Positions 1-43,641 of a stretch of 43,641 nt of DNA are shown here, one piece after another. Made by a program: the position numbers and the translations under genes. Source of the DNA: Gammaproteobacteria bacterium. Its GTDB lineage: Bacteria; Pseudomonadota; Gammaproteobacteria; Steroidobacterales; Rariloculaceae. Each line of letters opens with the position of its first letter. The stretch's first letter is position 1. Below the pieces are notes generated by a model. The model was given only the letters and a program-made list of their open reading frames with translations. It searched no databases and was not told the origin of the DNA. Where the stretch lies: NCBI GenBank assembly GCA_029243585.1, contig JAQWRR010000111.1, positions 1 through 43,641 on the forward strand. The letters are read 5' to 3'.

Positions 1-1135
1 CAGCGTATAAACCAGTGAAACCACCCTGTTGTAAAATTCCTACTAGGAAGATTATGACTAAGAGAAGTGTCTGTTGGTTTGGTGATATTGCAAAAATTAC
101 CATGAAAATTCCTGATGTAAGCAAGAATAAGGAAACGAGGTTTGTTAGTCTCCAACGAGTAGACAATGTTCCTAGTATGAGTACCCCGAGTACGCCTCCA
201 AAGTTAAAAAGAAAGAATGCTAGTCGGCCAACTTCAGCTGTATAGCCTGATTGTTCCATCAATCTTGGAATCCAGCTCATAAGAAAATAGAGCGTACTAA
301 AACATAGAAAAAAAGTTGTCCATAAGGTTAGAGTTACCATGCGATGTCTTTTTCCCAGAAGACTGGTCATGTTGGTAACCACTCCACGAGATTCCCGAAT
401 TTTTTCTGTTTCCACATCAGGAAGCATGGAAAGCAAAGGTTTACGCATTTTTTTCAGAATTATGTTTACTTGCTGTAATGCATTTTTAGGGCGATTCTCA
501 AAGAGATACTTGAGTGATTCTGGAATAAATATCCAAGCTACTACCCCCATTACAAGCGTTACACCGCCGCCAAACCAAAACATGCCTCGCCAACCAAAAT
601 CTGGCATGATGAATCCCGCAACTACTGAAGTCATGACTGCTCCGAGCGGATAGCCAGCCGTGGTTAAAGCAACAGACAATGATCTATATTTCTCAGGACT
701 ATATTCGGCTGCAAGCGCTGCCTGAGATGCGATAACCGCACCTGCACCAAGACCACTGATGAATCGCAGCAATATGAACTCGATGAGCGTGCTAGCGTAA
801 GCTGTAAGTAGAATTGAGACGCCAACAAGAATCACGCTCAGAATAATAATTTTTCTTCTGCCCATAACATCTGACAAGGGAGCAAGAAGCATTGCTCCGG
901 CCATCATGCCGGCAAGTGCAAAGCTAAAGATAAGTCCTAGTAGGTCAGATGTAAGCTGTAACTCATCTGCGACAGCACCTGCGACAATAGCCATTGCGGT
1001 TATGTCAAACCCATCAAGTATATTTAAAAACATGCACAGCCCAACAACCAAAAATTGCTGGCGGCTAACTTGTCCATTGTCTATGACTTCAGCTACGACA
1101 TTGGTGCTTAGTTTAGTTGTATCTGAATTTGCTAT
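1..1135 (-). CDS. MFS transporter, aromatic-acid:H+ symporter type (partial, cut by left edge)
   Basis: This is an inner-membrane major facilitator permease that probably imports an organic or aromatic acid with protons. The reverse strand reads openly from a stop at 1174-1172 to the window edge. It shows the family layout: EVIDNGQVSRQQ, then a first membrane helix ending LDGFDITAMA, the loop motif APLSDVMGRRK between helices 2 and 3, and further helices to beyond the central loop. The N-terminal IDN...LDGFD pattern is typical of the 4-hydroxybenzoate/benzoate (AAHS) group, but the substrate cannot be read from sequence. It follows the hydratase gene with no room for a promoter, so it is probably cotranscribed. 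The start is odd: no in-frame ATG, GTG or TTG precedes helix 1. The best placed codon is ATA at 1135-1133, behind the Shine-Dalgarno-like AAAGGGAA. The C-terminal part lies outside the window. Confidence 0.85.
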   Translation of the reverse strand, partial: MANSDTTKLSTNVVAEVIDNGQVSRQQFLVVGLCMFLNILDGFDITAMAIVAGAVADELQLTSDLLGLIFSFALAGMMAGAMLLAPLSDVMGRRKIIILSVILVGVSILLTAYASTLIEFILLRFISGLGAGAVIASQAALAAEYSPEKYRSLSVALTTAGYPLGAVMTSVVAGFIMPDFGWRGMFWFGGGVTLVMGVVAWIFIPESLKYLFENRPKNALQQVNIILKKMRKPLLSMLPDVETEKIRESRGVVTNMTSLLGKRHRMVTLTLWTTFFLCFSTLYFLMSWIPRLMEQSGYTAEVGRLAFFLFNFGGVLGVLILGTLSTRWRLTNLVSLFLLTSGIFMVIFAISPNQQTLLLVIIFLVGILQQGGFTGLYA

Positions 1136-1171
1136 TTGATTTCCCTTTCGGTGTTGTGTGAGCTCAAAAAC

Positions 1172-1954
1172 CTAGGGTGTGGAAGTAAAACTACAGCTTG
1201 CGGAGCCTGTACCATCAACTATTGCATGGAAGGAATCTCCTGGTTCTGCCTGTATGATGGGAACTAGGCTGCCACAGTAAATTATTTGGCCGGCTTTTAA
1301 CCCTTCATTACGTCTAGCAAGAGCTGATTGTAACCAGATTAGTACATTCATTGGGTTGCCCATGCAAGCAGAGGAGTTTCCAGTAGAAACAAGCTTTGAG
1401 TTTTGCCTCATTTCCATGGATAAAGTAGCTAGATTAGTGTCATGAGTAATTAACTGGCGATCGCCTAGTACATAACCTGCAGCTGCCGCATTGTCGGCTA
1501 TCATATCTACTGCATTAAATTCTCCTGTAAAAGACCCATCAGGAATTTCTAGAGCAACGTAGAATGCATTTACTGAAGAGATAACTTTTTCATTAGATAT
1601 TTTTTTTGCGGGCAAATCTTTTCCTAGTTCTAGTACGATTTCTCCTTCAAGCTTGGGCCGTGCCATTTTTCTTGGTGGAATTTCATGGCATGTTGGAAAG
1701 CTCATATCCGCAAAAAGGGATCCATAAACAGGTTCATTTGTTCCAAAAATCTTTTGAGCTTCAGGGGTCGTAAATGCAACTTTAAATCCGGTTTCACGCC
1801 GGCCTTCAGTTGCCCATATTTTTCGATTAATTTTTTGAATCTTATAGGCATCTTCTGGTCCATTAATTTCATCATGAATTGCAGGAATTGGAGAAAAACC
1901 ATTTGCATTACGTAGTTTTTTTGCAATATTCCGTAGGTGATTTTCTTCGGTCAT
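1172..1954 (-). CDS. 2-oxopent-4-enoate hydratase / fumarylacetoacetase-fold protein (MhpD-like)
   Basis: A 260-residue member of the 2-keto-4-pentenoate hydratase family. These cytoplasmic, divalent-metal enzymes hydrate 2-hydroxy-dienoates after meta-cleavage of aromatic rings; some relatives are decarboxylases. Visible family features are KLEGEIVLEL (acidic metal ligand), ALEIPDGSF, ADNAAAAGYVLG, GNPMNVLIWL and the C-terminal KAGQIIYCGSLVP. Length matches the family (about 260). The ATG at 1954 has AGGAA about 8 bases upstream. It begins 18 bases after the sulfatase stop, and its TAG stop is in frame with the MFS gene that follows, so the three form one transcription unit. An aromatic-acid type permease next door fits a role in ring-fission product metabolism, but no ring-cleavage dioxygenase or aldolase partner is visible here. 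Exact substrate is unknown. Confidence 0.8.
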   Translation of the reverse strand: MTEENHLRNIAKKLRNANGFSPIPAIHDEINGPEDAYKIQKINRKIWATEGRRETGFKVAFTTPEAQKIFGTNEPVYGSLFADMSFPTCHEIPPRKMARPKLEGEIVLELGKDLPAKKISNEKVISSVNAFYVALEIPDGSFTGEFNAVDMIADNAAAAGYVLGDRQLITHDTNLATLSMEMRQNSKLVSTGNSSACMGNPMNVLIWLQSALARRNEGLKAGQIIYCGSLVPIIQAEPGDSFHAIVDGTGSASCSFTSTP

Positions 1955-1972
1955 TAATTGGTTCCTGGCGTT

Positions 1973-3613
1973 TTAACGCCAATTAGTTTCCCATTCCTCA
2001 ATAAGTTCCAATACAAGTTCTGGTTCCTGCTGCGCGAGGTTGTTTCTTTCGCCTGGGTCATTATTGATGTTGTAAAGCCGCCATGAGTTTTCTGTATTTT
2101 CATCAGATGTTTCTTGGTGAAAGGGCTCATTAATTATTTTATAGTCGCCTTTGATTAATGCGCCTATATCATTTTGTGCCCAGCCGGCAGTATCAGTTGG
2201 AAGATGAACTGTTTCACTCCTGCCCGTTAGATGCGGCCAAAATGAACGACCAACTATGGGGTTGATCTGTCTGCCTTTGTAATTAGTTGCGCCTGGGTGT
2301 TCGATGCCAGAAATTTCAAGGAAAGTCGGCATGATGTCCATCATGGTAATAAAAGATTCATTTACGCTGCCTTGGGGTAGTTTTTTTGGGTAATAGATAA
2401 ACGCTGCGGCTCGAAGACCACCTTCTTTAAGTCTGCCTTTATGGCCTTTTAGTGGTGCGGTTGCAGCTTCAGCAAAACCAAGCCCATGATCAATAAAAGA
2501 GTTTGGGTGTCCCCAATTCTCAAATTGATTGTTAATAAAGTCTGGGGGTCGCGGTCCTCCTTGACCTGGAAAGGGGGGGCGTTGACCATGCTCAGCTGCA
2601 GAGCCACCATGATCAGAAGAAAACATAATGACTGTGTTGCTAAGTTGTTCAGATTCTTCTAAAGATTTGATGAGTCGGCCAACGTTTAGGTCCATATTTT
2701 CTACCATTGCCGCGTAGATTTCCTGAGAACGAGCATACTGAAGTTGATTTGCTTCTGTTAGTTCTATCCAAGGGGTAGAGATTTGCTCATGGTTGTCTAT
2801 GGTTACTCCGGTAGGAATAACGCCTAACTCATCAGCTCTTGTCATACGAGATTCACGAAGAGAATCATAGCCTGAATTGTATTTTCCAGCATGGCGATTG
2901 ACCCAATCCTCTGGTACTTGAAGTGGCCAGTGTGGTGTTGTAAGTGGAACGTAAGCAAACCAGGGGGAATCATTATTAGATTGTATAAATTCGAGCATCC
3001 TATCTGTGTAATAGTTTGTTGAATAGAAATCATCCGGTAGTTCTGTATATGCGACTCGCTCTCCATCTAATTCATAGAGACTCTCTTCACCCCATAAGAT
3101 TTCTGCGAAGTGACTGGCTGAAGCCCCAAGTTGCACAAATGACCGATCAAAACCGCGGGTAGCAGGCGTATAACCTGCTTCTAGACCTAGATCCCATTTT
3201 CCAGTCATATAAGTTGCATAGCCAGCATCCTGTAATAGTTCCGGTAAAATCGCCCAGTCCAAACTCAAGCGATTGCCACGTTCACCGCTAGATAGTCTTG
3301 GTCGTACTTCTAAGGCGGCCGAGACCCCGCTACTTGCCATCATCATGACACGCGTCTCTTGGCATGCCCTGGCCGCATGGAGACTTGTAAGACGCACTCC
3401 TTGAAAGGCTAGATTGTCGAGATTAGGTGTGGGTATTTCACTGCCAAATGCGCCAATATCTGTATAACCTAGATCATCTGCCACAATAAACAATATGTTT
3501 GGACGAGTTTCTAGTTGCGAGCGATCCTTTGTTGAAATATTTGATGGATCGCTTTGGGAGCATGCAGCGACTAACAATATACAAATGGTAATTAGGCCAG
3601 TTGATCGTAGCAT
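1973..3613 (-). CDS. Sulfatase-family lipoprotein with altered active-site motifs
   Basis: An exported 546-residue protein of the alkaline phosphatase/sulfatase superfamily. The N-terminus is a lipoprotein signal with lipobox LVAAC (Cys18). Sulfatase landmarks are the metal pair in VADDLGYTD (Asp46, Asp47), TPHWPLQ (His228), SSDHGG (Asp334, His335), GHKGRLKEGG (Lys392) and DIMPTFLEISG. Two key motifs deviate. The formylglycine site, normally C/S-x-P/A-x-R, reads C-Q-E-T-R (residues 84-88). The usual GKWHLG reads GKWDLG, replacing a catalytic histidine by Asp141. The fold is therefore clear but sulfate-ester hydrolysis is uncertain; another ester or a non-catalytic role is possible. No formylglycine-generating enzyme is encoded nearby. 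It leads the unit with the hydratase and MFS genes and is separated from ispB by 91 bases. Confidence 0.8.
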   Translation of the reverse strand: MLRSTGLITICILLVAACSQSDPSNISTKDRSQLETRPNILFIVADDLGYTDIGAFGSEIPTPNLDNLAFQGVRLTSLHAARACQETRVMMMASSGVSAALEVRPRLSSGERGNRLSLDWAILPELLQDAGYATYMTGKWDLGLEAGYTPATRGFDRSFVQLGASASHFAEILWGEESLYELDGERVAYTELPDDFYSTNYYTDRMLEFIQSNNDSPWFAYVPLTTPHWPLQVPEDWVNRHAGKYNSGYDSLRESRMTRADELGVIPTGVTIDNHEQISTPWIELTEANQLQYARSQEIYAAMVENMDLNVGRLIKSLEESEQLSNTVIMFSSDHGGSAAEHGQRPPFPGQGGPRPPDFINNQFENWGHPNSFIDHGLGFAEAATAPLKGHKGRLKEGGLRAAAFIYYPKKLPQGSVNESFITMMDIMPTFLEISGIEHPGATNYKGRQINPIVGRSFWPHLTGRSETVHLPTDTAGWAQNDIGALIKGDYKIINEPFHQETSDENTENSWRLYNINNDPGERNNLAQQEPELVLELIEEWETNWR

Positions 3614-3704
3614 TTAACATTGCTCCTTATTTAATTAATGGGTATTTTTTAGCTATTGAGATAATGATGCTCTCAAATTATTGAATAATAGTGATTTATT
3701 ATTT

Positions 3705-4706
3705 TTAGAATTTTCTATTTAGTGCAAATATAGCAAGGTTTTTAAGGGCTTCTTTATAGCGACTTTTGGGAAGAGGGTCTAGTGTATCTATAGCTAAATT
3801 TACCTCTTTGCGAGCAACATCTGCTGTGTATTTCAAACCACCTGAGCTTTCAATCGCGAGTTGGATAGAGGTGAGGTTTTGAGTGCCACCTGTTTCTATT
3901 GCTTCACGAATCATGTTTCGTTCAGCGGCACTGCCTTGGTCCATTGCATAGATCAACGGTAGGGTTGGCTTGCCCTCTGCAAGATCATCTCCAATATTTT
4001 TACCAAGCTCTTCTGTTGTAGCAGCATAATCTAGGGCATCGTCTATAAGTTGAAACGCTAAGCCTAGATGTCGGCCATATTCAAGTAAGCTTCTTTGAAT
4101 GTGTTCATCTGATTGCGCAAGTATTGCTCCACAGTGAGTTCCTGCTTCAAATAATTTAGCGGTTTTTCTATAGATTATTTCTAGGTAGCTTTCTTCCGTA
4201 ATATCAGGGTTTTTACAGTTCATAAGTTGAAGAACTTCGCCTTCAGCAATTGTATTCGTCGCGTTTGCTAGAATATCTAGCATCTGGATAGCCCCAATTT
4301 CTACCATCATTTGGAAGGCTCTCGAATATAGAAAGTCTCCCACGAGTACGCTTGCTTGGTTTCCAAATGCAGCATTTGCTGTTTCCTGGCCACGTCTTAA
4401 GCCTGATCCGTCTACAACATCATCATGTAACAGGGTAGCGGTATGTATGAATTCAATAATGACCGCAGCTAAAATATGTTTTGTTGATTTATATCCACAA
4501 GCTCGGGCTGCCAGAAGTACAGTCAAAGGTCTAAGCCTTTTTCCTCCACTATGGATAATGTGGTGTGCGACCTGATTAACTAGCGCTACATCGCTGCCCA
4601 GGCGTTGAACGATAACTCTATTAACACCTTCCCAATCCTCTTGTACCAGTAACCTTACTGTGTCTAAAGAGGAAGAGTTATGGGGGGTTTCAAGCGGTTG
4701 CGTCAT
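3705..4706 (-). CDS. ispB: Octaprenyl (polyprenyl) diphosphate synthase
   Basis: This enzyme makes the long prenyl diphosphate side chain of ubiquinone by repeated addition of isopentenyl diphosphate. It is a cytoplasmic all-helical trans-prenyltransferase. The two Asp-rich Mg2+-binding motifs are DDVVD (residues 95-99) and DDALD (222-226), with GGKRLRP near residue 55 binding the diphosphate. I place the start at the ATG at 4706, giving 333 residues, close to E. coli IspB (323). The frame stays open upstream to 4823, but those 39 residues do not look like the family and they run towards the rplU promoter. The divergent arrangement with rplU-rpmA-obgE is the usual gammaproteobacterial one and strongly supports the assignment. 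Confidence 0.93.
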   Translation of the reverse strand: MTQPLETPHNSSSLDTVRLLVQEDWEGVNRVIVQRLGSDVALVNQVAHHIIHSGGKRLRPLTVLLAARACGYKSTKHILAAVIIEFIHTATLLHDDVVDGSGLRRGQETANAAFGNQASVLVGDFLYSRAFQMMVEIGAIQMLDILANATNTIAEGEVLQLMNCKNPDITEESYLEIIYRKTAKLFEAGTHCGAILAQSDEHIQRSLLEYGRHLGLAFQLIDDALDYAATTEELGKNIGDDLAEGKPTLPLIYAMDQGSAAERNMIREAIETGGTQNLTSIQLAIESSGGLKYTADVARKEVNLAIDTLDPLPKSRYKEALKNLAIFALNRKF

Positions 4707-4811
4707 CTTTTTTATAATGCCTGATAGATTACGACTTGGCGAGATTTTATCGTTTCTTGTTTTTAGCGAGATAATGGGGGGGGAATAAAGATCTTGGTGT
4801 TTGCTAACTCG

Positions 4812-4840
4812 TTGACTGTGCAAGGATAAGTCACTACAAT
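4812..4840 (+). promoter_or_regulatory. Sigma70-type promoter of the rplU-rpmA operon
   Basis: A -35 box TTGACT (4812-4817) and a -10 box TACAAT (4835-4840) are separated by exactly 17 bases. They are followed by the GC-rich stretch TTCCGCGCC, a discriminator typical of stable-RNA and ribosomal-protein promoters. Transcription would begin near 4847, about 35 bases before the rplU start. Confidence 0.75.
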
Positions 4841-4882
4841 TCCGCGCCTTCCCTGTTATCTCCAGATTGGAGGCTTCCCCGA

Positions 4883-5302
4883 ATGTATGCGGTTTTTCGA
4901 ACGGGCGGTAAGCAATATCGCGCCAGCAAAGGTGATCGATTAAAAATTGAACGGCTTCATGCTGAAGAAGGCGATTCAGTTGAGTTTTCTGAGGTTTTGC
5001 TTGTCGGTGAAGGGTCTAGTGTTAAAGTGGGTTCTCCGCTTGTGCCTGGTAGTAAGGTTGAGGCAAAAGTAGTAGCGCAAGGTCGTGGATCTAAGATTAT
5101 GATCGTGAAGTTCAAGCGTCGTAAGAACTATAAGCGAGTTAAGGGGCATCGCCAGCATTTTACTGAAGTTGAGATTATCTCAATTACTGAGGAAGCGAAG
5201 AAAAAAGCCGCGAAGCCTAAGAAAAAAGCCGCGAAGCCTACGGAAAAAGCCGCGAAGCCTAAGAAATCTAGTGAGGCCCAGACAGCAGCAGGAAAGGAGT
5301 AG
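4883..5302 (+). CDS. rplU: 50S ribosomal protein L21 with Lys/Ala-rich C-terminal tail
   Basis: Ribosomal protein L21 of the large subunit, which binds 23S rRNA. The start [15 protein letters not shown] and the core through [22 protein letters not shown] (written here as landmarks: [18 protein letters not shown]) are typical. The ATG at 4883 follows TTGGAGG. The usual protein is about 103 residues; this one has 139 because of a C-terminal tail containing three copies of a seven-residue unit K-K-K-A-A-K-P or its variant, encoded by a 21-bp tandem repeat. Such a histone-H1-like basic tail may add rRNA contacts or be neutral repeat expansion. First gene of the operon with rpmA, 4 bases apart. 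Confidence 0.97.
5198..5260 (+). repeat. Three-copy 21-bp tandem repeat inside rplU
   Basis: Three in-frame 21-bp units lie at 5198-5218, 5219-5239 and 5240-5260. The first two are identical at the nucleotide level (AAG AAA AAA GCC GCG AAG CCT). The third differs only in its first two codons (ACG GAA). The near-identity points to recent slippage or unequal exchange rather than old, selected coding sequence. Confidence 0.9.
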
Positions 5303-5306
5303 ATAA

Positions 5307-5564
5307 ATGGCGCATAAAAAAGCAGGTGGTAGCTCAAAAAATGGACGCGATTCTGAATCCAAACGACTCGGTGTTAAGTGCTATGGCGGTGAGAGTGTTA
5401 TTGCTGGCAATATAATAATTCGTCAGAGAGGCACACAATTTCATCCTGGTGCTAATGTAGGTATTGGCAAAGACCACACGTTGTTTGCGACTGCAGCGGG
5501 GAAAGTTGCATTCAAGATAAAAGGACCTAAAAACCGAACATACGTTAGCGTTACGGACGAATAA
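5307..5564 (+). CDS. rpmA: 50S ribosomal protein L27
   Basis: Ribosomal protein L27, whose N-terminus reaches the peptidyl-transferase centre. The sequence begins [20 protein letters not shown], the canonical mature start without the cleavable extension found in Firmicutes. It continues with LGVKCYGGE and [14 protein letters not shown], and has the usual length of 85 residues. The start codon follows GGAAAGGAG at the end of rplU. A strong terminator lies directly downstream. Confidence 0.98.
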
Positions 5565-5585
5565 AAAATCCGTTTATGCTTATGT

Positions 5586-5611
5586 AAAGGCCCGATTTGC
5601 GGGCCTTTTTT
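5586..5611 (+). terminator. Rho-independent terminator after rpmA
   Basis: A 9-bp perfect stem AAAGGCCCG / CGGGCCTTT closes a 5-base loop (ATTTG) and runs into a T tract ending at 5611. It should end most rplU-rpmA transcripts, so obgE, starting 35 bases later, depends on read-through or its own promoter. Confidence 0.9.
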
Positions 5612-5646
5612 GTGCATAGAGGGAATATTGATTTTGGATTTAGCCA

Positions 5647-6657
5647 ATGAAATTCGTTGATGAAGCGACTATTAGGGTAGAGGCAGGCCAGGGAGGTGAT
5701 GGCTGTGTTAGCTTTCGCCGCGAGAAATATGTTCCTCGCGGAGGCCCCGATGGAGGCGATGGTGGTGATGGTGGTAGCGTTTTCCTAGTTGGTCGAGAAG
5801 ACGTTAATACTTTGGCTGACTTTAGGGTTCAACGACGATATAAAGCTAAATCCGGGCGTGGGGGGGCCGGCAAGCAAAGAACTGGGGCATCTGGGGATGA
5901 TTTAAATATTTTTGTCCCTACAGGGACTGTCGTATCCGATTTGGATACTGAAGAAATTCTTGGAGACCTTGCTAGTGTTGGACAGAGTTTGTGCGTGGCT
6001 CAGGGTGGACGAGGCGGATTAGGTAATTGTCGCTTCAAAAGTAGTGTTAATCGTACACCACGTAAATCAACTCCTGGAGAGGTTGGGGAAAAACGCTATC
6101 TCGGATTAGAGCTTAAGTTAATCGCTGATGTTGGTTTGGTTGGATTGCCAAATGCTGGTAAATCAACATTGATAAGGGCTGTCTCTGATGCTCGGCCGAA
6201 AGTGGCAGATTATCCATTTACAACTTTGCATCCTAGTTTATGCGTAGTGCGTATAGAAACGGACCGAAGCTTTGTAATGGCAGATATTCCCGGTCTTATA
6301 GAAGGCGCTGCCGATGGGGTTGGTTTAGGAATTAGGTTTTTGAGGCATTTGCAAAGGACTCGTCTTTTGGTTCATGTGGTTGATATAGCCGTCGGGAAAG
6401 ATAATTCTGTGAAAGCAGTCAGAACGATTGAATCTGAGTTATTGCGTTATTCAGGTACGCTTGGGAAACAAACGCGGTGGCTTGCATTAAACAAGATGGA
6501 TTTGCTGCCAGGGGATGAGTGGGAAGCTACTAAAGAAAAAATTACAAATGCTCTTGGCTGGGAAGGACCGGTTTTTAGTATTAGTGCTGTAACAGGGGAA
6601 GGAACTAATTTGATGGCACAAGCGATTATAAATTATTTAGAGCAGCCGACAACGTAA
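5647..6657 (+). CDS. obgE: Ribosome-assembly GTPase Obg/CgtA
   Basis: An essential Obg-family GTPase that acts in late 50S subunit assembly and links growth to the nucleotide pool. The Gly-rich Obg fold fills residues 1-157 ([21 protein letters not shown]). The G domain follows with G1 GLPNAGKST (166-174), switch and G3 motif DIPGLIEGA (213-221), G4 NKMD (282-285) and a G5-like ISA. With 336 residues it ends soon after the G domain and lacks the acidic C-terminal extension of the 390-residue E. coli protein. The position after rplU-rpmA is the common bacterial arrangement. The Shine-Dalgarno sequence is weak. Confidence 0.97.
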
Positions 6658-6714
6658 ATTGCTTAAGTCAAGATTAGGCTTATAAAAGGTTTTTTGATCT
6701 AGGATCCTGAATTT

Positions 6715-6975
6715 TTAAATGGCTCGAACTTTGGCGTTCAAGCGACTTTTGTAACGAGCCCCTCGATTCTTGTTTAATATGCCTTTTGTGACCATTTTGT
6801 CGATTTCGGGAATTGCTAATTTATAGCTTGCCTGAGCAGCTTCGCGATCACCTGATTCGATAGCTTTTAAGACATGTCTCAACGTGGTACGCAAACGCGA
6901 ACGAAGCATTGCATTGTGTAGGCGAATCTTCACGTTTTGGCGAGCACGTTTTTTTGCCGACTGAATGTTCGCCAT
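6715..6975 (-). CDS. rpsT: 30S ribosomal protein S20
   Basis: Small-subunit protein S20, which binds the bottom of 16S rRNA. The start MANIQSAKKRARQNVKIRLHN and the helical, basic body (LRTTLRHVLKAIESGD, KGILNKNRGARYKSRL) are diagnostic. Length is 86 residues, as in E. coli. It is transcribed leftward from a good promoter at 7015-7043, divergent from murJ, as in other Gammaproteobacteria. In E. coli S20 represses its own translation; nothing in this leader confirms or excludes that. Confidence 0.97.
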   Translation of the reverse strand: MANIQSAKKRARQNVKIRLHNAMLRSRLRTTLRHVLKAIESGDREAAQASYKLAIPEIDKMVTKGILNKNRGARYKSRLNAKVRAI

Positions 6976-7014
6976 ATCTTGTTAAACCCAAGGGTGTATC
7001 TAGAAAAGGGCGGT

Positions 7015-7043
7015 ATTATTGAGACCCACTTGACTCAAGTCAA
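7015..7043 (-). promoter_or_regulatory. Sigma70-type promoter of rpsT
   Basis: Read on the minus strand, TTGACT (7043-7038) and AATAAT (7020-7015) are separated by 17 bases and followed by the GC-rich ACCGCCC. The -35 box sits inside a 16-bp near-palindrome at 7029-7044 (arms CTTGACT / AGTCAAG around two central bases), which could be an operator or chance. Confidence 0.7.
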
Positions 7044-7111
7044 GCAGAGCAAATCAATTAGGAGCAGTTCAAGTTAAAAAATTTCTATAACTTTGGCTGA
7101 TTAGCGAGAAT

Positions 7112-8719
7112 ATGACAGAAAAAAATGCAGCTAAAAGTGAGAAAAAACCTCCCCAGGGGCTATTACGCTCAACTTTTGTGGTTAGCTCAATGACACTGAT
7201 GTCGCGATTTACAGGTCTCGCACGGGATGTGGGCTTTTCGCGTTGGTTCGGCGCCAGCCCTTTGATGGATGCGTTTTTTATAGCATTCAAGATTCCTAAT
7301 TTGTTCAGACGCTTTTTCGCAGAGGGGGCATTCTCAGCTGCGTTTGTACCTGTTTTCTCTGAGTATAGGGCAACTAAAACTCCAGAGGCGACTAAAGAAC
7401 TTTTAGATCGCGTTACAGGCACTTTAGGTCTTCTGTTATTTGTTTTTACAGCCCTTGGCGTTATTGCTTCACCAGTTTTAATTATGATTTTTGCGCCAGG
7501 ATTTCTTGATGGTGATGGTCGTTATGAGCTTTCCCGTAACATGCTTAGGCTTACTTTTCCTTACCTGTTTTTTATCTCTCTAACAGCTTTAGCAGGAGCT
7601 ATTCTTAACGCTTATAGGAATTTTGCCGTACCGGCGTTTACACCTGTTCTATTGAATTTAGTTCTAATCAGCTTTGCTGGCTGGGTGGCACCTAGATTGG
7701 ATAATCCAGGTGTTGGCCTTGCTGCAGGTGTTTTTGTGGCAGGACTGGTCCAGCTTTTGTTTCAATTACCATTTTTGATAAAAATAAAGTTATTGCCGGT
7801 TCCGCGATGGGGCTGGACATATCCAGGAGTCAGAAAAATTCTTAAGCTGATGATGCCAGTTATATTTGGATCCTCAGTTGCTCAGGTAAATATTCTTTTT
7901 GACACGTTGATCGCATCATTTTTAGCAGCTGGAAGTATTAGCTGGTTATATTATTCTGATCGGTTGATGGAATTCCCACTGGGTGTTTTGGGTGTTGCTG
8001 TTGCTACAGTGATATTACCAACGCTCTCTGAACAACATGCAAAGGCGTCTAAAGAGGATTTTTCTGCAACACTTGATTGGGCTTTACGATTAGTTTTCGT
8101 TTTTGCGCTTCCTGCCTCACTAGGATTAATCGTTCTAGCACAGCCCTTACTGATAACTATTTTTTATGGTGGCGAATTCACGAATTTTGATGTGAATATG
8201 GCGACAGCACCATTGATTGCCTATGCATTGGGCATACTTGGCTTTATTTTAGTTAAAGTTTTAACGCCTGGTTATTTTTCTCGACAGGATACCCGTACGC
8301 CAGTAAGAATTGGAATTTACTCGCTTGTTCTAAATATGATGTTAAATGTAATTTTTGTTCTTGGTCTGATAAGAGGTGATTTTTACGCTCCCCATGCAGG
8401 ACTTGCTTTAGCCACGACAGTATCTGCGCTTTTTAACGCTAGCCTTTTGTATAAAGGACTTATTACCGGAGGATTCTTTAAGCCCCGTCCTGGGTGGGGA
8501 AAGTTAATGGGTCAAGTCATTCTGGGTTGTATATCTATGGTGTTATCAGTTTATTTTTTACAGGGCATATTTGGGGACTGGCTACAACTCTCTTCGTTTG
8601 AACGGATAGGCTCTCTTCTTGTATGCGTAGCAGCTGGTATTGCCGTTTATCTTGCAGTCTGCTTTATGCTTGGCTTGCGTTTCAGAAGTCTTCGGCAGAT
8701 TCGTCATCTGGATCTATAA
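7112..8719 (+). CDS. murJ: Lipid II flippase MurJ
   Basis: An essential inner-membrane flippase that moves lipid II, the peptidoglycan precursor, to the periplasmic face. The 535-residue sequence is hydrophobic throughout, consistent with the 14-helix MOP exporter fold. The N-terminal signature is LMSRFTGLARDVGFSRWFGA, followed by AFFIAFKIPNLFRRFFAEGA and AFVPVFSEY. Later landmarks include the LYYSDRLMEFPLGVLGVA region and LTPGYFSRQDTRTPV. It is slightly longer than E. coli MurJ (511) because of a charged N-terminal extension of about 20 residues (MTEKNAAKSEKKPP). It heads the run murJ-ribF-ileS-lspA, a standard gammaproteobacterial gene order. Confidence 0.96.
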   Translation: MTEKNAAKSEKKPPQGLLRSTFVVSSMTLMSRFTGLARDVGFSRWFGASPLMDAFFIAFKIPNLFRRFFAEGAFSAAFVPVFSEYRATKTPEATKELLDRVTGTLGLLLFVFTALGVIASPVLIMIFAPGFLDGDGRYELSRNMLRLTFPYLFFISLTALAGAILNAYRNFAVPAFTPVLLNLVLISFAGWVAPRLDNPGVGLAAGVFVAGLVQLLFQLPFLIKIKLLPVPRWGWTYPGVRKILKLMMPVIFGSSVAQVNILFDTLIASFLAAGSISWLYYSDRLMEFPLGVLGVAVATVILPTLSEQHAKASKEDFSATLDWALRLVFVFALPASLGLIVLAQPLLITIFYGGEFTNFDVNMATAPLIAYALGILGFILVKVLTPGYFSRQDTRTPVRIGIYSLVLNMMLNVIFVLGLIRGDFYAPHAGLALATTVSALFNASLLYKGLITGGFFKPRPGWGKLMGQVILGCISMVLSVYFLQGIFGDWLQLSSFERIGSLLVCVAAGIAVYLAVCFMLGLRFRSLRQIRHLDL

Positions 8720-8754
8720 TTACACTTCTATATATAAGTTCTGATCACTGAGTT

Positions 8755-9690
8755 ATGCAGTTTTACCGCCATTTATCACAGCTAAAAGAAATAAGTCCGC
8801 AGGCTAGAGCGGTAACAGTGGGCGCCTACGATGGAATTCACCTTGGACATCAAGAAATTCTAAGGCAAGTGAAAGAACGAGCGCAGGAGATAAGTGGTCG
8901 TGCCTTGGTATTGTCTTTTGAGCCAATGCCAAAGGAGTTCTTTGCTTCTGATCAGCCTGTAACTCGTCTTACTAAATTTAGGGAAAGGTATGAGCTTCTT
9001 AGAGAATTTGGAGTAGAAGAGTTTTTTTGTCCTAGATTCTCTAGCATCAATGATTTATCACCTAACGATTTTATACAGGATGTCCTTCTCAATGGGCTTA
9101 ACACCTCTCATATTGTGGTAGGAGATGATTTTCGTTTTGCTGCACAACGGACTGGAACATTGGATGATCTTGTTAAGGCGGGCTCAACGAACGGATTTGG
9201 TGTGACTGCTGTGCCTGCTGTTTATTATGAAGATGAACGTGCTAGTAGTACCGCAATTCGTGAGGCGCTTAGAGTAGGTGATATGAAAAAAGCTCGCGGA
9301 ATGCTTGGGCGTGACTATTTTATCTCGGGAAGAGTTGTCCGCGGTCTCGGTATTGGTAAAAAATTAGGATTCCCAACAGCAAACGTTAATCTTAATCGCC
9401 GCTGTGCCCCAGTCGATGGTATCTTTGCTGCTCAGGTTGGGGGTTTGGCTGAGAAAACTTTGGACGGAGTTGTGAGCGTTGGTACACGTCCTACGGTTGG
9501 TGGTATAGAACCATTGTTAGAAGTATTTATATTTGATTTTAATAAAAATATATATGGTGAACATATTACTGTGAAATTTGTTGAACGATTGCGTGAAGAG
9601 CGTAATTATTCTGATATTGGTGCTATGACGAAACAAATGCATAAGGATGTCGCAGATGCTCGAGTTGTTTTATCTGATTTAAAAAAATGA
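8755..9690 (+). CDS. ribF: Bifunctional riboflavin kinase / FMN adenylyltransferase
   Basis: Converts riboflavin to FMN and then to FAD in the cytoplasm. The N-terminal adenylyltransferase domain carries the nucleotidyl-transferase motif [10 protein letters not shown] (residues 23-32) and, later, [13 protein letters not shown]. The C-terminal kinase domain has [13 protein letters not shown] and the C-terminal [13 protein letters not shown]. Length is 311, matching E. coli (313). The gene overlaps ileS by four bases (ATGA), indicating translational coupling, and follows murJ by 35 bases. Confidence 0.96.
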
Positions 9691-12500
9691 CAAATTATAA
9701 AGACACATTAAATTTGCCAAATACAAAGTTTCCAATGCGGGGTAACTTATCCCAACGGGAACCTGCGATGTTAGAAGCTTGGGAGAAGCAGGATATTTAT
9801 GGGCAGATTCGTGCGGCTGCTAATGGGCGGCCAAAGTTTATTTTGCACGATGGACCACCCTATGCTAATGGTGATATTCATTTAGGACACGCTCTTAATC
9901 ACGTTCTAAAGGACATTATTCTTAAATCCAGAATATTAGCCGGATTTGATGCGCCTTATGTTCCTGGATGGGACTGCCATGGACTCCCAATTGAGCATCA
10001 GGTGGAACGTAAAAAAGGTAAGGCTGGTGAAAAGCTTACTCCAAGGGAGTTTCGCGATGCTTGCAGAGATTATGCAACTGTCCAGATAGAACGTCAGCGG
10101 ACAGACCTTAAAAGACTGGGGGTTCACGGAGATTGGGAAAATCCCTATATAACCATGGATCCATGCTATGAAGCAGAGCAGATTCGTGCGTTTGCAAAAC
10201 TTATTGATAGGGGTCTAGTTTATCGTGGGTACAAACCTGTCCACTGGTGCTTAAATTGCCGGTCTGCCCTGGCTGAGGCAGAGGTGGAGTATCAAGATAA
10301 ATCTTCTGATGCAATCGATGTAAGATTTTTTGTAAATGATGTTTCGGTTTTTAGTCGCATATTAAATATTGAGATTCCTGATGGGACAGTTTCAATACCG
10401 ATATGGACAACAACACCCTGGACATTGCCTGGCAATCAGGCCGTTGCGTTGAATTCAGATCTCGAATATAGCCTGATCCAAATAATGAATGTTCAGGAGA
10501 AGGAGTATCTTTTGGTCGCGAGCGATATGCTCGATATGGTTTCTACTCGTTATGGTCTGAGAGATCCAGTAATAATAGCGGACGCACTTGGAAAAGTGTT
10601 TCAAGGGCTAGAATTAAAACACCCTTTTTATGATCGATTAGTGCCTGTGGTGCTTGGGGAGCATGTAACTATAGAGGCAGGTACAGGTGCGGTGCATACT
10701 GCGCCGGGTAATGGTCATGAGGATTTTACGCTTGGCGTTGAATATGACTTGCCTCTGGAGTGTTGTGTTGATGAGGTCGGTAAGTATTCCGCAGACACAC
10801 CATTATTAGCTGGTGTTCATATTGAGTCAGCAAATAACCGTATTATTGAACTATTAGAAGAATCAGGTTCATTACTGCATCTTGAGCCTATAACTCATAG
10901 TTACCCTCATTGTTGGAGACATAAGACTGCGGTGATATTTAGAGCCACGCCTCAGTGGTTTATTGGCATGGACCATAATATGCTTCGAGAAAATTCCCTG
11001 AAAGTTTTGCCAGATATAACTTGGACTCCAGAATGGGGTGAAGAACGCATTCGTGGCATGGTGAGCAATCGTCCAGACTGGTGCATCTCAAGGCAACGGA
11101 ACTGGGGTGTGCCAATTCCTTTGTTTGTGCATAGAAAGACGGGAGTCATGCATCCAGAATCAGTAGCAATAGCGCTCCAAGTCGCAGATAAGGTAGAACG
11201 GAATGGCATTGATGCTTGGTTCGAGCTGGATTCCAAAGATGTTTTAGACGCTGATTGTGCTGAGTATGAAAAAGTTACTGATGTGATGGATGTCTGGTTA
11301 GATTCTGGATTTAGTCATCATGTTGTAGGCACACTCCGAGAAGAAGTTTCATTACCTGCTGATCTTTATTTAGAGGGATCTGACCAACATCGAGGATGGT
11401 TTCAATCGAGTCTTTTGACCTCAGTTGGTATGTATGACCATGCTCCTTATAAAGGAGTATTGACTCATGGTTTTACGGTGGATGAGCGGGGTCATAAAAT
11501 GTCCAAGTCGCTGGGTAATGTCGTAGAGCCAAAGAAGATTTATAAAACTTTGGGAGCAGATGTTCTTCGATTATGGGTTGCTGCTACAGATTATCGAGCT
11601 GAAATGAGCGTATCTCATGAGATCTTAACTCGTGTTTCTGATGCATACAGAAGACTACGCAATACACAACGATTCTTGCTTGGTAACTTATCTGGTTTTG
11701 ATCCTGAGAAGCATGCAGTTCCGATATCAAACATGATTTATCTGGATCAGTGGGCAATTGATAGGGCTTGCACATTACAAGAAGAAGTAATCAAAGCGTA
11801 TGAGCGTTATGAGTTTCATCATATATTTCATAAAGTGCATAATTTTTGTGTTGTTGAAATGGGCGGGTTTTATCTTGATGTTATAAAGGATCGACTTTAT
11901 ACAACTGGGACAGACGGGTTACCTCGTCGATCTGCGCAAACTGCGATGTATCATATTGCAGAGGCTATGGTTCGTTGGTTAGCTCCGATACTCACTTTTA
12001 CTGCTGAGGAGATTTGGCAGTCACTTCCTGGTGCCAGAACAGACTCAGTATTTCTTTCTAATTGGCATGCCTTGCCAAAAGAAACTCGAATGGAGAATAT
12101 TGACTGGGACCTTATTTTAGATGTACGTCAAGCTGTTTCAAAAGAACTTGAACGGGTTAGAGAAGAGGGTGAAATTGGAGCCCCTTTAGATGCTTGGGTT
12201 CATATTTTTTGTGAGCCGAACTTAATGACTACACTTGAAACACTTGGAGATGAGTTGCGGTTTGTTTTTATTACATCTGAAGCAAAAGTCTCTCCTGAAG
12301 ACCAACGTCCAAAAGACTCGGTTGCTGTTTGTTCAGAATCCACGCAATTTTGGATCAAATTGGGTCGTAGCGAAGAAGACAAGTGTGCACGTTGTTGGCA
12401 TCGGCGTGATGACGTTGGCAACCATGATAAGCATAAAGAGCTTTGTGGGCGATGTGTGGGTAATGTAGAAGGTTCTGGTGAGCTTAGGGTGTACGCGTGA
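9687..12500 (+). CDS. ileS: Isoleucyl-tRNA synthetase
   Basis: A class I aminoacyl-tRNA synthetase that charges tRNA-Ile and edits misactivated valine. The HIGH motif appears as HLGH (65-68) in [19 protein letters not shown], and KMSKS is at 604-608. The insertion (CP1) editing domain contains [14 protein letters not shown] and [16 protein letters not shown]. The C-terminus has a zinc-ribbon with two CxxC pairs (CARCW, CGRC), which marks the bacterial IleS1 type, normally sensitive to mupirocin. Length is 937 residues, against 938 in E. coli. It is coupled to ribF upstream (ATGA) and lspA downstream (GTGA). Confidence 0.98.
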
Positions 12501-13159
12501 TCTCAAAAAAGAAAACTATAAAAAAAACCTCCAAAAATACAGATAAAAAACTTTCAGAACTAGGTTTAAAAAAAAGAACTTCCAAGGCAAAAAAATCTAA
12601 AAAACCTAGCAAGAAAGTCTTGAAGTCAGATAAACATATTCCTGCAGGGTTTTTGGGGTTCTTAGTGAGATCATGGCATTCAATTGATCTGGGAGCTTCT
12701 CGGTGGCTTTGGTTGGCAGTAACTGTTGTGATCCTTGATCAGTGGACTAAGTCATTAATCATGGATCGTTTTGATGAGTTTGATTCTGTGACTCTTCTTC
12801 CGGTGCTTGATTTTATGCGTATTCACAATACCGGTGCTGCTTTTAGTTTTCTCAGCGATGCTTCTGGATGGCAGAGATGGATGTTTACTGGTTTAGGTAT
12901 CGGGGCTAGCACAGTTATTTGTGTATGGTTAATAAAGTTGCCATCTCGAGGTCAAGCGCTTCTTGCGGTTTCTTTAGCTTTTATTATGGGTGGTGCGCTA
13001 GGAAATGTTATAGATCGAATTTTATGGGGACACGTTGTTGATTTTATTCGTGTTCATTACCAACAATGGTTTTTTCCAGTCTTCAATGTTGCTGATTCTG
13101 CAATTACATTAGGCGCAGTACTTCTGATATTGGATACATTGCTAAACCGAGAATCATAG
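12497..13159 (+). CDS. lspA: Lipoprotein signal peptidase II with Lys-rich N-terminal extension
   Basis: An inner-membrane aspartyl protease that removes signal peptides from prolipoproteins after diacylglyceryl modification. Four membrane helices are visible, with the catalytic aspartates in GNVIDRI and FNVADSAI and the motif [10 protein letters not shown]. From the GTG at 12497, which overlaps the ileS stop (GTGA), the protein has 220 residues. The first 50 or so are unusual, almost all Lys, Ser and Thr. An in-frame GTG at 12665 behind a GGGG would give 164 residues, exactly the E. coli length. I favour the longer form because of the tight coupling and the open frame, but the start is unresolved. 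The usual followers fkpB and ispH are missing here. Confidence 0.93.
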
Positions 13160-13294
13160 TGATGAGAAACCTGTTATAGCAGTAGGGAATAAAAAGGGTA
13201 ATCATTTTTTATTAATAACTTTTGATGGAATATTGTCAGAGGCGGGTTTTGAAGAGTATACTTCCAAGTGACTGATTTGTAAGGGTGTAAAGGT

Positions 13295-13702
13295 ATGACC
13301 CGAGAGAAGGTTGTACAACAATTGGAAAGCCATGGAGTGTTGCCTACTGTGCAACGGTTAGATGTTGGCGAGGTAATTCTCAGCTCACCACAACATGCTT
13401 CAGCCGATCAGATTATTGCTCGTATCCGGGAAAAAGGGTCAAAGATCTCTAAGGCTACTGTATACAACACATTGAACTTGTTCTGTGAGCGTGGCTTATT
13501 AAAGACAATTCAAGTTGATCCAACTAGGCAATTCTATGATCCTACGATAAAGCCTCACCATCATTTTTATAATTTAGATAGTGGAGAGCTTACTGATATT
13601 CCTCCGCATGGAATTGATTTAAAAGTAAACACGGACCTTCCTCAAGGTACAGAGCCAGCTGGTGTAGAGGTAGTCATACACGTTCGTGATTCTCGTGATT
13701 AA
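13295..13702 (+). CDS. Fur-family transcriptional regulator, Irr-like, without structural-zinc cysteines
   Basis: A 135-residue metal- or heme-responsive DNA-binding protein. The winged-helix domain covers residues 1-75 with the recognition segment ISKATVYNTLNLFCERGLL. The dimerisation domain begins with a triple His (88-90) in KPHHHFYNLDSGELTDIPP. The CxxC pairs that hold structural zinc in most Fur proteins are absent; the only cysteine is in the DNA-binding domain. The HHHFY...GELTDIP pattern recalls Irr, the heme-controlled iron regulator of Alphaproteobacteria, although the Irr N-terminal GCPWHD-like heme motif is missing. It stands alone after lspA and converges on the protease gene, 11 bases apart. 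Targets are unknown. Confidence 0.85.
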   Translation: MTREKVVQQLESHGVLPTVQRLDVGEVILSSPQHASADQIIARIREKGSKISKATVYNTLNLFCERGLLKTIQVDPTRQFYDPTIKPHHHFYNLDSGELTDIPPHGIDLKVNTDLPQGTEPAGVEVVIHVRDSRD

Positions 13703-13713
13703 GGACTTATTGC

Positions 13714-14364
13714 TTAGTAGTCTGTATTGTAAAGTGATTGAAGGCGACTGATATCACTTGCAGATAACCCAGGTATCTTCTGTATATCCTGTCTTGACTT
13801 TAGCTGTTCTCTATAACGTTCAAAAAACGTCGGGATATCGCCTCCAAACCCAAATGAGTACATTATGTCTGAGTAATCGGTAGTGTGAGCAAGTCCTAAA
13901 GCATGCCCTAATTCATGGAGACATGTCAGATAAATAATCGTATCTCGAAAAATTGGGTCTAATCTTGCGCGTTGTGCTAGTTCTTCTCCTAGTGCATCAA
14001 TATTTGGTCGAATGAAAACGCCAGCTCCACGTTGACCATCTACAAACAATGGCCACATTTCCCCATATTGTCCGGAGGATGCTGGTACCCAATAGACTCT
14101 CAGTAATGCTGTTGTTTCAGAACCAGGAATTAATTGAATTGCTCCCCCTGAGTTTTTTTCCCAGGCTCTCAAAGCCCACATGGCTAGTTCATGGTCTGAT
14201 TTTTTATAGTGTGATTGTTCTGAGCCTTCCGCAATGAAGTAAGTCACTGGTCCGTTAGAATCAATAGGTGCAATCTCACTAGTCCGTTGAGCTTCAATGA
14301 TTCCTGCATAGCTCACTAATGTGGCCAAGATAAAAATAAATAGTACGGTTTTATTCTTGATCAT
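13714..14364 (-). CDS. Secreted matrixin-like zinc metalloprotease
   Basis: A 216-residue exported metzincin protease. It has a Sec signal peptide (hydrophobic residues 7-24, cleavage probably after IIEAQ). The catalytic zinc motif HELGHALGLAH (150-160) is followed by the Met-turn in YSDIMYS (Met168). This is the M10A/matrixin pattern HExxHxxGxxH plus Met, with the short spacing typical of the clan. The catalytic domain fills almost the whole mature chain, with no propeptide cysteine switch, hemopexin or Ca-binding RTX repeats. It probably acts in the periplasm or outside on peptides or proteins. It is transcribed alone, with a 14-bp inverted repeat about 100 bases upstream of its start. Confidence 0.85.
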   Translation of the reverse strand: MIKNKTVLFIFILATLVSYAGIIEAQRTSEIAPIDSNGPVTYFIAEGSEQSHYKKSDHELAMWALRAWEKNSGGAIQLIPGSETTALLRVYWVPASSGQYGEMWPLFVDGQRGAGVFIRPNIDALGEELAQRARLDPIFRDTIIYLTCLHELGHALGLAHTTDYSDIMYSFGFGGDIPTFFERYREQLKSRQDIQKIPGLSASDISRLQSLYNTDY

Positions 14365-14463
14365 ATAGCAATATAAAATTTGAGCATTAATGCAATGTAT
14401 AGAGTTATTCTCACTATCGTAACATTGTCTGAATCAAGAGATTTTTTATACGTGTAAACATAG

Positions 14464-14524
14464 ATCTAAAAATTTCTAACTGGAATATCTGGGCCTCAGG
14501 GGTACTTTAAAGAAATTTTTAGAT
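14464..14524. repeat. Perfect 14-bp inverted repeat with 33-base spacer
   Basis: ATCTAAAAATTTCT at 14464-14477 is exactly matched in reverse complement by AGAAATTTTTAGAT at 14511-14524. The 33-base spacer includes GGCCTCAGGGG. It lies in the 234-base gap between the protease start and tRNA-Thr. Neither side has the T tract of a normal terminator and no flanking direct repeat is visible. It could be a protein-binding site, an RNA hairpin or a remnant of a small mobile element. Confidence 0.7.
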
Positions 14525-14598
14525 AAATTTTGTAATACGATATTTTTGGCCTAGTAAAAAGATTCTAAGTATCTAATAATCGATGCACATCCAGCCAA

Positions 14599-14674
14599 GC
14601 CGGTGTAGCTCAGGCGGTAGAGCAACGCATTCGTAATGCGTGGGTCGGCGGTTCGAATCCGTCCACCGGCACCA
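14599..14674 (+). tRNA. tRNA-Thr (anticodon CGT)
   Basis: The cloverleaf folds completely. The acceptor stem is GCCGGTG/CACCGGC, the D arm GCTC...GAGC, the anticodon stem ACGCA/TGCGT with loop TTCGTAA (anticodon CGT, reading ACG), and the T arm GGCGG-TTCGAAT-CCGTC. The discriminator base A and the CCA end are encoded. Length is 76 bases. No duplicated 3' end is seen nearby, so there is no sign that it serves as an integration site. Confidence 0.97.
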
Positions 14675-14780
14675 CAGAGGTTTGCTTTTGTGGTGTAGGC
14701 TTTACAGAAATAGAAGTGTTTTTTGTCCATGTTTGACCATTTCCCTGTATGCTATAAGTGGCAATAAACGGGGCATCTGG

Positions 14781-15824
14781 GTGACGAGAGAAGTAGCTCA
14801 AGAACAAAGGGAGCAGTCAAGCGGTAGCACGACATTCTTCCATGTTATTGATCCTCGAGTCTTTAAGCGTGAGTTGTTAGATGAGTTGTGTGATCTTGCT
14901 GACTGCGTTCGTATGCTATCCAAGTGCTCGACTGGAGCGCGGCTTTTGCAAGACCTAGCTTCAAATCGGCGAGCAATGCTTTATTTTACTCAGCCTTCTA
15001 CCCGAACATTCCTATCATTTAATAATGCTTGTCATATTTTGGGTATCCGTACAAGTGAAATACGTGATCGGTCTACCTCATCAGAGGTGAAAGGAGAAAG
15101 CTTTGAGGATGCTATACGTACGTTTAGTTCTTATGTAGATGTGATTATTATGCGCTCCCAAGAACCTGGGCGTGCAACTCAGGCGGCACGGATGATGGAT
15201 GTAATTAAGCGTCCTGTGCCAATAATTAATGCTGGAAGTGGTAGCGATCAACATCCCACGCAAGCGTTGCTTGATATCTATACGCTTAACCGTAGTTTTT
15301 CACAACGCGGCGGTATAGATGGAAAGGTAATAGGGATGATGGGTGATTTAAGGCGCGGTAGAACTGCGCGTTCACTATGTTATTTGATGAAGAATTATTT
15401 CAATGTACGCTTAGTTTTTATTGCACCAAATATTTTTTCTATGCGGGATGATGTTAAAGCACACCTTAAGGAGCAAGGCACTTCGTTTGTGGAAACGAAA
15501 TGCTTATCAGAAGTAATTCAAGAATTAGATGCTCTTTATGTCACACGCATGCAATCTGAGTGGGACCAACAAGATGAGTCTAATGATGTCGATTTGAATC
15601 AATACACTGTTGATAAAAACCAACTTAAAATGATGAAGTCGGACGCAATAATTATGCATCCTTTACCCCGAGGCCCGGAAATAGACCCTGTGGTGGATAT
15701 TGATCCTCGTGCTATGTATTGGAGGCAAGAGCGTAATGGTATGTGGATGCGTGTGGCAGTTTTATTAAAAATCTTTCAGTTAGAAGAGGCATTGTATGAG
15801 CTGAAATCGACGCTTGTTTCTTAA
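14781..15824 (+). CDS. pyrB: Aspartate carbamoyltransferase, catalytic chain
   Basis: Catalyses carbamoyl phosphate plus aspartate to carbamoyl aspartate, the first committed pyrimidine step. The carbamoyl-phosphate loop is QPSTRTFLSF (STRT at 73-76). The mobile-loop residues are in STSSEVKGES (Lys104). HPTQALLDIYTL (158-169) separates it from ornithine transcarbamylases, which have HPCQ. The C-terminal MHPLPRGPEID is also typical. Its usual Arg after STRT is Phe here, and the chain (347 residues) is about 35 longer than E. coli PyrB, mostly at the N-terminus. I start at GTG 14781, preceded by GGGG; the frame stays open upstream into tRNA-Thr but that part is not family-like. No pyrI or pyrC adjoins it. 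Confidence 0.88.
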   Translation: MTREVAQEQREQSSGSTTFFHVIDPRVFKRELLDELCDLADCVRMLSKCSTGARLLQDLASNRRAMLYFTQPSTRTFLSFNNACHILGIRTSEIRDRSTSSEVKGESFEDAIRTFSSYVDVIIMRSQEPGRATQAARMMDVIKRPVPIINAGSGSDQHPTQALLDIYTLNRSFSQRGGIDGKVIGMMGDLRRGRTARSLCYLMKNYFNVRLVFIAPNIFSMRDDVKAHLKEQGTSFVETKCLSEVIQELDALYVTRMQSEWDQQDESNDVDLNQYTVDKNQLKMMKSDAIIMHPLPRGPEIDPVVDIDPRAMYWRQERNGMWMRVAVLLKIFQLEEALYELKSTLVS

Positions 15825-15917
15825 TAGGTGTATTTTAAAAAAGTTTGTTAAGATTTTTATGATGATTTTAATGCTATGGCTGCTTGAGACATTTAAATTA
15901 CTCTAAGTTTTTGTTAA

Positions 15918-17228
15918 ATGGAGTCTAATTTCGGGGGAATTGTGGAATCTAAATCTAAAAGAATAGAAGAGTCTGTAGCCGGAAATGGGTTATTACATAG
16001 GCGTGTTTTCTTGACCCAAGCTGGCTCGATTTTCGGTGTTGGAACCATGGGTATGCTAGGTTCCGAAACTACGAATGCTCAAAATATGCAGGGACGACCA
16101 GCATGGATGCAATCGCCGGGAAAGGGAGTGGGGGCATATGGGACAAGAGCAAGATTCGAGGACCATGTTCAAAGGACTGCTGGGTCGGCACCAGGAACGA
16201 CTGGTGCTGGTGCTTCACGTACACCATTGCAGCATCTAGAGGGAATTATTACGCCTAATTCTTTGCACTTTGAGAGACATCATAGCGGCATTCCAGAAAT
16301 TGATCCGAATGAACATCGCTTCCTTATCCATGGTCTTGTAGATAGGCCTCTTATCTTTGATATGGACATGCTTTCTCGCTATCCGATGATCTCAAAAATA
16401 CATTTCATTGAATGTTCTGGTAACAGTCGAGTTTCTGGACTTATTGATGAGCCTGTAGATCAAGATTGCGGCGTGCTTCATGGGCTAGTTTCTTGCAGCG
16501 AGTGGACTGGAATTCCTCTATCCATTCTTTTAGATGAGGCGGGCGTTGATCCTAGTGCAAGATGGATTTTAGCTGAAGGGAGTGATTCTGCTGCGATGAG
16601 TCGAAGTGTTCCTATGGCTAAGGCGATGGATGATGCGATTATTGCAATCTATCAAAATGGGGAACGATTGAGACCAGATAATGGTTATCCAATGAGGCTT
16701 TTTCTGCCTGGTTTCGAGGGGAACACAAGCGTTAAGTGGCTTCGGCGAATTAAGGTCACTGCAGAGCCGACAATGACAAAGGATGAAACATCTAAGTATA
16801 CGGATCTTCTGGATGATGGGACTTCATTAATGTTTACTTATCCGATGGCCGTGAAATCAGTCATTACATCACCATCTCCTGGGCTTGATTTAAATGGAGC
16901 AGGGATTTACGAAATATCTGGAATCGCTTGGTCCGGAGGTGGCCATATAAGTAAAGTGGAGGTATCAGCAGATGGGGGTTTAACTTGGGGTGAGGCTGCT
17001 TTGTCTGAACCAGTTCTCGATAGATCGCTTACGCGGTTTCGAATGGCATGGCGATGGAATGGGGCTCCTGCAGTAATAATGAGTCGCGCCATTGATAATA
17101 CTGGAGCTATTCAGCCTACACGAGATTCCATCATTGCAGAAAAAGGTATGAAGTTCGCATATCACTACAACGGTATACAGTCATGGGCTATTGATGCCGA
17201 AGGGCGGGCGGTTAACACTTATGTATAA
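15918..17228 (+). CDS. soxC: Molybdopterin sulfite dehydrogenase, SoxC/sulfite-oxidase family
   Basis: A periplasmic molybdenum enzyme that oxidises sulfite (or sulfur carried on SoxYZ) and passes electrons to a cytochrome c. The N-terminus has a Tat signal, HRRVFLTQAG (Arg28-Arg29) followed by a hydrophobic stretch. The molybdopterin domain contains HFIECSGNS, with Cys166 as the Mo ligand. The C-terminal Ig-like dimerisation domain includes ISGIAWSGGG, VEVSADGGLTW and FRMAWRWNG. Length is 436, normal for SoxC. The next gene, overlapping by 8 bases, is a c-type cytochrome matching SoxD or SorB. No soxXYZAB genes are near, so it may work as a stand-alone sulfite dehydrogenase. ATG 15918 has no clear ribosome site; GTG 15942 behind GGGGGA is an alternative start. 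Confidence 0.9.
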   Translation: MESNFGGIVESKSKRIEESVAGNGLLHRRVFLTQAGSIFGVGTMGMLGSETTNAQNMQGRPAWMQSPGKGVGAYGTRARFEDHVQRTAGSAPGTTGAGASRTPLQHLEGIITPNSLHFERHHSGIPEIDPNEHRFLIHGLVDRPLIFDMDMLSRYPMISKIHFIECSGNSRVSGLIDEPVDQDCGVLHGLVSCSEWTGIPLSILLDEAGVDPSARWILAEGSDSAAMSRSVPMAKAMDDAIIAIYQNGERLRPDNGYPMRLFLPGFEGNTSVKWLRRIKVTAEPTMTKDETSKYTDLLDDGTSLMFTYPMAVKSVITSPSPGLDLNGAGIYEISGIAWSGGGHISKVEVSADGGLTWGEAALSEPVLDRSLTRFRMAWRWNGAPAVIMSRAIDNTGAIQPTRDSIIAEKGMKFAYHYNGIQSWAIDAEGRAVNTYV

Positions 17229-17739
17229 GCAAGTTCTGGCTAGTCTGATGGTTTTTTACATCTGTATTTTTCAGGTGTTTGCCCAGGAAGGCCCTAATCT
17301 TGGGGTAGAAGCTACTGTCGAAGAAGTTGAGGCTTGGGATATCAGTATAGGTCCTGATGGAGTTGGGCTTCCTGAAGGTTCAGGTACAGTTCTTGAAGGG
17401 GCAGATATCTATGCCATAAAATGTCTTGCATGCCATAGTGAGCAAGGACAGGGCCAAATAAATGACCGTCTAGCTGGCGGGCATGGCACCTTAAGTGGAC
17501 CTGCTCCAATTAAGACTGTAGGTAGCTATTGGCCCTATGCTACGACGGTTTTTGATTATATTCGCCGTGCAATGCCTTATTTGCAGCCACAGTCTTTAAC
17601 AAACGATGAGGTTTATGCAGTTACCGCCTATATTCTTTTTCTTAACGGTATTGTCAACGAAGATCAGACTATGAATTCCCAAACCCTTCCCGGTATTCAG
17701 ATGCCCAATAGAGAAGGCTTTAGGTTGGCCTATCCATAG
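17221..17739 (+). CDS. c-type cytochrome, electron acceptor of the sulfite dehydrogenase (SoxD-like)
   Basis: A 172-residue periplasmic monoheme cytochrome c. A Sec signal peptide covers about residues 1-22 (ending QVFAQ). The heme site CLACH is at 68-72. Met-containing segments RRAMPYLQPQSL and the family-like NDEVYAVTAYILFLNGIV supply the sixth ligand and final helix. The ATG at 17221 lies inside the soxC stop region (8-base overlap), showing translational coupling. The frame is open to 17191, but starting there would spoil the signal peptide. Full SoxD proteins often have two heme domains; this one has one, like the cytochrome subunit of stand-alone sulfite dehydrogenases. Confidence 0.88.
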   Translation: MYKQVLASLMVFYICIFQVFAQEGPNLGVEATVEEVEAWDISIGPDGVGLPEGSGTVLEGADIYAIKCLACHSEQGQGQINDRLAGGHGTLSGPAPIKTVGSYWPYATTVFDYIRRAMPYLQPQSLTNDEVYAVTAYILFLNGIVNEDQTMNSQTLPGIQMPNREGFRLAYP

Positions 17740-17807
17740 ACTCCGTGTGGGTATCTGATAATCGTTAGGCAAAAGAATCTTTGTGTTCTGAATATATTAG
17801 AACATTC

Positions 17808-18830
17808 TTAGACGGTTAAGGCGTCTGTTAGACGTCCGTAAACCCGCCGAGCATTTCCTTCAAAGATTTTCTCACGATCTTGGTCGCTAAGAGTTTTATT
17901 ATTGATAATGTATCGCTTTGTATCGTCAAAATAATATCCTGTTTCAGGGTCGATACCACGGACTGCACCAAGCATCTCTGATGCAAACAATATATTGTCT
18001 ATCGGTATTACATCGAGTAATAAATCAATGCCAGGTTGATGATATACACAGGTATCAAAAAATACATTGTTGAGAACCAAGTCTTGAAGAGGGGGTCTCT
18101 TTAACATATCAGCAAGACCTCTAAAACGTCCCCAGTGGAAGGGAACTGCTCCTCCGCCATGAGGAATAATTAGTTTTAAATCTGGGAAATCTTTGAATAT
18201 GTTAGAGGTGAGTATTTGCATAAAAGCGGTAGTATCAGCGCTCAGGTAATAAGAACCAGTTGTATGGAATGCTTGATTGCAAGCAGCACTGACATGGATC
18301 ATTGCAGGGACTTTTAGTTCGCACATTTTTTCATATAAGGGGTGCCAATACTTGTCGCCAAGTGGTGGAGAGTTAAAGTAACCACCACTTGGATCGGGAT
18401 TAAGATTGCAGCCAATAAATCCTAATTCTGTGATACATCTTTCCAATTCGATGACAGAATTTTCAAGTGTCGTAGCTGGTGATTGAGGTAACTGACATAC
18501 ACCTATAAAGTTTTTTGGATAGAGTTGTGTGAGCCTGTATATGAGTTCATTACAGTGAGCGGTCCATGCAATGCTAGTGGACTCATTGCCAATATGATGG
18601 CCCATGCCACTCGCTCGCGGTGATAGAATTGTTCTATCGGCACCGCGTTCTTGCTGTATTTTTAGTTGGGCGCCTTCTACGCTTTCTCTCAACTGGTCAT
18701 CAGTTATATTGAGCACGCCTTTACTTGTTTGGAAAAATGGATCTTTTTCTAAATCTGATTTTTGTTTATCACGGTAAAGACCAAGTTCTGGTGGTTCAGT
18801 TGTGTAGTGACCATGGCAGTCTATTATCAT
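17808..18830 (-). CDS. Amidohydrolase-2 family protein resembling 4-oxalomesaconate hydratase LigJ
   Basis: A 340-residue TIM-barrel metal-dependent enzyme of the ACMSD/LigJ branch. The metal motif CHGH (HxH, residues 5-8), MIHVS, IIPHGGGAVPFHWGRF and FASEMLGAVRGIDPETG are all present. The last carries Glu in the place of the common barrel Asp, as in LigJ. The stretches NPDPSGG and PPLGDKYWHPLYEKMCEL also closely recall LigJ, which hydrates 4-oxalomesaconate in gallate/protocatechuate 4,5-cleavage. No other lig gene adjoins it, so the actual reaction could instead be a related decarboxylation or hydration. It is a single gene, converging on the cytochrome gene. Confidence 0.78.
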   Translation of the reverse strand: MIIDCHGHYTTEPPELGLYRDKQKSDLEKDPFFQTSKGVLNITDDQLRESVEGAQLKIQQERGADRTILSPRASGMGHHIGNESTSIAWTAHCNELIYRLTQLYPKNFIGVCQLPQSPATTLENSVIELERCITELGFIGCNLNPDPSGGYFNSPPLGDKYWHPLYEKMCELKVPAMIHVSAACNQAFHTTGSYYLSADTTAFMQILTSNIFKDFPDLKLIIPHGGGAVPFHWGRFRGLADMLKRPPLQDLVLNNVFFDTCVYHQPGIDLLLDVIPIDNILFASEMLGAVRGIDPETGYYFDDTKRYIINNKTLSDQDREKIFEGNARRVYGRLTDALTV

Positions 18831-19041
18831 AGTAGGTTGTTAATAATTATAGAATTTTATTCAAATCTAGTTATAACATCTTGAGAGGCTGATCGTAACT
18901 AAACCGTATGAATTTAGAGAAAATAGTAATAATTTTTTTTGCATGAAAAATATTTCATCTTGAGTTCATTATATAAGGCTTTTTTCATATAGAATGCGCT
19001 CGGCAGTACCTAAATAGACCTATTGAGGAGGCACTTCTTCC

Positions 19042-21330
19042 GTGAGAGCCTTTGAGTTAATTAGATTTTTACTTGTCTTGGTTTTATTCCAGACGAGTTT
19101 GATTGGTTTCTCTCAAGAAACCATCAATTTTGAGATTCCTCTTATTGATCGTCCGCCGACGCTTGATGATTTTTCAGGTATGCAACCTTCTTCTGAGATT
19201 GCCGTTATGATGTCTAGGGCGCAGGATTTCACCCAGCGCGAGCCGAGCAATGGTGATCCAGCAACGCAAGAAACGGTTGTTTATGCAGCCTACGATAGCG
19301 ACAATTTTTATGCGATTTTTCTTGCTTTTGATACAGAGGCTGACCAGGTGCGTGCTAACTTCGCACCACGTGAAGAAATCCAGAATGATGATTGGGTGGG
19401 GCTTCTAATCGATACTTTTAATGATCAGCGAACTGCCTATGGTTTTGGGTCTAGCGCTGCGGGCACTCAAAGTGATGGACGCTGGTCAGATCTTGCAAGA
19501 GGTAGCAACGGATGGGATGGCTCGTATGAGGCTCTTTGGTACACCGATTCGCGTTTAACTGATACAGGGTACATGGTACAGATGACCATTCCTTTGCGTA
19601 CCTTGCGATTTCCGGCTACTGATGAGCAGACATGGCGTGTTCAGTTTAGCAGGCGCATTCCAAGACTTAGTGAAGACTCATACTGGCCTGCCTATTCTTC
19701 ACTTATAGAGGGTCGATTAAACCAAGCTGCTGTGGCAACGGGTGTGCGAGATGTTTCTCCAGGTCGCAACATGCAGATAGTCCCCTTTGTTTTCGGTCGT
19801 AGTTATGATGTGCTTGATACAAAAGCTACTGGTGGTCCTGCCTTTAATGATAGTTCAGAGGTCAATATTGGTGTTGATGCAAAGTTGGTGATCCAGGATA
19901 GCCTAGTGTTGGATGCAACTTTTAATCCTGACTTTAGCCAGGTTGAATCGGATGAGCCTCAGGTGACAGCAAACGAGCGTTTCGAGGTGCGGTTTCCAGA
20001 ACGCAGACCTTTTTTCTTGGAAAACTCTGATTATTTTGGGGAAACGGATTCAATCTTATTGTTTACAAGAAGGATTGTGGACCCAGAGGTTGGGTTAAGG
20101 TTAACTGGTAAGCTTGGTGACTGGGGTATCGGGACAATGGCTATGAATGATGAGGCACCAGGAGAAGCCTTGTCTGCTGGAGACCCGTTAGCCGGCAGTT
20201 CTACCGACATAAATATTTTTCGTTTATTTAGAGAATTATCCGATCAAAATCGAGTGGGGATTTTCTATTCTAATCGAGAATTTGGTAATACAGAAAATAG
20301 GGTTTTTAATGTAGATGGGATATTCAGGTTAACTGATAACTGGACAACTCAGATGCAGTTTATTGATACGAACGCTAAAGACTCTGTAGGTGCTACCTCC
20401 GATGGTCGTCAGTCTAATGTTAAGTTTGACCGACAAGGTAGAAGTTTGCGAATTCATATTCATCAGATTGATACAACTGAAGACTTTCAGGTGGACCTTG
20501 GCTATCAGAACAGAAATACCTTTGCTGATACGAGGTCTAGACATACAAACATGGGCTACACGTTTTGGCCAGAAAATGGTTTGGTTAATAGTTGGACTCC
20601 GAGAATAGGTATTAATACAGTAGTAGATCAAAAGGGCCTCAGGATTTATGAAAATATTGATTATCGAATGGAAGCAACTTGGGATGGTAGAACCTCTGTC
20701 CTTTTCCGGTCAGATAACATGCGAGAGCGGTTAAGAGCTCAAGATCATTCTAATCTGAATAGAAATAAAGATTTTAATCAGAAGCAATGGAGGGCTGAGT
20801 TTGCAACTGAGATATTCTCTACCTTTGGTTTTTCAGCAAAGCTTAGAGGGGGCGATGCAATCAACCTATCGCCAATAGTGGGTAAAGAGCCAGAGTTGTC
20901 TGATTTTAAAATTAGTGAGGTAGGTTTTGTATGGAGGCCATCAGAACGGTTACGGCTTGATCTTACATATCTTAATACTACATTAGAGGATCCATTAACT
21001 GCTGCAGATATTTTGAGTGATTCTATAGTAAGAGCCAAATGGAATTATCAGTTCACACAGGAAACATCCTTGCGCTTTATCTTGCAAGAAGAAAACACAG
21101 ATCCTGGTGCATTAAGTTCGTTGACGAGAAAAAAGAGTATGAACTATGACTTGCTAGTTCGATATGTCATTAACCCTTGGTCTGCGCTCTATGCGGGTTA
21201 TAACAGTAATTCTAGTAATTTTAATTTGGTGGATACTGAGGATGGTACAGAACTGGTACGAACAAGCGGTAATTTACGCCGCGATGGCGAGCAGTTTTTT
21301 GTTAAATTCTCCTATCTTCTGCAACAATAG
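19042..21330 (+). CDS. DUF5916-type outer-membrane protein with CBM9-like N-terminal domain
   Basis: A large exported protein of 762 residues whose function is not established. After a signal peptide (about 1-25, ending IGFSQ) comes a carbohydrate-binding family 9-like beta domain (ETVVYAAYDSDNFYAIF, DDWVGLLIDTFNDQRTAYGF). The DUF5916 hallmark follows (VESDEPQVTANERFEVRFPERRPFF split here as QVTANERFEV and FPERRPFFLEN). The rest is rich in alternating polar/hydrophobic strands ending KFSYLLQQ, compatible with an outer-membrane beta-barrel. The GTG start at 19042 is set by AGGAGG about 10 bases upstream. It is monocistronic. A role in binding or passing polysaccharide- or peptide-derived material is inference. 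Confidence 0.8.
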   Translation: MRAFELIRFLLVLVLFQTSLIGFSQETINFEIPLIDRPPTLDDFSGMQPSSEIAVMMSRAQDFTQREPSNGDPATQETVVYAAYDSDNFYAIFLAFDTEADQVRANFAPREEIQNDDWVGLLIDTFNDQRTAYGFGSSAAGTQSDGRWSDLARGSNGWDGSYEALWYTDSRLTDTGYMVQMTIPLRTLRFPATDEQTWRVQFSRRIPRLSEDSYWPAYSSLIEGRLNQAAVATGVRDVSPGRNMQIVPFVFGRSYDVLDTKATGGPAFNDSSEVNIGVDAKLVIQDSLVLDATFNPDFSQVESDEPQVTANERFEVRFPERRPFFLENSDYFGETDSILLFTRRIVDPEVGLRLTGKLGDWGIGTMAMNDEAPGEALSAGDPLAGSSTDINIFRLFRELSDQNRVGIFYSNREFGNTENRVFNVDGIFRLTDNWTTQMQFIDTNAKDSVGATSDGRQSNVKFDRQGRSLRIHIHQIDTTEDFQVDLGYQNRNTFADTRSRHTNMGYTFWPENGLVNSWTPRIGINTVVDQKGLRIYENIDYRMEATWDGRTSVLFRSDNMRERLRAQDHSNLNRNKDFNQKQWRAEFATEIFSTFGFSAKLRGGDAINLSPIVGKEPELSDFKISEVGFVWRPSERLRLDLTYLNTTLEDPLTAADILSDSIVRAKWNYQFTQETSLRFILQEENTDPGALSSLTRKKSMNYDLLVRYVINPWSALYAGYNSNSSNFNLVDTEDGTELVRTSGNLRRDGEQFFVKFSYLLQQ

Positions 21331-21332
21331 TA

Positions 21333-22118
21333 TTAAGCGTTATCAGGGTAGTTTGGTTCCCATGGTAAAATAACCTGGCTTTTACCTTTTGTTTTCTTGA
21401 TCCAGGGACGCACTTTCTTTATTGGCTCACGCCACCTGTTATGGGCCCAATTCAGTAAATTTTCTGGCGTACTAAAATCGGCAAGGGTTTCTAACTGTTT
21501 CATTTGTGGAAAAGGAAGTTTTATTTTTCCCGTTTTATTTAGCGTTAATGCATCGCTTGGTTTTAACCATCTGCTCGTAACCAATTCTTCTCCGTCATGA
21601 TGCGCATATTGACCTGTAGGTAATTCTGCTAGAAAAAAACGTGTAGAAAACCGAGCGTTAAGAGTAACAGGAGTTTCCCAATGTCCCAGATAATACAATT
21701 CATCTGTGGCTAAAGTTATGTTTTCGTTTGATAAGACCTTAGACCAGGGCAGTTTTCCTGCTCTAAGATTTACCCGAGTTTTTTCTAATAGAGGATATGG
21801 ATTAATATTATCGCTAATCCATTGGTTATTAGAGGTGACTGCTAAGAGCACCCCAGTTTCTTCAAAAAGCTCTCGGATTGCTGCACTGTAATAGTCTAGA
21901 CCGCCGGATCCGACTGATAAAATTTGGTTTGCATCGTCTTCATTTAAGCCGCGACAGTGTGGGTATATTGTACTATCGTCTGTGCTAACCACTCCTCCAG
22001 GAAAGACATATGCTGAAGCGAATGTTGCTTTTTCATGGCGTTGACCCATGAAAACCTCGATATTACGCTGAACCTCGCGTACTAATATAACCGCTGAAGA
22101 GGGTCGAGCGGGTTTCAT
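21333..22118 (-). CDS. Nudix hydrolase with enlarged Nudix loop (NUDT19/CoA-diphosphatase-like)
   Basis: A 261-residue cytoplasmic Nudix-fold pyrophosphatase. The Nudix box is split: FPGG at 39-42 and RELFEETGV at 82-90. The distance from the Gly to Arg-Glu is about 26 residues longer than in the consensus GX5EX7REUXEEXGU. A similar insertion is known in NUDT19-type coenzyme A diphosphatases, so hydrolysis of CoA or acyl-CoA esters is a reasonable guess. C-terminal helices (PFPQMKQLETLADFSTPENLLNW region) also resemble that group. The gene converges on the DUF5916 gene with a 2-base gap. A phased A-tract array lies 113-182 bases upstream of its start. Confidence 0.82.
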   Translation of the reverse strand: MKPARPSSAVILVREVQRNIEVFMGQRHEKATFASAYVFPGGVVSTDDSTIYPHCRGLNEDDANQILSVGSGGLDYYSAAIRELFEETGVLLAVTSNNQWISDNINPYPLLEKTRVNLRAGKLPWSKVLSNENITLATDELYYLGHWETPVTLNARFSTRFFLAELPTGQYAHHDGEELVTSRWLKPSDALTLNKTGKIKLPFPQMKQLETLADFSTPENLLNWAHNRWREPIKKVRPWIKKTKGKSQVILPWEPNYPDNA

Positions 22119-22230
22119 TCTTATATTCCTTAATGTGCTATCTAGAAGGTGAAACTAAACTTATGACTTATCTTTGTTGTGACTCCATAGAGTTATGAAT
22201 CATGAGGTCTACTAACTAATATATATCAAT

Positions 22231-22300
22231 CTAAATTCCTCTAAAATCTTCTAAATCCTTCTAAAATAGCCAAAAAGACGTTAAAATTCTCTAAAGTAAT
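22231..22300. repeat. 10-bp phased CTAAA array upstream of the Nudix gene
   Basis: CTAAA occurs at 22231, 22241, 22251, 22261 and 22291, exactly in 10-base register; the intervening units at 22271 and 22281 (CAAAAAGACG, TTAAAATTCT) keep A-tracts in phase. The first four units share the form CTAAAWYCTT or close to it. A-tracts at helical spacing usually bend DNA. The site lies between fdxA (3' side) and the Nudix start. Confidence 0.75.
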
Positions 22301-22318
22301 ATAGAGATTATATGTGCA

Positions 22319-22642
22319 TTATTTTTCTAAATACTGTAGTTTATCTTTAACTTCCCGCCAATCATCAGCGTCTGCAGGCGCATCTTTAGCTTCCGTAATG
22401 ACAGGCCAGTTCTGGGACAGTTCTGCATTAAGTTCTAGAAATTCTTCTTGACCCTCTGGTATCTCATCTTCTGAGCAAATTGCTTCAACTGGGCATTCGG
22501 GCTCACATAAAGTGCAGTCAATGCATTCCTCTGGGTCTATGACCAGCATATTAGGACCTTCATGGAAGCAGTCAACGGGACATACCTCAACACAGTCAGT
22601 GAGTTTGCATTTTATACAGCTATCCGTAACTACATAGGTCAT
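22319..22642 (-). CDS. fdxA: 7Fe-8S ferredoxin FdxA
   Basis: A small electron carrier with one [3Fe-4S] and one [4Fe-4S] cluster. The cysteines lie at 9, 12, 17, 21, 25, 40, 43, 46, 50 and 56 within [19 protein letters not shown] and [18 protein letters not shown]. The 107-residue length and the conserved C-terminal helix ([15 protein letters not shown]) are standard for the Azotobacter/Pseudomonas FdxA group. It is a single gene. In many proteobacteria fdxA stands near mutS, but that is outside or absent here. Confidence 0.96.
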
Positions 22643-22795
22643 TACTTAACTCTCTTGATTCACAGCTTAAATATGTGTGTGTATTGTAGCTTCTATCGTA
22701 ATTTTTGCAGCTAAATTTTTTTCTCTTTCTCTCTTTAGTAAACTACAAGAGATACGGGTAATAGCTTAAAAGATTAAACAGAACCTGGAGAAGTT

Positions 22796-23893
22796 ATGAA
22801 TACTTTAAAAGCAATATTTTATTTGAGCCTATTATTGGTATTGGGTTTTATGGATTTATCTGTGGCACACCATTCATTCGCTTTTGAGTTTGATCGAAAT
22901 CAAAATGCGACTTTAGAAGGCGAAGTAACTTGGGTCAGGTTTTCTAATCCTCATGTAACTTATAGGGTAAGAACGCAGTTAGAAAATGGAACGATGGAGG
23001 AGTGGCAAGTTCAAACGCATAATGTAGGTGTGCTACTCGGAATAAATTGGGATCAAGATACTATTAAGGTGGGAGATAAGATAAAACTCTCTGGTGCTTT
23101 GGGCAGAAACTCAACTAAAAAGATTTTTATGGAATGGGTGACATTGGCAAATGGAGAGGTACGCAATATTTTAGATGGGGCATCATCAAGCGCGTACGAT
23201 ATTGTAGATATTAATGCTGATCCTAATAAGTCTTATGGGGTTGCACCCACAGTTCATCCATATGACATAACAGGAGCATGGAACAATAGATATAAGTTTC
23301 AAATAACAGCAGGTGACTTAGAACCTAAGCCAACGCCCTTTACAGAAGAAGGAAGAAGGATTCATGAGGCAACTAAAGAGTGGGAGGATCCAGCTAAAAC
23401 CTGTTCCCCGATGGGATTGCCAAGGGCTTTTGGTGCACCATTTAATTTAGAAATAGTTGATGCTGGGGGCTACTACCTTATGGTCGACTATGGCGGAGTT
23501 AGAAGAGTCTGGTTGGATGAAAGAGAAGCGCCAGAGGGATTGCTAGCAAGTCCAATGGGTTTCTCTACCGGTAAATGGGAAAATAATGTTTTTAGAATTG
23601 AAACTTCTCATCTTTCTCAAAGTTGGCTAGATGGCTTGGGATTACCTATGTCTGGGGAAGGTACAAGAATTGTTGAAACTTATACTCTAAGCGAAGATCA
23701 ACTTACCATGGATAGAAAAATGATCATTCATGATCCGTATTATACGGAGCCACTTATTAGAGAAAGAGGCTCAGCTAGAGATGATAATATCCAATTTCAA
23801 TTGGTAGCAGGGACCACTCCATGTGACCCAACTGCTCATTACCGGGAAATGTGGGAACAAGACCTTTTAGAATCACTATGGGACTTCAATTGA
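22796..23893 (+). CDS. Exported DUF6152-type protein with long C-terminal region
   Basis: A 365-residue exported protein of unknown function. A signal peptide (about 1-24, ending LSVA) is followed by the DUF6152 start, AHHSFAFEFD, and family motifs GEVTWVRFSNPHVTY, EEWQVQTHN and KVGDKIKLSGAL over residues 25-115. The remaining 250 residues form a second region with Trp, Gly and charged residues (TGKWENNVFRIETSHLSQ, GTRIVETYTLSEDQLTM), resembling the beta-rich part seen in longer relatives. GGAGAAG a few bases upstream sets the start. It is monocistronic. The family is usually periplasmic; no catalytic motif is evident. Confidence 0.75.
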   Translation: MNTLKAIFYLSLLLVLGFMDLSVAHHSFAFEFDRNQNATLEGEVTWVRFSNPHVTYRVRTQLENGTMEEWQVQTHNVGVLLGINWDQDTIKVGDKIKLSGALGRNSTKKIFMEWVTLANGEVRNILDGASSSAYDIVDINADPNKSYGVAPTVHPYDITGAWNNRYKFQITAGDLEPKPTPFTEEGRRIHEATKEWEDPAKTCSPMGLPRAFGAPFNLEIVDAGGYYLMVDYGGVRRVWLDEREAPEGLLASPMGFSTGKWENNVFRIETSHLSQSWLDGLGLPMSGEGTRIVETYTLSEDQLTMDRKMIIHDPYYTEPLIRERGSARDDNIQFQLVAGTTPCDPTAHYREMWEQDLLESLWDFN

Positions 23894-24012
23894 TTGCAAA
23901 CTGGTTTCTTAAAGATATATAAAGTCTTTCATGCATGCTCTAAGTATTAGGAATTAAAGCCGATAAAGTATAGGTCCTTTTATTTATAAATAGCTGATTT
24001 AAAGGTATTACC

Positions 24013-26097
24013 ATGAGTAGTGTTAACGTTGAATATCGTAATAACTTATCAATTATAACTATTGAAAGTCCGCCAGTTAACGCCTTGTCGCAATCTGTTC
24101 GATCAGGACTTGTGTACGCACTGGAGGCGATTAAGATCAATAATGACGTGGAAGCAATTGTCCTTATTTGTATCGGGCGAACATTTTGTGCGGGTGCTGA
24201 TATTCGCGAATTTAATAAAACCCCGCTTTCACCTCATCTCTCAGAGGTTATTTCCTGTATTGAAAATAGTGACGTACCTGTTATTGCAGCGATGCACGGT
24301 ACAGCTCTTGGAGGAGGACTTGAGCTAGCTATGGGATGCCACTTCAGAGTAGCTAGTCTAAAAGCTTATGTTGGTCTCCCAGAAGTAACTTTGGGGTTAT
24401 TACCTGGAGCGATGGGAACTCAGCGCTTACCTCGATTAATAGGTGTGAAAAACGCACTCGATATGATGATTTCAGGTAAGCCTGTGAATGCTAAAACTGC
24501 CCTCAGTTTAGGCATTTTAGATCAATTGATTGATGATGAATCTCTTTTGGATGGTGCCATTGCGTTTGCGAACAAGTTGTTGATTGAAGGCAAGCCTATT
24601 CGGCGTGTTCGTGATCTTACTGTTGATCCTGTTTCGGTAGGTTTTTTTGATAATTATCGTAAAAAGATAGCTGTTAAAACACGAGGACTAATATCCCCAG
24701 AAAAAATCATATGTAGTGTTGAGTCTTCTATTGAAATGCCCTTTGATGAAGCAGTAGTGCAGGAGAGAGATTTTTTTAGTGAATGCAAAAAATCCTCACA
24801 ATCTAAGGCGTTAAGACATGTCTTCTTTGCTGAACGAGCAGTAGCAAAGATTCCTGGAATTTCAGCTGAGGCCTCGCAGCGTCAGATAGATGAGGTTTCA
24901 GTGATTGGTGCGGGTACTATGGGGGCAGGTATCGCCTACAGTGCTCTACGAGCCGGTTTTAAGGTGATTTTGATAGATAGTGAAAGATCAGGACTTCAAC
25001 GGGGTAAAGAGTCAATCAAGGGTCTCTTTGAGCATGACGTTGCTCGCGGAAGAATAGATGATGCAGGTATGAATGAAGGTCTTGAGCGACTACAGACAAC
25101 CCAGAGTTTTGAAGCTGTTGCTAACTCAGACCTTCTGATTGAAGCAGTTTTCGAAAATATGGCTATAAAAAAAGAAGTCTTTCGAACGTTAGATAAGTTT
25201 TGTCGTCCTGGTGCAATATTAGCTACCAACACCTCGACGCTTGATATAGATGAAATAGCTGCTGCAACAGACAGACCAGAAGATGTGATTGGACTACATT
25301 TTTTTAGCCCAGCTCACATCATGCGACTATTAGAAATAGTACGTGGAGCTAAAACAGCAGATGATGTTTTACTTACAGCGCTCGCTCTTTCAAAGCAGTT
25401 GCAAAAGATAGGGGTGGTTGTGGGTAACTGTTTTGGTTTTGTTGGAAATAGAATGTTGCACGGTTATGGGCGGGAAGCACAACTTCTTTTATTAGAAGGG
25501 GCGCCTCCAGAAAAAGTAGATGGTGTGCTTCAAGAGTGGGGGATGGCCATGGGACCTCATGCCGTTTTTGATCTAGCAGGACTTGATGTGGGTTATAAAA
25601 TTCGCCAGGAAAGAACTGACCAACCTGAGGACCCTCTTTTTTATCGTATTGCAGATATGTTGTCTGAAATGGGGAGGTTCGGACAGAAGACCAGTAAGGG
25701 AATGTATTTATATGACTCAGGTTCGCGCGAACCAGTTCCGGACCCAGAGGTACAAGTAATGATTAGTCGAGAGGCAGAATTACTTGGTGTGGAGCAGCGG
25801 GAAATTAGCGAACAGGAGATCATAGAACGTTGTATCTATGCTTTGATCTTAGAGGGTTCAAGAATACTAGAAGAAGGTATCTCGCCCCGTTCTACGGATA
25901 TTGATGTGGTATGGACTAATGGGTATGGCTTTCCACGGTATCGTGGTGGACCAATGCACTATGCAGATGAAATAGGTGTGCAACGTGTATATGAGGCAAT
26001 ATGTGAATTACGTGATCGTTTTGGTTCGCTTTACTGGGAAGTGCCAAAATTACTAGAGAACTTAGGTACTACTGATGGAAAGTTTGCTGATTTATAG
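24013..26097 (+). CDS. Fused enoyl-CoA hydratase / 3-hydroxyacyl-CoA dehydrogenase (FadJ/EHHADH type)
   Basis: A multifunctional beta-oxidation enzyme of 694 residues. The N-terminal crotonase domain (1-190) has FCAGADIREF, GTALGGGLELAMGCHFRVA and LPEVTLGLLPGAMGTQRLPRL, holding the oxyanion hole and the two catalytic Glu. The NAD-binding domain begins at VSVIGAGTMGAGIAYSALRAG (about 297) and includes NTSTLDIDEIA and HFFSPAHIMRLLEIVRG with the catalytic His. Two C-terminal helical domains follow. Length and order resemble the peroxisomal EHHADH type more than E. coli FadB (729). It is not paired with a thiolase; the nearest one is at 38530. AAAGG lies upstream of the ATG. Confidence 0.92.
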   Translation: MSSVNVEYRNNLSIITIESPPVNALSQSVRSGLVYALEAIKINNDVEAIVLICIGRTFCAGADIREFNKTPLSPHLSEVISCIENSDVPVIAAMHGTALGGGLELAMGCHFRVASLKAYVGLPEVTLGLLPGAMGTQRLPRLIGVKNALDMMISGKPVNAKTALSLGILDQLIDDESLLDGAIAFANKLLIEGKPIRRVRDLTVDPVSVGFFDNYRKKIAVKTRGLISPEKIICSVESSIEMPFDEAVVQERDFFSECKKSSQSKALRHVFFAERAVAKIPGISAEASQRQIDEVSVIGAGTMGAGIAYSALRAGFKVILIDSERSGLQRGKESIKGLFEHDVARGRIDDAGMNEGLERLQTTQSFEAVANSDLLIEAVFENMAIKKEVFRTLDKFCRPGAILATNTSTLDIDEIAAATDRPEDVIGLHFFSPAHIMRLLEIVRGAKTADDVLLTALALSKQLQKIGVVVGNCFGFVGNRMLHGYGREAQLLLLEGAPPEKVDGVLQEWGMAMGPHAVFDLAGLDVGYKIRQERTDQPEDPLFYRIADMLSEMGRFGQKTSKGMYLYDSGSREPVPDPEVQVMISREAELLGVEQREISEQEIIERCIYALILEGSRILEEGISPRSTDIDVVWTNGYGFPRYRGGPMHYADEIGVQRVYEAICELRDRFGSLYWEVPKLLENLGTTDGKFADL

Positions 26098-26098
26098 G

Positions 26099-27331
26099 TT
26101 AGCGAGTCTCTATAGAAAACCGTTCTACTTCCTTCCATACTCTGATCAGATTTCCACCCCATAATTTGCGAATATCTTCCCTGCTATAGCCACGATTCAC
26201 AAGTTCTAACGTTACATTGAAAGTTTCTGCGGCATCAAACCACCTTAGGACGCCACCACCACCATCAAAGTCAGAGCTTAATCCAACATGGTCGATTCCT
26301 ATTAAATTCACAGCGTAGTCGACATGGTCAATGAAATCATTGATATCTGCATAGTCAATACTCGACAATTTATTTTTTATTTCAACGCGTTGTTCGCTAG
26401 TAAGATCCCACCATTGGCTAATCCTTTCTATTCCATAATCAGAAATAATTTGTCGGGATGCTTCTATTTCCTCATTACTTGATGTTTTTACGAAGGAGGC
26501 CAGGGCTGTTGCCTGCATCACGCCACCGTTCTTTTTTAGTGCAAGAAGTGTCTCATCATCCATGTTTCGGTAATGGTCAGTAAGTGCGCGTGCATTAGAG
26601 TGTGATGCAATCACAGGTGCTTTTGATAACCGTATAGCATCAAGAGCTGCTTGTTTAGAGATATGGGAGATATCAATCATCATTCCAATTCGATTCATCT
26701 CATCTATGACTTTCTCTCCAAACTGACTTATTCCATCATGTTCTGATTCACTATCTCCAAATTGAGGTCGTGGCTGAGAAGAATCTGAAATATCATTATG
26801 ACCGCTATGGGCTAAAGTCATATAGCGTGCTCCAAGCTCATAATATTTTTCTAGTAATGACAAATCAGTACCAATTACATAGCCATTTTCGATACCAATT
26901 GCTGCAATAAGTTTTCCTGAAGTATGGATTCGTTCAACATCATTTGCTGAGTAAGCCAGTTCAATTAATTCTGGGTACATTTCGTTAGTCATGCGATGAA
27001 TAGCATTAAACTTCGTCATAGCATCTATTTGCGCTTGTAAGTAATTTTCTGGAGTGCGTTCGGTTTGTCCTACATAGACAATAAAGAAAGCAAAATCTAG
27101 CCCTCCCTCCCGCATCTTTTCTAAATTAACCTGGCGAGCAGCATTTAATGGGTCAACGGTCTCAGTAGCAAAATTCAAAGGGATATCAGCATGACTATCG
27201 ATCGTTATGACATCGGCATGAATATTATTAGATACAGCTATAGGTGATTCTGCTGTTTGGGCTGAGATTTTTGTACTCAAACAAAATAATGTCAAAAATA
27301 CTGTTATAGGTATGCATGTAATTTTTTTCAT
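26099..27331 (-). CDS. Membrane dipeptidase, peptidase family M19, exported
   Basis: A zinc dipeptidase of 410 residues that cleaves a broad range of dipeptides, in some bacteria also D-residue substrates. The signal peptide is MKKITCIPITVFLTLFCLS...ISAQ. Zinc-site motifs are DSHADIP, GIENGY (bridging Glu), MMIDISHIS and VIASHSNARAL, followed by GSDFDGGG-like HVGLSSDFDGGGG. I start at ATG 27331 after AGAG; a TTG at 27355 would add eight residues and disrupt the signal peptide. It begins 8 bases after the stop of the MBL-fold gene, so it is the last gene of a four-gene leftward cluster. Its 3' end meets the beta-oxidation gene (1-base gap). Confidence 0.9.
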   Translation of the reverse strand: MKKITCIPITVFLTLFCLSTKISAQTAESPIAVSNNIHADVITIDSHADIPLNFATETVDPLNAARQVNLEKMREGGLDFAFFIVYVGQTERTPENYLQAQIDAMTKFNAIHRMTNEMYPELIELAYSANDVERIHTSGKLIAAIGIENGYVIGTDLSLLEKYYELGARYMTLAHSGHNDISDSSQPRPQFGDSESEHDGISQFGEKVIDEMNRIGMMIDISHISKQAALDAIRLSKAPVIASHSNARALTDHYRNMDDETLLALKKNGGVMQATALASFVKTSSNEEIEASRQIISDYGIERISQWWDLTSEQRVEIKNKLSSIDYADINDFIDHVDYAVNLIGIDHVGLSSDFDGGGGVLRWFDAAETFNVTLELVNRGYSREDIRKLWGGNLIRVWKEVERFSIETR

Positions 27332-27339
27332 CGTTATCT

Positions 27340-28173
27340 CTATTTTAGATGCCAAAGTCCATTTCTTGTTTGAACAAGACCCTCTATATCAAGTTTAATA
27401 AGATGCGCTAGAAGAGAGCGTTCTGCTATTGGGTGCAACTGCGCATCAACATCATCATAAACCTTCTTAACTAATATGCTGAGAGAGCTACCGGACATGG
27501 TACGAATAGCATCCATAGCTTTTTTTTCGCGTTTTAATCTATGTGTAATAATCCAATCTAGGGTCGTTTGAGGATCTTTTAGTAAATCACCATGACCAGG
27601 AGCCAGTTTTTTAGGTTGGAAGGTCTTTAATTTTTTAAGAGAGTTCAAGTAGTCCTGCATGTTTCCATCAGGTGGGTTAATGACCACTGTGGATCCATTC
27701 ATTACATGGTCTCCTGTGAATATCCATTGAAGTTTCTCATGCAAATAACAAAGGTGATTTGAGGCATGTCCCGGCGTATGAATTGCTGTAAGAGTAAATT
27801 CTGCCGTTTCAATTTTATCTCCGTTATTTAAATGGCGATTCGGTGAGAATGTCTGATCTTGATTTGAACCGTTTGGTGGACTTTTACCTAGTAATTCTGC
27901 ACCAGTTGCTTCAGCTAGTGGGTAGGCTGCTGGTGAATGATCCAGGTGTGTATGAGTAACGATAATCCATCTAATTGGTGCAGAGGCTACTTTTTGAATC
28001 ATAGCTATATGTGAGTCTATAGCTGGTCCAGGGTCTATTACTGCTATTTCTTTTTCGCCTAATAGGTACGTATTAGTACCTGGTCCAGTCATCATCCCTG
28101 GGTTGGGGGCTAGTAATCTCTGGATTCCAGGTGCTAGCCGCATAAAATCACAAGTACGTTGTTTAGTATCCAA
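27340..28173 (-). CDS. MBL-fold metallohydrolase, LACTB2-like
   Basis: A 277-residue cytoplasmic metallo-beta-lactamase-fold protein. The metal motif THTHLDHSPAA (HxHxDH), TPGHASNHL, FTGDHVMNGSTVVI and APGHG supply the di-metal site. The C-terminal winged-helix-like tail (IAERSLLAHLIKLDIEGLVQ) and the N-terminal APNPGMMTGPGTNTYLLG are the pattern of LACTB2 (beta-lactamase-like 2), whose human member is a mitochondrial endoribonuclease. Bacterial substrates are unproven. The start is either TTG 28173 or ATG 28143 (ten residues shorter); neither has a strong ribosome site. It lies 33 bases after the FAD oxidoreductase gene. Confidence 0.85.
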   Translation of the reverse strand: MDTKQRTCDFMRLAPGIQRLLAPNPGMMTGPGTNTYLLGEKEIAVIDPGPAIDSHIAMIQKVASAPIRWIIVTHTHLDHSPAAYPLAEATGAELLGKSPPNGSNQDQTFSPNRHLNNGDKIETAEFTLTAIHTPGHASNHLCYLHEKLQWIFTGDHVMNGSTVVINPPDGNMQDYLNSLKKLKTFQPKKLAPGHGDLLKDPQTTLDWIITHRLKREKKAMDAIRTMSGSSLSILVKKVYDDVDAQLHPIAERSLLAHLIKLDIEGLVQTRNGLWHLK

Positions 28174-28206
28174 TCGTTTTAATTCCAGTCAAAGGCCAAA
28201 AAATAT

Positions 28207-29343
28207 TTACATGATTTCCTTAGAAAAAATTTCCATTACATGCTCTGAAATAGCTAAAGATGCGGTCAGACCTGGAGACTCGATTCCAAATAAGTTTATT
28301 AGGCCGCTTATGCCATGTGTGTGAGGCCCTTGGATCATAAAGTCTCCAGGAGAGTCATTAGGTCCTACAATTTTAGGTCTTATGCCTGCATAGTCAGGTT
28401 TTAACGACTCTCTTTTTATATTTGGCCAGTAATTCGATATAGCTTGAAAAAATTGATCTCTTCGATGTGCATCTACTGAGTATATAGGCTTCTCAACCCA
28501 CTCAACATCTGGCCCAAAACGTGCTTTACCATCTAAGTCTAATGTGAGATGAATTCCTAACCCGCCAGGTTCTGGTACAGGATAGATAAGATGTTGGAAT
28601 GGATGTTTTTCCTGATATGCGAAATAGTTGCCTCGGGCATAGCGTGTTTCTGGTATATGCTTTTTATGAAGTTTATTAATATTTTTTGCAACATTAGACC
28701 CATCAAGTCCAGCGCAATTAATCATACATTGAGAGGCAATTGATATTAGTTCTCCATCTGATTTTATTTGGAGAAGAAGTTGATTGTTTTTTGTGCAAGC
28801 ACCAACAAGTTCGGTTAATAGAACAACCTTTCCCCCCGCATTTTCCAAATCGGCCTGCAATGAAAGCATGAATTGATGACTATCAATAATTCCTGTAGAA
28901 GGGGAGAAAAGGCCTGCGGAACATTTAATAGCAGGTTCTAGCTTTCTTGCTTCTATTTCGTCAAGTATTTGAGTGTCTTCGACTCCGTTTGCTAAAGCAC
29001 AGTTTTGAAGTGTATCTAGAGTTTTTTTCTGATTTTCAGTTGATGCTACGATCAACTTACCACAACGATTATATGAAATAGATTTTTCATCACAATATGC
29101 ATAAAGCATCGCCTTACCTCGCGTGCAAAGCTTTGCTTTAAGTGTGTTTTGAGGATAGTAGATCCCAGCATGTATTACTTCAGAGTTACGCGAAGATATT
29201 TCTTTGCCAATATTTGAATTCCTCTCTAGAACAATAACCTCACGTCCAGCTAAAGCGAGTTTTCTAGCAATACTTAGCCCAATTACACCTGCACCAACTA
29301 CTACGACATCTAGTGTGCTTTTATAAGGCTGAGAGTTATTCAA
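28207..29343 (-). CDS. FAD-dependent oxidoreductase, L-2-hydroxyglutarate dehydrogenase-like
   Basis: A 378-residue DAO-fold flavoenzyme. The FAD-binding motif is VVVVGAGVIGLSIARKLALAG followed by VLERN (shown here as GAGVIG). Next come SSRNSEVIHAGIYYP, a pattern shared with L-2-hydroxyglutarate oxidase LhgO/L2HGDH, then INCAGLDGSNVA and the C-terminal DYAGIRPKIVG and LFGIESPGLTASLAIS. It probably oxidises a 2-hydroxy acid and donates electrons to quinone or oxygen. The hydroxyglutarate assignment is by family resemblance only. It lies in the cluster with a TIGR02444 protein upstream and the MBL-fold and dipeptidase genes downstream. Confidence 0.85.
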   Translation of the reverse strand: MNNSQPYKSTLDVVVVGAGVIGLSIARKLALAGREVIVLERNSNIGKEISSRNSEVIHAGIYYPQNTLKAKLCTRGKAMLYAYCDEKSISYNRCGKLIVASTENQKKTLDTLQNCALANGVEDTQILDEIEARKLEPAIKCSAGLFSPSTGIIDSHQFMLSLQADLENAGGKVVLLTELVGACTKNNQLLLQIKSDGELISIASQCMINCAGLDGSNVAKNINKLHKKHIPETRYARGNYFAYQEKHPFQHLIYPVPEPGGLGIHLTLDLDGKARFGPDVEWVEKPIYSVDAHRRDQFFQAISNYWPNIKRESLKPDYAGIRPKIVGPNDSPGDFMIQGPHTHGISGLINLFGIESPGLTASLAISEHVMEIFSKEIM

Positions 29344-29399
29344 AATATTCCTTAATAATTTCTAAAAGTAGATTATTTTATGGTTATAGATTTTACGTA

Positions 29400-29966
29400 T
29401 TAGATTTTATTGAAAATAGTTTTGATTGTTTTAAATGTGCTTTTATTATCGGTGCCGCTCACAAAAGAAGTAACAACATGTGCTAGCTTTTCTAATGATG
29501 GATCATCCAGTTTTATATTGTAATGCTCTAAGTAAAGCCTTAAGTTTTTAATGGAATTGATTTTTTGTTCCTGTGGTTCCAGATTAATAGGTTTTATTGA
29601 TACGATTTCTTCAAGAGTATCTTGCTGTATACGTTCTGCAGATAATTCGGATTTTTTTATTGTATTCCTTAAGTTGAGATGTGATTTGTTTAGTTGCCAT
29701 ACCTCCACAGAATCAGGGTGCTTCATCCACGTTCTAATATTACGAAGTGGGCGGACTACGTGAGTTGCCCATGATTCTGAGAAGACTATAACTCTTTCAA
29801 AAATATCCTTATTTAGGAGTCCTCGCGTAGACCCATACCAACAACAAAAAAGCACTAGATTGACATCTAAGGAGTGTCGATCCTGAAGAGATAGGCATGC
29901 ATCAGCAACACCAGGGCGAGAATAGGTAGCTACTGAAAGCTCCCAAAAATCAGATTTTTTATTCAT
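29400..29966 (-). CDS. TIGR02444-family conserved protein
   Basis: A 188-residue soluble protein of a family confined mostly to Proteobacteria, without an assigned function. The N-terminal signature is FWELSVATYSRPGVADACLSLQDRH, here split as FWELSVATYSRPGV and ADACLSLQD. It is followed by DVNLVLFCCWYG and WATHVVRPLRNIRTWMK, all hallmarks of the family. The C-terminal third is less conserved, Lys- and Ile-rich. It begins the leftward cluster and is divergent from the EamA transporter gene, with 70 bases between them for two promoters. Confidence 0.8.
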   Translation of the reverse strand: MNKKSDFWELSVATYSRPGVADACLSLQDRHSLDVNLVLFCCWYGSTRGLLNKDIFERVIVFSESWATHVVRPLRNIRTWMKHPDSVEVWQLNKSHLNLRNTIKKSELSAERIQQDTLEEIVSIKPINLEPQEQKINSIKNLRLYLEHYNIKLDDPSLEKLAHVVTSFVSGTDNKSTFKTIKTIFNKI

Positions 29967-30036
29967 TTTGTAGTGGTTTTAGCCAGCAATTATTACGTTT
30001 CAGCATTAGTTATCTTGAAAATATACACTGTGCGAC

Positions 30037-30936
30037 ATGATCCCTCATTTCATGGCCTATATTTTTTTGGTTTTTAATATGGCTCTTTGGGGTGGTGCGC
30101 TGGTTGTTGCTCGTGGTGTGCATGAAATAGCGCCCCCGATGGCATTAACATTTTGGCGATGGGTTGTAACCGCACTCATTTTATTTCCTTTTGTAGTAAG
30201 GGATCTTTCTAAGGAACTCCCATTGAAGAAAGAAGCTCGTTATTCTGTTTATTGGGTGTGCATAACCATGTCAATTGGCACCACCTTGTCCCTTGTATCG
30301 GTGAACTATACATCGGCAATCAATGCCGCTGTTATTAATGGTACGCAACCTGCGGTAACAGCCTTAGCAGCTTTCATTGTTTTACGTGAGCGGCTTACAA
30401 AGCTCCAATTAATAGGGATTATGTCTGCCTTTCTTGGAATTGTTGTTATTGGGTTTCAAGCCAATATAACCCGACTCTTACAAATGGCTGCGAATTTCGG
30501 GGATTTCGTAATGCTTGGTGCAGTGGCTTGTTGGTCGCTTTATGCTGTTGAAGTACATAGGGCAAAGTGCCTGCCTAGTTATGGTGTTCTTCTTTTTCTT
30601 ACTGCCTGCGCTGGGGCCATCTTTGGATTACCTCTTTATTTAATAGAGGAGACTTTTTCACGATCTATACAGTTAAATTCAACAACTGTCTTATCAGTGC
30701 TTTATCTTGGTCTAGGCTCTACAGTTATCGCTGTTTCTTTATGGAACATATCTATAAGGTCTGTTGGTGTAAATCGTGCAGCTATATTTTTAAATTTAAT
30801 ACCAGTTTTTGGGGCTTGTTTCGCAATAGTTTTTCTTAATGAAAAAATGTTTTTCTATCATGTGATAGGTTCTGCGATGATAATCCTCGGAATTATTTTT
30901 GCTGTGAAGAAGGTGGGTGAGCAGTCAATCTCATAA
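30037..30936 (+). CDS. EamA/DMT-superfamily transporter
   Basis: An inner-membrane metabolite transporter of 299 residues with two EamA repeats of five helices each. The N-terminal LVFNMALWGGALVVARG and PPMALTFWRW are typical, and the first repeat ends in QPAVTALAAFIVLRERLTKLQLIG (family motif LxERLT). The second repeat ends VFGACFAIVFLNEKMFFYHVIGSAMIILG (motif LNEK...G). Substrate and direction are unknown; many relatives export amino acids or other metabolites. An ATG at 30052 is an alternative start. It is monocistronic and faces the HupE-like gene tail to tail. Confidence 0.88.
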   Translation: MIPHFMAYIFLVFNMALWGGALVVARGVHEIAPPMALTFWRWVVTALILFPFVVRDLSKELPLKKEARYSVYWVCITMSIGTTLSLVSVNYTSAINAAVINGTQPAVTALAAFIVLRERLTKLQLIGIMSAFLGIVVIGFQANITRLLQMAANFGDFVMLGAVACWSLYAVEVHRAKCLPSYGVLLFLTACAGAIFGLPLYLIEETFSRSIQLNSTTVLSVLYLGLGSTVIAVSLWNISIRSVGVNRAAIFLNLIPVFGACFAIVFLNEKMFFYHVIGSAMIILGIIFAVKKVGEQSIS

Positions 30937-30940
30937 TTAG

Positions 30941-30974
30941 GTTTGAAATAGATTCAAACAAGCTTCTTTTTTTT
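30941..30974 (+). terminator. Possible terminator after the EamA gene
   Basis: A 7-bp stem GTTTGAA / TTCAAAC closes a 5-base loop at 30941-30959, and a run of eight T begins at 30967. The T run starts seven bases after the stem, which is late for an efficient intrinsic terminator. Confidence 0.35.
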
Positions 30975-31014
30975 AATTATAGAATTACAGTATTTATGCT
31001 TATCAGTATTTGTT

Positions 31015-32031
31015 CTAAGCCCAAAAGGTTAGTACGCGCTCTAAAGTCCAGAAGGTTGAGATAGAGCCTAAAAAATACGCTGTTATAAATCCGATACGAG
31101 CTCTAGAAAAACCAATTTTTATTTGATCGCCCATTTTCATGCGTACTGAATGCATCAGCATGGTAGTGCCAAAAATAACTAAAACAAAAATAACTTGTCC
31201 AATTTCAACGCCTATGTTGAAAAATAATAATGCTGTTGGTAATTCGGTAGTCGGTAGTCCCACCTCCCGCAATACACTAGCAAAACCAAATCCATGTAGG
31301 AGTCCAAACGAACTAGAAACTAAAACTGGATGGCGGTAGGTGAGAGTTGTGTTATTTCCTCGTGCGATCTCTGTCGCTAGAAAGACGATACTTAATGCAA
31401 TGATAGCTTCTACGGCAGGTATTGGTATCGTGATGATATTTAATGTAGATAGGGCTAGCGTGAGAGAATGAGCAATCGTGAAGCCTGTCACTGTTATTAG
31501 TGTTCTTTTGCCAGTGCGGGCAATTAAGACCAACAGTGCCACAAACATTAAGTGATCCCATCCGACCCAGATATGGTCCAGACCAAGCCTTGTATAGTTT
31601 ATAGCAACTTCCCAACGTTCTGGTTCCTCAGGTATTTCCCAATTCAGTTCTCCTGGTGGAAGAAGACCGGAAATTAGCTGTCCATCGTAGGGTTGTATTC
31701 TAATGACTGTTGTCAATGAAGGGTTTGAGCCTGGAAATTCAAGCGAGAGTGTTTTTCCAGATATATCAGCTACGCATTGATATGTTTGTTCGGCTTGATA
31801 GCTGTCTCCTCTTAATGCAATTTGAGGATCTATTTCAGACTGGCATCCATCTGATACTGAGACCATAGGGATTTGATTACGAGGAACTGTTGATGGGATT
31901 TTCCAGCGTAATATGAGTGATTGTGGTGTGCTTTGCACAGCATCAATAAAAATTGGACGTAGATCATGGCTAAGGGTTATTGATGAGGCAGTAATAAAGT
32001 AGACTGTAAGTAGAATTTGGGTGATTTTCAT
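31015..32031 (-). CDS. HupE/UreJ-like membrane protein
   Basis: A 338-residue inner-membrane protein. A signal peptide (about 1-21) is followed by a periplasmic beta-rich domain of about 130 residues, then six to seven helices. The HupE/UreJ signature is seen in LGLDHIWVGWDHLMFVALL, then GFTIAHSLTLALS, VEAIIALSIVFLATEIAR and GLLHGFGFASVL, with the histidines and acids expected of a metal-handling permease. HupE and UreJ are thought to move nickel; this second type with a large exported domain is uncharacterised. No hydrogenase or urease gene is visible in the window. It is third in a tight operon, 11 bases after the parvulin gene. Confidence 0.8.
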   Translation of the reverse strand: MKITQILLTVYFITASSITLSHDLRPIFIDAVQSTPQSLILRWKIPSTVPRNQIPMVSVSDGCQSEIDPQIALRGDSYQAEQTYQCVADISGKTLSLEFPGSNPSLTTVIRIQPYDGQLISGLLPPGELNWEIPEEPERWEVAINYTRLGLDHIWVGWDHLMFVALLVLIARTGKRTLITVTGFTIAHSLTLALSTLNIITIPIPAVEAIIALSIVFLATEIARGNNTTLTYRHPVLVSSSFGLLHGFGFASVLREVGLPTTELPTALLFFNIGVEIGQVIFVLVIFGTTMLMHSVRMKMGDQIKIGFSRARIGFITAYFLGSISTFWTLERVLTFWA

Positions 32032-32042
32032 AGCCTAGATTG

Positions 32043-32930
32043 CTAGTTTGCAAGCATTAAAACCGGATCAATAACAATTTCATATCGATCCATGATTTCT
32101 TGAATTGCTAAAGCTGTATTTTCTCTTGCTTGAGCTGCTTGCGCATCACTTTCTACGCGATCTCGTACCTCTTGAAAAGCTGGCTCTCGTTGTGGCGCTT
32201 GATTGGTTATCATCACAAGGTGAAAACCAAAGCTTGACTCAAAAGGCCCATGCCATAATGAAGAATTGGGTGTGATTTGGAATAAATCTTCGGCAACATC
32301 ACCACCAAGATGGCTTGCTATCAGTTGTGGTGGACGTTCAACATAGTTAACAAAATAGGGGAAGCGGTCGCCGTGATTTGCTGCTTCTTCGAAAGTAACG
32401 CCTTCATTATTTAATTCCACTAGTTTTTCTTCTGCTAGCCTATGAGCCGCTTCTTCTCCACGTCTTTGAGAGTTATAGAAAACATGAGTAAAAGTTATGA
32501 AAGGATCGATATCATAGTTTCTTCGATTGTCCTCAAAGTAAGCGAGAACGTCTTCCTCGCTAATCGAGAGGTTTTCATTAGAAAAACCTTCTGAAAGGTA
32601 ACGAAGTTTTTGTACAAGTCGGCTACGGATAATGTAGTCATCACTATCCAGACCTAATGCTAAGGCTTCTCTATAAAGGATCTCTTCTCTTGCTGCTTCC
32701 TGAATAAGGTCTTCTATTTCTCGTTGAGACATATCATCTAAAAATAGCTCAAACTGTTCCCTGTCAAAAGCGACAGACTGATATTGAAGGAAGGTTAAAA
32801 GAGTTTCTCTATCTACCAGTACATTTCGTTCATCTGATTCTTGATTGCCAGTAAACTGAAATAAGATTAACAGGCCAAAACCCAGCCCAAGAAAATGCAG
32901 TAATGGATCCTTTAAAAAAACCGATTTCAT
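32043..32930 (-). CDS. Membrane-anchored parvulin-type peptidyl-prolyl isomerase
   Basis: A 295-residue PpiC/SurA-like protein. Residues 7-26 form one N-terminal membrane anchor (LLHFLGLGFGLLILFQF), leaving the rest in the periplasm. A helical, Glu-rich N-domain (residues 35-140, ISEEDVLAYFEDNR) resembles the SurA/PrsA chaperone part. The parvulin domain at about 143-255 shows ITFTHVFYN, FEEAANHGDRFP and LWHGPFESSFGFHLVMIT. It probably folds or assembles an exported or membrane partner. The gene begins 6 bases after the small upstream gene and lies 11 bases before the HupE-like gene, suggesting that the HupE-like protein is its client. Confidence 0.85.
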   Translation of the reverse strand: MKSVFLKDPLLHFLGLGFGLLILFQFTGNQESDERNVLVDRETLLTFLQYQSVAFDREQFELFLDDMSQREIEDLIQEAAREEILYREALALGLDSDDYIIRSRLVQKLRYLSEGFSNENLSISEEDVLAYFEDNRRNYDIDPFITFTHVFYNSQRRGEEAAHRLAEEKLVELNNEGVTFEEAANHGDRFPYFVNYVERPPQLIASHLGGDVAEDLFQITPNSSLWHGPFESSFGFHLVMITNQAPQREPAFQEVRDRVESDAQAAQARENTALAIQEIMDRYEIVIDPVLMLAN

Positions 32931-32936
32931 TATTTT

Positions 32937-33323
32937 TTACGGGAATTGCATCCCCTGGCCAGCAGTTCCTCCAGGAGAGCCTTCACTGCCTGGTACAATG
33001 ATTGAGGATGAAGCTTCCCGACGCATCTCTTCGAGACGTTGCATAGCTTCTGACAAAGCCACCTTTGCGCCTTCTCCAAATTTTTCGATTGCTTCTTTCA
33101 TCGTAGTTGCTTCCAACTCAAAACTCAGCGGTAGTGCGCCTGCAGGCGTCAAAATTTGTGTTTGGCCTACATAAAGCTGCTGACGAGTGCTGTCATCAGT
33201 ACCATCAGAATTAACCGGTGTTAATATTTGTAAGCTCCCGACTCGCCGATCTGTATAGGTTTCTTCCCGGTAGAGATTCTCAGCTTCCATCTGAATTTCT
33301 GCGTCAAGTTGTTCATCTGCCAT
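32937..33323 (-). CDS. Small conserved-looking protein of unknown function, first gene of the HupE-like operon
   Basis: A 128-residue protein that I cannot name. No signal peptide or membrane helix is present, so it is probably cytoplasmic. The N-terminus is acidic (MADEQLDAEIQMEAENLYREE). The middle is likely beta-rich and contains QILTP twice (32-36 and 56-60), the second in GQTQILTPAGALPLSFELEA. A long amphipathic helix follows (about 74-103, ending QRLEEMRREAS), and the last 17 residues are Gly/Ser/Pro-rich. It is the promoter-proximal gene of a three-gene leftward operon and divergent from phoX. The ordered, motif-like centre and good spacing make it a real gene. Confidence 0.75.
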   Translation of the reverse strand: MADEQLDAEIQMEAENLYREETYTDRRVGSLQILTPVNSDGTDDSTRQQLYVGQTQILTPAGALPLSFELEATTMKEAIEKFGEGAKVALSEAMQRLEEMRREASSSIIVPGSEGSPGGTAGQGMQFP

Positions 33324-33434
33324 GTATCTGATCCATTTTGATTTAATAAATGTTTAAAATATTGAACCTGTATTTAGGCTGTATAGGCTAACATATCATT
33401 TTTATTTTTCTGAAAAAAATTGTTTGAGGTTTGA

Positions 33435-35435
33435 ATGTCTTCATCGAATGATACGACACCGCTATCTTTATGGCAGCGGCGATTAAGCCGCCGGCAGGTG
33501 ATTTCCCGTGGTTCTGAACTGATGTTTATTTCTACTTTACCTTCTGGGTATCTACTTGCTCAGCAAAATGATTCTCAATTACAGATTAATTTTGAAACCG
33601 TATCTCCATCAAGTTCAGATAAGGTAGTTGTGCCCAATGGGTATCATGCTGATATTTTATTAAGTTGGGGCGACCCACTTTTCCCAGGAATACCCGCTCT
33701 TGATCCAGATACTGTAGCCCGTGGTGATCTGATGCTGCCTGCAGCAGCACAGCACCAGCTTGGACAGTTTGGCTACAACTGTGATGGTATGAGTTTGTTT
33801 GAACTAAATGATGAAGAAGTGGTTGTTTGCATTAATCACGAATATCCCAATCCCGAACTTCTATTTCCTGGTTATAGAACGGCACAACGTGCTGGCATGG
33901 CTGGTGATTTTATTCATCAAAATCCTAGCTGTGTTGATTTTATGAAAGGTACTGTTGGAGTCAGTGTTGCACACTTTCAAACTGGTGAAACCTGGAAGCT
34001 AGTGCTGAATTCACCATTCAATAGAAGAGTAACAGCAAATACTCCTATGGAATTATCAGGACCAGCTCGTGGCCATAGATTTTTTAAAGGCTCGTTGGAT
34101 AATGACGGCAAACAAGTAATAGGAACACTATGGAACTGCGCAGCAGGACGAACTCCTTGGGGTACTTATCTCACAGCAGAAGAGAATATAGACGAGTATT
34201 TTGGTAATCGTCGTGCGGCAAAATTTTCAGCGGATGTTGAGCAAGGACATAATCGTTTTCTCCCCAGGGGCGGTGAAAGTCGTTTTCGTTGGGAATTTGC
34301 TGATAATCGGTTTGACGTTGAAACCAACCCTAATGAGGCATTTAAATTTGGTTGGATAGTAGAGATTGATCCTCTGGATCCATCAAAACCCATAAAAAAA
34401 AGAACAGCCCTAGGTCGATTCAAGCATGAGGGAGCTACCACTTCTTTAACTCAGGATGGGCGGTTAGTAGTTTATATGGGCGATGATGAAGCTTTTGAAT
34501 ATTTCTATAAGTTCATTACTAACAAACCGTTTGATCCAGTAGAGCCTGAGAATAATGTAGATCTATTAGATTCTGGGACCCTATATGTAGCTCACTTTAA
34601 AGAAGATGGTAGTGGTGAATGGATGCCGTTGGTTTGGCAGCAGACCGAAATGTTAACGTCTAGAAATGGTTTTGAGTCGCAAGCGGATGTTGTACTTCGG
34701 TGTAGAGCAGCAGCAGACCTTGTTGGGGCGACCCCAATGGACCGACCTGAAGATATCGCAGTCAACCCGAGAACCGGCAAAGTGTATCTGGCTTGTACTC
34801 GTAATTCTGATAGGGTTGAGGGAGAGATGGAAGTTGAATCAGCCGGGCGAAGGACTCAAGCAGGCTCTATTGGTTCAAATCCACGTGGTCCTAATCCTTG
34901 GGGACATATAATTGAGCTTTCAGAGCATCATGATGATGGAGGTTCTTTATTATTTAACTGGGAGATTTTCTTGTTGGCAGGAGATCCTGCAAAAGGACAG
35001 TTTCTAACGTCATTAGATTCAAGTGTAAAAGCATTAGATCCTGACAGTACTTATTTTGCTGGGCATGAAAATTCAAGTGAGCTCAGTTCATTTGGTTCGC
35101 CCGATAACTTGACCTTTGATGCTGAGGGTAATTTATGGATTACTACAGATGGAGATCAACCCAGAGGTAATAATGATGGATGTTTTGTATGCCCCACAGA
35201 GGGGGTTAGTAAAGGGGGAGTACGTCAGTTTATGAGTGGTCCAGTAGGTTGTGAAATCACCGGCTGCGAAATTACACCTAATGGGGGAGGTATTCTATTA
35301 GGAATACAACACCCAGGTCAGGGTGGGACTGTTGAAGAGTCAATCAGTAGTTGGCCTGAAGGCGGGGATGCTGCACCTAGACCAAGTGTTGTATTGGTAG
35401 AGCCAGAGGATCGGCAGCGTAAGCTGACTGGTTGA
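33435..35435 (+). CDS. PhoX-family alkaline phosphatase (DUF839), Tat-exported
   Basis: A 666-residue periplasmic phosphatase of the PhoX type, which uses Ca and Fe rather than Zn and releases phosphate from organic esters. The Tat signal is RLSRRQVISRGSELMF followed by a hydrophobic stretch. Family landmarks are GYHADILLSWGDPLFPG, GYNCDGMSLFEL, VVVCINHEYPNPELLFP, CAAGRTPWGTYLTAEEN and RPEDIAVNPRTGKVYLACT (in segments), the latter supplying metal ligands. The C-terminal part has FGSPDNLTFDAEGNLWITTDG. PhoX enzymes are common in marine bacteria under phosphate limitation; no Pho-box was identified upstream. It is monocistronic and divergent from the small gene at 33323. Confidence 0.88.
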   Translation: MSSSNDTTPLSLWQRRLSRRQVISRGSELMFISTLPSGYLLAQQNDSQLQINFETVSPSSSDKVVVPNGYHADILLSWGDPLFPGIPALDPDTVARGDLMLPAAAQHQLGQFGYNCDGMSLFELNDEEVVVCINHEYPNPELLFPGYRTAQRAGMAGDFIHQNPSCVDFMKGTVGVSVAHFQTGETWKLVLNSPFNRRVTANTPMELSGPARGHRFFKGSLDNDGKQVIGTLWNCAAGRTPWGTYLTAEENIDEYFGNRRAAKFSADVEQGHNRFLPRGGESRFRWEFADNRFDVETNPNEAFKFGWIVEIDPLDPSKPIKKRTALGRFKHEGATTSLTQDGRLVVYMGDDEAFEYFYKFITNKPFDPVEPENNVDLLDSGTLYVAHFKEDGSGEWMPLVWQQTEMLTSRNGFESQADVVLRCRAAADLVGATPMDRPEDIAVNPRTGKVYLACTRNSDRVEGEMEVESAGRRTQAGSIGSNPRGPNPWGHIIELSEHHDDGGSLLFNWEIFLLAGDPAKGQFLTSLDSSVKALDPDSTYFAGHENSSELSSFGSPDNLTFDAEGNLWITTDGDQPRGNNDGCFVCPTEGVSKGGVRQFMSGPVGCEITGCEITPNGGGILLGIQHPGQGGTVEESISSWPEGGDAAPRPSVVLVEPEDRQRKLTG

Positions 35436-35594
35436 GTGTTTTGCATCAAGCATCTAGTTATCTATCCTTGGTGAGCTTCTATTTGAGGCATTGATTATCA
35501 TTTATATATTCATGGTTTTTTGTTTCTAAGTTGCGCCAACCGTCCGGAAGCGCTAGTTTGACTGAAATATTATTCCTTATAAGGTCCTGAATTT

Positions 35595-36875
35595 GTGAGT
35601 TTTACTCAACGTATTTTATTGTCAATGTTGGCTGGCATGATTGTCGGTATAGCTTTGAATATGGTTGGATCAGCAATACCTTGGGCTAGTGATTTTTTAG
35701 TCAATGGGGTGTTCTACGTTGTTGGTGCAGTTTTTGTTGCCATGTTGAAGTTGATGGTGGTTCCTTTGGTTTTAGTTTCTTTGGTGTGTGGTGTTAACGC
35801 CATGGGTGATCTAAGAGCTATCGGTCGTGTAGGGGCAAAAACTTTTGGTCTTTATTTCATGACGACCGCTATCGCTATCATTCTAGCTTTAACGCTAGCT
35901 CGATTTTTTTCTCCAGGTAGTGGTTTTGAACTAACCGGAGGGCTTGCTGAATATATTCCCCGGGAGGCCCCTTCTCTTGCTGAAGTACTGATAAATATTT
36001 TTCCTGAAAATCCTATTCAGGCTATGGCTGATGGCCAGATGCTTCAAATAATTGTTTTTGCCCTGTTGTTTGGGTTTGCGGCTAATCTTGCTGGAGAGCG
36101 TGGGAAGCCGATAGTGAAGCTTTTTAGTGATCTTAATGAAGTTATCTTGAAAATGGTCATGATGATTATTTTGTTGGCTCCTGTAGGAGTTTTTGCACTT
36201 ATAAGTAGAACTTTTGCAACAGAAGGCATTGAGGTTTTTGGGCCGTTAGTTGGGTATTTTATTCTTGTTGCATCTGTGCTTATTTTGCACTTAGTTTTTA
36301 CTTATGGGTTGATCCTAAAAACCATAGGAATAAAACCATTAAGATTTCTTAAGCATATGAGAGCTCCCATGTCCTTTGCTTTCAGCACTTCCTCTTCAGC
36401 GGCTACAATTCCTATAACCCTCAATACATTAAAGAGCCGATTAGGGGTAAAAAGCTCTGTTTCTTCTTTTACTGTTCCTCTAGGTGCAACGATTAATATG
36501 GATGGAACTGCAATTATGCAGGGTGTTGCAACTGTATTTATTGCGAATGTTTATGGCATAAACTTAATGTTTACTGATTACCTTATGGTGGTATTAACAG
36601 CAACCTTAGCTTCTATCGGTACGGCTGCCGTTCCAAGTGCTGGACTCATTATGCTTGCGATGGTACTAGGTCAGGTTGGTCTTCCAGTAGAGGGTATAGC
36701 ATTGATAATTGGTGTAGATAGATTATTGGATATGTTACGAACGGCTATAAATGTGGCAGGAGATAGTGCCGTCACTTGTGTGGTTGCTCATAGCGAAGGA
36801 GCTCTAGATCTTAAGGCTTGTAATGAAATGGAAGTTAAGAAAAGTGCTAGAGATAATTCTGGGTCTTTTGAATAA
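35595..36875 (+). CDS. Dicarboxylate/glutamate:cation symporter (DAACS family)
   Basis: An inner-membrane secondary importer of 426 residues taking up glutamate, aspartate or C4-dicarboxylates with Na+ or H+. Typical segments are FVAMLKLMVVPLVLVSLVCGV, the Ser-rich re-entrant loop FAFSTSSSAATIPITL, the substrate- and ion-binding NMDGTAI in GATINMDGTAIMQG, and GVDRLLDMLRTAINVAGD (family motif). Fold: eight helices and two hairpins. The GTG start at 35595 is preceded by AAGG at about 10 bases. ProC follows after 17 bases, so glutamate uptake and proline synthesis may be cotranscribed. Confidence 0.92.
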   Translation: MSFTQRILLSMLAGMIVGIALNMVGSAIPWASDFLVNGVFYVVGAVFVAMLKLMVVPLVLVSLVCGVNAMGDLRAIGRVGAKTFGLYFMTTAIAIILALTLARFFSPGSGFELTGGLAEYIPREAPSLAEVLINIFPENPIQAMADGQMLQIIVFALLFGFAANLAGERGKPIVKLFSDLNEVILKMVMMIILLAPVGVFALISRTFATEGIEVFGPLVGYFILVASVLILHLVFTYGLILKTIGIKPLRFLKHMRAPMSFAFSTSSSAATIPITLNTLKSRLGVKSSVSSFTVPLGATINMDGTAIMQGVATVFIANVYGINLMFTDYLMVVLTATLASIGTAAVPSAGLIMLAMVLGQVGLPVEGIALIIGVDRLLDMLRTAINVAGDSAVTCVVAHSEGALDLKACNEMEVKKSARDNSGSFE

Positions 36876-36892
36876 AAATCACGGGATAATCT

Positions 36893-37699
36893 ATGAATAG
36901 ACAACCTAAAATACTCTTAGTGGGGTGTGGAAGTATGGGTTCAGCGCTCATTCGTGGTTGGTTGAAAAACGGATGGTCGCAAGATGATATTAAAGTTATT
37001 GACCCGAATGAAGCTGCAAGATCAGTAGCGACTTCTTTGGGAGTTGGAGTTACGGAGAAGCCAAGTGAAAGGCTGCAAGTTGATATCATTGTTTTTGCAG
37101 TTAAGCCGCAAGTTTTAACTCAGACATTGCCCGACTATAAAAAACTCGTTAATGGTGACCGAATTTTTCTAAGTATTGCTGCTGGAAAGCCACTTAAGTT
37201 TTATGAGGGCTTTTTTGGTAAGAAAGCTTCGATAGTGCGTGCAATGCCAAATACTCCAGCTGCTATAAGACAGGGTGTTACAGTGCTAGTGGGGAATATG
37301 GGAGTTAACTCCGCTCAAAGAGCTTCATCCGAGGCACTAATGGGAGCTGTTGGGCGAGTCGCCTGGCTAGATAATGAAGAGCTAATGAATGCTGTAACCG
37401 CAATTTCAGGTAGTGGACCCGCTTACGTTTTTTTCATGATAGAGGCTCTTAGCAAAGCGGGTGTTGAAATGGGATTAAGTCTAGATTTAGCAGAGGAGCT
37501 TGCGCTAACAACTGTTGCTGGTTCTGGCGCGTTAGCGGCCAGTAGTGATATGTCCCCTGCGGAGCTACGTCGACTTGTGACAAGCCCGGGGGGTACGACC
37601 GAGGCAGCACTTGGCGTCTTAATGAAAAATGACAATTTTGTCACCCTTTTGAAGAAAGCCGTGAGTGCAGCTACAAAACGGGGTAGAGATCTCGCATAG
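36893..37699 (+). CDS. proC: Pyrroline-5-carboxylate reductase
   Basis: Catalyses the last step of proline synthesis, NAD(P)H reduction of pyrroline-5-carboxylate. The Rossmann motif is VGCGSMGSALIRGWL, near residues 8-22. Then come FAVKPQVL, RAMPNTPAAIRQGVT, the substrate-binding ISGSGPAYVFFMIEAL and the C-terminal LVTSPGGTTEAALGVL. Length is 268, as in E. coli (269). It follows the glutamate-type symporter after 17 bases, so the two may form an operon; the more common yggS partner is absent. Confidence 0.96.
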   Translation: MNRQPKILLVGCGSMGSALIRGWLKNGWSQDDIKVIDPNEAARSVATSLGVGVTEKPSERLQVDIIVFAVKPQVLTQTLPDYKKLVNGDRIFLSIAAGKPLKFYEGFFGKKASIVRAMPNTPAAIRQGVTVLVGNMGVNSAQRASSEALMGAVGRVAWLDNEELMNAVTAISGSGPAYVFFMIEALSKAGVEMGLSLDLAEELALTTVAGSGALAASSDMSPAELRRLVTSPGGTTEAALGVLMKNDNFVTLLKKAVSAATKRGRDLA

Positions 37700-37795
37700 T
37701 TTTTTGACTATAAAATTAATGTCAAACTATTTATGAGCTTTTCTGCACAACATAGTCGTTATGCAATATTTTTTAATGGCTTATTATTTCCGTAT

Positions 37796-38344
37796 TTATC
37801 CGGATAATAGCCACCATGTTATGGCTAGAATTATTAAGACAATGATTCCAATAAAAGATGAGGTCTTATTATTTGCTTTTGGTGTTTCATCTAGTCTGTG
37901 AGAACTTGAGTCTATGTGTTGTGTAAGCTTCTCAAAGAAATCGTCCGCAATTTTTCTTGTGGCTCCCAAAACTAGTCTTGAGCCAACCTGAGCAAGGCGT
38001 CCTCCAACTTGAAAAGCGCTTTTATAACGTAAGACAGTGCCATTTTCATCTTCATCAAGTGATACTTCAGCATAACCTTGACCAAAGCCAACAGCTCCAC
38101 CTTTTCCTACACCCTCAAGTCGATAGCTTTTTGGGGGTTGTGCATTTTTAATACTTAGCTGAGTTTGAAAGGTTGCTCTAACTGGGCCTATAGTTAATTT
38201 AACTTGTGCTTGATAGTTGTCATCCGCAAGTTTTTCAAGAGACTCACAACCAGGTATGCAAGCTTTTAAAGTATTAGGGTCTAGTAGGCATTCCCAGACC
38301 TGTTGTCGGGGTATTTTGATGAGGTACTCGCCTGATATTTCCAT
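37796..38344 (-). CDS. CoxG-like SRPBCC-domain protein with C-terminal membrane anchor
   Basis: A 182-residue protein of the CO-dehydrogenase subunit G family. The SRPBCC fold covers residues 1-145: MEISGEYLIKIPRQQVWECLLDP, LKACIPGCESLE, GPVRATFQTQ, FGQGYAEVSL and GGRLAQVGSRLVLGATRKIADDFF. A hydrophilic linker is followed by a single C-terminal helix (about 160-180, IGIIVLIILAITWWLL), so the protein is tail-anchored. In carboxydotrophs CoxG recruits CO dehydrogenase to the membrane. Here no coxL, coxM or coxS gene is near, so the partner may be another molybdenum hydroxylase elsewhere in the genome. It stands alone, convergent with proC. Confidence 0.85.
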   Translation of the reverse strand: MEISGEYLIKIPRQQVWECLLDPNTLKACIPGCESLEKLADDNYQAQVKLTIGPVRATFQTQLSIKNAQPPKSYRLEGVGKGGAVGFGQGYAEVSLDEDENGTVLRYKSAFQVGGRLAQVGSRLVLGATRKIADDFFEKLTQHIDSSSHRLDETPKANNKTSSFIGIIVLIILAITWWLLSG

Positions 38345-38500
38345 TGAACACCTATGGTCTACTGGTAAATGCCAGAGTAAGGTTATTAAACGGTCGCTAT
38401 ATTACCTATCATTTGTGGAAAGTGTAAAAATAAAGGGATATAGAAGGGATTATGCAAGTAACGATAAAACTGTTACAAAAGAATTAAAGGGTTTGTATTA

Positions 38501-38527
38501 ATGCAAGTAGAAGTAGAAGGCAGATAA
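38501..38527 (+). promoter_or_regulatory. Possible leader mini-ORF before the thiolase gene
   Basis: An ATG at 38501, preceded by AAAGGG at 38485-38490, opens an eight-codon frame MQVEVEGR ending with TAA at 38525-38527, two bases before the thiolase ATG. Its first codons resemble the thiolase start (MQEVV), and the thiolase ribosome site (AGAAGG) lies inside the mini-ORF. It could couple translation or be a leftover of a duplicated start. Confidence 0.4.
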
Positions 38528-38529
38528 AA

Positions 38530-39777
38530 ATGCAAGAAGTAGTCATAGTTGATGGTGTGCGTACCCCAATAGGGGCTTATGGTGGGACACTGAGTGGAGT
38601 GCGACCAGATGACCTTTTAGCAATAACATATAAGGCTTTAGTTGAGCGTAATGGCCTTGATCCTGCTTTGATTGATGATATTTATGCCGGTTGTAGTAAT
38701 CAAGCGGGCGAGGACAATCGTAATGTGGCACGTATGTCAGCTTTGCTTGCAGGGTTTCCTAGTTCGGTGCCTGGAGTCACTATAAACCGGCTTTGTTCTT
38801 CTGCATTGGAGTCGGTTAATCTTGCAGCCAAGTCTATTCTTGCCGAAGAAGGTTCCATTTGTATTGGTAGTGGTGTTGAATCGATGAGTCGCGCTCCTTG
38901 GAGTCTTCCAAAGCCAATGCGGGTTCCAACTACATCTGCACCAGTTATGTACGATACTACTGTGGGGTGGAGATATAACAACCCAAGCATGAATGATTTA
39001 TACCCCATTATTAGCCTCGGACAGACTGCAGAGGCAATTGCTGCAGAAATGAAGATTAGTCGTTCAGACCAAGATGCTTTTGCTCTGGAAAGTCAGCGTC
39101 GGGCGATTAATGCAATAAACTTAGAGAAGTTTAAAGATGAAATTATTCCTGTTGAAGTAATAGATAGAAGGAAAAAAACTAGGCTTATCGCTCTTGATGA
39201 ACATCCTCGCTATAAAGTAGCAAATGGTGCTTTTGAGCTTGATACGAGCTTGGGACAACTAGCAAAGCTAAGACCAGCCTTTCAGGAAGATGGGACGGTG
39301 ACTGCAGGTAATTCTAGCGGTATAAATGATGGTGCAGCTGCATTGTTAGTAATGAGCCTCGAAAGATCAAAAAATCTTGGTATGAAACCTCTTGTTAAAT
39401 GGGTTGGTTCTGCTGTGGCAGGTGTAGATCCTGGAGTCATGGGGTATGGGCCTGTGCCTGCAACTGAGAAATTGCTTCTACGTCTAGGTATTAAATTAGA
39501 ACAAGTTGGCTTGATCGAGTTAAATGAGGCGTTTGCAGCACAGACAATAGGTTGTATGCGAAAGTTGGGCTTAAGCCATGATATTACTAATGTCAACGGT
39601 GGTGCGATCGCACTCGGACACCCAACTGGCTGCTCTGGCGCCAGGATTTTAGTAACACTTATGCATGAGATGAAACGTAGAGCTGGGTCTATGCCAAGAC
39701 CATTCTATGGTCTAGCAACATTGTGCGTAGGGGTTGGGATGGGAGTTAGCACCTTAGTAGAATGGGTTGGTGACTAA
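38530..39777 (+). CDS. Thiolase (acetyl-CoA acyltransferase; PcaF/FadA-like)
   Basis: A 415-residue thiolase that cleaves 3-oxoacyl-CoA with CoA, or condenses acyl-CoAs. The nucleophilic Cys is in INRLCSSALESVNLAA. Later motifs are GVESMSRAPWSLPK, NSSGINDGAAALLVMS, LNEAFAAQ, the catalytic His in NGGAIALGHPTGCSGAR, and the second Cys in LATLCVGVGMG. The sequence resembles 3-oxoadipyl-CoA thiolase (PcaF) and degradative FadA types; substrate chain cannot be told. It may complete beta-oxidation with the fused enzyme at 24013, although the two are 12 kb apart. It is monocistronic. Confidence 0.92.
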   Translation: MQEVVIVDGVRTPIGAYGGTLSGVRPDDLLAITYKALVERNGLDPALIDDIYAGCSNQAGEDNRNVARMSALLAGFPSSVPGVTINRLCSSALESVNLAAKSILAEEGSICIGSGVESMSRAPWSLPKPMRVPTTSAPVMYDTTVGWRYNNPSMNDLYPIISLGQTAEAIAAEMKISRSDQDAFALESQRRAINAINLEKFKDEIIPVEVIDRRKKTRLIALDEHPRYKVANGAFELDTSLGQLAKLRPAFQEDGTVTAGNSSGINDGAAALLVMSLERSKNLGMKPLVKWVGSAVAGVDPGVMGYGPVPATEKLLLRLGIKLEQVGLIELNEAFAAQTIGCMRKLGLSHDITNVNGGAIALGHPTGCSGARILVTLMHEMKRRAGSMPRPFYGLATLCVGVGMGVSTLVEWVGD

Positions 39778-39814
39778 ATTGGTATGTGAATATTATCCTT
39801 TTAAGAGAATCAGG

Positions 39815-40681
39815 TCATAGTAGTCGCATAGAAAAATCGATAGCTTTTACGTTTTTTGTTAACGCTCCAATAGAGATATAGTCCACGCCAGTTTTTGCAA
39901 TTTCATGTATTTGATTTATATCTATGCCACCTGAGGCTTCAAGCTCAATATAGGTTGCACGTTCATTTTTTTCTAAGACAGCGAGTCTAATGTCTTCTAA
40001 AGAAAAATTATCTAGCAATATACGATCAACATTTGCATCTATGGCCTCTTGCAACTCATCTAATGATTCTACTTCAACTTCTAACATGACAGCTGAGTTT
40101 AGATTTCTACCGGCATTAACTGCTGCACTGATGCTTCCCGAGGCAGCAATGTGGTTTTCTTTGATTAGGAAAGCATCAAATAAACCTTGTCTATGGTTTT
40201 TCCCGCCACCACAAATAACAGCATATTTTTGTGCTGATCGAAGTCCGGGTATAGTTTTTCGAGTATCTAATATTTGAACATCAGTATCATTTAAGGTATC
40301 CGCGTAAAATCGCGTAATGGTTGCAGTGGAAGAGAGAAGTTGTAAAAAGTTTAAGGCTGTACGCTCTCCGGTTAATAATTTTTGCGCTGATCCTTCTAGG
40401 GAGCAAACTATTGAGTTAGCTGGAATAGTGTCTCCATCTGAAAAGTGCCATTTAATGGTTCCAGTGCTATCAAGCTGTCTAAAGACTTCTGAAAACCAAG
40501 GTGTACCACAAAGAACGCATAGCTCACGTGCTTTTACTATGGCTTTGCCTACGGCGTCTGTTTCAATGAGTTTCGATGTTAAGTCCCCTGACCCAATATC
40601 TTCTTTTAGTGCAAATGTCACCGTTTGTGAAATCAAATCAGGGTTTAATTTATATGAAAGTTTTGTTGCCTGAGTTGCCAT
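39815..40681 (-). CDS. nadC: Nicotinate-nucleotide pyrophosphorylase (quinolinate phosphoribosyltransferase)
   Basis: Converts quinolinate and PRPP to nicotinate mononucleotide, CO2 and PPi in NAD synthesis. The N-terminal domain has LKEDIGSGDLTS. The catalytic barrel contains TGERTALNFLQLLS, LDTRKTIPGLR, KYAVICGGGKNHRQGL (substrate-binding His/Arg) and LIKENHI, then EVEVESLDEL and LLDNFS. The C-terminal EASGGI and TGVDYISIGALT are also standard. Length is 288 (E. coli 297). Its start follows a strong hairpin at 40721-40753 by 40 bases. No nadA or nadB is adjacent. Confidence 0.95.
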   Translation of the reverse strand: MATQATKLSYKLNPDLISQTVTFALKEDIGSGDLTSKLIETDAVGKAIVKARELCVLCGTPWFSEVFRQLDSTGTIKWHFSDGDTIPANSIVCSLEGSAQKLLTGERTALNFLQLLSSTATITRFYADTLNDTDVQILDTRKTIPGLRSAQKYAVICGGGKNHRQGLFDAFLIKENHIAASGSISAAVNAGRNLNSAVMLEVEVESLDELQEAIDANVDRILLDNFSLEDIRLAVLEKNERATYIELEASGGIDINQIHEIAKTGVDYISIGALTKNVKAIDFSMRLL

Positions 40682-40720
40682 CTCCGTTGCCTGCTACATA
40701 TTGAAACGTTAAAACCAAAT

Positions 40721-40753
40721 AAGCCCGGAAAGGAGCTATCCTATTCCGGGCTT
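40721..40753 (-). terminator. Hairpin terminator after the PuuD-like gene
   Basis: A perfect 10-bp stem AAGCCCGGAA / TTCCGGGCTT encloses 13 bases. It lies 22 bases beyond the stop of the leftward PuuD-like gene. Read on the minus strand it is followed by ATTTGGTTTTAA, a partial T tract, so termination before nadC is likely but may be incomplete. Confidence 0.75.
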
Positions 40754-40775
40754 AGAGTTTCAGACTATTCGTTTT

Positions 40776-41360
40776 TTATAGAAAGAAGCCACCATGACCA
40801 TAGCCAACCATGCTCATCAGCATTGGTATGGAAAGTAATGTGTTAGTGCGTGATGCAAGAAATGCAACTCGTTTGGCTTTTGCTATTTCATCTGCTGTTG
40901 CTTCAACAATACCTAGAATTTTTTTCTGATTAGGCCAAATTAAAACCCAGACATTAAACAGCATGATTGTGCCAAGCCATGCACCAACCCCGATAATGAA
41001 TCCACCACCTGACAACATAAAGGCATCCCCTAGAATACCTAAGTGGCCAAGGTATGCTGCACCAGATACCCAAGTTACAACAGCACCCCACCTAAACCAC
41101 CAAAGTGCTCTAGGGGCGACATATTTTGTAATTGCTGCTCCGCCAGGTCCGCCATCATCCGAAGCCGCCTCAGCTAAGGCTGGAACTTGGACAAAGTTAA
41201 AATAGTAAAGTAAACCAATCCATGTAATACCCGCAAGAACATGAATCCATACAATTAACGTGGCCACATTTAATGCGACTCCCATTGATAATACAGCTAT
41301 CAATACTGCAAGTGCTATACCAGCTATTATCGTGCCATTGACGCTATTCAGTGGATTCAT
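40776..41360 (-). CDS. PuuD-like integral membrane protein
   Basis: A 194-residue inner-membrane protein with about five helices, similar to the N-terminal membrane domain of urate hydroxylase PuuD and to small membrane proteins of that family lacking a cytochrome domain. Landmarks are VWIHVLAGITWIGLLYYFNFVQVPAL (segment, with the His and Trp conserved), PRALWWFRWGAVVTWVSG, IMLFNVWVLIWPNQKKILG and ASRTNTLLSIPMLMSM. I start at ATG 41360 because of GGAGGGG eight bases upstream; a TTG at 41402 would add 14 residues without a site. Electron transfer or heme binding through the conserved His is possible but not shown. The gene is monocistronic. Confidence 0.72.
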   Translation of the reverse strand: MNPLNSVNGTIIAGIALAVLIAVLSMGVALNVATLIVWIHVLAGITWIGLLYYFNFVQVPALAEAASDDGGPGGAAITKYVAPRALWWFRWGAVVTWVSGAAYLGHLGILGDAFMLSGGGFIIGVGAWLGTIMLFNVWVLIWPNQKKILGIVEATADEIAKAKRVAFLASRTNTLLSIPMLMSMVGYGHGGFFL

Positions 41361-41493
41361 AGAGTGTCCCCTCCCGGTGGATATTTTTTGATATTGTCGC
41401 AAAGGCGACTAAGTCAAATTTATTTGGTTTAATAGCTCTTGAAGAATAGGTTACAGAACCTCATTATTCAATGATTGTTGCTTTAAAAGTGGC

Positions 41494-41520
41494 TTGACAT
41501 TTGACCATATGTGCTAAATA
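41494..41520 (+). promoter_or_regulatory. Candidate promoter of grxD
   Basis: A consensus -35 TTGACA (41494-41499) precedes an extended -10, TGC-TAAATA (-10 hexamer at 41515-41520). The spacer is short, 15 bases. The ribosome site GGAGG and the ATG at 41541 follow at once. Confidence 0.5.
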
Positions 41521-41540
41521 TTTTTGGAGGTTAGTAGGGA

Positions 41541-41879
41541 ATGGATGTAAACGAACGAATTAAGGGTCAGTTAGAAAGCCATCCAGTGTTGCTTTATATG
41601 AAAGGAACACCGGATTTCCCGCAATGTGGGTTTTCGGCGCAAACTGTGGGCGCATTGCGTGCTATTGATGCGCAGTTTTCGTCTATAAATATTTTTGAAG
41701 ATCCAGATGTGCGTGAAGGTCTAAAAACTTACTCGAATTGGCCAACGTTTCCTCAACTTTATATCAATGGTGAGCTAATTGGAGGATGTGATATTGCTCT
41801 CGAGCTTTACCAATCCGGTGAACTCAAAAAACTGATTGATTCGGCTGTTATGTCACAAAAAACGGATGCTGATACTTAA
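41541..41879 (+). CDS. grxD: Monothiol glutaredoxin Grx4 (GrxD)
   Basis: A 112-residue CGFS-type monothiol glutaredoxin that carries [2Fe-2S] clusters, often with BolA. It shows [14 protein letters not shown] (Cys29) followed by the [17 protein letters not shown]-type segment (here [12 protein letters not shown] and GGCDIAL), which binds glutathione. It is slightly shorter than E. coli GrxD (115). GGAGG lies upstream of the ATG. The stop codon overlaps the convergent rnt stop (the shared bases TTAA at 41876-41879). Confidence 0.96.
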
Positions 41880-42532
41880 GTAACAAGTTCGTCATAGATA
41901 GGCTTGAATCTGTTAATAACCTCACAAAATAGGAGAGCTGTCATTTCTGCGTCGTATAAAGCAGAGTGAGCTTGACTGTCATCCCAGTCAAATCCTGCTG
42001 CTGCAACTGCTCTTGCTAAGACAGTTTGGCCTAGAGCGAGTCCTCCAAGGGTTACTGTGTCGAAGCTTGAAAAAGGGTGAAATGGATTGCGTTTGATTTT
42101 TGTGCGTTCGACAGCAGCATTTAAAAATTGCAAATCAAAGAAAGAGTTATGGCCTACTAGAATAGCTCGGTTACATTTCTGAGCTTTGACCTCTTTGCGA
42201 ACTTCTTTAAAAATTTCTCGTAAGGCATCTTTCTCATCTACCCCAGGGCGTAATGGGTGATAAGGATCTATTCCTGTTACTTCTAATGATGCAGGGTCTA
42301 ACCGAGATTCTGGAAAAGGTTTCACATGATATCGTATTGATTTTCCTGGTTTTAAATGACCGTCTTTATCTAATTCGATAAACACAGCTGCTATCTCTAG
42401 AAGAGCATCGGTTTCAGCAATAAATCCTCCTGTTTCCACGTCGATAACCACAGGCAGAAAACGTCGAAACCGTAGATCTATTCCAGATGTATTTTCATTG
42501 TCCTCTTGTTGTGGATCACTTGATTGATTCAC
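41876..42532 (-). CDS. rnt: Ribonuclease T
   Basis: A DEDD-family 3'-5' exoribonuclease that trims tRNA and other stable RNA ends. The exonuclease motifs are [10 protein letters not shown] (Asp31, Glu33), [11 protein letters not shown] (second Asp) and [15 protein letters not shown] (His and Asp). [31 protein letters not shown] covers the family N-terminal region (landmark YHVKPF). Length is 218, near E. coli (215). Its GTG start overlaps the aminopeptidase stop (GTGA), which indicates translational coupling. Confidence 0.95.
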
Positions 42533-43641
42533 GTGAGTTCTTCCGAAAGTTGTAAGGGACTTTTATCAGCGAATAGTTGCAGTGTCAGTTTAACTCCAAA
42601 ACCCGTAATTTCTGATGGAATATGCGCAAGTCCACCTTTATGCTGCCCAGCACTAAGGTCCATATGTATCCAAGGTATATCCTCTGGAACAAACTTTGAA
42701 AGAAAGCGGGCGGCAAGAATATGATCTCCATATCCTGCTTCAGAGCACTGTTTTATATCAGCAACCTGGCTTTTTAAAAGCTCGTCATAGTCTTCATCCA
42801 TCGGAAATGGCCAAACTCGTTCTCCAGATTCAGCACCAGCTTTATAAAGAATGTGGTTTGCTTCAATACGATTAGTAAAAACACCTGAGTAACGTTCAGT
42901 TAGAGCACTCACGCAGGTTCCCGTTAGGGTGGCATAGTCAATTAGTATTTTAGGAGTTTCTCGCGCCGCTAAAGTTAGAGCATCTGCAAGAACCATACGT
43001 CCTTCTGCATCTGTATGGATTACTTGTATCGTAGTGCCATTAGCAGCCTTTATTATGTCCTGAGACTTATATGCGGTCGCTGATAGACGATTCTCAGTTA
43101 CTGGCAACCATGCATCAACGCCATAGGGGACCTTTAATGAAGCTAGGGCTATAAGTGTGCCTAATGCCACAGCACTTCCTTCCATATCCATGTGCATATC
43201 TAGCATGCTTTTGAAAGGTTTTAAATTTGTTCCGCCTGTATCGAATAGAATACCTTTTCCTACAAGCATTAGATCTGCATGCTTGACGCCGCTTGGACGG
43301 TAACGTAACTGAATAATTCCCGCGTCTCGTTTGGAGTTACCTTGGGAGACAGCTAGGAATGCATTAGCACCAAGTTTTTTTAATGCGGACTCATTCAGTA
43401 TGGTTGTTTTGATTTCATACTGTTTGCAAAGTTGATTAATAAGATCAAAATAAGTTTTTACATCTAGTATGTTGGGTGGAAGAGCTGTGAACCAACGAGC
43501 AATATTATTTCCAAGAGATTGAGCACGAACTGAGTCGATAGCGACTCGAGGCTTTGATGAAAGAATGCGTAAGCGCTTTAAATTTTTCCTATTATGTTCG
43601 GTTGATTTGAAAGTTGGTAATCTAAAAGTAGCAGCTTCTGC
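42529..43641 (-). CDS. Leucyl aminopeptidase, peptidase family M17 (partial, cut by right edge)
   Basis: A cytoplasmic metallo-aminopeptidase missing its N-terminal part at the window edge; 370 residues are visible. The frame is open to the last base. The catalytic domain has [11 protein letters not shown] (metal-binding Lys and Asp), [37 protein letters not shown] and the signature [14 protein letters not shown], with the metal-binding Asp and Glu. It ends in the typical [29 protein letters not shown] (landmarks IHMDLSAG and PSEITGFG). Some sites are unusual for PepA (HTDAEGR instead of NTDAEGR). It is coupled to rnt by a GTGA overlap. Confidence 0.92.

Follow-up and report, generated by a model that had tools for sequence, protein, structure and literature searches.

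The three genes described here lie on the minus strand at positions 31015-33323 of the window, that is, the whole stretch of 43,641 nucleotides analysed, and are separated by intergenic gaps of 6 and 11 bases, which confirms the compact, co-directional arrangement given in a preliminary description of this DNA. The first gene (32937..33323, minus strand) encodes a small protein of 128 aa, the second (32043..32930, minus strand) a parvulin of 295 aa (PF13145), and the third (31015..32031, minus strand) a HupE/UreJ-2 permease of 338 aa (PF13795) carrying an exported anglerase-like domain. A PhoX gene (PF05787) runs divergently from the small gene on the plus strand at 33435-35435, with its start 111 bases away, and a convergent gene for an EamA transporter lies behind the operon. 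The divergent PhoX/small gene arrangement was also seen in two other genomes (G013, locus L020, and G020, locus L044), in neither of which the small gene has the parvulin-HupE pair as its neighbour. Because the homology-weighted gene caller overlooks the small gene at some loci, the small-gene and parvulin counts reported in this work were taken from search coordinates; by these, the identical trio in identical order is present in 7/7 genomes of the window's genus, which is above chance. Scans for promoters and terminators gave scores below the shuffled means. In this genus the parvulin-HupE pair immediately follows the small gene, so the trio is probably transcribed together without forming a single machine.

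The HupE-like protein matched HupE_UreJ_2 (PF13795) with 143.5 bits (cut-off 24.5) and, more weakly, PF04955 with 30.1 bits (cut-off 23). Residues 1-21 (31969..32031, minus strand) form a predicted signal peptide, and the predicted cleavage falls between TLS and HDLRP, both calls being based on a pattern and not on a trained predictor, so that His22 (codon at 31966..31968, minus strand) is the predicted mature N-terminus. This is the sole His of the exported domain, and no other His occurs before residue 153. The exported part, predicted from a structural model to be a beta-sandwich at residues 22-137 (31621..31968, minus strand) that includes Cys63 and Cys86, precedes a membrane domain matched by Pfam at residues 146-295 (31147..31596, minus strand). 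The signal peptide and large exported domain read earlier from this gene are therefore upheld, as a signal-peptide-like start and a predicted beta domain of about 115 residues. The segment HDLRPIF (residues 22-28) is invariant in 8/8 rows of the nearest HupE relatives, and the membrane domain holds H153-X5-D159-H160, H188, E208, H246, N272, E276 and Q279 invariant in 18/18 rows; the H-X5-D-H motif is important for nickel transport. Of 41 parvulin-linked loci, 34 have His and seven have Asp as the predicted first mature residue, as judged by a pattern that sought only H or D after small residues, to which any other residue is invisible and which left locus L183 unmatched. With Asp in 7/41 of these loci and in 6/12 pairs of a phylum sample, the other six of which start with His, the His start of HupE is not universal. 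The Asp-start pairs, of an ADELRP-like type (L214, L215, L218, L221, L222 and L223), point to a possible switch of metal ligand. The window's genome also encodes a second HupE_UreJ_2 protein (L211:1846-2526, minus strand) of 226 aa that has no exported domain, has a His-like predicted mature start as well (HGITG) and is encoded beside the TRAP-transporter genes DctP and DctM. A second HupE/UreJ-2 branch (L187-L206) has no parvulin, and many of its members have a predicted mature start like DVVKPALVEI.

The parvulin matched PF13145 with 35.9 bits (cut-off 27), its PPIase domain being placed by Pfam at residues 123-257 (32160..32564, minus strand), and a hydrophobic N-terminal stretch at residues 9-26 (32853..32906, minus strand), recognized from the sequence and the alignment, is the presumed membrane anchor. 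Judged by these features, the protein is presumably a membrane-anchored, periplasmic peptidyl-prolyl isomerase/foldase of the parvulin type and the partner of the HupE-like protein. Taken by itself, the parvulin profile hits 258/274 genomes of the class sample, mostly as weak matches inside frames of at least 600 residues, which we take to be PpiD/SurA-type proteins; as such a profile matches nearly everywhere, adjacency rather than presence was counted.

HupE was matched in 73/274 genomes of that class sample, from which the 40 best places other than the window's own were selected by HupE score alone, four of them (two per half) lying too near a contig end. A parvulin gene stands directly upstream of HupE on the same strand at 14 of the 36 assessable loci, and the split by score is sharp: 14/18 assessable loci among the top 20 versus 0/18 among the next 20. 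The phylum sample, with a HupE match in 51/249 genomes, behaved alike, the parvulin being beside HupE in 12/12 of the best loci and in 1/17 of the others (29 loci other than the window's own, one per genome, again picked by HupE score alone). On a quick HupE tree of 65 rows the parvulin label changes three times, versus a shuffled mean of about 20 (0/500 shuffles), and the parvulin and HupE distances correlate with r=0.905 (188 pairs, 20 loci); both the tree and the correlation include the relatives' loci L047-L066, which were picked from HupE/parvulin matches and are biased to pairs. When the small protein was regressed out as background, the correlation was still r=0.884, with 0/2000 permutations as high. 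A scan of viral contigs gave three loci. Judging from gene order and sequence divergence, parvulin and HupE-like genes seem to form a two-gene unit of wide occurrence, and the pair looks like an anglerase-like HupE permease that has a foldase of its own; such a pairing of parvulin and HupE/UreJ-2 was not found in the literature searched, which consisted of open-licence papers.

A DUF3604 gene (PF12228) lies upstream of the parvulin at 8/14 class loci and at 9/12 phylum loci (altogether L169, L170, L171, L172, L176, L178, L180, L182, L214, L215, L218 and L220-L225), the phylum flanks spanning 1,500 bases, so that a more distant DUF3604 could be hidden there, and the matches at L218 and L220 being weak or cut. 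The parvulin might accordingly serve mainly DUF3604, or exported proteins at large, with HupE as just a frequent neighbour, or the three genes might constitute an exported-enzyme cassette whose permease supplies or removes a metal. In G175 the HupE gene lies on a different contig from the parvulin, which overlaps DUF3604, and this does indicate that the parvulin may also serve DUF3604. However, DUF3604 is matched in 12/39 genomes of the relatives set, and the pair persists in the window's 77%-complete genome and in G002, G003 and G006, where no DUF3604 match was obtained; together with the strong co-divergence of parvulin and HupE, this makes these alternatives unlikely.

The small protein is a different case. 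Its two QILTP motifs, noticed at the outset, were read from the sequence at residues 32-36 and 56-60, and the long helix announced with them is predicted at residues 75-105, after beta strands at 17-25, 29-37, 50-59 and 62-70 and before a Gly-rich tail of low confidence; the model of the core is confident (pLDDT >90 for residues 11-80, in blocks). No Pfam family matched it over the cut-off and none matched in NCBIfam, a sequence search of the PDB returned only designed proteins, which match its helix, and the model gave no clear fold match, the best Foldseek E being 0.33 and the best VIA Z 5.8 (Rv2632c). A SecB-like reading of the small protein was dropped, being unsupported by any listed match. 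The family itself is wide: 350 stretches were confirmed in a scan of named genomes, the 80 shown being mostly Gammaproteobacteria by record title, and it occurs in 35/274 genomes of the class sample. In 72 of those 80, as parsed (L067-L146), a Gly-rich linker has a median length of 14 residues, half of them Gly, and in 63 the C-terminus reads hydrophobic-(Q/R/K/H/T/N)-hydrophobic-(P/R), seven more missing the last residue alone; this conserved motif may serve for docking to a partner that the family shares.

The small protein had been proposed as the cytoplasmic partner of the other two products, so that the three together would form one machine in which the small protein takes metal from the permease, or regulates it, and the parvulin chaperones. 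Its adjacency and shared direction in 7/7 genus genomes agree with such a machine, as does G010, where two other genes separate the small gene from the parvulin 2.5 kb downstream on the same strand. Nevertheless, conservation of the small gene beside the other two, the very feature on which the proposal had been staked, ends at the genus. Among 39 related genomes the small protein is present in 27, the parvulin in 21 and the HupE-like protein in 28, and yet the small gene adjoins the parvulin in 0/12 genomes outside the genus that hold both, while 8/27 small-gene genomes have no detectable parvulin. Outside the genus (14 loci) the divergence of the small protein does not track that of the pair (r 0.17 with HupE, 0.26 with parvulin). 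Moreover, in G012 (L023), G015 (L015) and G021 (L013) the small gene adjoins the same EamA, DUF2390 and FAD-oxidoreductase genes as in the window, and the pair is absent between them; this is most simply explained by an insertion of the pair downstream of the small gene within the window's genus. Inspection by eye of the wider neighbourhood of the small gene revealed no constant partner. A three-part machine is thus highly improbable, and the small protein, a tempting partner by position, belongs to a conserved family unnamed in the libraries searched and is most probably a passenger. What survives of the metal-import unit of three is the parvulin-HupE pair and, by resemblance, an exported domain that handles metal.

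That resemblance is one of predicted fold. The AlphaFold model of HupE, built from eight sequences, has a pLDDT of 74 and a pTM of 0.58, falling below 50 at residues 19-22, and places the beta domain at residues 27-132. Foldseek alone returned nothing for the exported domain at E<=0.001, and 999 of its candidates were re-aligned by VIA-align. The best match was ZrgA (8f1b; Z 10.9, rmsd 2.7, 107 aligned), and PA4063 (7ahw) gave Z 9.4-9.6, rmsd 3.0 and 104 aligned. Ang-1 (9gce) reached Z 7.7, rmsd 2.8 and 100 aligned, a value that is tied with the unrelated ELIC channel domains (Z 7.0-7.5) and below the tool's safe level; a sequence search of PDB chains with the HupE-like protein gave no match, 9GCE included. 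According to PMC12537917, HupE/UreJ-2 proteins with an N-terminal His bind copper and nickel through a domain named anglerase, and for one of them, Ang-1 (RbAng-1a, PDB 9GCE), the Kd is 73.6 nM for copper and 220 nM for nickel, with His1 as a ligand; its authors report 8F1B as the closest fold of Ang-1 and propose for it a role in capture and uptake. By resemblance of its predicted fold, the exported domain of the window's protein may likewise handle metal.

As to which metal, the name of the HupE/UreJ family invites the view that the protein is a nickel importer for hydrogenase or urease. The matches to PF13795 and, more weakly, PF04955 speak for it, as do the nickel transporter HupE of R. 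leguminosarum, cited in PMC12537917, and the binding of nickel by Ang-1 reported there. Against it, the 18 parvulin-bearing genomes of the window's family have NiFe hydrogenase in none, Ni-SOD in none and urease in four, 14 of the 18 being without a match to any of these enzymes; all 21 parvulin-bearing genomes among the 39 include hydrogenase in two (G024 and G028); and the window's genome (77% complete) gave no hydrogenase, Ni-SOD or urease match and encodes the short HupE without an exported domain besides. This scarcity makes nickel for the three enzymes counted, hydrogenase, Ni-SOD and urease, unlikely as a general purpose, so that the nickel initially associated with the locus is weakened and an importer dedicated to hydrogenase or urease appears doubtful; copper and zinc are no less possible than nickel. 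By analogy, copper fits the published anglerase affinity, and zinc is also possible given the predicted ZrgA/PA4063-like fold.

Our preferred reading, to which we assign a probability of roughly 60%, is that the pair is a conserved two-gene module for metal capture and uptake, leading from the exported His22 to the permease and having the parvulin as its foldase, and that the small gene, conserved but solitary, has no relation to it. It builds on gene order, adjacency, co-divergence, the conservation of His22 in the lineage and the resemblance of the predicted fold. From these we infer signal cleavage, metal binding, a direction of transport and a foldase role, as follows. A signal peptidase would cut the HupE-like protein so that the exported domain begins at His22, whose free amino group and side chain would bind a divalent metal, most likely copper or nickel and possibly zinc. 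From the exported domain the ion would then move to the permease, which would carry it inward along its invariant His, Asp and Glu residues, and the membrane-anchored parvulin would fold or assemble the exported domain, or perhaps the permease. The direction could be reversed, or the HupE-like protein could be a sensor, given that transport direction is unreadable from sequence and that the fold neighbour PA4063 has been proposed as a sensor (PMC9820375). However, the function-tested HupE/UreJ members are reported to carry nickel inward (PMC2667541, PMC12537917) and the authors of Ang-1 favour capture and uptake (PMC12537917), which leaves an exporter or a sensor very unlikely. Beyond the capture-and-uptake module itself, a broader conjecture, improbable as a whole, would make the parvulin-dependent branch of anglerase-HupE/UreJ-2 proteins a distinct and widespread metal-acquisition cassette of Pseudomonadota, composed of DUF3604, foldase and capture-permease, in which the foldase would be needed to mature an N-terminal metal claw, DUF3604 would be an exported enzyme that requires metal and that the cassette serves, and lineages would swap His and Asp as the first residue that grips the metal.

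HupE/UreJ-2 proteins were named for an accessory role to hydrogenase and urease, and one branch of them can now be placed with a parvulin and often with DUF3604, so that three poorly known families become testable together for function. With regard to known systems, the window's parvulin resembles the PpiC/SurA/PrsA-type parvulins in matching PF13145 over the cut-off and in its hydrophobic N-terminal stretch, and has profile matches to the structures of HP_0175, cell-binding factor 2, PrsA and SurA; unlike them, its gene is tied to, and co-diverges with, one permease family. The HupE-like protein shares with the HupE/UreJ permeases (PF04955) the similarity of the membrane domain and the H-X5-D-H pattern, but differs from them in its exported domain, in its parvulin partner and in a genome, 77% complete, that has no hydrogenase or urease match. 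The periplasmic zinc-binding proteins ZrgA and PA4063 provide the best folds for the exported domain, and a cysteine pair is found in each, which does not imply equivalence; they are separate proteins with His-rich loops, and ZrgA serves an ABC transporter, whereas in the window's protein the domain has only one His and is fused to a permease. Finally, the anglerase-HupE/UreJ-2 protein Ang-1 has in common with the window's protein a signal-peptide-like start, a predicted N-terminal His, a predicted exported beta-sandwich and a PF13795 membrane domain. PMC12537917 names other frequent neighbours of anglerase genes, and the word isomerase is absent from it; the window's protein, on the other hand, is distinguished by the parvulin gene that precedes it, and its related pairs may start with Asp.
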